A stretch of 64,000 bases of DNA, taken from contig CBDCVA010000001.1 of NCBI GenBank assembly GCA_965222935.1, positions 372,001 to 436,000 of the forward strand, read 5' to 3'. Position numbers and translations under genes: made by a program. The notes under the pieces are model-generated. The model was not told the origin of the DNA, ran no database searches, and saw nothing but the letters and a program-made list of their open reading frames with translations. This DNA comes from CBDCVA01 sp965222935 [NCBI: Candidatus Latescibacterota bacterium]. Lineage in GTDB: Bacteria > Latescibacterota > CBDCVA01. Below, piece by piece: positions 1 through 64,000 of the stretch; the first letter of the stretch is position 1, and each line of letters begins with the position of its first letter.

Positions 1-3000
1 TGCTGCCTGAGCGCTTAGTACGCGTCGGGGTGCCGCCAGAGGGGGCGGTCGAGCTCCGCGTCCTGTCGGTTACAGCGGCGCCCCTGGAGGGCGTGCGCGT
101 CGCGCCGGTACCGCAGCCGGTGCGCGATGATGTGGCCGATCCGGTCGGTAAGCCCGAGTATACCCCGAGTCCTGCCGAATACGCCCGGAGCGGCCCGCAG
201 CCTGAACCTCGGGCGTGGCTGGAGGCGGTCACCCATTTCCGCTGGCAGCGTGTGGCCGAGGTTGTGCTCTCGCCAATAACTTTCGATGCAGCGCGGGAGC
301 GGTGCGAGGTCGCCAGCCGCCTTGTTGTCGAAGTCCACTACGTCGAGCCAACGGCGCCCCTCATGGGCGTTGTAGACCCGCGCGATGAGTCACTCCACGC
401 CAACAGCCTCATCAACGCCGCCGAGAGCCGTCCCTGGCGTGTACGTCCGCCGCGTACCGCCGCTCGTCCTGTGCGGCGGCAGCGTGAGGGTACTTGGGTG
501 AAGCTCTTCATCGAGAGGGATGGCATCTACCGTGTCACTTCGGAGGACTTGCGGGCGGCGGGCGTCGAGATGGACGGACTCGACCCGCGCAACTTTGGCA
601 TGTACTACTGGGGTGGGCGCGAGCTGCCGCGCAACACACAGGCCGCTCGACCCGAGGCGCTCAGGCCAATTCCGATCGCCGTCGCCGGTGAGGCGGATGG
701 CCGCTTCGATGCCGGCGACGCAGTGCTCTTTTATGCTGAGGCAGTCAACGGCTGGCGGTATGATCCGGACGCCAGGCAGCATCACTACGTCCTCCATCCC
801 TACACGCGCCGCAACATCGTCTGGCTCCACGTGGGTGGATTGGAGCGCGGCCATCGGATGGCCGTTCTGGATGGTTCCCCGGCGGCGGCCCCTGTGGTGA
901 CCTCCTTCACCGAGCGTTTTCATGAAGAAGAGGAACGGTTCATCAAACGTTCGCGCGAGACGAGCGGCCTCGAGTGGTTCTGGGAGAGAATCGAGGGATC
1001 ACCGCGCAGCTTCTCATTTACCGCACGTCGGCCGCTGTCCGGTTCGCCATTGCGGGTGCGCTTCCGCATGGACCAGTTCCGGAAGGGTTTCGGCTTCGGA
1101 CTTAGCTTCAACGACGTTCGCGTGGAGAATCTCGAGAGGCGTTTCCCGGGAGAGGAGCTTTATGACGACGGCCGCAAGCAGTGGTCGGGCGCCCGGGTGG
1201 AGGCGAAAATCGAGGCCGGGCTGAAGCCGGGGCTGAACCTGATTACGGTGAAGCCCGATGCGAAGGCTAAGCTCCGGATGGATTGGTTCGAGGTCGAGTA
1301 CACGCGAGAGATGGCTGTCGGGGGCGACGAGCTTTGGTTCGAAGGGCCGAGCACGACGGGTACGCGAACCTTCGACGTGGCCGATGCGCCTGGCGGAGAG
1401 CTATGGCTTCTGGACGTCACCGATCCCTTCGAGATCCATCGCATCGTTCCCGCGACGGACGTTGGGGGGGCGGAAGGGACGCTGAGTTTCTCGGCGAAGG
1501 CACCAGGCCTGACCCCAAGGCGGTACTACCTGGCGTCGCCCGCCGCGTTCCGGGATGTGGTCGGGATAGAGCGCGATATCCCATCAGACCTGCGTAACCC
1601 TGGCAATGCCGCCGATTACGTGATCGTCACCCACCGCGATTTCCAGCGCGCCGCGGAGCGGCTGGCGGGCTTTCGCTCGGTCGACCGAGGCGACGGCCAA
1701 GTCCTCAGCACGCTCGTGGCGGTGGTGGACGACGTGTTCGACGAGTTTGCCGGCGGACTGCCCGACCCGACGGCGATCCGAGATTTTCTGCGATGGACCT
1801 TCTTCAACTGGGAGGTGGGGCCGCGTTATATCGTCCTGATGGGCGACGGTAATTATGATTACAAGAACAACACGGGCACAAGCCCCGGGAACTGGGTGCC
1901 ACCGTTCGAGCAGGGCGAGGTCTCCACCGACGACTATTTCACGGAATTCTTTATGACCTATCTTCCACCCGATCCGCCGTTTCCTCGGCCCGGTCTCGCT
2001 CTGAGCCGTATCCCTGTCCAGACTGCCGAGCAGGCGTCGACCGTCGTGGAGAAGATCATCGCCTACGAGTCGCGTCCACCGGTGGGGCCGTGGAAGACGC
2101 GAACCGTGCTCGTGGGGGACGATGAGTTCGTGGACAACCGGCAGCTGGACACCGTGCAGTACATCCGCGACTCACAGGCCATCGCACGGGATTTTGTGCC
2201 CCCATCGCTCGACATTCAGAAGCTTTACCTGTTCGAGTATGACTTCAACGATGTGGGCAAGAAGCCGGAGGCGAAGCGTGATTTCCTAAAGGAGTTCAAC
2301 CAAGGTGCGCTTGTCATCAACTACATTGGACACGGGAACTTCGACGTGCTCGCCCACGAGGAGGTCTTTCGCGCTTCGACGGACATTGATCTACTGGCGA
2401 ACGAAGGCCGTCTACCCGTGTTCACGACGTTTTCCTGCTCCATCTCGCACTTCGACCATCCGACGAAGGAATCCATGAGCGAGAAGCTCTTGCGGCTTCC
2501 CGATGCGGGCGTCGTGGCGGTCGTCGGAGGCTATCGGCTCTCTTATAACTCGGCGAATGTCCGGTTCAACAAGAACTTCTTCGAGCAACTCTTCTTCACG
2601 CCCAACGAGCCGCGCAGGCGGATCGGCGACGCGTTCCTCGCCGCGAAACTGGGCACCGCTTCGCTTTGGAATGTTCAGCGCTATGGGTTGTTCGGCGATC
2701 CGGCGATGCGCCTTGCGATGCCCGAGCGAACCGTCGAGGTTCTTCTCCCTGACACACTGCAAGCACTGGCGCGCGTCCCCCTCACGGGGGCGATGCTCGG
2801 AACGGATGGTGCCGTTGACGTCTCTTTCAACGGCCGGGCGCTGGTGGAAGTGCGTGACTCGGCGCGGTTGCGGAAGTTGCAGCCGCGCACAGCCATCCGG
2901 CTGGAGTACGACCTGCCCGGCGCTCCGCTCTATCGCGCTGAGGTGGATGTCACCAGCGGCCGATTCGAAACGTCTTTCATCGTTCCCAAGGACGTGACCT

Positions 3001-3740
3001 ACGGCGGCTCCCGGGCCGAAGCGCTTGCCTACGCCTGGAACGACGCAGACGATGGGTTTGGGGTCACGCGCGGCACCAGGGTCTTCGGAACCGACCCGAA
3101 CGCTATCCTCGACAAAGAGGGACCGGACATTACCCTGGAGTTCGAGGGCCAAGCTCCGTTCGGCTCGGGTGACTTTATCACGAGCGAGTCACTTCTGACG
3201 ATCGCTCTCGAAGATCCCAGCGGCATCAACATCACAGGCGAGATCGGCCATGGCATTGTCCTGACCATGGACGGCGACGAAAGCCAAGTGCATGACTTGA
3301 CCGAGTTGTTTGTGAGCGACGGCGACCCGATGCGTGGGACGATCCGTTTTCAACTCGAGGAGCTCAGCGAGGGCGAGCACGAGTTCGCCGTCAAGGCTTG
3401 GGACACCTACAACAACTCGTCATGGGCGCACGCGGTCGCTAGAGTCGTGGCCGAGGGCGGCTTGCGGCTGGAGCGGCTTCTGGCCTATCCGAGTCCGATG
3501 CGGGATGAGACGACTTTCACCTTCGAGCTATCGCGTCCGGCGGACGTCGACATCCGGGTGTATACGCTCGCGGGGCGGCTGGTTGGTCGGATCACCGAGC
3601 GGGCCTCTGTGGGCTACAACGCTTTCGGTTGGAGGCCCGATGATGAGCTGGCGACGGGCGTCTACATCTGGAAGGTGACCGCGCGCGCCGATGGGAGCGA
3701 TAGGGCAGAAGCGTTCGAGCGGTTACCCGTCATCCGCTGA
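1..3740 (+). CDS. PorU-like C25 (gingipain-family) cysteine protease, 5' end cut by window
   Basis: The reading frame is open to the left edge (no stop upstream of the GTG at 30), so the N-terminus lies outside the window. About 1,240 residues are visible. The C25 peptidase core is recognisable: the catalytic His lies in YIGHGN (His codon at 2331) and the catalytic Cys in TFSCSISHFD (Cys codon at 2436), followed by the VAVVGGYRLSY strand. The last ~90 residues (from about 3460) form a small beta domain of the FlgD/type IX sorting kind (AYPSPMRDET, then VYTLAGRLV and GVYIWKV). In Bacteroidota PorU is the outer-membrane sortase of the type IX secretion system. Here it could be that sortase or a secreted C25 protease that is itself cargo. 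No other secretion gene is in the window. It converges on the minus-strand gene ending at 3774. Confidence 0.85.
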   Translation, partial: LPERLVRVGVPPEGAVELRVLSVTAAPLEGVRVAPVPQPVRDDVADPVGKPEYTPSPAEYARSGPQPEPRAWLEAVTHFRWQRVAEVVLSPITFDAARERCEVASRLVVEVHYVEPTAPLMGVVDPRDESLHANSLINAAESRPWRVRPPRTAARPVRRQREGTWVKLFIERDGIYRVTSEDLRAAGVEMDGLDPRNFGMYYWGGRELPRNTQAARPEALRPIPIAVAGEADGRFDAGDAVLFYAEAVNGWRYDPDARQHHYVLHPYTRRNIVWLHVGGLERGHRMAVLDGSPAAAPVVTSFTERFHEEEERFIKRSRETSGLEWFWERIEGSPRSFSFTARRPLSGSPLRVRFRMDQFRKGFGFGLSFNDVRVENLERRFPGEELYDDGRKQWSGARVEAKIEAGLKPGLNLITVKPDAKAKLRMDWFEVEYTREMAVGGDELWFEGPSTTGTRTFDVADAPGGELWLLDVTDPFEIHRIVPATDVGGAEGTLSFSAKAPGLTPRRYYLASPAAFRDVVGIERDIPSDLRNPGNAADYVIVTHRDFQRAAERLAGFRSVDRGDGQVLSTLVAVVDDVFDEFAGGLPDPTAIRDFLRWTFFNWEVGPRYIVLMGDGNYDYKNNTGTSPGNWVPPFEQGEVSTDDYFTEFFMTYLPPDPPFPRPGLALSRIPVQTAEQASTVVEKIIAYESRPPVGPWKTRTVLVGDDEFVDNRQLDTVQYIRDSQAIARDFVPPSLDIQKLYLFEYDFNDVGKKPEAKRDFLKEFNQGALVINYIGHGNFDVLAHEEVFRASTDIDLLANEGRLPVFTTFSCSISHFDHPTKESMSEKLLRLPDAGVVAVVGGYRLSYNSANVRFNKNFFEQLFFTPNEPRRRIGDAFLAAKLGTASLWNVQRYGLFGDPAMRLAMPERTVEVLLPDTLQALARVPLTGAMLGTDGAVDVSFNGRALVEVRDSARLRKLQPRTAIRLEYDLPGAPLYRAEVDVTSGRFETSFIVPKDVTYGGSRAEALAYAWNDADDGFGVTRGTRVFGTDPNAILDKEGPDITLEFEGQAPFGSGDFITSESLLTIALEDPSGINITGEIGHGIVLTMDGDESQVHDLTELFVSDGDPMRGTIRFQLEELSEGEHEFAVKAWDTYNNSSWAHAVARVVAEGGLRLERLLAYPSPMRDETTFTFELSRPADVDIRVYTLAGRLVGRITERASVGYNAFGWRPDDELATGVYIWKVTARADGSDRAEAFERLPVIR

Positions 3741-3773
3741 GCTTCGTCCCTGGCTCCGCGCCTGGAGGTCAAT

Positions 3774-4808
3774 TTAGGGATCGAACAGCTTAGTGATCTC
3801 GTCTCGCGCAAATCGTGGCAGGGGCTTGTGTTCGCCCTTGCGCCCGAGGAGCGTGCGACCGCCTTCGCGCGGCACAATGGTGCCGATCTCCCAGCAGGGG
3901 AGTTCCACCCTGGCGAAGGCGCGCAGGAGGCCCTCGCGCGCATCGGGAGAACAGGTGACGAGAAGGGATCCCGACGAGATGACGCCCAAGATGTCCATCC
4001 CCAGAGCCCGGCAGACGGCGAGGGTCTCCTGCGTGGCAACCAGGCTCTCCTCGGTGACCTCTAGGCCGACATCCGCTGCGTCGGCCAGCTCGTGTAGTGC
4101 AGTCGCAACGCCGCCTTCAGTTGGGTCGTGCATCGCGCTGACGCCGCCCGCTTCGACTGCGGTATGCGCGGCCGCCACGACGCTGATCCCTGGGTCCACC
4201 AAGTAGTCGCGAAGCCTCTGAAGCGCCGGGTCATCGGCGGTAGCGACGGCACCGGCCTCGTAAAGCTCCTCGGCGCATTCCCGTGCCGCGATGGCCGTCG
4301 CCTCGATGCCGAGTGGCTTGGCCAACAAGAGCGCGTCCCCCGGCTGCGCACCCGCAGAAGTCACCAGTTTGTGGGTCGCCACCTCACCCAGGATGTGGCC
4401 CACAACGATGGGGCGGTCCAGGCCCTCGGTGATCTCCGTGTGACCGCCTACGACGATGATCCCCAGTTCCTGCGCGGCGCCCGCAATGTCCGCGAAAATG
4501 CGCTCGACCAAAGCGTCATCCGCACCACCCTCGGGCAGGAGAATGCAAGCGAGGAACCAACGGGGTACCCCACCCATGACGGCAATGTCGTTCGCACAGA
4601 CATTGACGGCGTACCAGCCCAGAGCCTCCGTCGCGAAGGTGATGGGGTCGGTTGTCACCAGGAGGACGCGATCCCCGAGGTCGATGGCGGCGGCGTCCTC
4701 GCCCGGTGTTGCACCGATGCGGACGCCCACCCCTAGCGGCGAAGGGCAGTATTTCGCGAGCAACTCCGCCAGACGGTGCGCGGGTAGCTTCCCGATGGGG
4801 TAAGCCAC
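3774..4808 (-). CDS. AIR synthase-related (HypE/PurM-like) ATP-binding protein
   Basis: 344 residues with the PurM/HypE/SelD fold signature: an N-terminal glycine/aspartate stretch (GEDAAAIDLGD), the LVTTDPITF strand, NVCANDIAVMGG, VVGGHTEIT and a C-terminal half with ISSGSLLVT. HypE proper ends in a conserved Cys used for nickel-hydrogenase cyanide ligand synthesis. This protein ends in ITKLFDP without Cys, and no hyp or hydrogenase genes are nearby, so a hydrogenase role is unlikely. GTG start 15 nt after the upstream small gene on the same strand, apparently the third gene of a cstA operon. Substrate unknown; the fold implies ATP-dependent chemistry. Confidence 0.8.
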   Translation of the reverse strand: MAYPIGKLPAHRLAELLAKYCPSPLGVGVRIGATPGEDAAAIDLGDRVLLVTTDPITFATEALGWYAVNVCANDIAVMGGVPRWFLACILLPEGGADDALVERIFADIAGAAQELGIIVVGGHTEITEGLDRPIVVGHILGEVATHKLVTSAGAQPGDALLLAKPLGIEATAIAARECAEELYEAGAVATADDPALQRLRDYLVDPGISVVAAAHTAVEAGGVSAMHDPTEGGVATALHELADAADVGLEVTEESLVATQETLAVCRALGMDILGVISSGSLLVTCSPDAREGLLRAFARVELPCWEIGTIVPREGGRTLLGRKGEHKPLPRFARDEITKLFDP

Positions 4809-4823
4809 CTTGGTGTCGCGCGG

Positions 4824-5033
4824 CTAGGCCGAGTTCACCGGGGTGTCGGGCTCGAGGGCCCCGTCCGGCAGGTGCTCAGCGATCTCGGCGTAGCTTGGCA
4901 CGCGACCGGCGGCGAAGACGCCGCCCTCGAAATGGGTATTGTCACCGACGAGCTTACCGCAGCAGCGGCTGCCCGTGAGCTGCTCGGGCAGTTCTCCGAC
5001 GAGGATGACGGACGCTTGCGCTCTTGGGGCCAT
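4824..5033 (-). CDS. 69-aa protein with CC-G motif, translationally coupled to cstA
   Basis: The ATG (5033-5031) overlaps the cstA stop in a TGATG junction and is preceded by a GGGGGGAG Shine-Dalgarno inside cstA, which makes this short frame credible. Residues 1-30 contain a hydrophobic strand (ASVILVGELP) followed by SRCCGKL, a vicinal cysteine pair that suggests a redox or metal-related role. The C-terminal part is acidic and unremarkable. Not recognised as a named family. E. coli cstA is also followed by a small Cys-containing protein (YbdD), but the sequences do not look alike. The next gene (AIR-synthase-like) follows at once. Confidence 0.6.
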   Translation of the reverse strand: MAPRAQASVILVGELPEQLTGSRCCGKLVGDNTHFEGGVFAAGRVPSYAEIAEHLPDGALEPDTPVNSA

Positions 5034-6730
5034 CAAGAGCTCCCCCCGGTTGGTTGCGCTGCCACCTCGGTCTCCGGTCGGTGACGAGACCACCCCCGGT
5101 AAGCGATAACAGCCTCGACGCACAGCCAGACGGCCATGCCCAGGATAGCCGCGCCCACAACGATCAGAGGCCAACTGCGTTGGGCGTAGAAATCACGCAG
5201 CTTGAGGAGCATGGCGCTGATCGTCATGACCATCATGAACGCCATGGGCATCAACGTATACACCACGGGCACCCGCGTCTTGTAGAGGAAGGCGCTGACC
5301 GTCAAGAGGCCGAGGCCCGCCAGGACCTGGTTGGTCGTGCCGAACAGTTGCCAGAGCGTCAGGCCCGCCGGCTTCCCGTCCATCTTCATCAGGGCGAAGT
5401 AGCCGATGGCGGCCACCGCCACGAGTGCAGCCAGGTAGCGATTCGAGAGGCCCCCGAGACCTGCGCTTTTGCCGAGCTCCTCGACGTTATAGCGCAACAG
5501 CCGCGTCGCTGAATCGAGGGTCGTCATCGCAAAGGCCACGACCACGACGGCGATGAATGCCTTCGCCCAATCGAGCGGGACGCCGGTGTGGCTGATGAAG
5601 ACGCCAGCGCCGTCTATAAACGCCGAGAGCTGAGGTCCCAACCCACTGGCAGCGGCCCAGCCCTTGTAGTGCTCGTGCCACGCCTCGGTCGATGCCACGC
5701 CAGCCGTGCAGGCCACGATGACCACCGTTGCGAGGGCTCCCTCGGTGAGCATGGCGCCGAAGCCGATGGCGCGGGCGTCGCCCTCGTTTTCGAGTTGCCG
5801 CACCGTCGTACCGGAGGACACGACACTGTGGAAACCGCTGATGGCGCCGCAGGCGATGGTGATGAACAGGAACGGGAAGATGGGGGGGAGATCGGTGGCG
5901 GCGCGGTTGACAGCAGGCGCGACAATCGGCGGGTGGTAGATGAGCAAACCCGCGAACATGAACGCCAGGCCGATGTATAGCTTGTAGGAATTGAGGTAGT
6001 CCCGAGGCTGGAGCAGGATCCACACGGGGAGGACCGATGCGACGAAGGCGTAAGCCAGCAGGATGTAAATCCACGTCGTCATGCTCACGCCCGTCACGGG
6101 GAACTTGAGCCCCACCCAGATGCCCAAGAGCATCAGCACCAGGCCGAGCAGCGTCGCCGGCCCTAGCGGGACGTTGTAGCGGTAGACGAGGGTGCCGATG
6201 AGCGCGGCGGTCAGGATCAGCAGGAAGAAGGGAACGACGGCCTCCGGGTAGAAGGCCTCGCTGAAGAGCGTCGCGATCACCAGTGCGAAGACGCCCATCG
6301 CCATGGCCAGGAGGAAGAAGACGATCAAAAGGAACAGGATCCGCGCGCGGCCTCCAATGATATCCCGGGTCAGATCGCCGATGGACCGGCCCTGGTGGCG
6401 TAGAGAGACCGCTAGTGCCCCCAGGTCGTGCACCGCACCCAGGAAGATCGTGCCGAGGACGACCCACAAGAGCGCCGGAAGCCAGCCCCAGATGACGGCG
6501 ATGGCCGGCCCCATGATGGGCCCCAGCCCGGCGATGGAGACGAAGTGGTGGCCGAAGAGCACGATGCGCTTGGTCGGGACGTAATCCACCCCGTCGCGGA
6601 ACGTGTGGGCGGGCGTCGTCCGCGTGGGGTCGAGGCGGAATATCTTATCGCTCAGGAAGCGTCCATAGAACAGATAGGCGACGACGAACGCCGCCACCGA
6701 CCCGAGCGCGACCACAAGCGCATTGACCAT
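5033..6730 (-). CDS. cstA: carbon starvation protein A family transporter
   Basis: 565 residues and a many-helix inner-membrane protein. Conserved CstA segments are visible: HHFVSIAGLGPI, GPAIAVIWGWLPA, GAVHDLGALAVSLRH, the SGFHSVVSSGTT motif, and TTLDSATRLLRY near the middle-to-late part. CstA proteins import peptides and/or pyruvate when carbon is limiting. E. coli CstA is about 700 residues; this shorter length matches many non-enterobacterial members. The start at ATG 6730 is preferred over the GTG at 6736 because GAGAGG sits 7 nt before the ATG. It leads an apparent three-gene minus-strand operon and is divergent from feoB. Confidence 0.93.
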   Translation of the reverse strand: MVNALVVALGSVAAFVVAYLFYGRFLSDKIFRLDPTRTTPAHTFRDGVDYVPTKRIVLFGHHFVSIAGLGPIMGPAIAVIWGWLPALLWVVLGTIFLGAVHDLGALAVSLRHQGRSIGDLTRDIIGGRARILFLLIVFFLLAMAMGVFALVIATLFSEAFYPEAVVPFFLLILTAALIGTLVYRYNVPLGPATLLGLVLMLLGIWVGLKFPVTGVSMTTWIYILLAYAFVASVLPVWILLQPRDYLNSYKLYIGLAFMFAGLLIYHPPIVAPAVNRAATDLPPIFPFLFITIACGAISGFHSVVSSGTTVRQLENEGDARAIGFGAMLTEGALATVVIVACTAGVASTEAWHEHYKGWAAASGLGPQLSAFIDGAGVFISHTGVPLDWAKAFIAVVVVAFAMTTLDSATRLLRYNVEELGKSAGLGGLSNRYLAALVAVAAIGYFALMKMDGKPAGLTLWQLFGTTNQVLAGLGLLTVSAFLYKTRVPVVYTLMPMAFMMVMTISAMLLKLRDFYAQRSWPLIVVGAAILGMAVWLCVEAVIAYRGWSRHRPETEVAAQPTGGSS

Positions 6731-6856
6731 GCACACCTCTCACCAGGCGCGGCCTGATTGGCCTGGAGAACGGGGTCATCCCATGATGCAAAGGATAAAA
6801 ATAGGGAGTTTTCAAGGCGCGTCAATGCCCGGGCCATGACGGGGCGCGGAAAAGAT

Positions 6857-6885
6857 TTGACAGTGGGGAGTCCATGGTGTACAGT
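6857..6885 (+). promoter_or_regulatory. predicted sigma70-type promoter of feoB operon
   Basis: TTGACA at 6857-6862, a 17-bp spacer, then TACAGT at 6880-6885. This predicts a transcript start near 6892, a short leader, and a feoB start at 6920/6929 rather than the longer in-frame opening at 6758. Confidence 0.6.
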
Positions 6886-6900
6886 CGCATGTGTGGTTAC

Positions 6901-6915
6901 TGAGACTCATTCTCA
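6901..6915 (+). promoter_or_regulatory. Fur-box-like operator before feoB
   Basis: TGAGACTCATTCTCA is a 7-1-7 inverted repeat (6 of 7 positions symmetric) and matches 11 of 14 informative positions of the 7-1-7 Fur consensus TGATAATnATTATCA. It lies just downstream of the predicted -10 element and directly in front of a ferrous-iron transporter, which is the expected place for iron-dependent repression. Confidence 0.65.
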
Positions 6916-6928
6916 AGAGATGCCGGAC

Positions 6929-8902
6929 ATGAACGCAGAGGCTGAGCACGGAGGCATCGCGGTTGCGGTGTCTTCCGAGGAGCCCCTGGCTCCGGCGGCG
7001 CTGCCGCGAATCGTGCTCGTCGGGAGCCCCAACGTGGGCAAAAGCGCGACCTTCAACGCGCTAACCGGCGCCTACGTGACGGTTTCCAACTATCCGGGGA
7101 CGACGGTGGAGGTCGCGCACGGGCGGGCGACGATCGGCGGCATGACGTACGAGGTGATCGACACACCGGGGCTGTACGGTCTGGTGCCCACCAGCGATGA
7201 TGAGCGCGTGGCGCGTCGGATTCTGCTGGACGAGCGCGCCGCCGCCGTCGTGCACATCGTGGACGCCAAGAACCTGAGCCGCATGTTGCCCTTGACCCTC
7301 CAGCTCATCGAAATGGGGCTTCCCGTCATTCTGGTGCTCAATATGGCCGATGAGGCGCAGTCCCTGGGCTTCACCTTCGACACCGACGCCTTGAGCCGGT
7401 CGCTCGGCGTGCCCGTCGCTGCCACCGTGGCGGTGGCGCGTGGGGGCATTGCGCCGCTTCTGGGGGCCATCACGGATTTCGATGGTGAACGCGGAAAGCC
7501 CATGCGCTACCCCCCGGCCATCGAGCAGGCCGTGAGCGCGCTCGAACCGCATCTGAAGGATGGTACCGCCCTCAGCCCTCGGACCGCGGCTCTGCTGGTT
7601 CTCCAGGGCGACGAGGAACTGCGGACTCGATTCGCCCTGGGTAGTGAGCGCGCGCCGGACATGACCGACATCGAGGCGAGCGTGCAGATCGCAGCCGCCC
7701 GGGGCACCTATGCTTCCTCGGTTATCGCTGGGGCCGTGCGGTCGCCCGAGGCGGTGCGGAGCGGCTTCGGTGAGCGGCTCAGCGGGCTCATGATGAACCC
7801 GTGGACGGGCCTGCCCATCCTCGCATTCGTCCTGTACTTCGCCTTCTATTGGTTCGTCGGCGTCTGGGGCGCGGGCGACGCCGTCGATTTTCTGGAAAGC
7901 CGCGTGTTCGGTGAGATCATCAACCCGTGGGTAACGCGCTTCTTCGAGGCCGTCCTCCCCTGGCCGGTGCTCCGGGAGTTGTTCGTCGGCGAGTACGGGG
8001 TCCTTACCTTGGGCGTGCAGTACGCGGTGGCGATCATCCTGCCCATCGTCGGGACTTTCTTCATCGCCTTCTCGATCATCGAGGACTGCGGCTATCTTCC
8101 GAGGCTGGCGATGCTGGTGGACCGGGGATTCAAGGTCATCGGCCTGAACGGGCGGGCGGTGATCCCCATTGTGCTCGGTTTCGGGTGCGACACGATGGCC
8201 ACGATGGTGACGCGCATCCTGGAGACGCGGCGCGAGAAGATCATCGCGACGTTTCTGCTCTCGCTCGCCATCCCGTGCTCGGCGCAGCTCGGCGTGATCC
8301 TGGGCGTTCTGGCGCATCGACCCCTGGCGCTGGCCATCTGGGCCGGGGTCATTGCCTTGGAATTCTTCCTGATCGGCTTTCTCGCCGCGCGGCTATTGCC
8401 CGGCTCGTCGGGCAGCTTTGCGATGGAGCTTCCCCCGCTGCGGCTTCCCAGGCCGGTCAACGTGCTGACCAAGACCTACGCGCGCATGCACTGGTATTTC
8501 GCCGAAATCTTCCCCCTTTTCATCTTCGCATCGGTGCTCATCTGGTTCGGGCAAGTGGTGGGCCTCTTCGACCTGGTCATCGCGGCGATCGTGCCCATCG
8601 TCCGGTTTCTGAGCCTGCCCGATGAGGCCAGCGTCGTCTTTCTGTTCGGGTTTTTCCGGCGGGACTACGGCGCTGCGGGGTTGTTCGATCTCGCGGGCTC
8701 GGGCGCTCTCGACGGACGGCAACTCGTGGTGGCCGCGGTGACTCTCACGCTGTTTCTGCCGTGCGTCGCACAGTTCCTCGTCATGCAGAAGGAACGCGGC
8801 CTGCGGATGACGTTGGCGATGAGCGCCTTCATCTTCCCCTTCGCCCTCGGGACGGGCTGGGCGGTGGGTGCGCTCCTTCGCCTGCTGGATGTTCAGCTAT
8901 GA
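6929..8902 (+). CDS. feoB: ferrous iron transport protein B
   Basis: About 657 residues from ATG 6929 (ATG 6920 is also possible; the frame is open back to 6758 but that part overlaps the promoter and Fur box). N-terminal G-protein domain: GSPNVGKS at residues 32-39, DTPGLYG (G3) and NMAD (G4). The membrane part contains the hallmark FeoB segments EDCGYLPRLAM, GFGCDTMA and FRRDYGAAGL. FeoB is the inner-membrane Fe(II) permease. The stop overlaps the next gene's start as ATGA, so feoB, the small Cys-rich gene and feoA form one transcript. Confidence 0.96.
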   Translation: MNAEAEHGGIAVAVSSEEPLAPAALPRIVLVGSPNVGKSATFNALTGAYVTVSNYPGTTVEVAHGRATIGGMTYEVIDTPGLYGLVPTSDDERVARRILLDERAAAVVHIVDAKNLSRMLPLTLQLIEMGLPVILVLNMADEAQSLGFTFDTDALSRSLGVPVAATVAVARGGIAPLLGAITDFDGERGKPMRYPPAIEQAVSALEPHLKDGTALSPRTAALLVLQGDEELRTRFALGSERAPDMTDIEASVQIAAARGTYASSVIAGAVRSPEAVRSGFGERLSGLMMNPWTGLPILAFVLYFAFYWFVGVWGAGDAVDFLESRVFGEIINPWVTRFFEAVLPWPVLRELFVGEYGVLTLGVQYAVAIILPIVGTFFIAFSIIEDCGYLPRLAMLVDRGFKVIGLNGRAVIPIVLGFGCDTMATMVTRILETRREKIIATFLLSLAIPCSAQLGVILGVLAHRPLALAIWAGVIALEFFLIGFLAARLLPGSSGSFAMELPPLRLPRPVNVLTKTYARMHWYFAEIFPLFIFASVLIWFGQVVGLFDLVIAAIVPIVRFLSLPDEASVVFLFGFFRRDYGAAGLFDLAGSGALDGRQLVVAAVTLTLFLPCVAQFLVMQKERGLRMTLAMSAFIFPFALGTGWAVGALLRLLDVQL

Positions 8903-9087
8903 CGTGCTCGTTTTGCAGGAAGGCGTTCAGCGAGGGTGAGGCCGAGTTGCAGTGCCAGCGCTGCAGCCTGGGCGGCACGGGCTGTCAGATGATCCGATGC
9001 CCGCACTGCGGGTACGAGATGGCGCGCGAGCCCCGCGTGCTGGTTACCCTCCGTCGATGGATGAAGCGCCTGCCGTCCGCTCGCTGA
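8899..9087 (+). CDS. small Cys-rich zinc-ribbon-like protein in feo operon
   Basis: 62 residues beginning at ATG 8899 inside the feoB stop (ATGA). Seven cysteines are seen: a CSFC pair at the N-terminus, CQRC, a single Cys in GTGCQM, and CPHCGYE. This looks like a zinc ribbon or an iron/cluster-binding mini-protein. Similar short CxxC proteins accompany feoA/feoB in other bacteria, but the function is not established. It overlaps the feoA start by 31 nt. A metal-sensing or FeoB-assisting role (compare FeoC) is inference only. Confidence 0.7.
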   Translation: MTCSFCRKAFSEGEAELQCQRCSLGGTGCQMIRCPHCGYEMAREPRVLVTLRRWMKRLPSAR

Positions 9088-9314
9088 AGTCTCTGGCCGA
9101 TCTCCGGCCGGGCCAGCGAGGACGCGTCGCATCGATACGGGCGCCCGACGCCACGGGTGTGCGCAAGCTCATGGCGATGGGGCTTCTGCCGGGCGCGGAG
9201 GTGCACATCAGGCGGCGCTTCCCCTCCTATGTCTTCGACGTGGGCCTGACCCAGTTGACGATGGACCGGCGGACGGCGCGCGAGATCCTCGTCGAGACCG
9301 ATGCGGCGGATTGA
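9057..9314 (+). CDS. feoA: ferrous iron transport protein A
   Basis: 85 residues from ATG 9057, forming an SH3-like FeoA domain: SLADLRPGQRGRV at the start, RKLMAMGLLPGAEV in the middle and the ILVE strand near the end. FeoA is a cytosolic partner of FeoB needed for Fe(II) uptake. The order feoB, small Cys-rich gene, feoA is inverted relative to the common feoA-feoB order, and the start is inside the preceding gene. No clear Shine-Dalgarno, so translation is probably coupled. Confidence 0.9.
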   Translation: MDEAPAVRSLKSLADLRPGQRGRVASIRAPDATGVRKLMAMGLLPGAEVHIRRRFPSYVFDVGLTQLTMDRRTAREILVETDAAD

Positions 9315-9326
9315 GGGGGAGAGAGC

Positions 9327-9767
9327 TTATTCTGGCGATAAAAAATCTTTAAGTCGAGTCACGATTTCGGTTTTTCTTTCCGTTTCGCATTCCCACACGA
9401 TCAATGCATTCCACCCGAGTTGGTGAAGATCGGCTATCTTCCGATGGTCACGGGCGATATTTTGCCTGAATTTGTCCTCCCAGAAGGAGGTTCGAGTTTT
9501 CGGCGTAGTTGTCCGATTGCATCCGTCATGTCGATGCCAGAAACAGCCGTGAATGAAAATTACCTTCCTACGAGCGGGGAAACATATATCGGGCGTTCCG
9601 GGAAGGTCGTTTCTGTGTAAACGATAACGGTAGCCGAGGCTGTGCAGCAACTTTCGAACAACCAACTCTGGTTTGGTGTCTTTCGGACCAACACGCGCCA
9701 TGAGAGCACTACGCTCCGGCGATGGTTCGATTTCACTCGGCGGCTTCTGCCGTATTCTCTGAGGCAT
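9327..9767 (-). CDS. vsr: Vsr very-short-patch repair endonuclease
   Basis: 146 residues from ATG 9767 (a TTG at 9797 would add 10). All Vsr motifs are present: RVGPKDTKPELVVRKLLH, then GTPDICF with the catalytic Asp, and IFIHGCFWHRHDGC with the zinc-binding Cys/His. Vsr nicks at T:G mismatches created by deamination of 5-methylcytosine, and in other systems Vsr-fold enzymes act as restriction nucleases. It overlaps the GHKL gene by about 35 nt and is the last gene of the operon that includes the C5-cytosine methylase. Noticeably AT-richer than surrounding housekeeping genes. Confidence 0.93.
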   Translation of the reverse strand: MPQRIRQKPPSEIEPSPERSALMARVGPKDTKPELVVRKLLHSLGYRYRLHRNDLPGTPDICFPARRKVIFIHGCFWHRHDGCNRTTTPKTRTSFWEDKFRQNIARDHRKIADLHQLGWNALIVWECETERKTEIVTRLKDFLSPE

Positions 9768-11751
9768 AATCGTCGATCGCTCGCATGACAGGATCAAGTG
9801 GATCTAAGTTCTTTCTTTTTTCTAGATATTCCTTATACGCCTCATACGCTTCTCGAAGAAGTTGATCATAAAAAACGATCCGAGCGTTAAACTGTTTCAA
9901 AACGCCAATAGCCCTCTTTTGGTCCCCCTTATCCCTCCATTCTTGAGGCTCCGTACCCAGAAGCAATACGATCTCAATAGGTTCGTTATGGAGGCCTTGT
10001 CTATCAAGAATTTTACGCGTCCCTGAGTAGTACTTCGATATTTGAGAACCAATCACATCGAATACTTTCACCTTTCTTTTTGATCTCTTGAGTTCAATGA
10101 TAACGTGCTGTCCGGCCGTCTTTCTATACTTGATATCGAGTCGTCCATTCTTTTCGTCATCGCTCAAATCGGCATCTACCTCTTTGAAGAGAGTCTGGAC
10201 CCTACTCTCCATGAAGTCGGTGCCCTCTGTGCGCTCCCATGATGGATCAAGCAACCAGAGATGATCGAACAGATATTTCTGTATGGCCTTTTCAAGGGCA
10301 TTTTCGTCGATTTTATCAGATAGTGTATGGATAACTTGGATTCTTTGTCGGACGATCTGTCCGTAGAGATTAAGTTCAAGAGCGTCAAGCTCGCTGAATA
10401 TATCAAGTGCTGCCTGTAGATCATCGTCACCGATGTGTCCCAACCTATCGAGGTTCTCATTGATGCGATAGAACTCGAAAGCCAGCACTGCGTGCTTTAT
10501 CATTTGTCTATATTCGTCGATTTTATCAATCCTTAACCGGTTGATCTTACCGAGCCATTTTTTCGCTCTCTTTTGAGTTGTCGGCTTGAGTTGATCCACC
10601 CAAGTCTTCACCTCCGGTATTTCCAACGCTTTCTTGGTTCCCTCCTTGGTCCTGAGCTCGGCCCACCGCCTCTGGATATGCTTCAGTTCATTGCCTATGA
10701 TTTCACGAAGTCTCCGGTATCTTTCGTCATCCTCGACAATGCGTTGACGACTGCTGGTCGCGGCATCCTCATCCCGATGCGTTCCCGGCCCGTCATATTC
10801 GTCCAGTTCGTCAACTCGAAGCTCTCCGACGAGATAGTTCGCGTAGACTCCTCGTTCAGAAAAGTCACTCAGGAGGTCTTCCTGGGCCATCTTCCCACGG
10901 ACGAATATGGCGATACGATTTAGGTTGTCTCCGTCTGCATCTTTCAGATATCGGACCTCCTTCACAGTCGCCAACCACCCATTGACCGTCATGGGTTCGT
11001 CTTGGATGGCGAGGTCACGAGACTCGATTTTCTCGGCTTCGCGGCACAGATCTATCACGTCTGGCTGCTCTCTATAGGTCCATAAGTATTGGATTTTGTC
11101 GTAGTAATCTCTATCCGAAGGCAGCACTTCTTCATCAGCTATGAATACCCTGAATCCGTGCTTTTCCCCGATGATTGAGAAGCGCCGTGCAACTCTCTTC
11201 TTGAGTGCTTTGGTGGTTCTGATCGTCTGTCGCTTCCGAAGATTGCCGAGTGTTATTCTCGTTCCACTCAAAAAATCGATCTTATTGTTCAGTAAAATTT
11301 CGGGTTCGTACGTGCTGCTTCCCCCTTCCTTCTGGATCTTCTCGCGTATGTCATTAAGCCGCATTCGGAAGGCGCTTTCGTGTCTGTCTTTCACTGTTTC
11401 GACCTTAATGGTATCGGCGACCGAGAACAACGACAACTTACCGATCCCCTTTCGGCCCATTGGGCTTCGCTTCTTCTGTGTCGTGCCGGGTAGCTCATCA
11501 CGGCGTCGATAGCCAACGGTCAGGAATCGGTCGTTGATGTCCTGCGGGGTCATGCCGATGCCGTCATCCTGAATAACGATCCGGTCAGCACCCCTGTCCC
11601 AAGTTATCCGAACCTCGGAAGCATCCGCGTCCCACGCGTTGGCCACGACCTCCGCCAGAACCGTGGGCACGTTGCTGTACAGATTGAGTCCCAGATGTTC
11701 CAGAACGTTGAGGCTTATGGTCATCTGGAACGTAGGTGTTTCGGTGTTCAT
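9733..11751 (-). CDS. GHKL (MutL/MORC-like) ATPase with C-terminal PD-(D/E)xK-like domain
   Basis: 672 residues from ATG 11751, which overlaps the C5-methylase stop as ATGA. The N-terminal GHKL ATP-binding fold shows the N box (E34, N38, D41), DDGIGM at 62-67 and the lid loop GRKGIGK at 99-105. The C-terminal region contains RLDIKY and VIIELKRSK, giving a D539...E553-x-K555 pattern as in PD-(D/E)xK nucleases, then a helical tail. MutL/MORC-type ATPases next to DNA methylases and nucleases are described in restriction-modification loci. Here it likely couples ATP-driven DNA sensing to cleavage (inference). The base composition is AT-rich, which supports acquisition by transfer. Confidence 0.85.
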   Translation of the reverse strand: MNTETPTFQMTISLNVLEHLGLNLYSNVPTVLAEVVANAWDADASEVRITWDRGADRIVIQDDGIGMTPQDINDRFLTVGYRRRDELPGTTQKKRSPMGRKGIGKLSLFSVADTIKVETVKDRHESAFRMRLNDIREKIQKEGGSSTYEPEILLNNKIDFLSGTRITLGNLRKRQTIRTTKALKKRVARRFSIIGEKHGFRVFIADEEVLPSDRDYYDKIQYLWTYREQPDVIDLCREAEKIESRDLAIQDEPMTVNGWLATVKEVRYLKDADGDNLNRIAIFVRGKMAQEDLLSDFSERGVYANYLVGELRVDELDEYDGPGTHRDEDAATSSRQRIVEDDERYRRLREIIGNELKHIQRRWAELRTKEGTKKALEIPEVKTWVDQLKPTTQKRAKKWLGKINRLRIDKIDEYRQMIKHAVLAFEFYRINENLDRLGHIGDDDLQAALDIFSELDALELNLYGQIVRQRIQVIHTLSDKIDENALEKAIQKYLFDHLWLLDPSWERTEGTDFMESRVQTLFKEVDADLSDDEKNGRLDIKYRKTAGQHVIIELKRSKRKVKVFDVIGSQISKYYSGTRKILDRQGLHNEPIEIVLLLGTEPQEWRDKGDQKRAIGVLKQFNARIVFYDQLLREAYEAYKEYLEKRKNLDPLDPVMRAIDDYASENTAEAAE

Positions 11752-12926
11752 TGGACGTGCTCCGCGAAGTGGGACCGGATGGATCGGGCGATCGCCCGGG
11801 CGAGAAGAACCGGAACTGCATTCCCGATCATGTGCCCCAGTTTCTTGAACTGGATGGCACCGCCCGGTTCGACGAAAGCATAGTCGGACGGGAACGATTG
11901 GAGAATGGCACCCTCGCGCAAAGACAAACCACGGTCCTGTTCGGGATGCCCAAATCTTCCGTTTCCGAATCCGTAGAACTGTGTCGTGATAGTCGGAGAA
12001 GGGCAGTCCCACTCCATCCGTCCATAGACGGATGCGTAGCCGCGGCCGGTTGTCGCCTTGTGGCAGTCCGAAACCAATTGGTCGTCCCAATCGCGCCAAC
12101 TGCCTCCTGGCTTGGCGGCTCGAATGCGTTTCAGGTTCAGCGATGACAACCTGCTACTGCGATGCAGTGGATCACTGGTATCGACGGTGCCTGCAACGAG
12201 TTTCGGCAAGTCTCCGATAGCTTGGGAGACAGTCTTGTATTGAGACGGATCGTGCGTTGGTGACTCCAATTTTATTTCGCCCAGCAGAGATGCCAAGACC
12301 ACGAGTCGAGATCGCCGCTGCGGTACGCCGTAGTCGGGAGCGAACGCGATTTGCCAATCAACGTGATAGCCTTCTCGCTCAAGTGTTTCGACGAAGCTAT
12401 CGAACACTTTCCCTTTTCTGAACTGTCTCAAACGCGGTACATTTTCCATCGAAACTACCGATGGCCTTATCTCGGATATGATCCGAGAAAAATCTTCCAG
12501 TAGTTGCCATTGCGGATCCGAGTTCTTCTGATTATAGGCTGAAAACGGTTGACACGGCGCGCAGCCGACGAGTACCGACACCCCCCCGGACGGGAATAGT
12601 CGCTTGATCTCCACGCCGTCAAGCGAGGCTATATCACGGCAGAAGAAAGGTGCCTTGTTGTTGTGCTCGAAGGCGTGACGACAACCCTCGTCGATGTCGA
12701 TGCCCGCAGCGATCTCGAATCCCTCCAACAAAAATCCGTGCGAAAGCCCTCCTGCCCCGCAGAAGAGATCAATGACGCTCCCAGCACGCTCACTGTCGAT
12801 GCAAGGACCAGACGACCGGGTCGGTTCCTTCCGACCCGACTGACGACGGGTGTTATCCACCTGTTTGTTCGTGCTCCGCTTGATCACTTGCCCAACCCTC
12901 TCATAAGGGCAACATACACGACTCAC
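11748..12926 (-). CDS. DNA (cytosine-5-)-methyltransferase
   Basis: 392 residues from a GTG that overlaps the upstream stop (GTGA). Motif I DLFCGAGGLSHG at 53-64, catalytic PCQPFS with Cys125, motif VI ENVPRL at 161-166, motif VIII QRRSR near 203, a target-recognition region around 215-300, and C-terminal motif X (LGHMIGNAVP). It transfers a methyl group from SAM to C5 of cytosine in an unknown target. All key motifs are intact. It sits between the type IIG-like gene and the GHKL ATPase in a minus-strand operon, and is AT-rich unlike the gene directly upstream. Confidence 0.95.
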   Translation of the reverse strand: MSRVCCPYERVGQVIKRSTNKQVDNTRRQSGRKEPTRSSGPCIDSERAGSVIDLFCGAGGLSHGFLLEGFEIAAGIDIDEGCRHAFEHNNKAPFFCRDIASLDGVEIKRLFPSGGVSVLVGCAPCQPFSAYNQKNSDPQWQLLEDFSRIISEIRPSVVSMENVPRLRQFRKGKVFDSFVETLEREGYHVDWQIAFAPDYGVPQRRSRLVVLASLLGEIKLESPTHDPSQYKTVSQAIGDLPKLVAGTVDTSDPLHRSSRLSSLNLKRIRAAKPGGSWRDWDDQLVSDCHKATTGRGYASVYGRMEWDCPSPTITTQFYGFGNGRFGHPEQDRGLSLREGAILQSFPSDYAFVEPGGAIQFKKLGHMIGNAVPVLLARAIARSIRSHFAEHVQ

Positions 12927-15900
12927 GAAACGCCCCGGATAGATGCCACCAATATCCCTACGATCCTCCTTGCAGTATCGCTAAAATACTGCATTTCGTC
13001 AAGCGTCAGGGGGCGGTCGAGGATGGCCCGTTCGCGGTAGGAGAGCCACTTCTTGAGGACCTGGTAGCCGCCGAGCTTGTAGCGCCACACGGCGGCGGGG
13101 ACGTTGCGCCAGAAGGCGCGGCCGTTCAGGTAGATATCGAAGGTGGTCGCGCCGAGCACGGGGATACCCCGCTCCCTCCCCGCAAGCAGGGAGGGGAGGG
13201 CGGCGCGTTCGTCGGGACTATACGGGCGTTCGACGGCGCGGCCCTGACCCGGCATGACGGCTTGCCCCGCTCCGAAGTGCCCCCAGTCGGCGGTGAGCGC
13301 GAAATCCTTGCCGGTCATGTTGCGTCCGTCGGTGGTGGCGGGCACGGCGATGGCGGCGATCTCCGGGCGCAACGCGCCTTCGGTGACGCCGGGCACGGGC
13401 GTTTTGGGGTCGAGAAGCCGGGCCAGTTCGCGGCCACGCGCGGCAGATCGGGCGAGCGCCTCCGCCACCGCGTCGTTATCGCCGTCGGGCCAGCCCGGAA
13501 GCGGGATGCGCGGCCACTCCATGCGAAGCGCCCCGGCGTTGGCCTCGCGGTAGGCGGGATCGTGCAGCACGGCGAGGACGTGGTGAAACAGGTCCTCCAC
13601 GCTCGCGCCCAAACGTTCGAGGTAGCGTTGCGCGGCGGGTGACAGGTTGGGGCGGCGTTGCGCGCCGGTCCCGTCAGTTCCGAGGCCGTCGTCGCGAAGC
13701 CATGCGGGGAACATGTTGGAGCCGCGCTCAATCAGATGCCGAGCGCCGATATGTTGCGTGAAGCATACCTGCGGTTCCGTCGCGCCCTTCCGTAAATGTT
13801 GCGCGTTGGAAAGCCACAGATTCCCTTTGAACACATGCGGCCTGTAGTCGGCGCGCTTTTCGTCGAGCAGCTTTGTTTCCGCTTCCCAATAGAGCCAGCG
13901 GTTGTCGAACGGCCGGTAGGCATGACGGACGAAGCCGCTCTTATTCGGACCACCGCGCTTGAGTAGCGCGTCGCGCACCCGGCGGGCGTCGAACCGCGCC
14001 GTGGTCTTCATCACGCCCGGATAGCGCCGCGCGATTTCCTCGTGGGTCAAATCCGCATCGAAGTAATCGGCGACCCGAGCCTTGAGCCGGTCGAGATCGG
14101 TATCGACCAGAAACGCATCGCGACCAGTCTGAACGCCGGGAAATGAGACCGGGAACAGGTCGGGCAGCGCGGGCCAGTCGGACCAGCCGTCGCTCACGGC
14201 CATTGGTTTGAACGGCAAGCCGAGGCGAAGATTGGGCTCCAGTTCCGAATAGCCCGAATTGATTTCGTGAGCGTCGAGACTGTCCAACAGCGCCTGCCGC
14301 CTCTCGCCGGCCCTTGCCTGGTGGAAATCGCGGTATCGGACGCGCCTGCCTGCCGATGAATCGGCAGCAACTCCAGATTTTGATAGCAATGCGATACTCG
14401 TGCCGACCTTGATGCCCGGTGATTGTCCTCGAAGCGCAAAGACCGTTTCGCTGGTTCGTCCGTCGGGCGCGTATTCCGAGATGATGCGGTCGCCGTGCAG
14501 ATTGTCGATGCGGACCGCGTCGAACGCCTCCAGGTAACGCTCCCTCATGCCGGTGAACGACAGCCCGTCGAGCCATGAGTAGTTGGAGATGAAGCAGACG
14601 ACGCCCCGGCCCGTCTTCTCGGCGATGCGCCGTTCGGCCATGCGGAAGAAGCGGACGTAGAGGTCGTTGAGCCCCTGGCCTTCGGGCCGCCGCACGCGCC
14701 TGGTGGTACGGTAGGCTTGCGAGAGCTCCCGTTCTTCGTCCACGGCCATGCCCGCGAAGCCGTTGTAGGGCGGGTTGCCGAGGATCACGAGGATGGGCCT
14801 CTCCTGCTTGACCCGCTCGGCGCGGTCGCGCTCCTCCTCCAATTCGGGAAAGGGGAGCGGCTTCTGCACCTTCGGCTCCCAGCCGGTGAGGGCGTTGGTG
14901 AGGAAGACGCCGGGGCGCTCATTCCCGTCGTCAGTCAGCGGCGCGTCGAGGGCCTGCATGGTGAGCCCGACCTGCAGGTGGGCGACGACGAAGGGCGCGG
15001 GCATGATCTCGAAACCGAACACCCGCTCCGTTGCCGCCCGTTTCACCCGCGCGCCGGTGAGCGCGCCCAGGCCCCGGCCTTTGAGGTTGGCGGCGATGCG
15101 GCGCAGCACTTCGGCCAGGTAGGCGCCGGTGCCGCAGCACGGGTCGAGGACGTAGACGTTATCCGCCGCGAGGCCGTCGGGGATGGCGAGATCGTCCTTG
15201 AGGGCCCTGTCCACGCGGGCGACCATGTAGCGCACGACTTCGGCGGGGGTGTACCAGACGCCCAACTGCTTGCGCAGGCCGGGATCGAAGGCTTCCAGGA
15301 ACGGCTCGTAGAAATAGGGGACGGCCTCGCCTTCGCTGAAGCGGGCGAAGAAGGCTTCCCGGTCCACTCGGTCCAGTGCGTCGGCCGTCCAGTCCAGCAC
15401 CTCGACGAGGCCGAGGGGCTGAAGGCGGCCGGGGTCCGAAAGCTGCTGGAACAGCGCCCGCAGGACCGGCGCGCGCAGATGCCAGACGGCATCGTGCCAG
15501 TTGAACCTGCCCACCGGCGGCGGGACCTGGCGCGACCACAGCACCCAGGCGGAGAAGACGCCGTAGAAGAGCGTCTGCACCAGCGTCGAGCGGAAGAAGG
15601 CCGCGCCGCGCTCACCCTCGAAGCGGACGCCGAGCGCTTCCTCCAGCGCGGAACGGACGGCCGCCAGGGACGGCTCATCGCCCGCCGCCTCGACGCGGGA
15701 AAGACCGTCGCGAGCGTAGGAGGCGAGCAGCCAGGCGAGGTCCTTCGGCTCGGCAAGCGCGGCGCGGTGCGACAGGGTGCGGCAGAGATATTCGGCGAAC
15801 CCCGCACCCCTGGCATGGGCGAACTTGCGCGGCGTCTCCAGCAGATGCTCGAACGCCTCGGCGCTATCGGCCAGTCGGAAGGTCTCCAGCTTGGCGGGAC

Positions 15901-16303
15901 GGCCCGCCGCGTCCTCGCCGAGCAGCAAGAAATCGCGCGTATTGGTCACCAGCACGAGCCGGTAGCGGTCCCAATAGCGGCTCACCTGGCCGCTTTCCGC
16001 CGTGAGCCAGGCGTCGTCGCCGGGCGGCTTCACCTCGACCACGCCGCGCTCCGGGATTTGCCCTTCCCTCGGCCTGCCCTTCTGCACCTGCTTCGCCGAA
16101 TAGAGGCCGACATCTGGGTGGCCCGCGCCCTGGTCTCTAAGCTCGACGACGCAGAACACCTTGGGCTTGAGCGTCGCGCCGACGGCGTTCAGCAACGCCG
16201 AGAGCGCCGGATAGCTTGAGCGCTCCCCGGTGGCGCCGCCGGAGGCGCGCATCCGCCGGAGATCGGTGAGGTAGGTTTCAACCGCTGTTGCGAGCCGCGT
16301 CAT
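12923..16303 (-). CDS. type IIG / ISP-like restriction enzyme-adenine methyltransferase
   Basis: 1,126 residues. The N-terminus carries a PD-(D/E)xK-like pattern (PDVGLY with D64 and VEVK with E90/K92). A helical coupler follows, then an N6-adenine methylase domain with motif I DPCCGTGA (387-394) and catalytic NPPYN (510-514), and a long C-terminal specificity region ending in a GGYQVLKKWLSYR segment seen in type ISP enzymes. No helicase/translocase motifs are visible, so it resembles type IIG/IIL more than full ISP enzymes. It is GC-rich except for AT-richer patches near 14,340-14,420 and 13,730-13,880. First gene of the operon; its stop overlaps the C5-methylase start. Confidence 0.88.
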   Translation of the reverse strand: MTRLATAVETYLTDLRRMRASGGATGERSSYPALSALLNAVGATLKPKVFCVVELRDQGAGHPDVGLYSAKQVQKGRPREGQIPERGVVEVKPPGDDAWLTAESGQVSRYWDRYRLVLVTNTRDFLLLGEDAAGRPAKLETFRLADSAEAFEHLLETPRKFAHARGAGFAEYLCRTLSHRAALAEPKDLAWLLASYARDGLSRVEAAGDEPSLAAVRSALEEALGVRFEGERGAAFFRSTLVQTLFYGVFSAWVLWSRQVPPPVGRFNWHDAVWHLRAPVLRALFQQLSDPGRLQPLGLVEVLDWTADALDRVDREAFFARFSEGEAVPYFYEPFLEAFDPGLRKQLGVWYTPAEVVRYMVARVDRALKDDLAIPDGLAADNVYVLDPCCGTGAYLAEVLRRIAANLKGRGLGALTGARVKRAATERVFGFEIMPAPFVVAHLQVGLTMQALDAPLTDDGNERPGVFLTNALTGWEPKVQKPLPFPELEEERDRAERVKQERPILVILGNPPYNGFAGMAVDEERELSQAYRTTRRVRRPEGQGLNDLYVRFFRMAERRIAEKTGRGVVCFISNYSWLDGLSFTGMRERYLEAFDAVRIDNLHGDRIISEYAPDGRTSETVFALRGQSPGIKVGTSIALLSKSGVAADSSAGRRVRYRDFHQARAGERRQALLDSLDAHEINSGYSELEPNLRLGLPFKPMAVSDGWSDWPALPDLFPVSFPGVQTGRDAFLVDTDLDRLKARVADYFDADLTHEEIARRYPGVMKTTARFDARRVRDALLKRGGPNKSGFVRHAYRPFDNRWLYWEAETKLLDEKRADYRPHVFKGNLWLSNAQHLRKGATEPQVCFTQHIGARHLIERGSNMFPAWLRDDGLGTDGTGAQRRPNLSPAAQRYLERLGASVEDLFHHVLAVLHDPAYREANAGALRMEWPRIPLPGWPDGDNDAVAEALARSAARGRELARLLDPKTPVPGVTEGALRPEIAAIAVPATTDGRNMTGKDFALTADWGHFGAGQAVMPGQGRAVERPYSPDERAALPSLLAGRERGIPVLGATTFDIYLNGRAFWRNVPAAVWRYKLGGYQVLKKWLSYRERAILDRPLTLDEMQYFSDTARRIVGILVASIRGVS

Positions 16304-16346
16304 CGTCTCCGCGCCGTCACTCCGTCATTCGTCGCCGCCAATGAGA

Positions 16347-16378
16347 CAGCCCACCCAGCATCACCGCCGAGTGGGCTG
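16347..16378 (-). terminator. hairpin between fdhA and the R-M operon
   Basis: CAGCCCAC at 16347-16354 pairs with GTGGGCTG at 16371-16378 (8 bp, 16-nt loop). It lies just after the fdhA stop and before the first restriction gene, both on the minus strand. No T-run follows, so intrinsic termination is uncertain. Confidence 0.35.
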
Positions 16379-16412
16379 CTCAACGTTTCGCCTGGCCGCA
16401 GAAAATGGCGTA

Positions 16413-17612
16413 TCAGGCGGCCTTCGCCAACCCGTGCGGGTCGATGACGTACTTCCTGGCTGCGCCCTGATCGAAATCCTTGTAGCCCTGGGGCGCCTCA
16501 TCGAGCGTGATCATCGTCACGTTGACGGCCTTGGCGATCTGGACCTTGTCGTGCAGGATCGCCATCATCAGTTGGCGATTGTAGCGCAACACCGGGCACT
16601 GGCCCGTGGTGAAGCTGCAGCTCTTGGCCCAGCCGAGCCCGATGCGGATGGAGAGATTGCCGAACCTGGCGGCTTCGTCCACCCCGCCGGGGTCTTCGGT
16701 GACGTACAGGCCGGGAATCCCGATGTCCCCGCCCGCGCGCACGACCTGCATCACGTCGTTGAGGACCTGAGCCGGCACCTCGCCTTCGGAAGCCCGCCCG
16801 CCGCCGCGCGCCTCGAAGCCCACGCAGTCCACCGCCGAATCCACCTCGGGCACTCCGAGGATATCATCGATCTGCTCGGCGACCGTCGCGTCCTTGCTGA
16901 TGTCCACGGTCTCACAGCCGAACGACCGCGCCTGCGCCAGACGTTCGGGAACCCGGTCGCCCACGATGACCACTGCGGCGCCGAGAAGCTGGCTGGAATG
17001 GGCGGAAGCCAGACCGACGGGGCCTGCGCCCGCGATGTAGACGGTGCTGCCCGGACCGACGCCCGAGGTATAGGCTCCGTGGAAGCCGGTAGGGAAGATA
17101 TCCGATAGACAGGTCAGGTCCCCGATCTTCTCCATGGCCCGATCCCTGTCGGGGAACTTCAGCAGGTTGAAATCGGCGTAAGGGCACAGGACGTACTCGG
17201 CCTGCCCGCCAATCCATCCGCCCATGTCCACGTAGCCGTAAGCGGCGCCTGGGCGCGCGGGGTTGACATTGAGGCAGATGCCCGTCTTGCCCTCTTTGCA
17301 ATTCCGGCAGCGGCCGCACGCGATGTTGAATGGAACGCTGACGAGATCGCCGACTTTGATGAATTCCACGTCGCGCCCTGCTTCGATGACCTCTCCCGTG
17401 ATCTCGTGCCCCAGAATCAAGCCGCTAGGGGCAGTGGTCCGACCGCGTACCATGTGCTGGTCCGAACCACAGATGTTGGTACAGACGATCTTCAGGATGA
17501 CCCCGTGCTCGCACTTGCGGTTCTGTTCGTCGAGCTCGAGCTTGGGGAAGTCGATGGTCTGGACCTCGACGGTGCCCGGTCCCACGTACGCGACGCCTCG
17601 ATTCGAAGCCAT
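16413..17612 (-). CDS. fdhA: glutathione-independent formaldehyde dehydrogenase (zinc, NAD)
   Basis: 399 residues, the same size as the Pseudomonas putida enzyme. Catalytic zinc region CTNICGSDQH, structural zinc cysteines in CGRCRNCKEGKTGIC, a Rossmann motif in the IAGAGPVGLAS stretch, and VDCVGFEARG. It belongs to the medium-chain zinc alcohol dehydrogenases that oxidise formaldehyde (and dismutate aldehydes) with tightly bound NAD. Strong Shine-Dalgarno (GAGGAGGT) before ATG 17612. Divergent from apbE. The role is probably formaldehyde detoxification or oxidation of a related aldehyde. Confidence 0.93.
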   Translation of the reverse strand: MASNRGVAYVGPGTVEVQTIDFPKLELDEQNRKCEHGVILKIVCTNICGSDQHMVRGRTTAPSGLILGHEITGEVIEAGRDVEFIKVGDLVSVPFNIACGRCRNCKEGKTGICLNVNPARPGAAYGYVDMGGWIGGQAEYVLCPYADFNLLKFPDRDRAMEKIGDLTCLSDIFPTGFHGAYTSGVGPGSTVYIAGAGPVGLASAHSSQLLGAAVVIVGDRVPERLAQARSFGCETVDISKDATVAEQIDDILGVPEVDSAVDCVGFEARGGGRASEGEVPAQVLNDVMQVVRAGGDIGIPGLYVTEDPGGVDEAARFGNLSIRIGLGWAKSCSFTTGQCPVLRYNRQLMMAILHDKVQIAKAVNVTMITLDEAPQGYKDFDQGAARKYVIDPHGLAKAA

Positions 17613-17721
17613 AGCGCACCTCCTCTCCGAATGGACGGATGATCATGGCCGCGACAAACTCAAGTATGCCAACGGCTGCGGGGAGCGTCAAGGGATTTCT
17701 ACTGCGCGGCCCCTCGGGACG

Positions 17722-18783
17722 GTGACCCTGCGCGGAGCGATAGGGTGGGGGGCGGTCCTCCTGGCGGCGCTCGGGGCGCTCCGATGCTCGGGGGGGGCGT
17801 CCCTGACGACCCGATCACGCCCGCTGTTGGGCGCCCTTGTCCGCGTGACGCTCCCTGAGGAAAACGCCGATGCCGTCACCTTCGCCGCCGCCTTCAAGGC
17901 CATCGAGGGCGCTGATGCTCTCCTGAGCGCCCACCGTGACGACAGCGCGCTCGCCCGCCTCAACCGGAGCGCCGCCGATGGCGCCGTCCCCGTCAGCGAC
18001 GAGCTTTTCGCTCTCCTGCGGCGGTGTAATCGCTACACCGAGCGAACCGACGGCGCTTTCGACCTGACCGTCCTGCCCCTGAGCCTGCTGTGGGGCTTCC
18101 ATGGCGGACCCGGTCACATCCCCGAACCGGGAGCCATCGACGGTGCGCTCGCGCAGGTCGGGTGGTCGCTGGTGGAATTGGACACGATGCAGCGCGCGGT
18201 GGGCTTCCGAGTGCCGGGCGTTGGTCTGGATTTCGGCGCCGTCGGCAAGGGCTACGCGGCCGACCGCGCGGCTGAAGCCCTTGCGGAATCGGGCGCCCGG
18301 GAGGCCCTGATCGATGTCGGGGGAACCCTCATTGCCCTGGGCAGTCCGCCCGGACGCGCGGTCTGGCGCGTGGGCGTTCGACATCCCCGCCGGAGCGGCT
18401 CATTGCTCGGCGTACTGGAGCTTGTGGATCGGGCCGTGGGGACATCGGGCGACTACGAGCGCTACTTCTTCGAGGACGGCCGACGCTACGCCCACCTGTT
18501 CGACCCGCGCACCGGCCGGCCGGCTCGCGGCCTCGCCAGCGTGACCGTCGTCGCGGCCACGGGCGAGGAGGCGGATGCCTACGCGACCGGGCTTTTCGTG
18601 ATGGGCCCCGATCGCGCTCTGGGACGGGCGCAGGAACTGGGCCTGGACGCGCTCATCGCCGTCGCCGAGGGCGACGGGGAGGGTAGCCCCGTCACCTTGG
18701 ACATGACGCCGGGCATTGCTGCGCTCTTCCGCACCGAGCCGAGTGCCGGGGTCGAAGATGGCCGTTCGTCACGCACCTGGTAA
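17722..18783 (+). CDS. apbE: FAD:protein FMN transferase (ApbE family)
   Basis: 353 residues from GTG 17722; the frame is open further upstream but that part overlaps fdhA. An N-terminal hydrophobic segment (AIGWGAVLLAALGALRC) suggests membrane anchoring or export. The Cys is preceded by LR, so it is not a textbook lipobox. ApbE hallmarks: GAFDLTVLPL, DFGAVGKGYAADRA, IDVGGTL, and the HLFDPRTGRPA motif. ApbE attaches FMN to Thr/Ser of secreted or membrane redox proteins such as Rnf/Nqr subunits. No flavinylated partner is encoded in the window. Confidence 0.9.
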   Translation: MTLRGAIGWGAVLLAALGALRCSGGASLTTRSRPLLGALVRVTLPEENADAVTFAAAFKAIEGADALLSAHRDDSALARLNRSAADGAVPVSDELFALLRRCNRYTERTDGAFDLTVLPLSLLWGFHGGPGHIPEPGAIDGALAQVGWSLVELDTMQRAVGFRVPGVGLDFGAVGKGYAADRAAEALAESGAREALIDVGGTLIALGSPPGRAVWRVGVRHPRRSGSLLGVLELVDRAVGTSGDYERYFFEDGRRYAHLFDPRTGRPARGLASVTVVAATGEEADAYATGLFVMGPDRALGRAQELGLDALIAVAEGDGEGSPVTLDMTPGIAALFRTEPSAGVEDGRSSRTW

Positions 18784-18802
18784 GGCGGCCGGGGCCGGCG
18801 CC

Positions 18803-18843
18803 GCTTGGCGATGGCACGGGTTTCGCCCTATACTTCGCCAAGC
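18803..18843 (+). promoter_or_regulatory. predicted aconitase promoter inside a 9-bp inverted repeat
   Basis: TATACT at 18829-18834 with TTGGCG 18 bp upstream (18805-18810) resembles a sigma70 promoter. GCTTGGCGA (18803-18811) and TCGCCAAGC (18835-18843) are perfect inverted repeats flanking the -10, one arm over the -35. This layout fits a repressor operator, or alternatively a hairpin at the 5' end of the transcript. Confidence 0.45.
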
Positions 18844-18921
18844 AAGGAATGACAACTCGGGAAGAAGGGTCTATTGAGAACGGGTATCTCAGTCCGGCGC
18901 TGGGCAGGAGGGTGAAAGACG

Positions 18922-20868
18922 ATGGGTCAGAACGTAGTGCAGAAGATTCTCGGAGAACACCTGGTGGGCGGCGAGCTCGTTTCCGGACAGGAGATCGCGA
19001 TTCGTATCGACCAGGTCCTCATCCAGGACCTGACGGGCACCCAGGCGCTCTTGCACTTCGAGGCGATGGATCTGTCAAGGGTCCGCTGCAAGGTCGCCGT
19101 CTGCTACGCGGACCACAACGTCATCCAGGTCAAGTCCGAGAACATGCAGGACCACATGTACCTTCAGAGCGCGTCTCGCAAGTACGGTGCATGGTACGCC
19201 AAGCCCGCTAGCGGTATCGGCCACCAAATCCACCTGGAGCACTTTGGCGTCCCCGGAGACACGGCCTTGGGCGCGGACAGCCATACGCCGCACTGCGGGG
19301 GCGTGGGCATGATCGCCATCGGGGCGGGCGGCTTGGACGTGGCGGTGGCCATGGGCGGCGGCCCCTATCATCTGATCATGCCGCAGGTGGTGGGTGTGCG
19401 TCTTTCGGGCGAGCTCCAGCCCTGGTCCACGGCGAAGGACGTCATCCTTGAGCTGTTGCGCAGGCTGACCGTGCGCGGCGGCTTCGGCAAAATCCTGGAA
19501 TTCACCGGCCCCGGCGTGGAAACCCTCAACGCCCAGGAGCGCGTTACCATCACCAACATGGGAACCGAGCTCGGCGCCACCACGAGCATCTTCCCCAGCG
19601 ACGAGATCACCCTCGACTTCTTCCGCCGCCTGGGGCGCGAGAACGACTGGCGTGAGGTCGTGCCCGATCCTGACGCTAGGTACGACGATGTCATCGAGGT
19701 GGATCTCTCCAAGATCGAGCCCCTGGTCGCTTTGCCCAGTCTGCCGGACAAGGTCGTACCCGTGCGCGAAGTGGCGGGGGAGAAAATCCATCAGGTCATC
19801 GTGGGAAGCTGCACCAACGGCTCCTACACGGACCTCCAGGCCGTGGCCAAGATCGTCCGCGGCCGGCGCGTTCACCCCGAGGCGACCTTCTTGGTTCATC
19901 CGAGCAGCCGCTCCGCCCTTGAGCTCCTGGCCAGGGAGGGGCTCGTCACGGACATGATCGCGGCGGGGGTGAACGTCGCCGAGGCCACGTGCGGCGCGTG
20001 CATCGGTACAGGCCACGTGCCCGCACCGGGGACGCGAAGCCTGCGCGCCATGAACCGTAACTTTCAGGGCCGCAGTGGTCTGAAGGAGGACCAAGTCTAC
20101 TTGTCCAGCAGCGAAACCGCTGCCGCTACGGCGCTGCGCGGTGTCCTGACCGACCCCAGGGACCTGGAAATGCCCCCGCCCGCCCCCGCGCTGCCCTCCC
20201 GCATCGACCAGAACAACCCCAACCTGCTGCGCCCGGTTTCGGACGACGAGGCGGTGAAGCTGGAGATCGAGCGAGGCGCTAATCTCGTGCCCGGGACGCC
20301 GAGAGAGCCGCTGGAGGCTCGCGTTTCGGGCGAAGTGCTCATCAAGGTGGGCGATGACATCAGCACCGACCACATCATGCCCGCCGCTGCCGACATCCTA
20401 GCCTATCGCTCCAACATCCCCAGGATCAGCGAGTATGTCTACCACCGGCTGGACCCCGGGTTCAGCGCACGGGCGCACGACAAGGGCAGTGGCTTCATCG
20501 TCGGCGGCGACAACTACGGGCAGGGTTCCTCCCGCGAGCACGCGGCCCTGGCCCCCATGCATCTGGGCGTGCGGGGCGTTATTGCCAAGTCGTTCGCCCG
20601 CATACACCACGCTAATCTGGTGAACTTCGGCCTTCTGCCGATGGTCTTCGAGGACCCAGCGGACTACGACGCCATTGACCAGGGGGACGAGCTTGCCATC
20701 GAGGGTGCGACGGCGGGCGTGGATCTCGCGAGCCTGACCATCCATAACCGCGCCAAGGGCACTAGCTTTAAAGTGAAGATGAGCCTGACCGACCGGCAGA
20801 AGGCCCTCATCAAGGCGGGGGGACTGTTGCCTTACACACACCAGACTGGCGTCGGAGGCGGCACGTAA
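18922..20868 (+). CDS. aconitate hydratase (short, single-chain form)
   Basis: 648 residues, matching the compact class of putative aconitases rather than the ~890-residue AcnA. Iron-sulfur ligands are in GSCTNGSY and in CGACIGTGH. Active-site stretches include DSHTPHCGG, the swivel-domain start GDDISTDHIMPA and GGDNYGQGSSREHAA. It interconverts citrate and isocitrate through cis-aconitate in the TCA cycle. Good Shine-Dalgarno (GGAGGGTGAAAGACG then ATG). Monocistronic, with its own putative promoter. A homoaconitase or related hydro-lyase specificity cannot be excluded. Confidence 0.9.
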   Translation: MGQNVVQKILGEHLVGGELVSGQEIAIRIDQVLIQDLTGTQALLHFEAMDLSRVRCKVAVCYADHNVIQVKSENMQDHMYLQSASRKYGAWYAKPASGIGHQIHLEHFGVPGDTALGADSHTPHCGGVGMIAIGAGGLDVAVAMGGGPYHLIMPQVVGVRLSGELQPWSTAKDVILELLRRLTVRGGFGKILEFTGPGVETLNAQERVTITNMGTELGATTSIFPSDEITLDFFRRLGRENDWREVVPDPDARYDDVIEVDLSKIEPLVALPSLPDKVVPVREVAGEKIHQVIVGSCTNGSYTDLQAVAKIVRGRRVHPEATFLVHPSSRSALELLAREGLVTDMIAAGVNVAEATCGACIGTGHVPAPGTRSLRAMNRNFQGRSGLKEDQVYLSSSETAAATALRGVLTDPRDLEMPPPAPALPSRIDQNNPNLLRPVSDDEAVKLEIERGANLVPGTPREPLEARVSGEVLIKVGDDISTDHIMPAAADILAYRSNIPRISEYVYHRLDPGFSARAHDKGSGFIVGGDNYGQGSSREHAALAPMHLGVRGVIAKSFARIHHANLVNFGLLPMVFEDPADYDAIDQGDELAIEGATAGVDLASLTIHNRAKGTSFKVKMSLTDRQKALIKAGGLLPYTHQTGVGGGT

Positions 20869-21031
20869 GACGCGCCTATGAGGGAGGGAGCGCCTTGAAA
20901 CGGGCTAGCCGACGGCCAGGATGCCAGCCCGGTGCATGACTTCACGGCTATCGAACTTGCCGCGCAGTTCCTCTATCTGAAGACCTCGCCGCGAACCAAA
21001 CGTGGCGGGCACTTCGGAATCGCCGGAACAC

Positions 21032-23068
21032 TTAGCGCGTCGCGACCCCCGTACCGCAAGTGACCCGCACCACTTCGTAGTGCTCCACGACGGGGAGGGT
21101 GAAGTGCGTCCGTCCGCCTTCCTCCTCGTGGAAGAGGTGGGTGTCCAGCGCGGCAGAGTAAACGTCGTCCACCGGGCCCGGCACCTCGAGCCGGACGCTC
21201 ACCCCTTGAATGGGGATAGGATCCATGACCGAGTGGTGTGTACACCCTGAGTGGTTCAGCGCGTGCAGCACGAGCGTGCGGCCAGCACCGCTCGCGCGCA
21301 GAACAAGCTCGAGCTGTGGCGGCGCGTCCGTCTCGAAAGGCGCAGCCGTGGCGGCGACGTGACGGATTAACCCGGCCATGAGCTGTGCGTGCTCGGGGCG
21401 TCCCGCCTCCATATACTGACGCCCCGGTTCCCAGGGGACAAAGGCACAGCGGCCCTCCCCATGGTTGCCGATGAGGACTCCGGCCAGCTCGCTTTCATTT
21501 TCCCAGAAGCAGAGCTCCGGCGGGCCGAAAGCGTGGGGCGGTATGAGGGAGAGTAGCGTTCGAGCCCCCTCGCGCGGCTCGACGGGGTCGAAGCGGCCGA
21601 TACAGGGAATGAGTGTCGGTCCCCCTAGGCCGGGCAGCCCTTCATCTCCCTTGACGCGGAAGTACGCGGCGCGCATGTCCGCGCTGGAGCGGCGGACATC
21701 GAGAGGATGTGCGGGTAGGGCCTCGAGGCCGAAGCCTCGACGAGGCGGGCCGTTCGGCTCGCAGCGTGAGGTCCGGCCCGTGGCGATCAACGCACCGCCG
21801 CTTTCGACATAGCCGTCAAGCGTCGCCAAGTGTGCATCCGAGAGACGCGAGGCGTCGGGCAAGACGCACACTGCGTAGGGCGTCAAAGCGTCATCGGTCA
21901 GAGCATCATCGGGGAGGAGGTCGAAGGGCAGGTGGTGGTGAGTGAGCGCCAGATACCATCCGCGCACCTCTGCCTTGAGCACTTCGCTCCCCGGATCGTC
22001 AGGAGCCGGGCGCGCGGGCTGAACGAGGGCGATGCGCGCAGCGGACCGGGAGCTCGTGAAGATGTTGGCGTGGCGCGCGTGGAAAGCGAAAAGCTCGCGG
22101 GCTACATCGAGGCCCTTTGGGTCTTCTTGCGCGAGGGTGCCCATGACGTAGAGCGAGGGCGTTCCGCCGTAGGCCATGGCCTGGGCCAGGGAAAGGCCGG
22201 TGAGCGGGGGGGGCTCGGCGGCGAAGCGGTGGAAGATGTCCAAAAAATAGGTCACGTGGATGACGGGCGGCACCCCTGTCCGCTCGGGGGCGGAAAGGCG
22301 CGCGAGCTCACCGGAGCGGTATGTCCATAGGGGCTCGGAATCGCCGCCGCCCCTGTTGATCTCGCTGATGGGGACGTCACCGCCCAGCCAGCAGGCCCCG
22401 GGGCGCCTCGCTTTGATGACGTCCAGGAACCGTCCGCGCAGGCTGGCAGTCATGCGCTCGCGGAATACCTTGAGCGTCTCGTAACCGGATTCGTTGGGTG
22501 CCTCGCGCCGGGGCAGTGCGGTGCTGTGAAGCTCCCGGAAGCGCCTGGCGCACCACGGGCATTGGCAGGGGCCGAAGGGATCGCCGCTGTAATTGCGCAC
22601 CTGGTAGCCGAACATGTTGATGAACAGGCCATCCACCTCGTATCGGTCGAGGATTTCTCTCAGGATCTCAAAGCTCCGTTCCTGATAGTAGGGCCCCGAG
22701 AGGCACGTCTGGTAGAGTCCGTTATAGATTTCCGGGGCGCCTTCGGGTGTGAGGACGAACCAGTCAGGGTGCGTGTCATAAAGAGCCTTGTGCTGCTTGG
22801 AGAAGTCGCATCGCGCGATCACCTTAAGGCCGGCGTCGTGCGCACGCCGGACGACCTCGCCCAGGAAATCACCGCCCAGAAAGGGGTTGCGGACGTGGTA
22901 GGGAAGCTCGGTGGGGTAGAAGGCGTAGATCCCGCCTGCGTTGACCATGAGCGCGTTACCGCCCAGTTGCTGCACATCGTTAACGAGGTCGGCCGGGTCC
23001 CGCCGGACGTCGATAAGGCGGAGATTGGTCTGAACGAGACGAAACGGCTCCTGCCACCAGTGCGCCAT
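21032..23068 (-). CDS. putative glycoside hydrolase (GHL6-like TIM barrel plus GATase-like domain)
   Basis: 678 residues from ATG 23068, chosen because AGGAGGT lies 6 nt upstream; the frame stays open to 23296. The N-terminal ~330 residues look like the hypothetical glycosyl hydrolase 6 barrel: LVQTNLRLIDVRRDP, ARCDFSKQH, the DGLFINMFGYQ strand, and CPWCARRF. A central region (VLPDASRLSD, then GYVESGGALIATG) resembles the Rossmann/GATase-like domain beside beta-galactosidase-type barrels. A C-terminal beta region closes the protein. Substrate unknown. No signal peptide with the chosen start, so probably cytosolic. Divergent from the methyltransferase gene. Confidence 0.75.
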   Translation of the reverse strand: MAHWWQEPFRLVQTNLRLIDVRRDPADLVNDVQQLGGNALMVNAGGIYAFYPTELPYHVRNPFLGGDFLGEVVRRAHDAGLKVIARCDFSKQHKALYDTHPDWFVLTPEGAPEIYNGLYQTCLSGPYYQERSFEILREILDRYEVDGLFINMFGYQVRNYSGDPFGPCQCPWCARRFRELHSTALPRREAPNESGYETLKVFRERMTASLRGRFLDVIKARRPGACWLGGDVPISEINRGGGDSEPLWTYRSGELARLSAPERTGVPPVIHVTYFLDIFHRFAAEPPPLTGLSLAQAMAYGGTPSLYVMGTLAQEDPKGLDVARELFAFHARHANIFTSSRSAARIALVQPARPAPDDPGSEVLKAEVRGWYLALTHHHLPFDLLPDDALTDDALTPYAVCVLPDASRLSDAHLATLDGYVESGGALIATGRTSRCEPNGPPRRGFGLEALPAHPLDVRRSSADMRAAYFRVKGDEGLPGLGGPTLIPCIGRFDPVEPREGARTLLSLIPPHAFGPPELCFWENESELAGVLIGNHGEGRCAFVPWEPGRQYMEAGRPEHAQLMAGLIRHVAATAAPFETDAPPQLELVLRASGAGRTLVLHALNHSGCTHHSVMDPIPIQGVSVRLEVPGPVDDVYSAALDTHLFHEEEGGRTHFTLPVVEHYEVVRVTCGTGVATR

Positions 23069-23235
23069 GCCGTCACCTCCTTGCATAGGGGCGCGCGGGC
23101 GGAATATAGAGCCGGGCCCATCCGATAGCCAAAGCGGTTGACCGCTGCCCCCACCCCCGCGTAACTTCTGCGAGCAATGTGGCTCGCGCCTCCGAACCGC
23201 GCACGTAGCTGGTAGCAGGTGGGAATTGGACAAGG

Positions 23236-24045
23236 GTGCGGACAATCTTGAACGCCTTTCATGAAGCCAATCGGGCGGGCTGGGAGGCTGCGGCACGAGC
23301 GGGGCTCGGCCAGATCGATCGTTTCAGAGACTGGCGAGACTGTTATAACGATGCTTCGGTCATCTTCGACGTTCGGGAACTCGAATGGCTTCGGGACCTT
23401 CCCGGCAAGAGCGCGTGCGTCTTGGGCAGCGGGGACAATCTAGCGGTCTTCGCCCTTTCTGACCTCGGAGCGTTGGTGACCTCCGTCGATATCGCTCAGG
23501 AACAACTGAACGTCGCGCGGCGCAGAGCCGCCGAGATCGGCGCGGCCATTAGATTCGTCAGAGCCGACGTCGTGGACCTCTCTTCCATCGATAGCGACGC
23601 CTATGACCTTGTCTACACGGGCGGGCATGTCGCATGCTGGGTCTCGGACCTGGAAGCGTACTACCGCGAGGCGGCACGTATCCTGAAGCCCGGTGGCCTG
23701 TTCATCTTCAATGAATACCATCCCTTCCGAAAACTCTGGAAGTGCACACGAGACTCGCTGCAGATCGCGTTCGACTATTTTGATCGTGGGCCTCATGAAC
23801 ACGATCGAGCGGAGTGGATCCCGGGCGAGGAGCCCGGCTCTCTTCCATCCTATGAGTTTCACTGGACGGTCAGCGAGTTCATTGCTGCGGTCCGCGAAGC
23901 AGGGTGCGAGATACTCCGGATCGATGAATTCGGAGACGCCCCCGAATCATGGGAGATCGCGCCTTTGGCGGGGTTACCTCAGTCATTATTGATCGTTTCG
24001 AGGAAGGAAGCCGCCTCCAACCGCGGCACTTCGCCACTGGCGTAG
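23236..24045 (+). CDS. class I SAM-dependent methyltransferase
   Basis: 269 residues from GTG 23236; a TTG at 23248 is an alternative and neither has a strong Shine-Dalgarno. Rossmann methylase motifs: ACVLGSGDN (motif I), SVDIAQEQL (acidic end of strand 2), DAYDLVYTGGHV (motif IV region) and ILKPGGLFIFNEYHP (motif VI). It belongs to the broad Methyltransf_11-like group acting on small molecules. The substrate cannot be told. It precedes two TIM-barrel isomerase-like genes and a dehydrogenase, so it may be part of that catabolic set or simply adjacent. Confidence 0.82.
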   Translation: MRTILNAFHEANRAGWEAAARAGLGQIDRFRDWRDCYNDASVIFDVRELEWLRDLPGKSACVLGSGDNLAVFALSDLGALVTSVDIAQEQLNVARRRAAEIGAAIRFVRADVVDLSSIDSDAYDLVYTGGHVACWVSDLEAYYREAARILKPGGLFIFNEYHPFRKLWKCTRDSLQIAFDYFDRGPHEHDRAEWIPGEEPGSLPSYEFHWTVSEFIAAVREAGCEILRIDEFGDAPESWEIAPLAGLPQSLLIVSRKEAASNRGTSPLA

Positions 24046-24103
24046 GTGATGCGGCAGATGCCCGTCGCTGTCCTGGGCAAGGATGTAAGAAGGGGGTCCC
24101 CAC

Positions 24104-24898
24104 ATGAGGTTCGGTGCCTGCCGACCCCTGGAGAGCCTCGACGCCGTCGAGGAACTGGGCTTCGACTACATTGAGATGGGTGTGCAGCCGACGCTCGTTC
24201 CCGAGTCACCGGACGCCGAGTTCGGTGCCATTGCTCGTGTCCTCCGCCGCCATCGGCTGCGTCCGGAGGCGATGAATGGGTTTCTGCCGGTGGACCTCAA
24301 AGTGGTGGGCCTGCATGTGGACTCCTCTCGCGTTCGGAGGTACGTATGGAATGTCGGCTGGCGAGCGCGTGAGGTGGGCTGTGAGGTCGTGGTCTTCGGC
24401 AGTACGCCCTCGCGCAACGTGCCGCCCGGCTTTCCGATCTCCCGCGCGCGGCAACAGGTGGTGCATTTCATGCGGCTGATCTCAGATCTGTGGGCCGAGG
24501 GTGGCCCCATCTGCGTGCTGGAGCCGGCCAACCCCAAGGAGACGAACTTCATCCACACCGTGCGCGATGGGCTGGAGATCGTCCGCGCCGTGGACCGTCC
24601 CAACGTGCTCGCCTTCGGCGATTTTTACCACATGGTTGAGAGCGGCGAGGGCACCGAGGGTCTCCTCGAGGCGGGACCGCTCCTTCATCATATGCACGCG
24701 GCTGACAGTGGCCGCCGACCGCCGGGCAAGGGCCACGCCGATTTCAGAGGCCTCTTTCGAGCACTGCGGCGCACCGGCTACAGAGGGCGCTTTTCGCTGG
24801 AATGCATCTGGGATCGTTTCTCGCAGGAGGGGGGCGAAGCCCTGGCTCACCTCAGGCGGACCTGGGCACGGGTCGCGGACGGGGCGGACTTGGAGTAA
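24104..24898 (+). CDS. sugar phosphate isomerase/epimerase-like TIM-barrel protein
   Basis: 264 residues; AP-endonuclease-2/xylose-isomerase-like barrel. Strand ends are recognisable: GFDYIEMGV, EVVVFGS, ICVLEPANPKETNF, VLAFGDFYHM, LLHHMHAAD and FSLECIWD. The E, D, H and E residues at these positions match the divalent metal site of the family. Preceded by AGGGGGT and an ATG at 24104. The next gene (16 nt downstream) is a second, distinct barrel protein of the same fold, and a 2-hydroxyacid dehydrogenase follows. Substrate unknown. Confidence 0.8.
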   Translation: MRFGACRPLESLDAVEELGFDYIEMGVQPTLVPESPDAEFGAIARVLRRHRLRPEAMNGFLPVDLKVVGLHVDSSRVRRYVWNVGWRAREVGCEVVVFGSTPSRNVPPGFPISRARQQVVHFMRLISDLWAEGGPICVLEPANPKETNFIHTVRDGLEIVRAVDRPNVLAFGDFYHMVESGEGTEGLLEAGPLLHHMHAADSGRRPPGKGHADFRGLFRALRRTGYRGRFSLECIWDRFSQEGGEALAHLRRTWARVADGADLE

Positions 24899-24914
24899 AG
24901 GGGGATCGACCAGA

Positions 24915-25829
24915 ATGGACCGACCGCTTGCGACGTGCATGCGCGTGGGGATTTTTCACCCCCAAGCGTTCCCCGATGTTGGTGACGATGACGGCGCCAC
25001 TTTTGACAGCCTTGAGCAAATTGCCCTCGACCCCTACTTCGATGCCATCGAGGTGGGCCGGTTCGGCGGTTCGGACCTGCGGGCCCGTGCCCGCGAGATG
25101 TTTGAGGCCGCCGGTGTGACAGTAGCCTACACCGCCGCACCGGCTGTGCTGGGGAAGAAGCTCAACCCTAACGCACTCGATGAGGACGTGCGCAAGAGTG
25201 CCGTCGCGTCCCTCAAGGAGGAACTGGACATCGCCGCCGAGCTCGGAGCCGTTGGGATGTCCCTGCTCAGTGGGCCGGATCCGGGATCGGACGACCGCTC
25301 GGCAGCGGTGGATCAACTCGTCATATCGCTCGTCGAGCTTTGCGCGTACGCCGATGAGGTGGGCGTCCCGCTGATCATGTTGGAGACCTTCGACCGCGAT
25401 GTCGAGAAGAGGGCGCTTGTGGGGCCAAACGCGTTGGGGGTGCACGTATCCATCCGTGTACGCGAGCGTCAGCCCAATTTCGGCCTGTTGCTCGACTTGA
25501 GCCACATACCGCTTCAGCATGAGCGTCCTCCCGACGCTCTGCGCGCCGCACGAGACCATCTCGTTCATGCGCACATCGGCAACTGCATCCTGAAGGACAC
25601 CGGTCACCTCGCGTATGGGGATCAACACCCGCACTTTGGGGTCACCGGCGGGGAGAACGGCGTCGAGGAAGTGGCCGAGTTCTTGAGATGCCTGTTCGAG
25701 ATCGGGTACCTGAGTGACGGGGTACGGCCGATCGTGAGCTTCGAAATCAAGCCGCAGCCTCAGGAGACCAGCGACCTGATCATCGCCAACGCGAAGCGGA
25801 CCCTCAACGCCGCGTGGGGGTTGGTATAG
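24915..25829 (+). CDS. second xylose-isomerase-like TIM-barrel protein
   Basis: 304 residues from ATG 24915 (GGGGG 10 nt upstream). The frame is open back to 24501, but that part overlaps the preceding gene. Barrel strands: FDAIEVGRFGG, VGMSLLSGPDPG, LIMLETFDRDVEKR, FGLLLDLSHIPL, LVHAHIGNC and IVSFEIKP, which supply the E/D/H/E metal ligands. TIM-barrel sugar isomerases in tandem followed by a hydroxyacid dehydrogenase suggest breakdown of an unusual sugar acid or polyol. The substrate is not deducible. Confidence 0.78.
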   Translation: MDRPLATCMRVGIFHPQAFPDVGDDDGATFDSLEQIALDPYFDAIEVGRFGGSDLRARAREMFEAAGVTVAYTAAPAVLGKKLNPNALDEDVRKSAVASLKEELDIAAELGAVGMSLLSGPDPGSDDRSAAVDQLVISLVELCAYADEVGVPLIMLETFDRDVEKRALVGPNALGVHVSIRVRERQPNFGLLLDLSHIPLQHERPPDALRAARDHLVHAHIGNCILKDTGHLAYGDQHPHFGVTGGENGVEEVAEFLRCLFEIGYLSDGVRPIVSFEIKPQPQETSDLIIANAKRTLNAAWGLV

Positions 25830-25878
25830 GCCGTCTCGTAGACTTCAAGGTATAATACTGAGGAGGAGGTGTAGCCGA

Positions 25879-26868
25879 ATGGGTTGGAACGTGTTTGTGA
25901 CACGCGAATTGCCAAAGCCGGGGATGGATCTGCTGAGAGAATCGTGCGAGCGCATGGACGTCAATCCCCATGACCGAGTGCTCACCCGCCAGGAGCTACT
26001 CGAGGGCGTACGGGGCCGCGACGGCGTTCTGTGCCTGCTGACGGATACGATCGACGACAAGGTCTTTGAGGCGGCAGAAGGGGCGCTCATGTTCGCCAAT
26101 TACGCCGTCGGCTTCAACAACATCGATGTGGATGCGGCCAACCGCCACGGTATGTTGATCAGTAACACCCCTGGCGTTTTGACTGAGACGACGGCTGACC
26201 TGGCCTGGGCGCTCATATTCGCTGTGGCCCGGCGTGTGGTCGAAGCCGATAGCTTTACGCGCGCGGAGAAATTCGAGGGCTGGGGACCGATGCTGCTTTT
26301 GGGCGTTGACGTCTACGGCAAGACGCTGGGCATCGTCGGTGGCGGGCGGATCGGCACCGCCGTGGGGCTCCGTGCACGCGGGTTCGCGATGCGAGTGCTT
26401 TACGCTGATGTCATGCCGAGTCCCACGCTCGAAGGGGAGGTCGGAGCGCGTAGAGTGGAGCTGGATGAGTTGTGCAACGAGGCGGATTTCCTGACCGTCC
26501 ACGTGAACCTCACCCCTGAGACGACGCACATCATCGGCGCGCGCGAGCTAGAGCTCATGAAGCCATCGGCCATTCTCATCAACAATTCGCGCGGGCCGAC
26601 CGTTGATGAGAAGGCTTTGGTAAAGGCGCTTCGGGAGGGCCAGATCGCCGGCGCCGGACTGGACGTCTATGAGGACGAGCCGGCTTTGGCCCCCGGCCTG
26701 GTGGAGTTGGAGAACACCGTCCTTTTGCCGCACGTCGCGTCGGCAACGGTTGAGACGCGCGCGAAGATGGCCCTGATGGCGGCCGAGAACCTGCTGGCCG
26801 GTCTACGCGGCGAGCGTCCGCCCAACCTGGTCAACCAGGAGGCATTTGACGCACTCAGCCGAGGGTAG
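25879..26868 (+). CDS. D-isomer specific 2-hydroxyacid dehydrogenase (glyoxylate/hydroxypyruvate reductase-like)
   Basis: 329 residues. N-terminal substrate domain starts VFVTRELPKPGMDLL. The NAD(P)-binding motif is GIVGGGRIGTAVG. The catalytic triad is visible as Arg in INNSRGPTVDE, Glu in the DVYEDEP stretch and His in LLPHVASAT. ANYAVGFNNIDVD is typical of GyaR/glycerate dehydrogenases. Reduces glyoxylate or hydroxypyruvate, or oxidises D-glycerate. Near-perfect Shine-Dalgarno (AGGAGGAGGT), and a TATAAT at 25851-25856 upstream may be part of its own promoter, though no -35 is evident. Follows the two isomerase-like genes. Confidence 0.9.
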   Translation: MGWNVFVTRELPKPGMDLLRESCERMDVNPHDRVLTRQELLEGVRGRDGVLCLLTDTIDDKVFEAAEGALMFANYAVGFNNIDVDAANRHGMLISNTPGVLTETTADLAWALIFAVARRVVEADSFTRAEKFEGWGPMLLLGVDVYGKTLGIVGGGRIGTAVGLRARGFAMRVLYADVMPSPTLEGEVGARRVELDELCNEADFLTVHVNLTPETTHIIGARELELMKPSAILINNSRGPTVDEKALVKALREGQIAGAGLDVYEDEPALAPGLVELENTVLLPHVASATVETRAKMALMAAENLLAGLRGERPPNLVNQEAFDALSRG

Positions 26869-26879
26869 GGTATTAGACC

Positions 26880-27644
26880 GTGGCCTCAGATGCGGGTGCA
26901 GCCTCGTCGCGCCTCGGCGGTCTTGTGACGAGTGTGCTGCTCTTCGGAGTTTGTGCAGGCCTCAGCCTGAGCGTTCTGGCGGTGGCCCTCGATCGTGTCG
27001 TCATGCCATTCTTCGTCCGCGTGGGGGATGAGGTTGAGCTTCCCGACATTGTTGAGCAACCCCTGGACCGTGCTCAGGCGGAGCTTGATGTGCACGAACT
27101 AGGCCTGCACGTTGCTGGTCGACGGGCGGACCTGCGGGTGCCGAAGGATCATGTGGTCGCTCAGAACCCGGCGCCTTTCACCACGGTCAAGAGGGGTCGG
27201 CGCGTATATGTGACCCTCAGCACTGGCCCGCCAGTGGTGAGGGTACCCAAGTGCGTTGGGGACACGGAGCGGAACGCACGGCTAGCTGTGGAGGATGCGG
27301 GACTGATCTTAGGAGCCGTGACGTACCGCGCGTCCAAAAAAGTTACCAGAGGCCGGGTGCTCGCTCAGATCCCAGATGCCGGGGCATCGACTGTGCAGCA
27401 CGCACGCGTGGACTTGGTTGTATCTAGTGGGCCATCCGAACCGAAGGTGGCTGTACCGTCGGTCGTTGGGATGAGCCTCAAGGGGGCCCGGGCAGTCTTG
27501 CAAGCGGCTGGTCTGGTTGTCGGGCAGACCGTGAATGTGCCAAACCTCAACTACCTCCCCGGCACGGTGACAGCTCAGGACCCTGCTGCAGGGACGAAAG
27601 TGGAACGCCAGAGCTTCTTGGATCTGGAGGTGAGCGCGCTTTAG
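26880..27644 (+). CDS. membrane-anchored PASTA-repeat protein
   Basis: 254 residues from GTG 26880. A short cytosolic N-terminus is followed by one transmembrane helix (about residues 13-37) and three PASTA repeats (roughly 50-118, 119-186 and 187-254), recognised by the recurring pattern of VPxxxG...A...L..aGL..G and a terminal VDLVVSSG-like strand. PASTA domains bind peptidoglycan or beta-lactams and are usually attached to Ser/Thr kinases or PBPs. Here there is no kinase domain. Only 3 nt separate it from rpe; a PASTA gene beside rpe is also common in other phyla. Confidence 0.85.
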   Translation: MASDAGAASSRLGGLVTSVLLFGVCAGLSLSVLAVALDRVVMPFFVRVGDEVELPDIVEQPLDRAQAELDVHELGLHVAGRRADLRVPKDHVVAQNPAPFTTVKRGRRVYVTLSTGPPVVRVPKCVGDTERNARLAVEDAGLILGAVTYRASKKVTRGRVLAQIPDAGASTVQHARVDLVVSSGPSEPKVAVPSVVGMSLKGARAVLQAAGLVVGQTVNVPNLNYLPGTVTAQDPAAGTKVERQSFLDLEVSAL

Positions 27645-27647
27645 TCT

Positions 27648-28301
27648 ATGATCACCGTCGCCCCTTCGATCCTGGCGTGTGATTTCGCCCGCCTCGCCGA
27701 TGAGGTCGCCCGCGTGGAGGCCGCCGGCGCGGACTGGCTGCACCTCGACGTCATGGATGGCCACTTCGTGCCCAATCTCTCGTTTGGCGCCGATATCGTC
27801 GCGGCCGTGGGGCGCCACAGCCGTCTGCCCCTCGATGTGCATCTGATGGTCGAAGAGCCCGGGCCGCCGTTACTTCGGATGTTCGTGGACGCGGGGGCGG
27901 ACTGGTTGACGGTGCATCTCGAAGCGTGCCAGGACCCAGCCGGAACGCTCGCGTGGATCCAAGACGCGGGGGTTCGCCCGGGGTTGGCGGTGAAGCCGGC
28001 AACGCGTGCCGAGGCCGTTGAGCCGCTGCTAAGCGCGCTGGACCTGGTGCTTATCATGTCGGTCGAGCCGGGCTTCGGTGGTCAGCCGTTTATGCCCGAG
28101 GCCTTGCTGAAGTTGAGTATGCTCCGCCGGATGCTCGACGCAAGCGGCTCGGATGCGCGGCTTTCGGTGGACGGCGGCATCGAGCCCTCGACCGGCGCCG
28201 AGGCTCGAGCGCACGGGGCGGATGTGCTGGTCTCGGGGTCAGCGATCTTTCACGCGCCCGATCCACAGCAGGTGATCGGGGCGCTGCGCGGCCGCCTGTA
28301 A
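27648..28301 (+). CDS. rpe: ribulose-phosphate 3-epimerase
   Basis: 217 residues, the normal size. Motifs: APSILACDFARL at the N-terminus, HLDVMDGHFVPN with metal-binding His/Asp, DVHLMVE, MSVEPGFGGQ, and the phosphate-binding SVDGGI. Interconverts ribulose 5-phosphate and xylulose 5-phosphate in the pentose phosphate pathway. ATG 27648 directly follows the PASTA gene without an obvious ribosome-binding site, so coupling is likely. Confidence 0.96.
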   Translation: MITVAPSILACDFARLADEVARVEAAGADWLHLDVMDGHFVPNLSFGADIVAAVGRHSRLPLDVHLMVEEPGPPLLRMFVDAGADWLTVHLEACQDPAGTLAWIQDAGVRPGLAVKPATRAEAVEPLLSALDLVLIMSVEPGFGGQPFMPEALLKLSMLRRMLDASGSDARLSVDGGIEPSTGAEARAHGADVLVSGSAIFHAPDPQQVIGALRGRL

Positions 28302-28374
28302 GTGGCGTCGCTGGTCAGCGGAAGCTGTTGCGATTGCCCGGGGCCACAATTCCTTTCATCCTTTGTAGATTCCA

Positions 28375-29256
28375 GTGAGCCTTGGCCTGGGAGAGGTCTC
28401 TGCGCTGGCGAGCGCCCTGGCCTGGGCGATTGCCGCCGTCTTCTTGATGTGGGGCTCGGATGAGGTTGGAATATGGACCCTGAACGCCTACCGTTGCGCC
28501 TGGGGATGTGGGGTGCAACTGGCCATCGCGGGGTTTACGGTCGATTTCACCGACCTGGCGCACCTAGAGCCGTTCACCTGGCTGGCGATGCTCGTCTCGG
28601 TGGTCCTTGGCCTTGGCGATGGTGCGCACTTCCTGTCCATCAGGCTTATCGGCGTGGCGCGTACCCTTCCACTCACCGCTCTTTACCCGCTTAGCACGTT
28701 CTTTGTGGGGCTAGTGCTCTTGCGTGAGGCTTTGACCGCTTGGACGTTTGCGGGGACGTTGCTGGTGACGGGCGGAGTTGTCCTTATCGCGGTGGCCCAG
28801 GGTGGCCGCGGTCTGGAACTGACCCGCCGGCGGCTCCTCGGTGGGCTCGCCGCTTCGTCCGTTGCAGCCTTGTGCTGGACGGCGAGCTCGGCCATCATGA
28901 GTTACGGCTTCGGAGATGCGCCTGTCCCGGCTGTCGCGATGATTCGTCTGGCGTTTGCGGCACTGGTGCTCTTCGGCGTGCTCGCGATCCGTGATGGGGG
29001 GCGAGGGATGCGCATCGCATCGCGGACCGGCTTCTGGGCCACCGCCGTCGTAGGCGTGCTCGGCACGGGCCTGGGCGGCTTACTCTTGCTCGCGGGCCTC
29101 AAATACGCCGGAGCTGCCAAAACGGCGATCCTGGTGTCGACGCCGCCGCTCTTCGCCACGCCCATCGCAGTTATCTTTCTCAACGAAAGACTGACTTGGC
29201 CCGTGGTAGCAGCCACGCTGGGCACCATCGCGGGCGTTGGGTTGATCGTGAGTTGA
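28375..29256 (+). CDS. EamA/DMT-family transporter
   Basis: 293 residues with ten predicted transmembrane helices arranged as two EamA repeats (about 5-140 and 155-293). The second repeat ends TPPLFATPIAVIFLNERLT, the typical EamA hairpin. GTG start at 28375. An inner-membrane exporter or permease for metabolites, with unknown substrate. The hisD-family gene follows after 12 nt. Confidence 0.87.
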   Translation: MSLGLGEVSALASALAWAIAAVFLMWGSDEVGIWTLNAYRCAWGCGVQLAIAGFTVDFTDLAHLEPFTWLAMLVSVVLGLGDGAHFLSIRLIGVARTLPLTALYPLSTFFVGLVLLREALTAWTFAGTLLVTGGVVLIAVAQGGRGLELTRRRLLGGLAASSVAALCWTASSAIMSYGFGDAPVPAVAMIRLAFAALVLFGVLAIRDGGRGMRIASRTGFWATAVVGVLGTGLGGLLLLAGLKYAGAAKTAILVSTPPLFATPIAVIFLNERLTWPVVAATLGTIAGVGLIVS

Positions 29257-29268
29257 GGATGTACTTCG

Positions 29269-30588
29269 ATGCGGATTGAGCGGCTGGCTGAGCTTTCGGA
29301 CGAGCGGCGATGTCAGGTCCTGGAGCGGTCCGGCACCCAGATCTTCGCCCTTGATCTTATCGGCGAAATCGAGGCGTTGGTCGAGGACGTCCACCGGGGG
29401 GGCGATGGGGCCGTCTGTCGCTACACGGCGAAGTTCGACGGCGTGGTGCTCGACCCCTCGCGCCTGAGGGTTACCGAGGCCGAATTCGAGGCCGCCGCGC
29501 GCGAGGTCCCCGTCGAAGTGCACGCTGCCATCGAGGCCTTCTGGAACCACGCGTACGCTCACAACGCTGCGCTGGCTCGGAGGGCCGCCTCCTGGATCGA
29601 GGAGACCTCGCCGGGGGTTCACGTAGGCGCCAAGACGTCGCCCGTAGCGAGCGCGGGCCTGTTCGTCCCCAGCGTCAAGGGCACTTTTCCCTCGACGGTT
29701 ATCACCCTCGGGGCGGGAGCAGCGGCCGCCGGCGTCTCCGAACGGGCCCTCTTCGTGCCACCTTTGCCGGGAGGAGACGGGCACGTGGACCCTGCCGTGC
29801 TGGTGGCGGCTCGGCGCGTCGGAGTGGACGCGGTTTATCGCGGCAACGGACCGGCCGGGATCGCGGCCCTGGCCTTCGGTACCGAGACCGTCCCTCGCAT
29901 GGGCGTGATCGCCGGCCCGGGTGGTCCGGCAGTGAGCGCGGCGCAGGCGGTCGTTCGGCGTTACGGGATCGTAGTGCCCGCCGTGCTCGGTCCCACCGAA
30001 TGCATGATCCTCGCTGATGAGACGGCGGACCCCGATCGCCTCGCGCTCGACCTGTTGACCGAGGCGGAGCACGGCGCGGATTCGGCGGCGCTTCTGGTGA
30101 CATGGGCAAAATCCGTGGCTGACGCGGCCTTGGCGCGGCTCGAACATCATCTGGTCCAGTTGCCCGAACCGAGGCGCAGCTACGCCGAGAGCTCGCTGAC
30201 CGACTACGGGGGGTTTTTCGTCGCGGGGGATCGCGGGGAGGCGCTGGATTTCGCGAACGCCTACGCGCCCGAGCACCTCCAGATCGCCACGCGCGACCCC
30301 GAAGCGGAACTCGCCGAGATCGTCCATGCCGGCGAGATCCTGCTGGGCCAGACGACGCCCTTCGCCGCGGCGAATTACTGGATTGGCGTGCCGGCGGGGT
30401 TACCGACGACGGGATTCGCGCGATGGCAGTCGGGTATCACGGCGCTGTCGTTCCTGAAGTACTCTTCGGTCGCTCGTCTCGCACCTGAGGCGACGCGGGC
30501 GTCTGCGCCGCACGTGCGGGCGCTGGGGACGCACGAGGGTTTTCCCGCCCACGTGCGCGCCCTGACGGAGCGAAAGACTTGGACGTAG
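29269..30588 (+). CDS. hisD: histidinol dehydrogenase family protein with altered metal/active-site residues
   Basis: 439 residues, full HisD length, with family stretches VFVPSVKG-like (LFVPSVKGTFPST), PTECMILADETADP, YAPEHLQIA and a C-terminal EGFPAHVRAL containing the conserved His. True HisD binds zinc through Gln259, His262, Asp360 and His419 (E. coli numbering). Here the QxxH site reads EAEH (Gln to Glu), and the GDYxxGxNHVLPT block reads ANYWIGVPAGLPT, so the Asp ligand is Asn and the Asn-His pair is Pro-Ala. No other his genes are nearby. It may be a paralogue oxidising another amino alcohol or hydroxy acid. Confidence 0.8.
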   Translation: MRIERLAELSDERRCQVLERSGTQIFALDLIGEIEALVEDVHRGGDGAVCRYTAKFDGVVLDPSRLRVTEAEFEAAAREVPVEVHAAIEAFWNHAYAHNAALARRAASWIEETSPGVHVGAKTSPVASAGLFVPSVKGTFPSTVITLGAGAAAAGVSERALFVPPLPGGDGHVDPAVLVAARRVGVDAVYRGNGPAGIAALAFGTETVPRMGVIAGPGGPAVSAAQAVVRRYGIVVPAVLGPTECMILADETADPDRLALDLLTEAEHGADSAALLVTWAKSVADAALARLEHHLVQLPEPRRSYAESSLTDYGGFFVAGDRGEALDFANAYAPEHLQIATRDPEAELAEIVHAGEILLGQTTPFAAANYWIGVPAGLPTTGFARWQSGITALSFLKYSSVARLAPEATRASAPHVRALGTHEGFPAHVRALTERKTWT

Positions 30589-31985
30589 CAGGTCAGCGCG
30601 CGCTGGTTATGGGCCTGGGGCTGTTCGGTGGCGGCGGCGGAGCGGCACGCTACCTCGTCCGTCGGGGGGCGCGCGTCACGGTGACCGACCTGCGCGGTCC
30701 CGATGTCCTGGCGCCATCGCTCGCGGCCCTGGAGGGGCTGCCGATCCGCTACCATCTGGGTGGACACGATCCGGCGGATTTCCACGACGCGGATCTGGTG
30801 GTGGCCAATCCTGCGGTGCCATCGGGTTCGCGCTACCTGGAGATCGCGCGAAAACGCGGTGTGCCCATCGAGAGCGAGATCACGCTCTTTGCCCGAGCGT
30901 GCCGCGGCACGTTATTGGGCGTCACAGGGTCGGTTGGCAAGACGACGACGGTGGCGATGCTGGCGGCCATCGTACGCGCTGCCGGTCTTCCCCTGGAAGT
31001 GGGCGGCAACCTGGGCATCTCGCTGTTGGACCAAGTCGAGGCCATCGAGCCGGGATCGTGGGTCCTCTTGGAGTTGTCGAGCTTCCAGCTTGAAGCGCTC
31101 GACGCGCTGGGGATAAGTCCATATCTCGCGGTCATCACCAACTTCGCGCCCAACCATCTGGACCGTCACCCGACGCTCGAGGCCTATGCCACGGCCAAGT
31201 GCGCCATCCTGCGCCATCAGAGCGAGACGGATCACTGCGTGCTCAACGCGGATGACGCCGAGGTACGCTCCTGGGCCGATCGGACGCGTGCCAGGCTAGT
31301 CTGGGCCTCCTGCGCAGGTTCGGTCGAGCGCGGAGCGTGGCTCGCCGACGGCCAGCTCTGGCTTCGAGGAGAGGAGGGTGCTCGGGCGCTCCTGCCGACG
31401 AAGGCATTGCGCGTGTGCGGGGAGCACAACGTTGCCAACGCCCTATGCGCAGCGGCGGCGGCTGGGGCACTCCGGATCGAGGATAGCGCGATCATCCGAG
31501 GGTTGTGCAGCTTCGACGGCCTTCCACACCGTCTGGAGCGGGTTGAGGGGACCGGCCACGTCCGGTGTTACAACGACTCGAAGGCGACGACGATGCTCGC
31601 AACGCGGAGTGCGCTCGCTACCGTCGGGGAGACGTTACACCTGATCGTCGGAGGCGCGGCCAAGGGAGCCGACTTGGCGCCCCTGGCGGAAGAGATCGCG
31701 TGCCGGGCTCAGGCGGTCTATGCCATCGGCGAGGCAGGCCCGGTGCTCGCCGCCGGGGTCCGCGATGCCGCGGAGCGGATGGGCCGGGCCGTCACCGTGG
31801 TCGAGGTCAAGGACCTAGAGGCTGCCGTGATGGAGGCCTCCCGTCGCATCAAGTCTGGGGAGGCGCTCGTCCTTTCGCCCGCGTGCGCGAGCACCGATCA
31901 GTTCGCCAACTTCGAGGCGCGCGGAGAGCGCTTCCGGCGGCTAGTCCGCGGAGCGTTCGGCGATTCGAGGACGGAGGATGCATAA
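30579..31985 (+). CDS. murD: UDP-N-acetylmuramoylalanine--D-glutamate ligase
   Basis: 468 residues from TTG 30579, which overlaps hisD by 10 nt and has CGGAG upstream. N-terminal UDP-binding domain (VMGLGLFGGG), ATP-binding GVTGSVGKTTT, the Mur motif LELSSFQLEAL, ITNFAPNHLDRH, GEHNVANALCA, YNDSKATT, and a C-terminal SPACASTDQFANFEARGERF. It adds D-Glu to UDP-MurNAc-L-Ala in the cytosol. Unusually it lies outside any mur/fts (dcw) cluster. Confidence 0.9.
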   Translation: MDVAGQRALVMGLGLFGGGGGAARYLVRRGARVTVTDLRGPDVLAPSLAALEGLPIRYHLGGHDPADFHDADLVVANPAVPSGSRYLEIARKRGVPIESEITLFARACRGTLLGVTGSVGKTTTVAMLAAIVRAAGLPLEVGGNLGISLLDQVEAIEPGSWVLLELSSFQLEALDALGISPYLAVITNFAPNHLDRHPTLEAYATAKCAILRHQSETDHCVLNADDAEVRSWADRTRARLVWASCAGSVERGAWLADGQLWLRGEEGARALLPTKALRVCGEHNVANALCAAAAAGALRIEDSAIIRGLCSFDGLPHRLERVEGTGHVRCYNDSKATTMLATRSALATVGETLHLIVGGAAKGADLAPLAEEIACRAQAVYAIGEAGPVLAAGVRDAAERMGRAVTVVEVKDLEAAVMEASRRIKSGEALVLSPACASTDQFANFEARGERFRRLVRGAFGDSRTEDA

Positions 31986-32499
31986 CTATAGCTGGCTCGT
32001 GCGCAGCGAGATCGCTGGCATGGGCAGGCCCGGGAGGGGGTTTCTGGCGAAGCCGGACGCGGCCGACGACGATCTGCACAAGGACCTACAACTGCTTAAA
32101 GATGAGGAGGTTGTGGCCATCATCTCGCTCACGAGTGAACCCGTGGACGCGGCGTTGGCTGGCGAGTACGACATCGAGATCGTTCATCTGCCCGTGGTTG
32201 ATATGGCGCCTCCGACACTTGACCAGATGCATCAGTTCGCCGATTTCGCTCTGCCATGCATCGATGGTGGTGGGAGAGTCGTCGTCCAGTGCGGAGCCGG
32301 ACTCGGCCGTACGGGCACGTTTCTGGCCTGCTATTTGGTGGCCAGAGGCATGAGTGCCGAGGAGGCCATCATCGAAGTGCGAAGGAAGCGCCCAGGTTCG
32401 ATCGAGTCGGCGGGGCAGGAGGAGGTCGTGCATGAGTTCGAGCGGGCCTGTCGGGAGCGGAGTGCGGCGGGCGATGAGGGTTCGCTGGCCGAGCCATGA
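31978..32499 (+). CDS. dual-specificity/tyrosine phosphatase-like protein
   Basis: 173 residues. The phosphatase P-loop is present as QCGAGLGRTGT, i.e. C-x5-R-T with Gln replacing the usual His before the nucleophilic Cys. A plausible general acid Asp lies in PVVDMAPPT. The N-terminal SEIAGMGRPG and SLTSEP segments match bacterial and archaeal small DSP proteins. The substrate may be a phosphoprotein, phospholipid or nucleotide. Overlaps murD by 8 nt and is overlapped by the RNA methylase through ATGA. Confidence 0.82.
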   Translation: MHNYSWLVRSEIAGMGRPGRGFLAKPDAADDDLHKDLQLLKDEEVVAIISLTSEPVDAALAGEYDIEIVHLPVVDMAPPTLDQMHQFADFALPCIDGGGRVVVQCGAGLGRTGTFLACYLVARGMSAEEAIIEVRRKRPGSIESAGQEEVVHEFERACRERSAAGDEGSLAEP

Positions 32500-33338
32500 T
32501 CTCCGAGCGTGACCGCATCACCAGCGCGCGCAACCCGCGGATCGTGCGCGCACGGTCGCTCACGGAGCGCAAGTACCGCAGGCGGCACGCGGCATTCCTG
32601 GTCGAGGGGCTTAAGCTCATCCACGATGCTCTGGACGGCGATGCACCGCTGGCCGAGGCGTTCGTCTGCGAGGCGTCGCTCCCCGATCCCGCAGGTGTCC
32701 GGCTCTTGGCCCGGCTTCGGGACGCAGAGGTTCCCTGCCACGCTGTCGCGCCGCACGTCCTCAAATCCCTGAGCGAACGCGATCACCCGCAGGGCCTGGT
32801 CGCCGTGGCGCGCATTCCGGCTAGAGCGCTAAGTGATATCCCGCGTAGCGGTCAGCCGCTGGTCGTCGCCTGTGGGCTTCAAGATCCCGGCAACTTGGGC
32901 GCGATCGTCCGGACCGCCGACTGTGCAGGAGCGAGCGGCGTGCTCCTCGTGGAGCCCTGCGTGGACCTGTACGACCCGAAGACGGTTCGTGGGACGATGG
33001 GCTCCCTGTTCACCCTACCCGTGGTGAGCGTGCGCGAACCGGGGCGCCTCTGGGCCTGGCTGCGCGCGGGCGGCTACAGGCTGGTAGGCACGGCGTCGCA
33101 TGGGTCCCTCGACGCTTTCGCCGCAGACTTGCGCGGCCCGGTGGCGTTCGCGCTGGGCAACGAGGCCAGGGGGCTCCCGGACGAGGTGCTCGGGGAGCTG
33201 GATGCTGTCGTGCGTCTGCCGATGTCGGTCGGGGCGGATTCGCTCAACGTGGCCGTGGCCGCGGGCATCTTATTGTACGAGGCGTGGCGTCAACGGGGTT
33301 TCGAGCCGCTTCCGAGCCCGGTCGGCGAGAGTCCTTGA
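32496..33338 (+). CDS. SpoU/TrmH-family RNA 2'-O-methyltransferase
   Basis: 280 residues. An N-terminal RNA-substrate-binding domain (SARNPRIVRARSLTERKYR, AFLVEGLKLI) is followed by the SPOUT knot: QDPGNLGAIVRTADC (motif 1), ALGNEARGLPDEV (motif 2) and LPMSVGADSLNVAVAAG (motif 3). This is closest to RlmB/TsnR-like rRNA guanosine methylases, but the exact target is unknown. It ends the operon that starts near rpe or hisD. A strong hairpin and then tRNA genes follow. Confidence 0.92.
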   Translation: MISERDRITSARNPRIVRARSLTERKYRRRHAAFLVEGLKLIHDALDGDAPLAEAFVCEASLPDPAGVRLLARLRDAEVPCHAVAPHVLKSLSERDHPQGLVAVARIPARALSDIPRSGQPLVVACGLQDPGNLGAIVRTADCAGASGVLLVEPCVDLYDPKTVRGTMGSLFTLPVVSVREPGRLWAWLRAGGYRLVGTASHGSLDAFAADLRGPVAFALGNEARGLPDEVLGELDAVVRLPMSVGADSLNVAVAAGILLYEAWRQRGFEPLPSPVGESP

Positions 33339-33364
33339 CGGATAAGCCACGCCTGGCTATATAC

Positions 33365-33402
33365 AGTACCTGACCCGTGGAGGACTCATCGGGTCAGGTA
33401 CT
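33365..33402 (+). repeat. 13-bp perfect inverted repeat (hairpin) between RNA methylase and tRNA-Arg
   Basis: AGTACCTGACCCG (33365-33377) pairs perfectly with CGGGTCAGGTACT (33390-33402) around a 12-nt loop, and flanking AT bases extend the stem past one mismatch. There is no T-run on either side, so it could be a factor-assisted terminator, an RNase processing site ahead of tRNA-Arg (starts 5 nt later), or a mobile palindrome. Confidence 0.7.
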
Positions 33403-33406
33403 ATAT

Positions 33407-33480
33407 GCGCCCATAGCCCAATTGGATAGAGCGTCTGGCTACGGACCAGAAGGTTGGGGGTTCGAGTCCTCCTGGGCGCA
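33407..33480 (+). tRNA. tRNA-Arg(ACG)
   Basis: Full cloverleaf: acceptor GCGCCCA/TGGGCGC, D-arm GCCC...GAGC, anticodon stem TCTGG/CCAGA with loop CTACGGA (anticodon ACG), T-loop TTCGAGT, discriminator A. CCA is not encoded. A34 needs deamination to inosine by TadA, whose gene is about 100 nt downstream. Confidence 0.95.
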
Positions 33481-33494
33481 CTTTCAGGTCATGC

Positions 33495-33567
33495 GGCTCA
33501 TTCGTCTAGTGGTCTAGGACGCCGGCCTCTCGAGCCGGAAACACGGGTTCGATTCCCGTATGAGCCA
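33495..33567 (+). tRNA. tRNA-Glu(CTC)
   Basis: Acceptor GGCTCAT/ATGAGCC, the D-arm beginning GTCTAGTGG typical of tRNA-Glu, anticodon stem CCGGC/GCCGG with loop CTCTCGA (anticodon CTC), T-loop TTCGATT, discriminator A. CCA is not encoded. 14 nt after tRNA-Arg. Confidence 0.95.
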
Positions 33568-33585
33568 CACCTTTTTTAGCCCGCG

Positions 33586-34080
33586 ATGGTCGAGTCCCCG
33601 CTTCTGACGCCGAAAGAGGCGGAGGGGTGGATGCGTTTAGCCTTGCGCGAGGCGGAGGCAGCGCTGGCGGCCGACGAAGTGCCCGTCGGCGCTGTGATCG
33701 TGAAGGGCAGTGCAGTGATCGGGCGCGGCTACAACCGTGTGGAGGCGCTGCGCGACGCCACGGCGCACGCCGAGATCCTCGCGATTGGGGCGGCCAGCGA
33801 GGCGCTGGGCGACTGGCGCCTGGAGGGGACAACCCTCTACGTGACGCTTGAGCCCTGTGCGATGTGCGCTGGGGCGATCCTCCTCGCCCGCATCCCGTGT
33901 GTGGTCTTCGGGGCGTACGATCCGCGGATGGGGGCGTGCGGCTCCGTCCTTCAGCTTCTGAGCGGCGCCTCTCTCGACCGCCAGCCCCAGGTGCTCGGGA
34001 GCGTTCTGGATGCTGAATGCGCTGGCCTTCTGCGCGACGCCTTTCGCGCTATGCGGGCTCGTGCTGAGAAAAGGCCTTGA
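33586..34080 (+). CDS. tadA: tRNA-specific adenosine deaminase
   Basis: 164 residues. Deaminase zinc site HAEILAI (His ligand and catalytic Glu) and PCAMCAGAI (two Cys ligands). EVPVGAVIV and ACGSVLQLL are typical of TadA. Converts A34 of tRNA-Arg(ACG) to inosine. ATG 33586 is 18 nt after tRNA-Glu and has no clear Shine-Dalgarno. In Bacillus subtilis tadA is followed directly by SRP RNA, dnaX, ebfC and recR. Here the same order continues after an AT-rich insertion. Confidence 0.95.
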   Translation: MVESPLLTPKEAEGWMRLALREAEAALAADEVPVGAVIVKGSAVIGRGYNRVEALRDATAHAEILAIGAASEALGDWRLEGTTLYVTLEPCAMCAGAILLARIPCVVFGAYDPRMGACGSVLQLLSGASLDRQPQVLGSVLDAECAGLLRDAFRAMRARAEKRP

Positions 34081-34102
34081 GAAGGAATCGATAAATAGAG
34101 TC

Positions 34103-35872
34103 ATGGCGAGTGCACAAGATAGCAGTTCGCAGAAGCGTACTGGTGACATTGTTAGAGATGAGTTATTCAGACGCAAGCTGACGATTGTTGCCGTCGTTGC
34201 CTTCATGCTCCTTGGTTCTGCGGTTACGCTCATTCAGCCACTGTTCTTCAAAATGTTGTTTGATTCTGCTATCCCTAAACAGAATACCTCGTTAGTGTGG
34301 TGGTTGTTATTGGGAATGGTCGTAAGCCCTTTGGTGGCGATCGGTATATCATATTTTCAGGGACATCTGCGTGTGCGCATTGGTGAGTCGGTCGCCCTCG
34401 CTCTAAGAAAGGCAGCATTTAACCATTTGATACATGTCAAGGTTGATGCAGTCGAAAAGATCCCTAAAGGGGGGATTGTCTATCGTATCACTCGGGATGC
34501 TGGGAAGATTGGCGAGATGTACATTGCGCATGAACTACTTCCTGTCGTTTCAAGTGCAGTCATGCTCCTTGGGACACTGGTTTTGATGTTTATGCTGAAC
34601 ATCGAGCTGGCGGTCGTTTTCAGTATCGCGTTGCCCGCGACCTATCTTGTCACCCGGTACTTGACTCAATACTCAAAGACTCTCGATAGCCATTTGAATG
34701 ACTGTAAGAAGGAAGCCGAGAGCTTTCTTTATGAGATTTTAAGTGGGTTTCGCACGATGCGCATGTTTAATGGAGAAAGTCGCGAGAAGGGGCGCTGGTC
34801 TGCCCACATGAATAAGCTCGCTCGGCTCGAGATGCGAGCTGAAGCCTTGCACGAGATCATGCTCAACTTTCCGAACGAAGTGATCAATGGTCTAGTTATT
34901 GGCATCTTGTTGGGTTATGGTGCTTTTCAGGCAATGGATGGCGAAGTTACTATTGGAAGCTTAGTGGCATTCATGGCCTATGCACCAAGAGCATACACCG
35001 CCTTGCGAGCTGTCCTGAAAACGTATGTTGGTACAAGGCGAATAGATGTTTCCGTCGACAGTTTGGACGAGCTGTTTGCTTTGCCCAGGGAGGCTGGACT
35101 CATTAGCGAGTGCAAACCCCTATCCATTGGAGAAGTGGCTCCAGACATAGAATTCTCAAATGTGTACTTTAAGCACGACCGAGGATATGGAGTGGAAGGT
35201 CTTTCTTTCACCATTCAGAGAGGCGAGTTCGTAGGTATTGTCGGTCCAAGCGGTGGAGGAAAGACCACAATCATTGACTTACTCATTCGACTGCACGATC
35301 CTGAACGCGGTAAGATCTCTGTAGAGGGAGCAGACATTCGTGAAGTATCACTTGAATCTCTTAGAGAACATATCGCCGTCGTACCTCAAGAGGTCTTTCT
35401 GTGGGACACTACACTCGCGGAGAATATCGCGTATCCAGAGAGTACCTACAAAATGGAGGATATTGTGCGAGCTGCAAGTTTATCGGAGGTACATGATTTT
35501 ATTCAAAAACAACCTGACCAGTACGAGACAATTTCAGGAGAGAGAGGCCTCGCGCTTTCAGGAGGCGAAAGACAAAGAATCGCCATGGCCCGTGCTCTAA
35601 GAAAAGCCCCCAAAATTCTCATTTTTGACGAGGCAACTTCTGCCCTTGATGCCCTCACTGAAGAAAAGATTAGGAACGCCATCGAGCGAGTAAGAATCGG
35701 CAGAACCACGATGGTCATTGCTCATCGACTATCAACTATATTGCTTGCGGATCGCGTTCTCGTAATAAGGGATGGGAACCTAATCGAAAGTGGGAGTCCT
35801 CGAGAGCTTGTAGACCGCAACGGTGTCTTTGCCAATTTGTATCGGGCCCAATCGTTGAATTTTCAAAAGTAG
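34103..35872 (+). CDS. ABC exporter (fused transmembrane and ATPase domains)
   Basis: 589 residues from ATG 34103. Six-helix exporter domain in about 20-310, then the nucleotide-binding domain: Walker A GPSGGGKTT, Q-loop VVPQEVF, signature LSGGERQR, Walker B ILIFDEATSALD, H-loop IAHRLS. MsbA/HlyB-type half transporter for lipids, peptides or drugs. The whole gene is visibly AT-rich with AT-ending codons, unlike tadA before it and dnaX after it. It lies between tRNA genes inside a conserved gene order. Likely horizontally acquired; substrate unknown. Confidence 0.93.
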   Translation: MASAQDSSSQKRTGDIVRDELFRRKLTIVAVVAFMLLGSAVTLIQPLFFKMLFDSAIPKQNTSLVWWLLLGMVVSPLVAIGISYFQGHLRVRIGESVALALRKAAFNHLIHVKVDAVEKIPKGGIVYRITRDAGKIGEMYIAHELLPVVSSAVMLLGTLVLMFMLNIELAVVFSIALPATYLVTRYLTQYSKTLDSHLNDCKKEAESFLYEILSGFRTMRMFNGESREKGRWSAHMNKLARLEMRAEALHEIMLNFPNEVINGLVIGILLGYGAFQAMDGEVTIGSLVAFMAYAPRAYTALRAVLKTYVGTRRIDVSVDSLDELFALPREAGLISECKPLSIGEVAPDIEFSNVYFKHDRGYGVEGLSFTIQRGEFVGIVGPSGGGKTTIIDLLIRLHDPERGKISVEGADIREVSLESLREHIAVVPQEVFLWDTTLAENIAYPESTYKMEDIVRAASLSEVHDFIQKQPDQYETISGERGLALSGGERQRIAMARALRKAPKILIFDEATSALDALTEEKIRNAIERVRIGRTTMVIAHRLSTILLADRVLVIRDGNLIESGSPRELVDRNGVFANLYRAQSLNFQK

Positions 35873-35929
35873 AGGCGGTACGAACCGGCGGCCCAGCCCC
35901 TGAGTCTCTGCAGCCTGAGAACCAGTGCA

Positions 35930-36113
35930 ATGGAAGATCCGGATGTACAGAGATTCACATGGCAGGAATACAAGAATGCTGGAGGCACCGAGCTTCCGAA
36001 GACCGATCCTATTTGGTCAATCGGTTTGGTTTGGGTGCACCGCAAACATAGGCAGCGCGGATTAGGAACGCGGCTTGCCCAAGCTGCAGCATCTCACTTT
36101 GATATTGGAATGC
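35930..36113 (+). pseudogene. truncated GNAT acetyltransferase remnant
   Basis: From ATG 35930 the frame reads an N-terminal piece, then WSIGLVWVHRKHRQRGLGTRL, which is the acetyl-CoA-binding motif A (R-x-x-G-x-G) of GNAT enzymes preceded by its beta strand. The rest of the fold, after ASHFD, is missing because tRNA-Ser(CGA) begins at 36114 and the stop (36125-36127) lies inside the tRNA. It appears to be a gene broken by insertion or recombination at the tRNA. Confidence 0.6.
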
Positions 36114-36202
36114 GGAGAGGTGCCTGAGTGGTTGAAAGGGGCGGTCTCGAAAACCGTTGTGGCCTTTGGTCACCGGGGGTTCGAATCCCTCCCTCTCCGC
36201 CA
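36114..36202 (+). tRNA. tRNA-Ser(CGA)
   Basis: Acceptor GGAGAGG/CCTCTCC, discriminator G, encoded CCA (36200-36202), anticodon loop CTCGAAA (CGA), long class II variable arm (TGTGGCCTTTGGTCACC region) and T-loop TTCGAAT. Abuts the truncated GNAT remnant. Confidence 0.95.
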
Positions 36203-36670
36203 TTGATTTGAGGTGTGACGCAAGTTCTTTCGGATCAGTAAGATCTGACGCTTCCCGTTTCTTGCTCTCCCGTTGCCCTTGGAATCTGAGCGCGATCCAG
36301 ACGATTGAAGCGGCCTTTCATGAGTATGCGCTGCTCGGCGGTACGCCGGATGCCGTGCACGTTCTGGTCGCCGCGGTGCGGTATTCCGCAGCCCACGTAC
36401 CACCGTGCGGGCGCAAGGACAGACCTGTCAGATCGCCAGCCGACGCCCCTGCGGCGAGCATCTCTATGAGGATCTCCAGTGTGCAACGATCAGCCTCAGT
36501 TCACGAAGAGGCGATAGCGTATCTGCGCTCTGCTTCGATCATGCAACCGCCTTCGGCGCTCCGTACGTACCAAAGGCAATTAAGCCAAAAGCTGCTCCCG
36601 CCTGGCTTGACACCTTTACGCTGGCTGCCCATCTTTCGGTCGTTCCGAAGGTGTCTCACGGACGGCCTGC
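36203..36670 (+). other. 468-bp spacer between two tRNA-Ser genes; no supported gene
   Basis: Open frames cross this stretch, but none has recognisable motifs, a ribosome-binding site or consistent codon use, and the longest run into the flanking tRNAs. It is bounded by near-identical tRNA-Ser 3' halves (GGTTCGAATCCCT...CTCTCCGCCA), so deletion or insertion by tRNA-tRNA recombination is plausible. Confidence 0.5.
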
Positions 36671-36763
36671 GGAGAGATGTCCGAGAGGCCGAAGGAGCAC
36701 GCTTGGAAAGCGTGTGAGGGGTTTATAGCTCCTCCGAGGGTTCGAATCCCTCTCTCTCCGCCA
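36671..36763 (+). tRNA. tRNA-Ser(GGA)
   Basis: Acceptor GGAGAGA/TCTCTCC, discriminator G, encoded CCA (36761-36763), anticodon stem CACGC/GCGTG with loop TTGGAAA (GGA), long variable arm (TAGCTCCTCCGAGG region) and T-loop TTCGAAT. Confidence 0.95.
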
Positions 36764-36872
36764 TCAGCCGCGTTGGCGTACGTGATACCTGCATCGGCGA
36801 CCGCGCTGTGGGGAGAGCGAGGCGCGGGAACCCTTGGACGCTGCCGGTCGTGAGAATGGGGAAAATTGGGGT

Positions 36873-36948
36873 GGGGCAGTAGCTCAGTTGGGAGAGCGCA
36901 TCCCTCGCACGGATGAGGCCGGCGGTTCGACTCCGCTCTGCTCCACCA
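36873..36948 (+). tRNA. tRNA-Ala(CGC)
   Basis: Acceptor GGGGCAG/CTGCTCC, D-arm GCTCAGTTGGGAGAGC, anticodon stem CATCC/GGATG with loop CTCGCAC (CGC), T-loop TTCGACT, discriminator A and encoded CCA (36946-36948). Confidence 0.94.
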
Positions 36949-37162
36949 GACGTAGTTTCGTGTAGAGATCGGCGCTAATGGGGACGCTTGGAAGGCGCTC
37001 TCCAAGCGCCGATTGTGCGTTCATTCACGGCTGGAGGGAATGACGGCTGTGCTAAGCGGGGAGGTAGCGGTGCCCTGTCACCCGCAATCCGCTATAGCGG
37101 GGCCGAACTCCCAGCCCGAGGTCATCGAGGTGCACGACGTGCCACGCGATCCCGAGCGTCGA

Positions 37163-37262
37163 GGGTCAGGTCCCGCGCAACGTTCGCCCGCTGAACCCCG
37201 TCAGGCCCGGAAGGGAGCAGCGGCAAGCGGAATCGTGCGTGTGCCGCGGGGGCACCTGGCCG
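37163..37262 (+). ncRNA. ffs: signal recognition particle RNA (small bacterial type)
   Basis: The invariant SRP domain IV core is present: GTCAGG, CCCGGAAGGG tetraloop region, AGCAGCGGCA, preceded by CTGAACCCC (about 37190-37225). Outer stems pair GGTCAGGT (37164-37171) with ACCTGGCC (37254-37261) and CCCGCG with CGCGGG, giving a ~100-nt hairpin. It binds Ffh for co-translational targeting. Its position just upstream of dnaX matches the order in Bacillus and others. Exact 5' and 3' ends are estimated from base pairing. Confidence 0.92.
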
Positions 37263-37332
37263 GAGTTCGTGGACGCGCGGGCAACGTGCGCCAAGGGATC
37301 GGAGGCGGGTGCACGGCCGTCGGCCACCAGTC

Positions 37333-39000
37333 ATGAGCTTCGTCGTCACGGCGCGCAAGTGGCGGCCGGTGAACTTCGCCGAAGTTGTCGGCCAGGACCA
37401 CGTCATCCAGACCCTGACCAACGCGCTGAGCTCGGGGCGCGTCGCCCACGCGCTGCTCTTCTGCGGGCCACGGGGCGTTGGGAAGACGACCGTCGCTCGC
37501 ATCCTGGCGCGCGCGCTCAACTGCGAGGTGGGCCCAACGCCCGAGCCCTGCGGGGAATGCTCCGCTTGCCGCGAGGCGCGGAGCGGCGGCGGGCTCGACA
37601 TCATCGAGATGGACGCGGCATCGCACCGCCGCGTCGAGGACGTGCGGCAATTGCGCGAGAGCGTTCGGCTGGCGCCGACGCGGGGGCGCTCGAAGGTCTA
37701 CATCATCGACGAGGTCCACATGTTGACCTCCGAAGCCTTCAACACGTTACTCAAGACACTCGAGGAGCCTCCATCCGGCGTGGTCTTCATCTTAGCGACA
37801 ACCGATTCGCAAAAGGTGCCCAGCACAATCATCTCGCGTTGCCAGCGCTTCGACTTCCGGCTCATTCCGGAGTCGCTCATGGTCGAACAGCTAGCCCGGA
37901 TTTCGGTCCAGGAGGGTATTGAGGCCGAACCGGAAGCGCTCGCGGTCGTGGCGCAGGAGGCGCAGGGCGCCCTGCGCGATGCCCAGTGCCTGTTCGATCA
38001 GGTCGTCGCCTTCAGCGGGGGTAGATTGACATCGGGAGTCGTCCACGAGGTGCTTGGCCTGGCTGACGATGCGTGGTACCAGGCGTTGATCGGTGCCATC
38101 GCCGGGAGGGATGTGGCTAGGGTGCTGCGCCTTGCCCACGACGCTATCGCCGCGGGCAAGGATATCCCCGAGCTGATCGTCGGGCTCGTGCGGCGCCTGC
38201 GCGACGTGCTCGTGGCTCGGGCGCTGGACGCCGAGGACGGTGGCGCTTCCATCGATGGGGCCTGGGTCGAGGTGGCTGCGCCGCTGAGCGATGGCGATCT
38301 CTTGCGAATGCTCCGCATCGTGGGTGAGCTGGAGTTTGCGCTTGCACGCAGCTCCGACCCGCGTCTGGCGCTGGAAGTGGCTCTGGTGCGCTTGGCGCGG
38401 CTCGATCGGACTGTGGACCTAGAGGCGCTTCTGGCGGCTCTGGAGGGTTCGCCGGTTCCTGAGACGGCGGCAAGTGCCCCAAAGTCGGCGCCTCCGGCTC
38501 CTGTGGTGACGGCGGACACAAGCGTGTCGCCGCCGAAGCGTCGTCGTCCAGCGACTCCGGGGGACGCGGGTGCGGCGGAGCCGAGTTCGCATCGTCCTCC
38601 CGTTGAGCCGGGTTCCGTGCCCCAATGGTGGGAAAAGTTCTTGGAAGCGCTGCGCGGGAAGGATCGTAGGTTGTGGAGCGCTCTGGAAGACCGCCTCGTC
38701 TTTCTAGGCGAGAGCGACGAGGCGGTCCGGCTGGGGGTGCCCGAGCGCGGTGCCAGTACTCATAAGCGGGCCGTCGAGGAGAAGCGAAAGTGGCTGGAGG
38801 ATTTGTTGTTTGAACATCACGGCGAGCGGCTGCGTCTGGAGCTAGTGCCGCTCGCGAAGGCTCCAAAGGAACCTGGGGCAAGCCCCTCGAACAGTGACCC
38901 TTTCATGGTACGCTTCGACGGCGCGGTGCCCGCGATCGAGAAGGTGCTGGAGGCACTGGGGGCCGAGGTGGCCGAGCCGCCGCTCGGTTCATTGCGGTGA
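37333..39000 (+). CDS. dnaX: DNA polymerase III subunits gamma/tau
   Basis: 555 residues from ATG 37333; a GTG at 37309 would add 8. AAA+ clamp-loader core: Walker A GPRGVGKTT, a zinc module with four Cys (NC...PCGECSAC), Walker B YIIDEVHML, sensor 1 FILATTDSQKVPSTI, and SRCQRFDF containing the Arg finger. A proline/alanine-rich linker (about 370-430) leads to a tau-like C-terminal region. It loads the sliding clamp and organises the replisome. First gene of dnaX-ebfC-recR. Confidence 0.95.
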   Translation: MSFVVTARKWRPVNFAEVVGQDHVIQTLTNALSSGRVAHALLFCGPRGVGKTTVARILARALNCEVGPTPEPCGECSACREARSGGGLDIIEMDAASHRRVEDVRQLRESVRLAPTRGRSKVYIIDEVHMLTSEAFNTLLKTLEEPPSGVVFILATTDSQKVPSTIISRCQRFDFRLIPESLMVEQLARISVQEGIEAEPEALAVVAQEAQGALRDAQCLFDQVVAFSGGRLTSGVVHEVLGLADDAWYQALIGAIAGRDVARVLRLAHDAIAAGKDIPELIVGLVRRLRDVLVARALDAEDGGASIDGAWVEVAAPLSDGDLLRMLRIVGELEFALARSSDPRLALEVALVRLARLDRTVDLEALLAALEGSPVPETAASAPKSAPPAPVVTADTSVSPPKRRRPATPGDAGAAEPSSHRPPVEPGSVPQWWEKFLEALRGKDRRLWSALEDRLVFLGESDEAVRLGVPERGASTHKRAVEEKRKWLEDLLFEHHGERLRLELVPLAKAPKEPGASPSNSDPFMVRFDGAVPAIEKVLEALGAEVAEPPLGSLR

Positions 39001-39019
39001 GCGATAGGAGACGAGGCCG

Positions 39020-39361
39020 ATGGCGAAGAACATGGCGCAAGCGCTGAAGCAGATGCAGAAGGTCCAGGCTGAGCTCGCCAGGGTCCAGGAGGAGTTGGAG
39101 CGGAAGACGGTGGAAGGGTCGAGTGGCGGGGGCATGGTGACCGTCGTCGCCAACGGCAAACAGGAGATCGTGAAGATCGAGATCGACCCGGAGGTGGTGG
39201 ACCCGCAGGAGGTCGAGCTCTTGGAGGACCTGATCCTGGCGGCGGTGAGCCAGGCGCGAGAGCGGGCGCAGGAGCTAGCCGAACAGGAGATGTCACGCGT
39301 GGCAGGAAGCTTCCTGCCGCAGATGGGGGCCAACTTTAAGATCCCGGGCTTAGGGTTGTAA
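39020..39361 (+). CDS. YbaB/EbfC nucleoid-associated protein
   Basis: 113 residues, full length for the family. A helical N-terminus rich in Gln/Glu (QALKQMQKVQAEL), a central EGSSGGGMVTVVANGKQEI beta segment, and a C-terminal LLEDLILAAVSQA helix. Homodimeric DNA-binding protein, conserved between dnaX and recR. GGAG Shine-Dalgarno 10 nt before ATG 39020. Confidence 0.95.
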   Translation: MAKNMAQALKQMQKVQAELARVQEELERKTVEGSSGGGMVTVVANGKQEIVKIEIDPEVVDPQEVELLEDLILAAVSQARERAQELAEQEMSRVAGSFLPQMGANFKIPGLGL

Positions 39362-39366
39362 GGGCG

Positions 39367-39966
39367 ATGAGCGGCGCGCCGCCCGCTGTGGAGCGGCTGG
39401 TCAAGGGGTTTGCGCGATTGCCGGGAATCGGGCGCAAGACATCGCAGCGGCTCGTTTTCCACCTGCTCAGGGTTCCACGCGAGCAGGCAGTGGAGCTGGC
39501 GGATGCTCTGGTTGCGCTCAAGGACGCCGTGGGTTATTGTTCGCGGTGCTTTCACTTCGCCGAGGAGGCTGTGTGCGCGATCTGTAGCGATCCCAGGCGA
39601 GATCCCGGAGTGATCTGCGTGGTGGAGGAACCCCAGGATGTCCTGGCACTTGAGCGAGCTGGGGGCTATCGCGGCGTTTACCACGTCCTCGGCGGGACCC
39701 TCTCCCCACTCGATGGCATCGGGCCGGAGGACTTGCGGATTGCCGAGTTGGAGGCCCGGCTCGAAGCCGGTGCCCACGAGGCCATCCTAGCGCTCAACCC
39801 CAATGTCGAGGGGGAGGCGCTCGCTAATTACCTGGCGGACCGGCTGCGTCCCGCGGGGATGACGATCTCGCGGATCGCACGCGGTGTGCCCGTTGGTAGC
39901 GATTTGGAGTTGGCGGATCAACTGACGCTCGCGCGTGCGCTGGAAGGCCGACAACGCCTGAACTAG
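39367..39966 (+). CDS. recR: recombination protein RecR
   Basis: 199 residues. N-terminal helix-hairpin-helix (RLPGIGRKTSQRL), zinc finger CSRCFHFAEEAVCAIC, Toprim domain start VICVVEEPQDVLALER, and C-terminal Walker-B-like region with RIARGVPVGSDLE. Works with RecO (and RecF) to load RecA at gaps. 5 nt after ebfC, one operon. Confidence 0.96.
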   Translation: MSGAPPAVERLVKGFARLPGIGRKTSQRLVFHLLRVPREQAVELADALVALKDAVGYCSRCFHFAEEAVCAICSDPRRDPGVICVVEEPQDVLALERAGGYRGVYHVLGGTLSPLDGIGPEDLRIAELEARLEAGAHEAILALNPNVEGEALANYLADRLRPAGMTISRIARGVPVGSDLELADQLTLARALEGRQRLN

Positions 39967-39974
39967 AGGGCCGG

Positions 39975-40709
39975 ATGATACCTCGTCTGCTCATCCCCAC
40001 CGTGCTGCTGCCGTTCACATACGGCCGGAGGGCGGTTCGTGCTAGCTCCAAGGTGGTTTCCCTGCGGTTCTGGCAGTCGAACTTGCCCAACTCCTTGAGC
40101 ATTCTACGCATCGTTGGCGCCCCCATATTTTTGTGGCTGCTGCTTGCTGAGGCCGGGCATTACCGCGCATGGGCTCCGTTCGTGTTCGGGGCCGCGTGCC
40201 TGACCGATCTGGCGGATGGGTACCTGGCGCGGCGTATGGGTGGTGGGTCTCTGGTGGGGCGGTTCCTCGATCCTCTGGCTGACAAGATTCTCGTGGCGGC
40301 GGCGTTACTCGGGTTCGTCCATCTGGGACTAGTGAGCATCTGGCCCGTTGCCGTCATGATGGCCCGCGATGTTTCCGTGACGGGACTACGGATGAAGGCG
40401 CTTCTTGATGGCCGCGAGATCATGACCTCACGCTTCGCCAAGTGGAAGACGGCGGTGCAACTCATCGTAGTGAGCGGCCTCAGTGTTGTATGCAGCGTGA
40501 GCGAAGGTGCGCGCGCTGGCCAGGTCCCGTGGGTGTGGTGGACGGCCAACGCCTTCGTGAGTGTTACAGCGTTGTTAGCCGTCGTTGCGGGGGCACTCTA
40601 TTTCGTTCGTTGGGCGCGACGCAGTTCGGCTTCGGAGGCGGAGCAGGGCAAGGTCGTGCGCTTGGACGGGATCGTCGGTGATGATGTCGAGCGGGCCCGC
40701 GCAGCCTGA
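39975..40709 (+). CDS. pgsA: CDP-diacylglycerol--glycerol-3-phosphate 3-phosphatidyltransferase
   Basis: 244 residues, multi-pass membrane protein. The CDP-alcohol phosphotransferase motif is visible as LADGYLARR followed by GRFLDPLADK (DGxxAR...GxxxDxxxD). Makes phosphatidylglycerol phosphate. ATG 39975 gives about 30 more N-terminal residues than usual before NLPNSLSILRI; a later GTG near 40050 could be the true start. Overlaps pgpA, which acts on its product. Confidence 0.9.
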   Translation: MIPRLLIPTVLLPFTYGRRAVRASSKVVSLRFWQSNLPNSLSILRIVGAPIFLWLLLAEAGHYRAWAPFVFGAACLTDLADGYLARRMGGGSLVGRFLDPLADKILVAAALLGFVHLGLVSIWPVAVMMARDVSVTGLRMKALLDGREIMTSRFAKWKTAVQLIVVSGLSVVCSVSEGARAGQVPWVWWTANAFVSVTALLAVVAGALYFVRWARRSSASEAEQGKVVRLDGIVGDDVERARAA

Positions 40710-41193
40710 GGACGCCGGCAGGTGCTCCGGGGTGCGATGGGCGGTGCGCCTGCTCGCCAGCGGCGGGTTCGTCGGGCATGTGCCTGGCGCACCGGGGACC
40801 GCGGGTTCGGCTCTGGCCCTGGCGCTCTGGTGGGTCATTCCTGGCCTGAGTGGGTTGCCCCTAGCGGCTCTGGTGCTAGTTCTCGTGGTGATCGGCGTCC
40901 CGGTTAGCACCGCGGCGGAAGATCACTATGGCCGCGATGGACGTCCCATCGTGATCGACGAGATCGCGGGGTTCTTCGTGAGCGTCCTGGCTCTGCCGAA
41001 GACGTGGGAGACCGCGTTGGCGAGCTTCTTTTTGTTTCGGCTGTTGGACGTCCTCAAGCCTTTCCCCGCTGGGCGGTCGCAGATGCTCCGGGGCGGTTGG
41101 GGTGTTGTGGCCGATGATGTGATCGTCGGTGTCTACACCAACGCTCTCGTGCGAGGTGGGCACTGGGGCCTCGCGGGGCTCGCTGCCTGCTGA
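40681..41193 (+). CDS. pgpA: phosphatidylglycerophosphatase A
   Basis: 170 residues from the ATGATG at 40681, inside the end of pgsA. PgpA motifs: GHVPGAPGTAGS, IVIDEIAGFF, FRLLDVLKPFP and ADDVIVGVYTN, with several hydrophobic helices. Dephosphorylates phosphatidylglycerol phosphate, completing the step that follows PgsA; the overlap supports co-translation. Confidence 0.93.
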   Translation: MMSSGPAQPEDAGRCSGVRWAVRLLASGGFVGHVPGAPGTAGSALALALWWVIPGLSGLPLAALVLVLVVIGVPVSTAAEDHYGRDGRPIVIDEIAGFFVSVLALPKTWETALASFFLFRLLDVLKPFPAGRSQMLRGGWGVVADDVIVGVYTNALVRGGHWGLAGLAAC

Positions 41194-41205
41194 ATAGAGA
41201 GCGAC

Positions 41206-42486
41206 GTGTCCCTGACTGCCGAAAATATCGCCATCGGTGACGAGCTCCTCTATGGCCAGGTGGTGAATACCAACGCGGTTTTTATCGGCCAGCGCCTGGC
41301 GGAGGCTGGCGTCGAGCTCCAGTGGACGACCGTCGTCGGTGACGACCCTGACCGCATCGGCCAAGCCCTCCGGACGGCGCTTGGGCGGGTGGATGTGGTG
41401 GTTGCCACCGGGGGCTTGGGCCCCACGCATGACGACCGGACTATCGAGGCCTATGCCGGTCTTGTCGATCGCCCGCTCGTCGAGAACGAACGCGCCCTGG
41501 AGAACATCCGCCGTATCTTTAGTGGCCGGGGCCTGGCGATGAGCCCCGCCAATCGAAAGCAGGCCCTGGTGCCTGAAGGTGCCACAGTTCTGGACAATCC
41601 CCTCGGCACCGCACCGGGGGTCTTGGACGATCCCGAAGGAAAGCAGGTTTTCTTCCTGCCGGGCGTGCCTCACGAGATGGAAAACCTCCTAGAGACGGAG
41701 GTACTTCCGCGGCTGCGCGAGCGCGCGGCGGGCGGCGCCATCGTCCACCGTTACGTGTGCACGACGGGGATCGGTGAGTCGTCGCTGTTCGAACTGATCA
41801 AGGATGTGGACGGACTCGTTCACGTCGCGTCGTTACCCCGTAGGAGCGGCGTCGACCTGCGGGTGACGGTTACTGGAAACGATGCCTCCACCGCTACGGC
41901 TCGGGCGGATCAGATTGCCGCAGCGCTCGAGGCTCGCGCCGCGGAGTACGTCTGGGGGCGCGACGATCGTACCTTGCCCGAAGTGGTGAACGCCATGCTG
42001 CGCGAGCGTGGCCTTTCGTTGGCACTCGCCGAATCGTGCACGGGCGGGCTCATCGCGGAGCAGGTGACATCGGTCCCGGGCAGTTCGGACATCTTCGAGC
42101 GCGGCTATGTCGTCTACAGCAACCGGGCCAAGGTCGAGGAGTTGGGCGTGCCCGACGCGATGCTCGCTGAGGAGGGAGCAGTGAGCGACCCTGCTGCGCG
42201 GGCGATGGCTGAGGGCGCCCAAAGGGAATCCGGCGCCGATGTGGGGCTGGCTGTGACTGGCGTCGCGGGGCCGGGTGGTGGCAGCGAGGAAAGACCGGTC
42301 GGCACCGTGTACGTGGCCGTCGCCAGCGCGCGCGAAACGGCCTCCGGACAGCATCGGCTGTTTGGGACTCGGCGCGTTATCCAGGAGCGGGCTGCGGCTT
42401 CCGCTTTGCACCTGTTGAGGGCGCACTTGGAGGAGATCCCTGTCGCTGTGACTGGGCTCGGGGCCGAGGCGCCCCATGTCGCGTAG
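41206..42486 (+). CDS. cinA: CinA family protein (nicotinamide-nucleotide amidohydrolase / ADP-ribose PPase-type)
   Basis: 426 residues, both domains present. The N-terminal MoaB-like COG1058 domain has IGDELLYGQVVNTN, the VVATGGLGPTHDD loop and FFLPGVPHEM. The C-terminal PncC-type amidohydrolase domain begins LALAESCTGGLIAE with the catalytic Ser, and has AVTGVAGPGGG. Recycles NAD by-products. GTG start at 41206. Gene order cinA-thpR-recA is widely conserved. Confidence 0.95.
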   Translation: MSLTAENIAIGDELLYGQVVNTNAVFIGQRLAEAGVELQWTTVVGDDPDRIGQALRTALGRVDVVVATGGLGPTHDDRTIEAYAGLVDRPLVENERALENIRRIFSGRGLAMSPANRKQALVPEGATVLDNPLGTAPGVLDDPEGKQVFFLPGVPHEMENLLETEVLPRLRERAAGGAIVHRYVCTTGIGESSLFELIKDVDGLVHVASLPRRSGVDLRVTVTGNDASTATARADQIAAALEARAAEYVWGRDDRTLPEVVNAMLRERGLSLALAESCTGGLIAEQVTSVPGSSDIFERGYVVYSNRAKVEELGVPDAMLAEEGAVSDPAARAMAEGAQRESGADVGLAVTGVAGPGGGSEERPVGTVYVAVASARETASGQHRLFGTRRVIQERAAASALHLLRAHLEEIPVAVTGLGAEAPHVA

Positions 42487-43147
42487 CGGGGACCAAAGCG
42501 AAAGCGTCCGAGCTTTCGTCCGCGCCGAGATGGGGCCTGACGTGCCCGACGCTTTCGAGCGCCTGCTCGGCGAATTGCGCGAACGCTTTCCTCGCGCACG
42601 TTGGGTTCGACCCGAGAACGTCCATGCTACGCTGGCGTTCCTGGGCGATACCTCGCGCGAGCGGATTCCCGATGCACTGGACGCTCTGGCCAAAGCTGTG
42701 GCCGACCACTCGGCATTCGGCGTGCGCCTGTCGGGATTGGGTGCTTTCCCGTCGGCGGGAAGGCCGCGTATCTTGTGGCTCGGACTGACTGAGGGCGCAG
42801 AGCGTCTTGCAGCGCTCCAGATGTCGATTATGCAGGCTCTCTCTCGTGCCGGATTTCGGAGCGAAGAGAAGCCTTTCGTACCGCACCTGACGCTGGCGCG
42901 CGTGCGCGATCCGCGTGACGCCCGGGGCTGGGAGGCGGCTGCGGCTGAGGTCCGCGCGGACCTTGGGCCAGCCTGGGTGAGCGGCGTGGGCTTGATGGAG
43001 AGCGAGTTGCGCCGTGAGGGTGCCCGCTACATGCTGGTCGGCGAGCGCCCATTGCGCGATGCCCAGAGGGCGCTTACGACACGACGGTCGCTGGTGCCTG
43101 ACGAAGGTAGCCGGGTGGTTCCCCGACGGGGGGAGAGTTATGCCTAG
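42476..43147 (+). CDS. thpR: RNA 2',3'-cyclic phosphodiesterase (LigT/ThpR)
   Basis: 223 residues with the two HxTx motifs of the 2H phosphoesterases, HATLAF near residue 50 and HLTLAR near 137. [11 protein letters not shown] is typical of ThpR. Hydrolyses 2',3'-cyclic phosphodiester ends of RNA or cyclic nucleotides. Overlaps the cinA end by 11 nt and the recA start by 8 nt. Confidence 0.92.
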
Positions 43148-44189
43148 ATCAACAGTTAAGAAGGACAGGGCCCGTACGCTGGACATGGCGGTGGCGCAGA
43201 TCCAGAGGCAGTTCGGCGAAGGTGCCATCATGCGGATGGGCGATGGGCGCCCGATTCGCCCCGTGGAGACCATTTCGACCGGCACTCTCTCTCTGGACGC
43301 TGCCCTGGGTGTTGGGGGTGTTCCCCGCGGACGCGTGATTGAGATCTATGGGCCGGAGGCCTCGGGCAAGACGACACTGGCGCTCCACATCATGGCCGAA
43401 GCCCAGAAGGCGGGCGGGACCGTGGCTTTCATCGATGCCGAGCACGCGCTGGATTCCGCCTGGGCGAGCAAGCTGGGCGTGAACATAGATCAGCTTTTGA
43501 TCGCGCAGCCAACCACGGGCGAAGAAGGCCTCGAGATCACGGACACGCTGGTGCGCAGTGGATCGGTGGACACAATCATCGTGGATTCGGTAGCGGCATT
43601 GGTGCCGCGCGCGGAGCTGGACGACGAGATGGGCGACCATCACGTGGGACTCCAGGCGCGGCTGATGTCTCAGGCGATGCGCAAGCTGACGGGCACGATG
43701 GCCCGCTCGAGGACCTCCGTGATCTTCATCAACCAGACGCGGATGAAGATCGGCGTGATGTTCGGCAACCCCGAGACGACCACCGGAGGCATGGCGCTCA
43801 AGTTCTACGCCTCCGTCCGGATGCAGATCAAGCGGATCGGCTCAGTTAAGGATGGTGACGAGGTCGTCGGCAATCGCACGCAGGTACGGGTGGTCAAGAA
43901 CAAGATAGCGCCGCCGTTCCGTGAGGCCGAGTTCGACATCATGTACGACGAGGGCATATCGAAGTACGGGGACATGCTCGATCTCGGCGTCACTCACAAG
44001 CTGATCCAGAAGGCGGGCGCGTGGTACTCGTACAACGACGAGCGCGTCGGCCAGGGGCGCGAGAACGCCAAGCAGTACCTCAAGGCGCATCCCGATGTCG
44101 CCGCGGAACTGGAGGAACAGTTGCGCGAGACCCTGGGGATCGCGGCGTCCGCGCAATCCGGCGACGGCCAGGACGCAAACGAGTCGTAG
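43140..44189 (+). CDS. recA: recombinase RecA
   Basis: 349 residues from ATG 43140, preceded by GGGGGGAG. Walker [10 protein letters not shown], Walker [16 protein letters not shown], loop L1/L2 segments including [19 protein letters not shown], and C-terminal [20 protein letters not shown]. Strand exchange and SOS coprotease. It overlaps thpR by 8 nt, so no private promoter directly precedes it, and no LexA-like box was seen there. recX is absent; alaS follows directly. Confidence 0.98.
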
Positions 44190-44205
44190 ATCGACCCGAG
44201 AGCCG

Positions 44206-46827
44206 ATGACGGGACGCGAAATCACCGAAGCCTTCCTGCGTTTCTTCGAGGAGCGCGGGCACGCGCGCGTTGCTAGTAGCTCGCTCATCCCCGGGGATGA
44301 CCCCACGCTTCTCTTCGCTAACGCAGGGATGAATCAGTTCAAGGACATCATCCTGGGCGGAGTGCAGAAACCCTACACGCGCGCTGCCAGTGTGCAGAAG
44401 TGTATCCGCGCAGGCGGCAAGCACAACGACCTCGAGGAGGTGGGCCACGACGCGCGGCACCTCACTTTCTTCGAGATGCTGGGCAACTGGTCCTTCGGCG
44501 GCTACTACAAGCGCGGCGCCATAGAGATGGCGTGGGAGTTCGTCACCGAGATCCTACGCCTGCCTCCCGATAAGCTCTGGATCACCATCTACGCCACCGA
44601 CGAGGAGTCCCACGACGTCTGGCGGGATGTGATCGGCGTGCCCGAGGAGCGCATTCGCCGCTACGGGAACATCGAGGTCGGTGATGACGAGAACTTCTGG
44701 GCCATGGGCGAGACGGGCCCTTGCGGACCCGATTCGGAGATCTTCATCGATACCGGCGAGGGTGAAGGGGGTTTCGACCCCGATTCCGACCGCTACCTGG
44801 AGTTGTGGAACCTAGTCTTCATGGAGTTCGACCGCGCCGTCGATGGCACGCTGAACCCCCTGCCCGAGCGTCACGTGGACACGGGCATGGGCCTCGAGCG
44901 CATCACCCGCGTCCTCCAGGGCGCCCCGACCGTCTTCGAGGCCGATCTTTTCCGGCCCATCATCGCCGCCCTCGAAGAGGTTACGGGTGATCCCGCCTCC
45001 GAATCGCCTCACCTGGGCTCCTACCGCGTCATCGCCGATCACGCGCGGGCGCTGGTGATGGCCATCGCCGATGGCGTGGCGCTCTCCAACGAGGGGCGCG
45101 GCTACGTCCTCAGACGAATCCTTCGGCGCGCGGCGCGCCACGGCCGCGTCCTGGGCATTCGCGAAGCCTTCGTTTACCGCCTTGTGGCGCCCATCACGGA
45201 CCTCATGGGCGATGTTTACCCCGAGGTGCGCGAGCGGGCCGATCACGCGGCGCTGGTCATTCGCTCGGAGGAGGAGCGCTTCGGTGAGACGCTCGACGCC
45301 GGGCTGGGCCACTTCGACCGCACCGTCGAACGGGTCCGGGAGGCTGGTCTGACCACCATACCTGGCGCCGACGCCTTCAGGCTGCACGATACCTACGGTT
45401 TCCCGCTGGATCTGACCGTGACCATGGCGGACGAGATCAACTTGACGGTGGATACGGAAAAGTTCGAGCGCGAGATGGCGCAGCAGCGCGAGCGTGCGCG
45501 CCGCGCGGCGAGATTCACCGCAGAGGAGGCGGTCGCAGGGGATTGGGTAGACCGGCTTGATGCGGCCCAGACGCGCTTCATCGGCTACACGGATCTCGAA
45601 GCTGATGCAGGTATCGTCCGCTACCGCCTGGGCGAAGAGGGCAAAACCGTCGAGGTGGCGACCGACGTCACGCCTTTCTACGCCGAGGCTGGTGGCCAGG
45701 TCTCCGATGGCGGGACTATCGTGGGGCCCGATTTCGTGCTCGATGTGGAGGACGTGGCCGACCGCGGCGCGCTGCGCGTGCACAGGGCCCGACTCGCCGA
45801 AGGAGAACTCGGCGGAACGATGCCCGACCGGGTGCATCTCGCCGTGGACGCCCCGAAGCGGCAGGCCACCGAGCGCAACCACACCGCGACCCATCTCCTG
45901 CACGCGGCGCTCAGGCAGACGCTCGGCGACCATGCGCGCCAGTCCGGTTCGTTGGTGGCGCCCGACCGGCTGCGCTTCGACTTTTCCCACTTCGCTGCCG
46001 CCACGCCGGAGGAACTGGAGGCGATCGAGGACCGGATCAACGCCTGGACCCGTGAGAATTATCCCGTGGCGTGGCAGGAGATGGATTTCGCCGACGCGCA
46101 GGTTCTGGGAGCGATGGCGCTGTTCGGCGAGAAGTATGGCGATCGCGTGCGTGTCGTGCGCATCGGCGATTTCAGCGTGGAGTTGTGTGGCGGGACGCAC
46201 GTCCGCGCCACGGGCGAGATCGGCGGCGCAAGGCTCGCGGGCGAATCGAGCGTCTCGGCGGGCGTACGGCGAGTCGAGGTCCAGACGGGCGAGGCACTAG
46301 AGGGGGCTCTCAGGCGTGAGCGAGCGCTCTTGGCTGAGCTTACGCGCCTCATCGCCTCTCCGCCGGAAACGTTGCCGGGTCGGGTGGAGGCGCTGCTCGA
46401 TCGGGTTGACGCTTTGGAGAAAGAGCTGGGTGAGCTTCGCGCGGCAGGCGTCGCCGATGCGGTGCGTCGCGCGGCGAACGATGCCATCGAGATCAACGGC
46501 TTCAAGCTCGTGCGGGCAATCGTCCAGGCGAAGGATGCCGCGGAGCTTCGGCGGGCTGCGGATGTCGCTCGGGCTGCGGTTGGCACCGGTGTCGGCGTAC
46601 TGGCCGCGCCCATGGGGCAGCACGCAACGCTCCTGGTCTTTGTCACCGAGGACCTCACGAAGACGCGCAGGTTGAAAGCGGGCGATCTCATCAAGGCTAT
46701 CGGTCCCATCATGGCGGCTCGCGGCGGTGGACGGCCCGCGCTGGCCCAGGCGGGCGGCGGCAACCCGGCGCTGATCGACCGGGCGTTCGCCGAAGCGGAA
46801 CGCATCCTGCGCGAGCAGATGCGCTGA
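44206..46827 (+). CDS. alaS: alanyl-tRNA synthetase
   Basis: 873 residues from ATG 44206. Class II core: SSSLIPGDDPTLLFANAGMNQF, the HLTFFEMLGNWSFGGYYK stretch, motif 3 at GMGLERI. Editing domain zinc site HTATHLLHAAL plus CGGTHVRATGE. The C-Ala domain ends GGGRPALAQAGGGN. Charges tRNA-Ala; a tRNA-Ala gene lies at 36873. Usual recA-recX-alaS order without recX. Confidence 0.97.
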   Translation: MTGREITEAFLRFFEERGHARVASSSLIPGDDPTLLFANAGMNQFKDIILGGVQKPYTRAASVQKCIRAGGKHNDLEEVGHDARHLTFFEMLGNWSFGGYYKRGAIEMAWEFVTEILRLPPDKLWITIYATDEESHDVWRDVIGVPEERIRRYGNIEVGDDENFWAMGETGPCGPDSEIFIDTGEGEGGFDPDSDRYLELWNLVFMEFDRAVDGTLNPLPERHVDTGMGLERITRVLQGAPTVFEADLFRPIIAALEEVTGDPASESPHLGSYRVIADHARALVMAIADGVALSNEGRGYVLRRILRRAARHGRVLGIREAFVYRLVAPITDLMGDVYPEVRERADHAALVIRSEEERFGETLDAGLGHFDRTVERVREAGLTTIPGADAFRLHDTYGFPLDLTVTMADEINLTVDTEKFEREMAQQRERARRAARFTAEEAVAGDWVDRLDAAQTRFIGYTDLEADAGIVRYRLGEEGKTVEVATDVTPFYAEAGGQVSDGGTIVGPDFVLDVEDVADRGALRVHRARLAEGELGGTMPDRVHLAVDAPKRQATERNHTATHLLHAALRQTLGDHARQSGSLVAPDRLRFDFSHFAAATPEELEAIEDRINAWTRENYPVAWQEMDFADAQVLGAMALFGEKYGDRVRVVRIGDFSVELCGGTHVRATGEIGGARLAGESSVSAGVRRVEVQTGEALEGALRRERALLAELTRLIASPPETLPGRVEALLDRVDALEKELGELRAAGVADAVRRAANDAIEINGFKLVRAIVQAKDAAELRRAADVARAAVGTGVGVLAAPMGQHATLLVFVTEDLTKTRRLKAGDLIKAIGPIMAARGGGRPALAQAGGGNPALIDRAFAEAERILREQMR

Positions 46828-46859
46828 TGGGCACCGGCCCGAGAGCCAGGAAATCTCCC

Positions 46860-47681
46860 ATGGCGCGAATATACGCGACCCTTCTTGAAATCGCCGAGCG
46901 GCGAGGGGCGGGACTTTTCGTCCTGATCGACCCCGACCGTGGCGACCCCGATGCCCTGGCTGAGCGTGCTGGTGCGTGTGTCGAGGCGGGTGCGGACGCT
47001 ATCTTGGTCGGTTCCAGCCTGCTGTTGGCACCCCAGTTTGAGGCGGCAGTCGGCGTCATCAAGGCGAAGGTCACGGTCCCCGTGATCCTTTTCCCGGGCG
47101 GCGTACACCAACTCGCGCGGTCGGCGGACGCGATCCTGTACATATCGCTCATCAGCGGCCGGAACCCCGAGCTCCTGATCGGACAGCAGGTCAAGGCCGC
47201 GCCGCTGGTACATGCCATGGACCTCGAGGCCATCGGTACGGGCTACCTGATCGTCGATTCGGCGGGCGAGCGGACCACGGCAGAGTTCATCAGCGGGACG
47301 CTTCCCCTGCCGCGTCAGAGGCCGGAACTTGCCGTGGCGCATGCACTGGCCGCCGAGTATCTCGGCATGCGGATGCTTTACTTCGACGCCGGTTCAGGTG
47401 CCAAAGAGCCCGTGCCGGCCGACCTCATCCGAGCCGTGGTCCACGCGACTCGGCTGCCCGTCATCGTCGGCGGAGGCATTCGCGGCCCTGAGGTGGCTCG
47501 CGCGCAGGTCGAGGCTGGAGCGCGCTTCGTCGTCGTCAGTTCGCTGGTCGAGGCTAAGGGTACAGCGCCTCTGCGGGAGCTAGTGAGCGCCGTCCACTGG
47601 CGCGCCGGTTCTGCGGGCGGCAGCGGCCGGACGGTAGGCTCGCCCGAGCCCGTCGCCGATACCCTGCCTTCGAGGGGATGA
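46860..47681 (+). CDS. geranylgeranylglyceryl phosphate synthase family (group II, PcrB-like)
   Basis: 273 residues from ATG 46860, which fits the family N-terminus (RIYATLLEIAERRGAG) and has AGGA upstream. The in-frame ATG at 46827 overlaps the alaS stop but lacks a Shine-Dalgarno. Motifs: FVLIDPDRGD, VGSSLLL, PVILFPGG, YISLISGRNPELLIGQQ, EAIGTGYLIVDS, LYFDAGSGA and VIVGGGIRG. The family joins a polyprenyl chain to sn-glycerol-1-phosphate, the first ether bond of archaeal lipids; group II members also occur in Bacteroidota. A ~35-residue Gly/Pro-rich tail is extra. The product lipid here is unknown. Confidence 0.9.
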   Translation: MARIYATLLEIAERRGAGLFVLIDPDRGDPDALAERAGACVEAGADAILVGSSLLLAPQFEAAVGVIKAKVTVPVILFPGGVHQLARSADAILYISLISGRNPELLIGQQVKAAPLVHAMDLEAIGTGYLIVDSAGERTTAEFISGTLPLPRQRPELAVAHALAAEYLGMRMLYFDAGSGAKEPVPADLIRAVVHATRLPVIVGGGIRGPEVARAQVEAGARFVVVSSLVEAKGTAPLRELVSAVHWRAGSAGGSGRTVGSPEPVADTLPSRG

Positions 47682-47714
47682 GAAGGCGCTGGTTGTTCGC
47701 TCCCGGCATGAGCC

Positions 47715-48743
47715 GTGGGCGCTAACGTCGCTCCTCTCACCCGCCGCCTGGTCCTCGCGGCAGCCCTTCTGGTCGGCGTCATAGCGGCCGGGACGGTCGG
47801 CTACCGCATCGTCTGTGGTTTCTCGTGGTTCGACTCGCTGTACATGACGGTGATCTCGATCACGACGGTGGGCTACGGCGAGGTACATCCGCTCAACAAT
47901 CAGGGAAAGCTGCTAACGATCTTCGTTGTGCTGGCTGGCGCTGGCGCGGGGGCTTACGTTGCCGGGAGTCTGATCGCTTTTTTCGTCGAGGGAGAAATGG
48001 CCGATATTCTGCGGGGGCGCCAGATGGAACGACAGATCGCGGCACTGAAGGACCATTTCATTCTCTGTGGGTACGGCATCTCGGGTAGCCAGACGGCGAT
48101 GGAGTTCTCCCTAGCTCGCAGGCCGTTTGTAGTGCTGGAGATCGATCCTGAGGGATACGAGCGCGCGAAAGCCGATGGCCGCCTGGTCGTCCACGGCGAC
48201 GCGGAGGAGGATACGGTGCTCGAGCGCGCAGGCGTCCGGAGGGCTCGAGGACTCGCGTCCGTGCTGGATACCGATGCCAAGAACGTCTTCACTGTCCTCA
48301 CCGCTCGGACGCTCAACCCCGACATGACGATTGTTGCGCGAGCGGTTTCCAAGGCTTCGGAGGCGAAATTGCTCAAGGCCGGCGCCGACAAGGTGATCGC
48401 GCCTCGGGCCCTGGCTGGGCGTCGGATGGCCCGAATGCTCCTCCGGCCCACCGTTATGGATTTCCTCGACGTTGTCATGGCGGGTGAAGATCTCTCCTTT
48501 GAGATGATGGACGCCGAGATCGCCGCCGGATCGGAGCTGGTGGGGGTCACTCTGCGCGATTCGCCCATCCGCGAGAAGACGCGGGCGATCATCGTTGGCA
48601 TCAAAGCGCTCGACGGCTCGATCGCTGTCAATCCAGACCCGAATACGCATCTCGCCGCGGGCGACAGGCTCATCGCCCTAGGCAGCGTCGGGCAGATCGA
48701 CCGCTTGCTTGAACTAGCCGGTGCCCAATCGGCTATAGGCTGA
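47715..48743 (+). CDS. potassium channel with RCK (TrkA-N/TrkA-C) domains
   Basis: 342 residues from GTG 47715. Two transmembrane helices flank a pore helix and the selectivity filter TTVGYGE (about residues 51-57). The RCK_N domain starts HFILCGYGISGSQTA, a Rossmann nucleotide-binding fold, and a TrkA-C domain is at 255-340. Ion channel of the MthK/Kch type, gated by ligands at the RCK ring. 34 nt after the GGGP synthase. Confidence 0.93.
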   Translation: MGANVAPLTRRLVLAAALLVGVIAAGTVGYRIVCGFSWFDSLYMTVISITTVGYGEVHPLNNQGKLLTIFVVLAGAGAGAYVAGSLIAFFVEGEMADILRGRQMERQIAALKDHFILCGYGISGSQTAMEFSLARRPFVVLEIDPEGYERAKADGRLVVHGDAEEDTVLERAGVRRARGLASVLDTDAKNVFTVLTARTLNPDMTIVARAVSKASEAKLLKAGADKVIAPRALAGRRMARMLLRPTVMDFLDVVMAGEDLSFEMMDAEIAAGSELVGVTLRDSPIREKTRAIIVGIKALDGSIAVNPDPNTHLAAGDRLIALGSVGQIDRLLELAGAQSAIG

Positions 48744-48774
48744 TTGGGGGGCTCACAGGCCAAGGAGGGATGAC

Positions 48775-49818
48775 TTGAATCCCGAGAAAGCCATTGATCT
48801 GCGCAGCGACACCATTACGACGCCGCCGCCTCGGATGCGTCGGGCCATGGCCGATGCCGAGGTGGGGGACGATGCGCGGGGCGAGGACCCGACGGTCAAC
48901 CGCCTGGAAGTCATGATCGCGGAGCGGCTCGGCCACGAGGCAGCGGTGTTCACCCTATCGGGCACGATGTCGAACCAAGCCTCCATCCTTGCCCACACCC
49001 GGCCCGGTCAGGAGGCGATCCTCGAGGAGACGTGTCATATCCTGCTGAGCGAATGCGGTGACCTAGCACGAATTGCGGGCGTGCAAAGCCGCACCCTGCG
49101 CGCTCCCGACGGACTGCTCTCGCTTGATGTCCTTGAGGACTGGGTGCGTCCGACTGAAGGCCGGCTTAGCCCGGGCACAGGGCTGATCTGCCTGGAGAAC
49201 AGCCACGCGTCATGCGGGGGCATCACCCTCCCGGCGGAGCCGTGCCGAGCTCTGTGCGAATTCGCTCACGGCCACGATGTCCCCGTCCACCTCGACGGCG
49301 AGCGCGTCTTCAACGCTGCGGTGGCCCTCGGCGTACCGGTCGCGGAGCTGACCCGCCACTTCGATTCGATCACCATCGGTTTCTCCAAAGGTCTGTGCTG
49401 TCCCCTGGGGTCCGCAGTGGCCGGCCCCCGGGAAGTCATCGAGCGCGTGCGCAAGGCGCGCTCCATTCTCGGAGGGGGGATGCGTCAGGCGGGCGTGATA
49501 GCTGCTCCCTGTATCCTGGCGCTTGAGGAGATGATCGACCGGCTGGCGGAAGACCACGATAAGGCTCGTGCGCTGGCCGAGGGAATCCATGGGCTCGACT
49601 CGAAAATGGTGGACCTAGAGCGGGTCCAAACCAATATCGTCAACCTGGAGGCTACTCGTGCAGGGCTCGATGGTGTCCTGCTGCTGGACGCGATGGGCCG
49701 CGAGGGGGTCAGGGCGCTCATCACCCGCCCCGGAATCATTCGCCTGGTCGCGCGGACGTCTCGGCTGAGGATGTCCCATACGCCGTGGAGGCCATCGGGA
49801 GGGCGATGGAACGAGTAG
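48775..49818 (+). CDS. low-specificity L-threonine aldolase family, 3' end frameshifted
   Basis: TTG start at 48775, supported by AAGGAGG at 48762-48768; the ATG at 48770 hits a stop after two codons. PLP fold-type I: DLRSDTITTP, the GGIT(L)PAE loop, VHLDGERVFNAAVA, and the PLP lysine in GFSKGLCCPLGS. Cleaves threonine to glycine and acetaldehyde. After IIRLVAR (about 49754) the visible frame becomes unlike the family (TSRLRMSHTPWRP). The +1 frame from 49755 reads DVSAEDVPYAVEAIGRAMER and ends at 49841, exactly what the family should have. So a one-base deletion, real or from sequencing, replaces the last ~28 residues. Confidence 0.88.
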   Translation: MNPEKAIDLRSDTITTPPPRMRRAMADAEVGDDARGEDPTVNRLEVMIAERLGHEAAVFTLSGTMSNQASILAHTRPGQEAILEETCHILLSECGDLARIAGVQSRTLRAPDGLLSLDVLEDWVRPTEGRLSPGTGLICLENSHASCGGITLPAEPCRALCEFAHGHDVPVHLDGERVFNAAVALGVPVAELTRHFDSITIGFSKGLCCPLGSAVAGPREVIERVRKARSILGGGMRQAGVIAAPCILALEEMIDRLAEDHDKARALAEGIHGLDSKMVDLERVQTNIVNLEATRAGLDGVLLLDAMGREGVRALITRPGIIRLVARTSRLRMSHTPWRPSGGRWNE

Positions 49819-49837
49819 GGCACACCTGTGCCGCTAA

Positions 49838-49866
49838 TTGACAACGGGGCTGGAGGATTGTATTAT
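49838..49866 (+). promoter_or_regulatory. strong sigma70-type promoter before PHP gene leader
   Basis: TTGACA (49838-49843), exactly 17 bp, then TATTAT (49861-49866): consensus -35 and 5/6 -10. Predicted start near 49873, leaving about 235 nt of leader before the PHP gene. The -35 overlaps the stop codon expected for the unshifted threonine aldolase frame. Confidence 0.7.
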
Positions 49867-49872
49867 AGAACG

Positions 49873-50106
49873 CCGAGATAGAGTTTTTCGGTGACTCCAG
49901 TGAAGCTTCGCTTACACGTTGTCGTTCGCCCGGCTACGCTTCCTGCCCGCTGGGCGGACAATGGCGTGTTGAGGCCGCTAGGGCCATGTGGAACTTCCTC
50001 GAGTGCAAGGCGTGCAACAGGTGCCGGTGAGAGTTTTTCGATGTCGTTATTCTTTCGAGGTCAGTGTGATTCTCTCAATGCCTAATCGCGAGGTGTCCCA
50101 GGGACT
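49873..50106 (+). other. structured leader of unknown class (hairpin and direct repeat)
   Basis: No protein gene is convincing here (a 64-codon frame at 49891 lacks a ribosome-binding site). A long irregular hairpin spans 49914-49969: ACACG with CGTGT, TTGTC with GACAA, CGCCCGGC with GCTGGGCG, with one 3-nt bulge on each side. An 11-nt direct repeat AGAGTTTTTCG occurs at 49880-49890 and 50030-50040. Could be a cis-regulatory leader or a separate small RNA. It does not match any riboswitch signature I can recall. Confidence 0.45.
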
Positions 50107-50979
50107 ATGATGACGAAGCGCCGCAAGCGGGCGGATCTTCATATCCACTCTAATCTCTCAGATGGTACACTAAGCCCGGAGCAGGTCGTGACGGTAGCCC
50201 ACGATCTGAAAGTGAACGCTATCAGCTTGACCGATCACGACACGGTGGACGGGGTGGCTAGGGCAATGGCGCGCGGCGAGGAGTTGGGCGTCGAGATCAT
50301 CTCCGGGTGTGAGATCTCCACCACCTACAGTGGGCTGGACGTGCACATTCTCGGCTACTTCATTGACCATACCGATTCGGCTTTGGGCGAATTCCTGCGC
50401 GAGTTCAAGCAGGCACGGCGTGCGCGCGCCGAGAGGATCGTCGCGAAGCTGAACCATCTTGGCGTGGCGATCGGTTTCGGTGACGTGGAGGTGCAGGCGG
50501 GAGATGCCGCCATCGCGCGGGCACATATCGCTCGCGCGCTCGTGGACGGCGGCTTCGTCCAGAACTCCGAGGATGCGTTCGAGCTCTATATCGGCAACAG
50601 CGGACCCGCGTACGAGGCGAAGCTGCACATTGACCCCAGAGTGGCCATCGAACTCGTCCGCACGGCCGGCGGCATTCCCGTGCTCGCCCACCCCGGAATT
50701 TACCCCGACGGTGGGATCATCTACGACCTCTTGGAGATGGGCCTAGAGGGGATCGAGACCGTCAGCCCCAAGCACACCGTCGGGCAAGTCCGCTACTTCC
50801 GGTCCATCGTGGCGCGGCATCATCTCTACGAGAGCGGCGGCTCCGACGCTCACGGCAACAAGTGGGGCGACATTCTTATTGGAATGCCCAGCGTGCCCTA
50901 TGGCTTCGTCGAGAAGATGCGCATCGGGTCCGCGCGCCTGCACGCACACGCTTCGCTGCCCGCCCACCTGGTCCGGTAG
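50107..50979 (+). CDS. PHP-domain phosphoesterase
   Basis: 290 residues. Metal-binding PHP motifs: DLHIHSNLSDGTLSPE (motif I), SLTDHDTVDG (motif II), the VEIISGCEIS stretch (motif III), VLAHPGIYPDGG and ESGGSDAHGNKWGD (motif IV). Closest in layout to the YciV/RNase AM and TrpH group that removes phosphate from nucleoside 3',5'-bisphosphates or acts on short RNA 5' ends. Start ATGATG at 50107. The long leader upstream suggests regulated expression. Confidence 0.9.
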   Translation: MMTKRRKRADLHIHSNLSDGTLSPEQVVTVAHDLKVNAISLTDHDTVDGVARAMARGEELGVEIISGCEISTTYSGLDVHILGYFIDHTDSALGEFLREFKQARRARAERIVAKLNHLGVAIGFGDVEVQAGDAAIARAHIARALVDGGFVQNSEDAFELYIGNSGPAYEAKLHIDPRVAIELVRTAGGIPVLAHPGIYPDGGIIYDLLEMGLEGIETVSPKHTVGQVRYFRSIVARHHLYESGGSDAHGNKWGDILIGMPSVPYGFVEKMRIGSARLHAHASLPAHLVR

Positions 50980-50993
50980 ACGCCGCTCGCGCT

Positions 50994-51509
50994 TTACCAG
51001 CGTACGGCTAGCTGAACACCTATCCGGTCTCCGCGCAGTTCGGGACGCAGCTTTAACGCACTCTTTCTCTGGCGCATTGTGCGCTCGGTGGTCCTGTAAG
51101 CGTCGGAGGCCTCCCAGAGCTTCACCGCCGCGAGCCCGAGCAGTGCGACGGCTCCCGCCTCCGGCGCTCGATGGTCCACGCCCACGCTAATCGGTTCCGC
51201 GATCATCTTGCCATCCCGTTCGACCAACTCGGTGGACTCACGGTTCGTGCTCTCGAAACTGAATGCTATGGCGACCGCCAAGGCGGCCTCAAGCGGCAGA
51301 AACATCAGGCCCCGCGTCCAGTCCTCGGCGTAGGCGTGGCCCAACGTCGGGATGATGAAGCCCATCCCTGCCGCCCACCCCGGCGACATCACAGGTGGTT
51401 CAGTGGGCTCGACATCGGTCTGGGCGATTACCTCCCCAGGTGCAAGCGTCGCCATGATCGCACTCAGAACCAGAGCTACAGTGACTGTGCGCGACTGATT
51501 TGACCACAT
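50994..51509 (-). CDS. small exported/membrane protein of unknown function
   Basis: 171 residues from ATG 51509, chosen for the strong GGGGGAGGAG upstream; the frame is open to 51668 but that part overlaps the archease region. A signal peptide (TVTVALVLSAIMATL, cleavage near VIAQ) is followed by a P/E-rich stretch, a hydrophobic segment with GFIIPTLGHAYAEDW, and a second helix (LEAALAVAIAF). The PTLGHAYAEDW-type motif and a terminal VQLAVRW strand resemble small envelope proteins found in FCB genomes. No function can be assigned. Convergent with the PHP gene. Confidence 0.65.
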   Translation of the reverse strand: MWSNQSRTVTVALVLSAIMATLAPGEVIAQTDVEPTEPPVMSPGWAAGMGFIIPTLGHAYAEDWTRGLMFLPLEAALAVAIAFSFESTNRESTELVERDGKMIAEPISVGVDHRAPEAGAVALLGLAAVKLWEASDAYRTTERTMRQRKSALKLRPELRGDRIGVQLAVRW

Positions 51510-51677
51510 AACTCCTCCCCCGGCGCAAGTGGCTTCCGGCTGCTGAGATGTTCCCGTGCTATGGATGCGCGCTAGCGCTACCATGCAGCCGTAATGTGCG
51601 TCAAAGGAGTGCCGCCGGTCAAGCCAGTTGTGCTCGCTCTTGACCTGTCCCCAACGCTCCCCTACCATGCGGAAGGG

Positions 51678-52112
51678 ATGAGCGATTACCCGTACGATGT
51701 CCTAGACCACACCGCGGATCTTGCCGTTGCTGCGCACGGTTCGCGGCCCGAGACCGCCTTCGAGCGCTGCGGATACGCGCTCTTCGACCACCTGATGGAC
51801 CTACGAACGGTCAGCCCTATCGAGACCTTCACCGTGGAGGTGGATGCCCCTGCCGATCCGACGAACCTCGGGGAGACGCTGATCGCCTGGCTCAACGAGC
51901 TTCTCTTCCGCTTTGAGAGCACGGGAGAGATCTTCTGCGAGTTCGAGGTAACGCTCTTGCCCGAGGGCGGCGTTCGTTCGATCCACTGCGGCGAGAGCTT
52001 CGATCCCGCGCGCCATCCCCGCGGCGCGGAGATCAAAGCGGCGACCTACCATGGCCTCGAACTGATTCAGCAGGGCGGCCTCTGGCGGGCGCGCGTCATC
52101 TTTGACGTCTGA
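51678..52112 (+). CDS. archease
   Basis: 144 residues from ATG 51678; 28 codons of open frame upstream are probably untranslated. Typical archease features: YDVLDHTADLAVAAHG with the metal-binding Asp, AFERCGYALFDHLMD, LGETLIAWLNELLFRFE, and a terminal KAATYHGLEL...RVIFDV. Archease activates RtcB by promoting multiple-turnover guanylylation. rtcB follows about 200 nt downstream on the same strand. Confidence 0.92.
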   Translation: MSDYPYDVLDHTADLAVAAHGSRPETAFERCGYALFDHLMDLRTVSPIETFTVEVDAPADPTNLGETLIAWLNELLFRFESTGEIFCEFEVTLLPEGGVRSIHCGESFDPARHPRGAEIKAATYHGLELIQQGGLWRARVIFDV

Positions 52113-52326
52113 ATCGGCGATCTCCCGAAGCGTTGGATCAAAACTGCGGCGAGAAGAACGTAATCTCCTCCGTGGGTCTCCCAGTCGTTTGCGGCTGAAA
52201 GACCGGTCATCCCCTTGGCTTAAGTTCCGCCACGCACTATAGTGTGAGGCGGTTTGAGTTGAAGAGTTAACTGCAACTGGAAGATCCGAGCCAAGATCTG
52301 AAGGCATCTTGAGAGGTGATGGTTCC

Positions 52327-53787
52327 ATGACGGTTGAAGCGGCGCGACCCAAGCTTCGTCAGCTTGACCCGTACAGATGGGAGGTCGTCAAAGAAGGCGG
52401 AATGCGCGTCCCTGGCCTGGTGTACGCCTCGGGCGAGTTGATGAAAGCGATCGAGAACGATCAGAGCCTCGTTCAAGTCCAGAACGTCGCCCACCTGCCC
52501 GGCATCGTCGGTCGCTCCATCGCCATGCCGGATATCCACTGGGGCTACGGTTTTCCCATCGGCGGCGTGGCGGCGACCGACCCGGCCGAAGGCGGAGTGA
52601 TCTCCCCCGGCGGCGTGGGTTACGACATCTGTTGTGGCGTTCGCCTCGCCCGGACCAACCTCACCCGTGCCGAGATAGCGCCCAAGCTCGATCGGCTGGT
52701 TGGTGAGCTCTTCAACCGGGTACCGACCGGTGTGGGCGCCTCGGGTGCCATCCGCAAGCTCTCGGTCGCGGAGGAACGACGGTTGACGGTCAATGGCGCG
52801 CGCTGGGCGGGCGAACTGGGCTATGCAACGGATGCCGACCTCGAACGCACGGAGGAGAGCGGCCGGATGGCCGGCGCCGATCCCGCGGGCCTCTCCGAGC
52901 GCGCGATTGAGAGGGGACGGAACCAGGTAGGGACGCTGGGCTCCGGCAACCACTTTCTGGAGGTGGACGTCGTCGAGCAAGTGTTCGATTCCGCCATCGC
53001 GTCGGCCTTCGGGCTGGAGAAAGGTCAGATCGTCGTGCTCATTCACTGTGGATCGCGCGGGTTCGGCTATCAGGTCTGTGATGACTTCCTGCGCGTGATG
53101 GAGCGCGCGGCACGCACCTACCACATTAGTTTGCCCGATCGGCAGCTCGCCGCGGCTCCCGTCCACTCGCCCGAGGGCGAGGCCTACATCACCTCGATGG
53201 CCTGCGCGATGAACTACGCCTGGACCAACCGCCAGGTGATCTTGCACCTCGCGCGCGAGGCGTTCGGAAAGGCGCTGGACATCTCGCCGCGGGACCTGGC
53301 CATGGAGATGGTCTACGACGTGGCGCACAACATTGCCAAGCTCGAGGAGCACGAGATCAATGGTGAGCGAAGGCGCGTTCTCGTCCACCGCAAGGGCGCG
53401 ACGCGGTCGTTTCCTGCTGGGCATCCCGATGTACCCGAGCCCTACCGAGCGGTGGGCCACCCGGTCCTGATCCCCGGCGAGATGCTGGGCGGCTCTTACG
53501 TCTGTGTGGGCACCGAGGAGTCGATGCAGGAGACGTTCGGCAGTTCGGCGCATGGGGCTGGCCGGCGTATGAGCCGCAAGGCGGCGCTCAAGCGGGCCAA
53601 GGGCCGCGCCATCGACCGCGAGATGGCCGCGCAAGGCGTCCAGGTGCGCGCCCGGGGACGTCGCACGCTCGGCGAGGAGATGCCCGAGGCCTACAAGGAC
53701 GTCTCGCAGGTCGTGGACGTGATCCACAACGCTGGGATAGCGCGAAAGGTTGTCCACCTCAAGCCGATCGGGGTGATCAAAGGGTAG
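52327..53787 (+). CDS. rtcB: RNA-splicing ligase RtcB
   Basis: 486 residues from ATG 52327, preceded by GAGAGGTGATGG; a TTG at 52309 is less likely. Conserved parts: MPDIHWGYGFPIGG, GVGYDICCGVRL (Cys and Asp metal ligands), LGSGNHFLEV, LIHCGSRGFGYQ and the guanylated His in SSAHGAGRRMSR, ending PIGVIKG. Joins 2',3'-cyclic phosphate or 3'-phosphate RNA to 5'-OH RNA using GTP. Together with archease it forms an RNA repair module. Confidence 0.96.
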   Translation: MTVEAARPKLRQLDPYRWEVVKEGGMRVPGLVYASGELMKAIENDQSLVQVQNVAHLPGIVGRSIAMPDIHWGYGFPIGGVAATDPAEGGVISPGGVGYDICCGVRLARTNLTRAEIAPKLDRLVGELFNRVPTGVGASGAIRKLSVAEERRLTVNGARWAGELGYATDADLERTEESGRMAGADPAGLSERAIERGRNQVGTLGSGNHFLEVDVVEQVFDSAIASAFGLEKGQIVVLIHCGSRGFGYQVCDDFLRVMERAARTYHISLPDRQLAAAPVHSPEGEAYITSMACAMNYAWTNRQVILHLAREAFGKALDISPRDLAMEMVYDVAHNIAKLEEHEINGERRRVLVHRKGATRSFPAGHPDVPEPYRAVGHPVLIPGEMLGGSYVCVGTEESMQETFGSSAHGAGRRMSRKAALKRAKGRAIDREMAAQGVQVRARGRRTLGEEMPEAYKDVSQVVDVIHNAGIARKVVHLKPIGVIKG

Positions 53788-54245
53788 GGCTTGCTTGTCC
53801 TCTCGGTCGTATCGAAGAAGGAGCCAGGCGGGTGGCGGGAATAGCCTGGGAGTGAGCGGCCCGATCCTTGTCGCCGCCCTATTGCGCCATTGGGGCTATG
53901 GCTTGGTGCTGGCATGGCTGGTCCTCGTCTCCCAGCCTGAGGTAGCTGGCTAGACGTCTGACATTTGTCCGGACGCGGCCGCGTCATAGGGTTTTTCCAC
54001 CGGACAGAAGGGCAGAGCCTCCCCGATGGGGAGTCCAGGGCGGTCCGTCCCTGGCTATTCGCACAAAAAAAGCGCGCTGACGGCCGGAATGTCACCTATA
54101 TGACTGTTGAGTCTATGCGACCACCTATCTATGGGTTACGTTTACACCATGGAAATTCTCGGCAAAGCTGGGGAGCGTTGAGATGGGAAATCCCCCCGAA
54201 AAGCGACGACTCAGCAAACGAGCCGAAATTTGACCAGGAGGTCCC
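53788..54245 (+). other. 458-bp intergenic region with three consecutive hairpins (candidate leader RNA)
   Basis: No gene is supported. Structures seen: GTCCGG (53967-53972) with CCGGAC (54000-54005) enclosing the palindrome ACGCGGCCGCGT (53973-53984); CTCCCC-GAT-GGGGAG (54019-54033); and one nucleotide later CCAGGG with CCCTGG around an 8-nt loop (54035-54054). An A7 run follows, not a T-run, so it is not an intrinsic terminator on the plus strand. It may be a cis-regulatory RNA for the hydrolase gene at 54246 (about 190 nt downstream) or an independent small RNA. Confidence 0.45.
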
Positions 54246-55157
54246 ATGCCAGCCGGAAAATGCCGAATCGGCATCGCGCAAGTGGCCAGCGTGCTCTGTG
54301 ACGTTGAGCAGAACCTGGAGATCACCGCCGACTATGTCCGCCAGGCGAAGGCCGAAGGCGTCGATCTGTTAGTCTTTCCGGAACTGGCTCTGACCGGCTA
54401 CTTGGCTAAAGAACGGTTTACTGAGGTCGCGCTCCGGCTCGACAGCCCCGAGATCGAACGTCTCAAGACCCTCTCCCAGGAAGTCCCGATCGTCACAGGT
54501 TTCGTCGAAGAGACTCCCGATGTGAACTTCTTCAACAGCGCGATCTACCTTTCAGGTGGGAAGATCCGACACCTCCACCGCAAGGTCTACCCGCCTACCT
54601 ACGGCATCTTCGAGGAGAAGCGCTACTTCGGTGCCGGGGATGAGGTCGCGGCCTTCGACACCGACCTCGGGCGAATGGCTATGCTGGTCTGTGGAGACTG
54701 CTGGCACCTCCCGCTACCCTATCTGGCAGCCCACGACGGCGCGGACACGCTCTTGTTCCTGGCGGCCAGTTCGGATGAGGGGCTCTCACCCACCATTTCG
54801 TCTCGAAAGGCGTGGGAACGGATGAACCAGAGCTATGCATTGACCCTCTCCTGCTTTGTGGTCTTCGCCAATCGGGCGGGAACGGAGGGGGATCTGCACT
54901 TCTGGGGCGGATCGCACATTGTGCTGCCCGACGGCAACATGCTGGTCCAGGGGAAGTTCGGAGAGCCGGACCTGGTGATCGGTGAAGCCGACCCATCCAT
55001 GATGCGGCGCCAACGGATCATTCTCCCCTTCCGTCGGGACGATAGCCTCGATTTCGTACTCCACCTCGGAGAGAGAATTTACCAGGCCAAAGCCCGACAT
55101 CGCGACGCGTTTCTCACCAAGCTCACCGAAGAGGCCGAACAAGGAGGGCCACCCTGA
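54246..55157 (+). CDS. carbon-nitrogen hydrolase (nitrilase superfamily)
   Basis: 303 residues; AGGAGGT 6 nt before the ATG. The catalytic triad is visible: Glu in FPELALTGY, Lys in HRKVYPPTYG, Cys in LVCGDCWH. Members hydrolyse amides, carbamoyl compounds or nitriles; the substrate here is unknown. Its stop overlaps the next start (TGATG), so it forms one operon with the amidohydrolase and probably the putative glycosidase downstream. Confidence 0.9.
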   Translation: MPAGKCRIGIAQVASVLCDVEQNLEITADYVRQAKAEGVDLLVFPELALTGYLAKERFTEVALRLDSPEIERLKTLSQEVPIVTGFVEETPDVNFFNSAIYLSGGKIRHLHRKVYPPTYGIFEEKRYFGAGDEVAAFDTDLGRMAMLVCGDCWHLPLPYLAAHDGADTLLFLAASSDEGLSPTISSRKAWERMNQSYALTLSCFVVFANRAGTEGDLHFWGGSHIVLPDGNMLVQGKFGEPDLVIGEADPSMMRRQRIILPFRRDDSLDFVLHLGERIYQAKARHRDAFLTKLTEEAEQGGPP

Positions 55158-55999
55158 TGCTACAATACCCGCAGAACCGCTTCGATTCGGCGGTCTACCG
55201 CTTCGATTTCCACACTGACCTCGGAGTCATCGAGACGCACCAGCACCTCTCGGAGCCCGGCATTGAAGACCGCACGTTCGGCTGGGGAAACAACGACATA
55301 GATACCATCCTTCGGACCATGGATCGATGCGGTGTGGAGGCCGCCATCCTTCAGCCGCCGGGCGGTGCGAGTGACCCCATCAGGGTGCATCGTCTCATCG
55401 CCGAGTACGCCGAACAATATCCCGGCCGCATCTTTGGCATCGCCAGCCCGAACATCAAGGAATTCGGCGAGGAGAAGACGGTTAGGGAGCTGGAGCATTG
55501 CGTCAACGAGCTGGGGTTTGTAGGCATCAAGTTCCATGGGTTCTCGCACGGCATCAATCCCATCTCCCCTCTGGCAAAGGTCTACTTCGATACGGCCCGG
55601 CGGCTCAACGTCCCGCTGATGGTCTGCGTGGGGGCGCACGGCCAACCGTTCACCAACCCCGAGCTGTTCATAGAACGGGCATGCGAGTATCCGGACCTCA
55701 AGATTATCGCCGCCCACATGGACTATGTCGTCGCGGAGACGCTGATCGCCAACGCAGCGCGACTGGACAACCTTTACCTGAGCACGTCTCTCTCGATCGC
55801 GCCCTATCTGGAGCGGGCGCTGGACAGGGTCGGCCCCTCGAAGGTGATGCTTGCCTCGGAGGATGCCGCTAGCATCCCTGCGGAGATCGCCAAAGTCGTC
55901 TTCAGTTCACACGCCGACGAAGAGCTGGAAGGGATGTTTCGCACGACGCCGATCGAGGTCTTTGGTCTCGAAGGACGTTTGGCGTCGAACGGGGGCTGA
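55157..55999 (+). CDS. amidohydrolase (Amidohydro_2 / TIM-barrel metal-dependent hydrolase)
   Basis: 280 residues. N-terminal metal motif HxH in ETHQHLSEP; GIASPNIKEFGEE and VGIKFHGFSHG (strand with a conserved Lys/His); MVCVGAHGQPF; IIAAHMDYV; and VMLASEDAAS with the Asp-type ligand region. Resembles the ACMSD/4-oxalomesaconate hydratase-like family that hydrolyses or decarboxylates small ring or acid compounds. Coupled to the nitrilase-family gene, suggesting sequential steps on one nitrogenous substrate (inference). Confidence 0.85.
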   Translation: MLQYPQNRFDSAVYRFDFHTDLGVIETHQHLSEPGIEDRTFGWGNNDIDTILRTMDRCGVEAAILQPPGGASDPIRVHRLIAEYAEQYPGRIFGIASPNIKEFGEEKTVRELEHCVNELGFVGIKFHGFSHGINPISPLAKVYFDTARRLNVPLMVCVGAHGQPFTNPELFIERACEYPDLKIIAAHMDYVVAETLIANAARLDNLYLSTSLSIAPYLERALDRVGPSKVMLASEDAASIPAEIAKVVFSSHADEELEGMFRTTPIEVFGLEGRLASNGG

Positions 56000-56013
56000 G
56001 GGGGAAGCCGGTC

Positions 56014-57693
56014 ATGAGAATCGAGCTATCGCAGGAGCATGTGGCTGCCGTCGGGCGGCGCCGCAGGATCATCAACCACTACGATCACGGCGCGAACACC
56101 TTCGCCTTCGAGGCTTTCGATCTGGAGCAGGTGGTGAAGACCAAGTTCGAATTCACCGACCGCGAGGGGAACCAGACCGACAGCATCTGGTGGGACTGGA
56201 GTGAGGGCAATCTGGCTTGCTATCCCAGCGAAATCGTTCCTCAGGTCGATTTTCCGCAGTACAAAAAATGGTTCGATGCTGGGATCGACCCGATGCGCGT
56301 GTTCCTGGAGGCGACCAAGGGGCGGGGGCTTGAGGTCTTCCACAATTACCGGGTCAACGGCAGCGACAACGATGTCCCCGGGAAGATCACAACCGTTCCG
56401 ATGAAAGAAGCCCACCCTGAGTGGCTGATCGACTGGAACCCGGGTGGGGAGCCGATTCGGGGGATTCCCTGGAATCCAGACGCCAACGGGTACTGGAACT
56501 TCGCCATCCCGGAGGTGCGAGCGTATAAGCTCAGCATCCTGCGTGAGCTAGCGGAGAACTATGACTTCGACGGCATCAGCCTGGATTTCGCCAGGACGCC
56601 CTACGTCTTGCCACACGGTCGGAAGTGGGAACACAACGGTGCGCTCACGGAGCTCATGCGCAGCGTCCGTGCCATGCTCCTGGAGGTCGCCGAGAAACGC
56701 GGGCGGCCGTTTCTTCTGGCAGCTCGGGTGCCGGAGAATCTGCTCGGCTGCCACTTCGACGGCATGGACGTCGAGACCTGGGCGCGGGAGCGGCTGGTGG
56801 ACCTCTTTGTGCTGGGCGTTCGGACGGTCGATGTGGACATCGCGGCATTTCGCCGTATCACGGCTGGGACGCATATCAAGCTCTATCCCTGCCACGACGA
56901 CTACCACGCCACCGACGGTTACAAGTATGCGCCGATCGAGGTGCTGCGGGGTATCGCGGCCAACTGGTGGCAGCAGGGAGCCGACGGCATCACGGTGTTC
57001 AACTTCAACAGCGTCAGCCTGGAGACCCTGCGCAGTGTGGGACTGATACCGGGCCAAGGGCGCAGTTTTGAAGCTGCTCGCGCGGACTGGGAGGGAGCCC
57101 GGCAGGCGCTGGAAGAGATCGGCGATCCCCAGACGCTTCGGCACAAGGACAAAGTCTTCGTCGTCGAGCGCCGCGCCGGTGGGCACCCGGTGAACATCGG
57201 CTACCCGGAGCAAAGACGGGTGCAGCACTGGATGTACTTCAACTCCAACGTGCTTGCGCCGCTACCGACGGCACTGGCGGGCGACGGCTTCGAGACGCTA
57301 CTGACCGTGGCCGTGGGCGACGACGTGAACGCCGAGGCCGAGCACATCGATGAGCTCACACTGCGGGTCCTGCTCTCGGACCCCTCCGCGGAAGACCTGC
57401 CCGAAGAAGCGCGCATCGAAGCGGGCCTGATCCGGCCTGCCCCGTATCCCGACGACGAGGACCTTCGCACCCTCCCGATTTCTAAAGGCACGCTGGAGCA
57501 CCTGGAGATCCGGCTCAACGGCGCCCTTCTGGAGCTGCCTTCGGTGGAAGAGGGGTGGCTGGTGTACGACACGGCGCCAGTGCTGTTCGCGGTAGGGGAG
57601 AATTTGCTGGGGTTGCGTGCGACCGAGCAGCCGGCGGGGGTTGGAGAAGAAATCTCCGTCGAAAAGCTCGAAGTGCACGTGAAGTATCGTTGA
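56014..57693 (+). CDS. putative glycoside hydrolase-like TIM-barrel protein
   Basis: 559 residues, no signal peptide. The first ~370 residues look like a glycosidase barrel: a DSIWWDWSEGN strand, GRGLEVFHNYRVNG, FAIPEVRAYKLSILRELA, DGISLDFARTPYVLP (Asp-rich strand 4 end, possible catalytic site), VDLFVLGVRTVDVD, and QQGADGITVFNFNS. A beta-rich C-terminal domain (390-559) follows. Resembles uncharacterised GHL-type proteins (GHL10 group) common in FCB and Planctomycetes genomes. 14 nt after the amidohydrolase, same operon. Substrate unknown. Confidence 0.7.
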   Translation: MRIELSQEHVAAVGRRRRIINHYDHGANTFAFEAFDLEQVVKTKFEFTDREGNQTDSIWWDWSEGNLACYPSEIVPQVDFPQYKKWFDAGIDPMRVFLEATKGRGLEVFHNYRVNGSDNDVPGKITTVPMKEAHPEWLIDWNPGGEPIRGIPWNPDANGYWNFAIPEVRAYKLSILRELAENYDFDGISLDFARTPYVLPHGRKWEHNGALTELMRSVRAMLLEVAEKRGRPFLLAARVPENLLGCHFDGMDVETWARERLVDLFVLGVRTVDVDIAAFRRITAGTHIKLYPCHDDYHATDGYKYAPIEVLRGIAANWWQQGADGITVFNFNSVSLETLRSVGLIPGQGRSFEAARADWEGARQALEEIGDPQTLRHKDKVFVVERRAGGHPVNIGYPEQRRVQHWMYFNSNVLAPLPTALAGDGFETLLTVAVGDDVNAEAEHIDELTLRVLLSDPSAEDLPEEARIEAGLIRPAPYPDDEDLRTLPISKGTLEHLEIRLNGALLELPSVEEGWLVYDTAPVLFAVGENLLGLRATEQPAGVGEEISVEKLEVHVKYR

Positions 57694-57747
57694 GGGCGCA
57701 CCGGGACCCGGCGTCCGTTCGGGTTGTGCCGAGAAAGGAGCGAAACG

Positions 57748-58260
57748 ATGGCGGAGAGGGGCTGGAACTGGGAGGTGCCCGAGGCAGAGAGCGACCGCGC
57801 GGCGCACATGCTTTCGGCCATGGACAACAACCATGCGGTACTGCTAAAGGCGGGCGAGGGGCTCTCGACCGAGGAGCTCTGGTGGCGGCCCGTGCCTGAG
57901 ATGGTTTCGATAGGAAATCTCCTCGCTCATTGCGCCGGCAGCGAAAACACGTGGGTCCGCAACGCCATCAGTGGTGAAGGCGCCGCGCGCAACCGAGACC
58001 ACGAGTTCGCCGCCGAAAGGCACGGCGACCTAGGGACTTTGACCACCCGCCTCGATGAGGTCCGAGCCAACACCAAGCGCGTGGTCGGCGCGCTCTCCGA
58101 TGCGGAGCTGAGCACACCCGTCGAGCGAAGCGGCGCGCCTAGGGGCCCGGGAGTCTACAGACCCGACTGGGTCCTCGCCGTCTTGATCTATCACGAAGCG
58201 CACCACGCGGGCCAGGCGCACCTCATCCGCCGCCTGATCGAGGCGCGCAGGGCGGGTTAA
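57748..58260 (+). CDS. DinB-family protein
   Basis: 170 residues from ATG 57748 (AAAGGAG upstream, better than ATG/GTG at 57724). Four-helix DinB/YfiT bundle: NHAVLLKAGEGLSTEELWWRP at the N-terminus, the metal His in NLLAHCAGSENTW, and EAHHAGQAHLIRRL near the C-terminus, giving the His3 metal triad. Often thiol transferases (bacillithiol or mycothiol S-transferase type) or damage-response proteins. Function unknown here. Confidence 0.85.
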   Translation: MAERGWNWEVPEAESDRAAHMLSAMDNNHAVLLKAGEGLSTEELWWRPVPEMVSIGNLLAHCAGSENTWVRNAISGEGAARNRDHEFAAERHGDLGTLTTRLDEVRANTKRVVGALSDAELSTPVERSGAPRGPGVYRPDWVLAVLIYHEAHHAGQAHLIRRLIEARRAG

Positions 58261-58302
58261 GTCCCGCGTCTGCAACAGGCCATCCCACGTACATCGAACC
58301 GC

Positions 58303-58374
58303 CATCCTGAGCTCGTACATCCTGAGCTTGTCGAAGGATCGAAGATGTCCCTCTCCCCGCAATGCGGGGAGGGG
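58303..58374 (+). repeat. tandem 15-bp repeat plus 11-bp palindrome between convergent genes
   Basis: Two copies of CATCCTGAGCTYGTM lie head to tail (58303-58317 and 58318-58332), followed by CCTCTCCCCGC-aat-GCGGGGAGGGG (58350-58374), an 11-bp stem with a 3-nt loop. CATCCTGAGCTTGTCGAAGG-type sequences are dispersed intergenic repeats in many bacterial genomes. It may act as a bidirectional terminator between DinB and the Nudix gene. Confidence 0.6.
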
Positions 58375-58410
58375 CTTGGGGTTGGCGTCGGTCTGCGGAG
58401 AGGGAAGGGT

Positions 58411-59028
58411 CTACGGGCGGACGCTCTTACCTAACCGCTCTTTGTGGCCTTCCAGCCACTGAAGAGCGATGAGCGTTGGGCCGTCCGCGCTCGGGTCGGC
58501 CATCACCCGTTCGAGCGCGGTCTTGGCGGGCAGTTCGACGACCTGGATCGCCTCGCCCTCGTCAACACCGCCGCCAGGGCCCACGCGGTCCCGCTCGGTC
58601 ACGACCGCCGCGAACAGGTGAGCGTGCTCCGAGCAACCGCCGGAGCTTGGGTAGAAGCTCGCGATGTGCTCCAGCTCGCCGAGGCGGTAGCCCACCTCTT
58701 CAAGGGTCTCGCGCCGCGCTTCGCTCTCAGGGTCGGCGTCGGGCGCGATGGTTCCCGCGACGATCTCCAGCATCCAGCCTTTCCCATCGCGCAGGTAGAC
58801 GGGATAGCGGAACTGGCGCGTGAGGATGACGACGTCGCGCTTGGGGTCATACAGCAGGACAGCCGCCGCGTCGCCCCGCTCCAAGACGAGCCGGGTGACG
58901 GGTGCGCCCAGGCCCCCCTGGGGCTGGGGTTCCTGAACCACCACGCGCTCGAGCTTATAGATGCCGTCGTACTCGCGGGACTGCTCATGGACGCGAGCGC
59001 GCTTTGGGGTCTCCGGGCTCTCGTTCAA
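58411..59028 (-). CDS. Nudix hydrolase (ADP-ribose pyrophosphatase-like)
   Basis: 205 residues from TTG 59028, which overlaps the VOC stop (TTGA). The Nudix box reads GTIAPDA then RRETLEEVGY: the RExxEExG metal-binding core is intact, while the Glu usually found at the GX5E position is Ala. RQFRYPVYL and MLEIVAGT before the box, and SSGGCSEHAHLF after it, are typical of ADP-ribose pyrophosphatases (NudF type). Converts ADP-ribose to AMP and ribose-5-phosphate, or hydrolyses a similar substrate. Confidence 0.9.
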   Translation of the reverse strand: MNESPETPKRARVHEQSREYDGIYKLERVVVQEPQPQGGLGAPVTRLVLERGDAAAVLLYDPKRDVVILTRQFRYPVYLRDGKGWMLEIVAGTIAPDADPESEARRETLEEVGYRLGELEHIASFYPSSGGCSEHAHLFAAVVTERDRVGPGGGVDEGEAIQVVELPAKTALERVMADPSADGPTLIALQWLEGHKERLGKSVRP

Positions 59029-59402
59029 GTGCTAGGAGGCCTTGACTCGTGGTGGATCACTTCGATGAGGTTGCAGTCGGGGTCGAGGCAGAACAGGACG
59101 TCGGAATCGTCGTCCCGCTTATCCGGCGGCGAGGCGATTTCAACGCCCTGCCGCACGAGTTCCTCGTGGGCCTTCCCGAAGTGCTCCACCTCGATGGCCA
59201 TGTGCGCCCGCGAATCCTTCGGCGGCTCATCGTTGACGATGATATGTAGTTGCCCGTCGCCCACCTGGTACCAGGCCCCCGAGAAGTTGAGGCCGGGCCG
59301 CGGAATCTCGCACAGGCCGAGGATGCCCCCATAGAACTTCCGGGTCCGTTCGATGTTGTTGACCGTGATGGTCACGTGATGAAAACCAAGCACGCGAATC
59401 AT
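59025..59402 (-). CDS. VOC (glyoxalase/bleomycin-resistance-fold) protein
   Basis: 125 residues. Two paired beta-alpha-beta-beta-beta modules: FHHVTITVNNIERTRKFY in module 1 with the first metal His, QLHIIVNDEP, then HMAIEVEHFG in module 2 and NLIEVIHHE with the Glu ligand. Could be a glyoxalase I-like lyase, dioxygenase or epimerase; not resolvable. Upstream of, and coupled to, the Nudix gene. Confidence 0.87.
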   Translation of the reverse strand: MIRVLGFHHVTITVNNIERTRKFYGGILGLCEIPRPGLNFSGAWYQVGDGQLHIIVNDEPPKDSRAHMAIEVEHFGKAHEELVRQGVEIASPPDKRDDDSDVLFCLDPDCNLIEVIHHESRPPST

Positions 59403-59563
59403 ACCAAAGCTCCCTTCGGCGCGAGCAATGCCACTCGCATAAACAATTAGGTTGCGAGGGGAAGCGGTGTCAAGCGCCCGTCAGAGTGGCGGTGAATGCG
59501 CGATGGCTCTGCCAAGTTGGCAGAAAAGGTGCGGGAGGCATAGACGTGTGTTTGCCGTATCAC

Positions 59564-59592
59564 CTTGAGTCACCATAGATTAAGGCCTCAAG
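59564..59592 (+). promoter_or_regulatory. HAIR-like inverted repeat upstream of clpB
   Basis: CTTGAGT (59564-59570) and CCTCAAG (59586-59592) resemble the two half-sites of the HspR-associated inverted repeat CTTGAGT-N7-ACTCAAG, which controls clpB/dnaK in other phyla. The spacing here is 15 rather than 7 and the right half has one mismatch, so the match is partial. The flanking 59403-59684 region is otherwise non-coding. Confidence 0.35.
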
Positions 59593-59684
59593 GCCCCCGC
59601 GGCATGAGGATTGCTCGGTTAAGGTGTTGGTATTGTGATAGTATTCTAGCCCGAGCCGTTGACTAACGAGAGAGGTTTGGACCT

Positions 59685-62279
59685 ATGCAATTGGATAGAC
59701 TGACGCAACGCTCCCAGGAGGCGCTGCAGGCAGCGCACGACGCGGCAGCCAACGCCCATCACGCGCAGATCGAGCCGGAGCATCTTCTGGAGGCCCTCCT
59801 GGAGCAGGAGGGGGGGCTAGCGCGAGATCTCTTGCGCACCGTGGGAGCTGACCTCGCCCAGGTGCAAAGGCGCACTGCCGAAGCACTCGGCCGGCAGCCG
59901 AAAGTGTACGGCCAGTCCCAGCTTGGTATCTCGCCTGGCCTGCGCGATGTGATTGGGAGTGCGGAGCGCGAGGCATCGCGGCTGGGTGACGACTACACCA
60001 GCGTCGAGCATCTGCTCCTGGTTCTGGCTCAGGCTCGAGGGACCACCGTAAGCACTATCCTCGGGGATGCCGGCGCGACTTCCGACGCCCTCTTGCGCGC
60101 GACGAAGAAGGCCCGGGGCAACCAGCGGGTGACCGACCTCAACCCCGAGGCCAAGTACCAGGTGCTCGAGAAGTACAGCCGCGACCTGACGCGGCAGGCT
60201 GCCGAGGGGAAGCTGGACCCAGTCATCGGGCGCGAAGACGAGATCCGGCGGATCATCAAGGTGCTCTCGCGGCGGACGAAGAACAATCCCGTCCTGATCG
60301 GCGACCCGGGTGTGGGCAAGACGGCCATCGTCGAGGGGCTGGCACAGAAGATCGTACGCGGTGAAGTGCCCGAATCGCTCAAAGGCAAGCGCGTCGTCGT
60401 GCTCGACCTGGGTGCCCTGATCGCCGGATCGAAATTCCGAGGTGAGTTCGAGGAGCGGCTCAAGGCGCTGCTTGTGGAGATCGAGGCGGCCGAAGGTGAG
60501 ATCATCCTTTTCATAGACGAGATGCACACGATTGTGGGCGCTGGCGCTGCGGAGGGTGCAATGGACGCCTCCAACATGCTCAAGCCCGCCCTCGCGCGCG
60601 GCGAGCTCCACTGCGTGGGCGCAACTACGCTCGACGAGTACCGCGAGCGCGTGGAAAAGGATCCGGCGCTGGAGCGGCGGTTTGCGCCGGTCTATGTCGG
60701 CGAGCCGTCGGTGACCGACGCGGTCTCGATCCTGAGAGGGCTCAAGGAGCGCTATGAGATTCATCATGGCGTACGCATCCAAGATGCGGCGCTGGTGGCC
60801 GCTGCGCGGCTTGCTGAGCGCTACGTCACCGATCGCTTCCTGCCTGACAAGGCCATCGATCTGATCGACGAGGCGGCGGCGCACCTGAAGATGGAGCTCG
60901 ATAGCGTCCCCGAAGGGATCGACCGCCTGGAGAAGCGCATCGGGCAGCTCGAGGTCGAAAAGCAGGCGTTGGGGCGCGAGTCCGACGCGGCCGCCAGGCT
61001 CAAACCTGTGGAGGCCGAGCTGGCCGAACTGACGGAGGAGCGGAATAGCCTGCGCGCTCACTGGCAGAAAGAGAAGGAGGCGGTAGCGCGCATCCGCGAT
61101 CTCAAAGAAAGGATCGAGTCCCTGCGCCTTGAGGCCGAACAGGCGCTAGCTGCAGCCGACTACGAGCACGCGGCGCGAATTCAGTACGGCGATCTGGTCG
61201 ATCTGGAGCAGGCGCTGGAAATCGCGAACCAGCGCTTGGCCGAGATCCAGGGCGATCGACAGCTTCTTAAGGAGGAAGTGGACGCGGAGGATATTGCGCA
61301 GGTGGTCTCGCAGTGGACGGGCATCCCCGTCTCTCGGCTGATGGAGGGGGAGATCGATAAGCTCGTGCGCATGGAGGAGCGACTGCATCATCGGGTGGTC
61401 GGCCAGGACGAGGCGGTCACGGCGGTGGCGGATGCCGTGCGGCGCTCGCGGTCGGGTCTGTCTGACGAGCGGCGGCCCGTGGGGTCGTTCATCTTCCTCG
61501 GCCCGACGGGTGTGGGCAAAACGGAGCTGGCTCGCGCGCTGGCGGAGTTTCTCTTCGACGACGAAGGCGCCCTGCTTCGGCTGGACATGTCGGAGTACCA
61601 GGAGCGGCACACAGTCGCTCGGCTCATCGGCGCCCCTCCAGGTTACGTCGGCTATGAGGCCGGTGGCCAGCTCACCGAAGCGGTGCGGCGGCGGCCCTAC
61701 CAGGTGATTCTGCTCGACGAGATCGAGAAAGCGCACCCTGAGGTCTTCAACGCCCTTTTGCAACTGCTCGACGATGGCCGGCTCACCGATGGCCAGGGCC
61801 GAACGGTCGATTTCAGGAACACCCTGATCATCATGACATCGAACGTCGGCAGCCAGCACGTCCTCGCCGTGGACGCGGATGATGATGCCATGCGTGAGCG
61901 AGCTACCGTGGCCCTGCGCGAGCACTTCCGGCCGGAGTTCCTCAACCGTGTCGACGAGGTCATTTTCTTCCACTCGCTGGGTCTCGAGCACCTGCGCACG
62001 ATCGTCGAGCTCCAGCTCGGGCTCCTTTCGGAGCGAGTGAGCGACCGAGCCGGACTCGCGCTCGAGTGGACACCGGCTGCCCTCGAGCTGTTGGCCGACC
62101 GGGGCTACGAGCCCGCCTATGGTGCCAGGCCGCTCAAGCGCCTCATCCAGCGCGCGGTCGAGAACCCGATGGCGATGGGAGTGCTGGAAGGCCGCTATCG
62201 AGAAGGTGATACCACTCTCCTCGATAGGCAAGGGGAAGAGTTGATTCTGACGGCCCGGACCCTGACCCGAGCGGCTTAA
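59685..62279 (+). CDS. clpB: ATP-dependent chaperone ClpB
   Basis: 864 residues, full length. N-terminal Clp_N repeats (1-145), AAA-1 with Walker [10 protein letters not shown] and [16 protein letters not shown], the coiled-coil middle domain (about 395-525; [13 protein letters not shown] and similar heptads), AAA-2 with [18 protein letters not shown] (pore loop) and [14 protein letters not shown], and C-terminal D2-small. The middle domain separates it from ClpA/C. Disaggregates stress-denatured proteins with DnaK. Shine-Dalgarno AGAGAGG. Confidence 0.97.
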
Positions 62280-62312
62280 ACGCGTCGCGTGGGCCGAGCG
62301 TGCGGCTGGCGG

Positions 62313-63089
62313 CTAGACGCTCCCGTCCGCATCGCAGTACGTGCGCAGGATGTCGCGCAGCTTCGCCGCTCCCTCGAAGTCCTCCGCCTCGATGGCGGCT
62401 TCCAGTTTCTGCCGCAGCCTGCGCTCCGCCGAAGAGACGCCCTGACGGCGGATCCCGTCGCCCATGGCGCGCAGCACGCCCAGTTCAAGGCTGTGGGCGA
62501 TCTTCTCGGGCTCGCCGGACTCCCGGTAAAAATCGCGAATCTTGGACATCCCCTCTTCGATCTCGCCGAGGGCTTCTTCCGCGTCATCGTGCTCAAGCGA
62601 GAGGGAAGCGCGGGCGCGCGTGTTCATCATCAGGATGTAGGGGCGGAATTCCTGAAAGGCTTCGCGGTCGTCTTCGTCAGCGGCGTAAGTCTTCATCAAG
62701 TCGAGCACGCGCAGGTTCCGTGCGGTGTCGCGCGTGACGCGCTCATAATCACCGAGCTTGAGTAGGCTCAGGTAGCGGTAGTAGTACTGGATGGCCTCGC
62801 CACGTAACTCATCGCACATCTCGCTCGAGAGGGAAAAGCCCTGCTCTGTCCCATGAGCCTTGCGCTTCTGGGTGAGGTGGCTCTCGTAGTAAGCCAGGTG
62901 CGACTCGTGGCCCTGGGGGCGTTCCCCGTCCGGACGACCGTCGAGTTCCATTTGGAGCAGCCCCATATCCAGGCGCATCTGCACCTTCTCCAGCCCATCG
63001 TCGCCCAGGATCTTACGGACGATCAGGTCCACCTCGGGGTCGAAGGCCCAGCCCTCGAGAATCGGGGAGATATCGGTCTTCTCAGTCAT
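62313..63089 (-). CDS. UVR-motif (UvrB/UvrC C-terminal motif) protein of unknown function
   Basis: 258 residues, mostly helical. The last ~40 residues form a UVR motif (RQKLEAAIEAEDFEGAAKLRD), as in UvrB, UvrC and McsA, a helical hairpin used for protein-protein contacts. The N-terminal part has LEKVQMRLDMGLLQMELDG and several Tyr-rich helices and is not recognised. No Cys4 zinc motif, so not McsA. 7 nt after moaE on the same strand; clpB converges from the other side. Confidence 0.7.
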   Translation of the reverse strand: MTEKTDISPILEGWAFDPEVDLIVRKILGDDGLEKVQMRLDMGLLQMELDGRPDGERPQGHESHLAYYESHLTQKRKAHGTEQGFSLSSEMCDELRGEAIQYYYRYLSLLKLGDYERVTRDTARNLRVLDLMKTYAADEDDREAFQEFRPYILMMNTRARASLSLEHDDAEEALGEIEEGMSKIRDFYRESGEPEKIAHSLELGVLRAMGDGIRRQGVSSAERRLRQKLEAAIEAEDFEGAAKLRDILRTYCDADGSV

Positions 63090-63096
63090 GGTTCCG

Positions 63097-63498
63097 CTAC
63101 TTCCACGACGCTCCCGCGGGCGTCGTCTCCTTCTTCCAGATCGGGACGGTCTCCTTGAGCCTGTCGATGGTGTATATACACGCCTCGAAGGCCGCCTGAC
63201 GGTGCGGTGCCGCGATGGCGATGGCGACGCTTGCCTCGCCGACCGCCAACCGACCTAAGCGGTGAACGATGGCCACTTTTCCGATCGGCCAACGCACCCG
63301 TGCCTCGGCGATGACCTCACGCATTTTCTTGAGAGCCAGCTCGTTGTAGGCTTCGTACTCCAAGCCCTCTGCCTCTTCGCCCACGTCCGAGCTGTTGCGG
63401 ACCACCCCCGTGAACGTCGCGACGGCGCCGTCGGAGTCTTCCCGTACTTGCTCGAGCAAAGCGCCGGTATCAATGACATCGTACGTAATCTCAACCAT
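63097..63498 (-). CDS. moaE: molybdopterin synthase catalytic subunit MoaE
   Basis: 133 residues from ATG 63498, preceded by GGAGG that also encodes the Gly-Gly of MoaD. MoaE features: GAVATFTGVVRNSS, LEYEAYNELALKKM, AIVHRLGRLAVGEASVAI, and the catalytic Lys in the C-terminal DRLKETVPIWKKE block. With thiocarboxylated MoaD it converts cyclic pyranopterin monophosphate to molybdopterin. Overlaps moaD by 8 nt. Confidence 0.94.
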   Translation of the reverse strand: MVEITYDVIDTGALLEQVREDSDGAVATFTGVVRNSSDVGEEAEGLEYEAYNELALKKMREVIAEARVRWPIGKVAIVHRLGRLAVGEASVAIAIAAPHRQAAFEACIYTIDRLKETVPIWKKETTPAGASWK

Positions 63499-63745
63499 CT
63501 CTGCCTCCGGATACGGGCGGCAGAAACGCCACCTCATCACCGTTCGTGAGGGCCGCGTCTCGTGGTACGATCGTTTGATTGACTGAGTAAGAGAGCGCTG
63601 CGCCGTAAGCCCACAGCTCCGGGTGGCGTGCCGCCAGCGTTTCCCAGACGTCCGCCACCGTCGCTCCCTCAGCGATTTCCAGGGCCAACGTTCCTGCACC
63701 GGCGACGTCTTTGAGCGCAGCGAAAAGCCGCACGTTCACCCGCAT
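63491..63745 (-). CDS. moaD: molybdopterin synthase sulfur carrier subunit MoaD
   Basis: 84 residues from ATG 63745. Ubiquitin-like fold: VRLFAALKDVAGAG, TVADVWETLAARHPEL, DEVAFLPPVSGG. In MoaD the C-terminal Gly-Gly is adenylated and thiocarboxylated and must be at the very end; here three further residues (Arg-Asp-Gly) follow before the stop. The GGA GGC codons double as the moaE Shine-Dalgarno, which may explain the short tail. Either the tail is trimmed or a downstream base differs. Confidence 0.9.
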   Translation of the reverse strand: MRVNVRLFAALKDVAGAGTLALEIAEGATVADVWETLAARHPELWAYGAALSYSVNQTIVPRDAALTNGDEVAFLPPVSGGRDG

Positions 63746-63846
63746 CGAGGTGCCCTCCATGGCGCTAGAGCGAACCATTGGGTGATCCTTGGGATTGTAC
63801 AAGTTAAAGCACGTTCTGCGCAAGGGAAGCCCCGTGGACTAGAGGG

Positions 63847-64000
63847 TTAGGATCCCCCCGTGGGCTTGCTATCAACCAGTTGCGCACCTGCGGCGGGAGG
63901 GACCTCAGGGCTTGGAACGGGGCCGCCGCGCTCGAGCGGGGCCACCTCGGCACGGGACCCCTGTCTGCTCGGCATCACGATGCCACCGGAAGCAAGGAGC
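63847..64000 (-). CDS. 3' end of an unidentified gene running off the right edge
   Basis: On the minus strand the frame ending in TAA at 63849-63847 is open to the window edge (about 50 residues: a LLASGGIVM piece, then a Pro/Gly/Ala-rich tail ending VDSKPTGGS). Codon third positions are mostly G/C, like the real genes here. An ATG at about 63975 would make a 42-residue protein, but a longer protein is more likely. It would be the gene upstream of moaD. Too little is visible to name it. Confidence 0.4.
   Translation of the reverse strand, partial: LLASGGIVMPSRQGSRAEVAPLERGGPVPSPEVPPAAGAQLVDSKPTGGS

What the first reader, a model, noticed from the sequence alone, without database searches (positions are those of the whole stretch)
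9327..16303. Four-gene restriction/defence operon: type IIG-like enzyme, C5-methylase, GHKL ATPase-nuclease, Vsr
Seen directly: four minus-strand genes joined by 4-nt stop/start overlaps (GTGA, ATGA) and a ~35-nt overlap. Known: MutL/MORC-like GHKL ATPases occur in restriction-modification loci with methylases and Vsr-like nucleases. Unusual here: a complete R-M enzyme of another type (adenine methylase plus nuclease) heads the same operon, so two methylation chemistries (m6A and m5C), two PD-(D/E)xK-like domains and a Vsr nuclease are co-expressed. A composite system in which the GHKL protein uses methylation state or Vsr nicks to trigger cleavage is inference.
Basis: partly seen in the sequence, partly recalled or inferred. 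Interest (0 to 1): 0.85.

Follow-up and report, generated by a model that had tools for sequence, protein, structure and literature searches.

The report
Two neighbouring restriction systems, not one
Four adjacent bacterial defence genes turn out to be two ordinary, separately occurring DNA restriction systems lying end to end: a single-chain adenine-methylating enzyme that blends with the host genome, and a foreign-looking three-gene cassette of a known family that probably guards against unmarked GTCGAC sites.

Summary
The four genes, coordinates and overlaps are real. The composite-system reading is not supported. C5 methylase, GHKL nuclease and Vsr form a known Type II system: the GHKL protein scores 764.8 bits against NCBIfam NF050001, 'BbrUII/HgiDII family restriction enzyme' (cut-off 550), the paraMORC3 kind described in 2008 (PMC2292703). 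The same trio order recurs without the first gene in L113 and, with a truncated Vsr, in L001. The first gene is a separate IIG-type enzyme with a Type-ISP-like C-terminus and no helicase hit. Its codon usage is host-like (0.716; 15 reference genes 0.651-0.746); the trio's is not (0.394-0.491). No IIG homologue lay near 65 near-full-length GHKL loci, and no trio gene near 38 IIG loci, within the flanks held. GTCGAC, the reported M.HgiDII site, occurs 8 times in the window against 27.7 expected. Six other genomes show no such loss, but two of those carry relatives of the system, so the support for this site is moderate. Best reading: two independent restriction systems side by side, perhaps co-transcribed. 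New member of a known kind; low interest.

The parts
12923..16303 (-). System 1: single-chain IIG-type enzyme, 1126 aa: putative N-terminal PD-(D/E)xK nuclease (D64, E90, K92), N6-adenine methylase (DPCCGTG, NPPY), Type-ISP-like C-terminal specificity domain; no helicase hit
11748..12926 (-). System 2: C5-cytosine methylase (start codon uncertain)
9733..11751 (-). System 2: GHKL ATPase with C-terminal PD-(D/E)xK-type domain (E487, D539, E553, K555), BbrUII/HgiDII family restriction enzyme (paraMORC3)
9327..9767 (-). System 2: Vsr mismatch endonuclease, 146 aa from ATG 9767, overlapping the GHKL gene by 35 nt
12971..13002 (-). Promoter-like site (TTGACG, 17 nt, GATACT) overlapping a perfect 8-bp inverted repeat at the 3' end of the IIG gene; possible own promoter or operator of the trio (speculative; 6 such sites found against 2.1 expected, no single one significant)
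16347..16378 (.). 13-bp imperfect inverted repeat (85% complementary) between the upstream gene and the IIG gene; not called terminator-like by the scan

Best explanation
Two independent restriction-modification systems stand end to end. System 1 is a single-chain IIG-type enzyme that methylates adenine at an unknown site and cuts DNA lacking that mark (inferred from domains). System 2 is a three-gene Type II cassette of the BbrUII/HgiDII (paraMORC3) family: the C5 methylase marks host sites, most likely GTCGAC; the GHKL ATPase-nuclease, probably an ATP-dependent DNA clamp, cuts unmarked sites with its C-terminal PD-(D/E)xK-type domain; Vsr repairs the T:G mismatches left when the m5C marks deaminate. 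Shown here: gene content, family membership, intact motifs, a trio that recurs without the IIG gene, a compositional break, and scarcity of GTCGAC in the window. Inferred: cleavage, clamp action, exact site, phage defence, Vsr's substrate. The trio probably arrived by horizontal transfer and settled directly behind an older restriction gene; it may share that gene's transcript or use its own promoter.
For: GHKL 764.8 bits to NF050001, cut-off 550. Trio order recurs in L113 (ATGA overlap, 23-nt Vsr overlap) and in L001 (1-nt TGATG junction, truncated Vsr), both without an IIG gene. Of 54 near-full-length viral-contig GHKL loci 53 have C5, 13 have Vsr, 0 have IIG; IIG hits are 0 in all 80 loci fetched. 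0 of 38 IIG loci have a trio gene in the DNA held. Codon usage: IIG 0.716 inside the host range 0.651-0.746, trio 0.491, 0.450, 0.394. IIG gene complete against its nearest relatives. GTCGAC 8 against 27.7 expected; outside the operon 8 against 23.1, nominal p 0.0016, the smallest of 42 palindromes. The region between C5 motifs VIII and IX is at least as conserved as the whole protein in 27 of 30 chosen relatives.
Against: The genes overlap and point the same way, so co-transcription is possible. G001 and G185 carry relatives of the system yet show no GTCGAC avoidance (0.83 and 0.89), so avoidance does not follow the family. The p value is about 0.07 after correction for 42 palindromes. M.HgiDII and M.BbrUII were not themselves aligned. 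Searches covered one bacterial phylum, plasmids, phages and viral contigs; the host's own relatives could not be reached.
Confidence: 0.85

Rival explanations
1. One composite four-gene defence system: the m6A and m5C marks are read jointly, or the GHKL protein acts on breaks made by the IIG enzyme or Vsr.
For: Same strand, 4-nt and 35-nt overlaps; all motifs intact.
Against: No recurrence: 0 of 65 near-full-length GHKL loci and 0 of 38 IIG loci; sharp compositional break between genes 1 and 2; trio complete by itself as a known family.
Confidence: 0.05
2. The trio is real but is not a GTCGAC-specific restriction system: the GHKL protein works more like a Shedu nuclease, sensing phage DNA or DNA ends, with the C5 methylase and Vsr as self-protection and upkeep, possibly at another site.
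For: C-terminal region weakly matches Shedu SduA_C (E 0.0012, 19.5 bits). VcSduA, a GHKL-plus-nuclease protein of a kind earlier called paraMORC3, stops phages, and its E27A and K557A variants do not (passages of PMC12137116). G001 and G185 show no GTCGAC avoidance.
Against: SduA_C score is below the gathering cut-off of 27 while the BbrUII/HgiDII model is passed by 215 bits. A C5 methylase adjoins 53 of 54 relatives, which fits a methylation-guarded nuclease. GTCGAC is depleted in the window.
Confidence: 0.1

Closest known systems
BbrUII / HgiDII Type II restriction-modification systems (NCBIfam NF050001; paraMORC3 of Iyer et al. 2008, PMC2292703)
   Same: GHKL ATPase fused to an E-D-ExK nuclease, adjacent C5 methylase, sometimes Vsr
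   Different: Here the trio sits directly behind an unrelated IIG gene
Type IIG / Type ISP single-chain enzymes (LlaGI 5ffj, LlaBIII 4xqk, and 7lo5)
   Same: Adenine methylase and C-terminal specificity region: alignment from residue 328-329 to 617-935; Type_ISP_C 148.6 bits
   Different: No helicase hit and shorter (1126 aa) than the LlaGI and LlaBIII chains (1406 and 1578), whose matched methylase begins at residue 681 or 845 instead of 328
GHKL-type Shedu nuclease VcSduA (PMC12137116)
   Same: GHKL ATPase fused to a PD-(D/E)xK nuclease (passages)
   Different: Window protein is below the SduA_C cut-off; the term search in that paper found no Vsr or Dcm

Membership tests
BbrUII/HgiDII (paraMORC3) Type II R-M system | GHKL protein passes the curated family model | tested here: met
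   764.8 bits, cut-off 550, profile 1-659 of 659
BbrUII/HgiDII (paraMORC3) Type II R-M system | GHKL ATP-binding motifs and C-terminal E-D-ExK residues | tested here: met
   N38, D62, G64, G66, GRKG, E487, D539, E553, K555 invariant in 33 sequences; strand-helix order in the model, pLDDT 79.5, pTM 0.63
BbrUII/HgiDII (paraMORC3) Type II R-M system | adjacent C5 methylase | tested here: met
   TIGR00675 141.2 bits, cut-off 100.65
BbrUII/HgiDII (paraMORC3) Type II R-M system | recognition of GTCGAC | tested here: inconclusive
   window 8 against 27.7 expected, but bearers G001 and G185 show no avoidance
BbrUII/HgiDII (paraMORC3) Type II R-M system | DNA cleavage blocked by m5C | not testable with these tools
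   needs biochemistry
paraMORC3 (Iyer et al. 2008) | S5-fold domain after the GHKL domain | not tested
   domain not examined on its own; the front part of the model matches Hsp90 and MORC2 chains
Vsr endonuclease | Vsr family score and conserved catalytic stretch | tested here: met
   TIGR00632 141.9 bits, cut-off 97.85; aligned LPG.PD and HGCFWH stretches with 1cw0
Type ISP enzyme | helicase/translocase between nuclease and methylase in one chain (recalled definition) | tested here: not met
   no helicase family hit; 1126 aa
Type ISP enzyme | Type_ISP_C specificity domain | tested here: met
   148.6 bits, cut-off 25.9
Type IIG enzyme | adenine methylase in one chain with a nuclease | tested here: inconclusive
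   methylase met and PADLOC IIG models up to 296.6 bits; nuclease rests on P63-D64, E90-x-K92 conserved in an alignment of 4 rows, with no Pfam nuclease hit to the N-terminal 329 residues
Shedu (SduA_C) | SduA_C domain above the gathering score | tested here: not met
   19.5 bits against 27
Composite four-gene system | recurrent linkage of the IIG gene and the trio | tested here: not met
   0 of 65 GHKL loci and 0 of 38 IIG loci in the DNA held

The most novel reading that the evidence does not exclude
The cassette has been captured behind the IIG gene into one transcription unit whose products cooperate: two orthogonal methyl marks (m6A and m5C) license host DNA, and the ATP-driven GHKL clamp reads both, giving a double-licence restriction barrier with Vsr as upkeep.
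Probability: 0.04. Interest if true: 0.7.

Novelty: new member of a known kind. Interest (0 to 1): 0.2.

Why it matters
It shows how restriction systems can come to lie next to each other and look like one operon, so that codon overlap alone is weak evidence of joint function. The GHKL Type II enzymes, restriction enzymes with an Hsp90/MORC-like ATPase, have no close solved structure in the PDB copy searched (only Hsp90/HtpG chains matched by sequence). This cassette has all motifs intact and lies in a genome stretch poor in its expected site, so it is a reasonable subject for biochemistry.

Tried and rejected
An insertion that truncated the IIG gene: rejected, because its nearest relatives L074-L076 end at about the same residue. 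A target-site duplication at the cassette ends: the longest shared exact repeat was 7 bp, ordinary for random pairs of stretches in the window. IIG genes on viral contigs: a single-sequence scan found none; a profile scan found 5, none with trio genes in the DNA held. An excess of deamination products of GTCGAC was not seen (GTTGAC 18 against 15.7, GTCAAC 10 against 13.7).

Host identification failed: no whole genome is held for the window. An aconitase-like gene (my name for it) is at best 56% identical in 60 genomes of the phylum of G001, so the host probably lies outside that phylum; the genome counts were thus made in another phylum. The single-sequence model of the GHKL C-terminal region was too poor to use (pLDDT 39.8). 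Foldseek with the full-length model showed Hsp90-type and MORC2 chains in the 50 rows listed of 901; no nuclease appears among those rows, so the nuclease fold rests on motifs and predicted strand order.

Rows dropped before counting: 26 of 80 viral GHKL loci with partial or weak matches; 16 of these 26 have a C5 hit of 150 bits or more, 3 a Vsr hit and 0 an IIG hit. The 80 were the best of 90. The C5 region comparison used 30 loci of my choice. Of 35 loci considered for A3, L113, L132, L140 and L144 were left out for in-frame stops or length. The 15 reference genes were picked and named by me; the low-GC ABC gene was kept out of the reference.
Full report
What is there. Four minus-strand ORFs occupy 16303-9327 as described: a 1126-aa enzyme, a 392-aa C5 methylase, a 672-aa GHKL protein and a Vsr endonuclease (146 aa from ATG 9767). 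The overlaps GTGA, ATGA and 35 nt are real, although the first depends on an uncertain methylase start. Pfam, NCBIfam and PADLOC agree on the kinds of protein.

The trio is a known system. The GHKL protein matches NCBIfam NF050001, 'BbrUII/HgiDII family restriction enzyme', at 764.8 bits (cut-off 550) over all 659 positions. Iyer et al. 2008 (PMC2292703; first of four parts and searched passages seen) described paraMORC3 proteins: GHKL plus S5 plus a C-terminal RE-fold domain with E-D-ExK, in neighbourhoods with DNA methylases and Vsr-superfamily nucleases. In 33 aligned relatives E487, D539, E553 and K555 are invariant, as are N38, D62, G64, G66 and the GRKG loop; in another set of 10, two haloarchaeal rows have D at 553. 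The AlphaFold2 model (pLDDT 79.5, pTM 0.63) puts these residues on the helix and strands expected of a PD-(D/E)xK domain, and the best Foldseek rows are Hsp90-type chaperones and MORC2. M.HgiDII is given as a 5mC methylase recognising GTCGAC in a passage of PMC5867850. That BbrUII is a SalI isoschizomer is recalled; the primary paper is not held.

The trio travels without the IIG gene. Of 80 viral-contig loci (the best of 90), 54 carry a near-full-length GHKL gene. Of these 53 have a C5 methylase beside it (26 on the same strand, 27 on the opposite), 13 have a Vsr, and 0 have an IIG homologue; 46 of the 54 have at least 1.5 kb on both sides. No IIG hit occurs in any of the 80. Seven plasmid loci and one phage locus and three genome loci (G001, G185, G161) also lack it: together 0 of 65. 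A C5 methylase is present in 6 of the 7 plasmid loci, the phage locus and the 3 genome loci. L113 repeats the window's order with an ATGA overlap and a 23-nt Vsr overlap, although its GHKL frame is broken. L001 repeats it with a 1-nt TGATG junction and a Vsr that has lost the HGCFWH stretch.

The IIG gene lives without the trio. In 396 genomes of the phylum of G001, 27 hold a homologue at E <= 1e-50 and 3 hold a GHKL over the family cut-off; no genome is in both lists, where about 0.2 would be expected by chance, so this figure alone says little. None of the 30 IIG places showed C5, GHKL or Vsr in flanks of up to 1.5 kb, some cut short by contig ends; nor did 8 larger regions of 5-20 kb, 5 viral loci or 6 plasmid loci. 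Together 0 of 38 loci. The closest relatives (68-70% identical) end at about the same residue, so the window gene is complete. It gave no helicase hit, unlike what the longer LlaGI and LlaBIII chains would imply.

Composition separates them. The IIG gene has GC3 0.83 and a codon-adaptation-like value of 0.716, inside the 0.651-0.746 of the 15 window genes that served as reference. C5, GHKL and Vsr have 0.491, 0.450 and 0.394.

Specificity. GTCGAC, chosen beforehand from the family name, occurs 8 times in the window where 27.7 are expected. Six other genomes, 200 kb each, give observed/expected 0.83, 0.89, 0.90, 0.80, 0.91 and 0.97, and 18 of their 60-kb blocks give 0.71-1.03. Outside the operon the window has 8 against 23.1; scaled by the control mean, nominal p is 0.0016, the smallest of 42 palindromes (about 0.07 corrected). 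CAGCTG is rarer still but is scarce in the other genomes too. Against the reading: the first two of the six, G001 and G185, carry relatives of the system and show no avoidance. The C5 region between motifs VIII and IX is at least as conserved as the whole protein in 27 of 30 chosen relatives, which fits one shared site across the family but does not name it.

Mechanism. The most likely arrangement is two independent restriction barriers: an m6A-marked IIG enzyme, and a C5-marked GHKL nuclease with Vsr as repair partner for deaminated m5C. Clamp-like ATP action is inferred from relatives; for VcSduA, a GHKL-nuclease protein, variants in either domain lost phage defence (passages of PMC12137116). 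A separate study also reports C5 methylases and Vsr genes near paraMORC-related GHKL genes (passages of PMC8011034). A shared transcript with the IIG gene is possible. A promoter-like site overlapping an 8-bp inverted repeat lies at 13002-12971, but 6 sites were found against 2.1 expected and no single one is significant.

Verdict. Observation confirmed; composite interpretation not supported. The locus is a new member of known kinds in a chance or defence-island juxtaposition. Searches for print on this family were. The juxtaposition itself was looked for only indirectly (listing only), so I do not claim it is unreported.

Noticed in passing
34010-35872: A low-GC gene (GC 0.48, codon value 0.382) that looks like an ABC transporter (my reading of its sequence) lies among five tRNA genes at 33407-36948, a second foreign-looking patch in the window.
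   Followed up: no
window, whole: GTCGAC is scarce (8 against 27.7 expected), more so than in six other genomes.
   Followed up: partly
12971-13002: A perfect 8-bp inverted repeat overlaps a promoter-like site inside the 3' end of the IIG gene.
   Followed up: partly
L014 7992-11040: Escherichia phage PhiR44_1 carries a ParaMORC3 gene next to a dcm gene between its portal gene Q and replication gene A, apparently as cargo.
   Followed up: no
L011 7986-17860: On a Deinococcus plasmid the same three gene kinds lie next to annotated DISARM genes drmC and drmA.
   Followed up: no
L001 8958-9176: In the Vicinamibacterales relative the Vsr reading frame has lost the HGCFWH stretch while the C5 and GHKL genes stay open.
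   Followed up: partly
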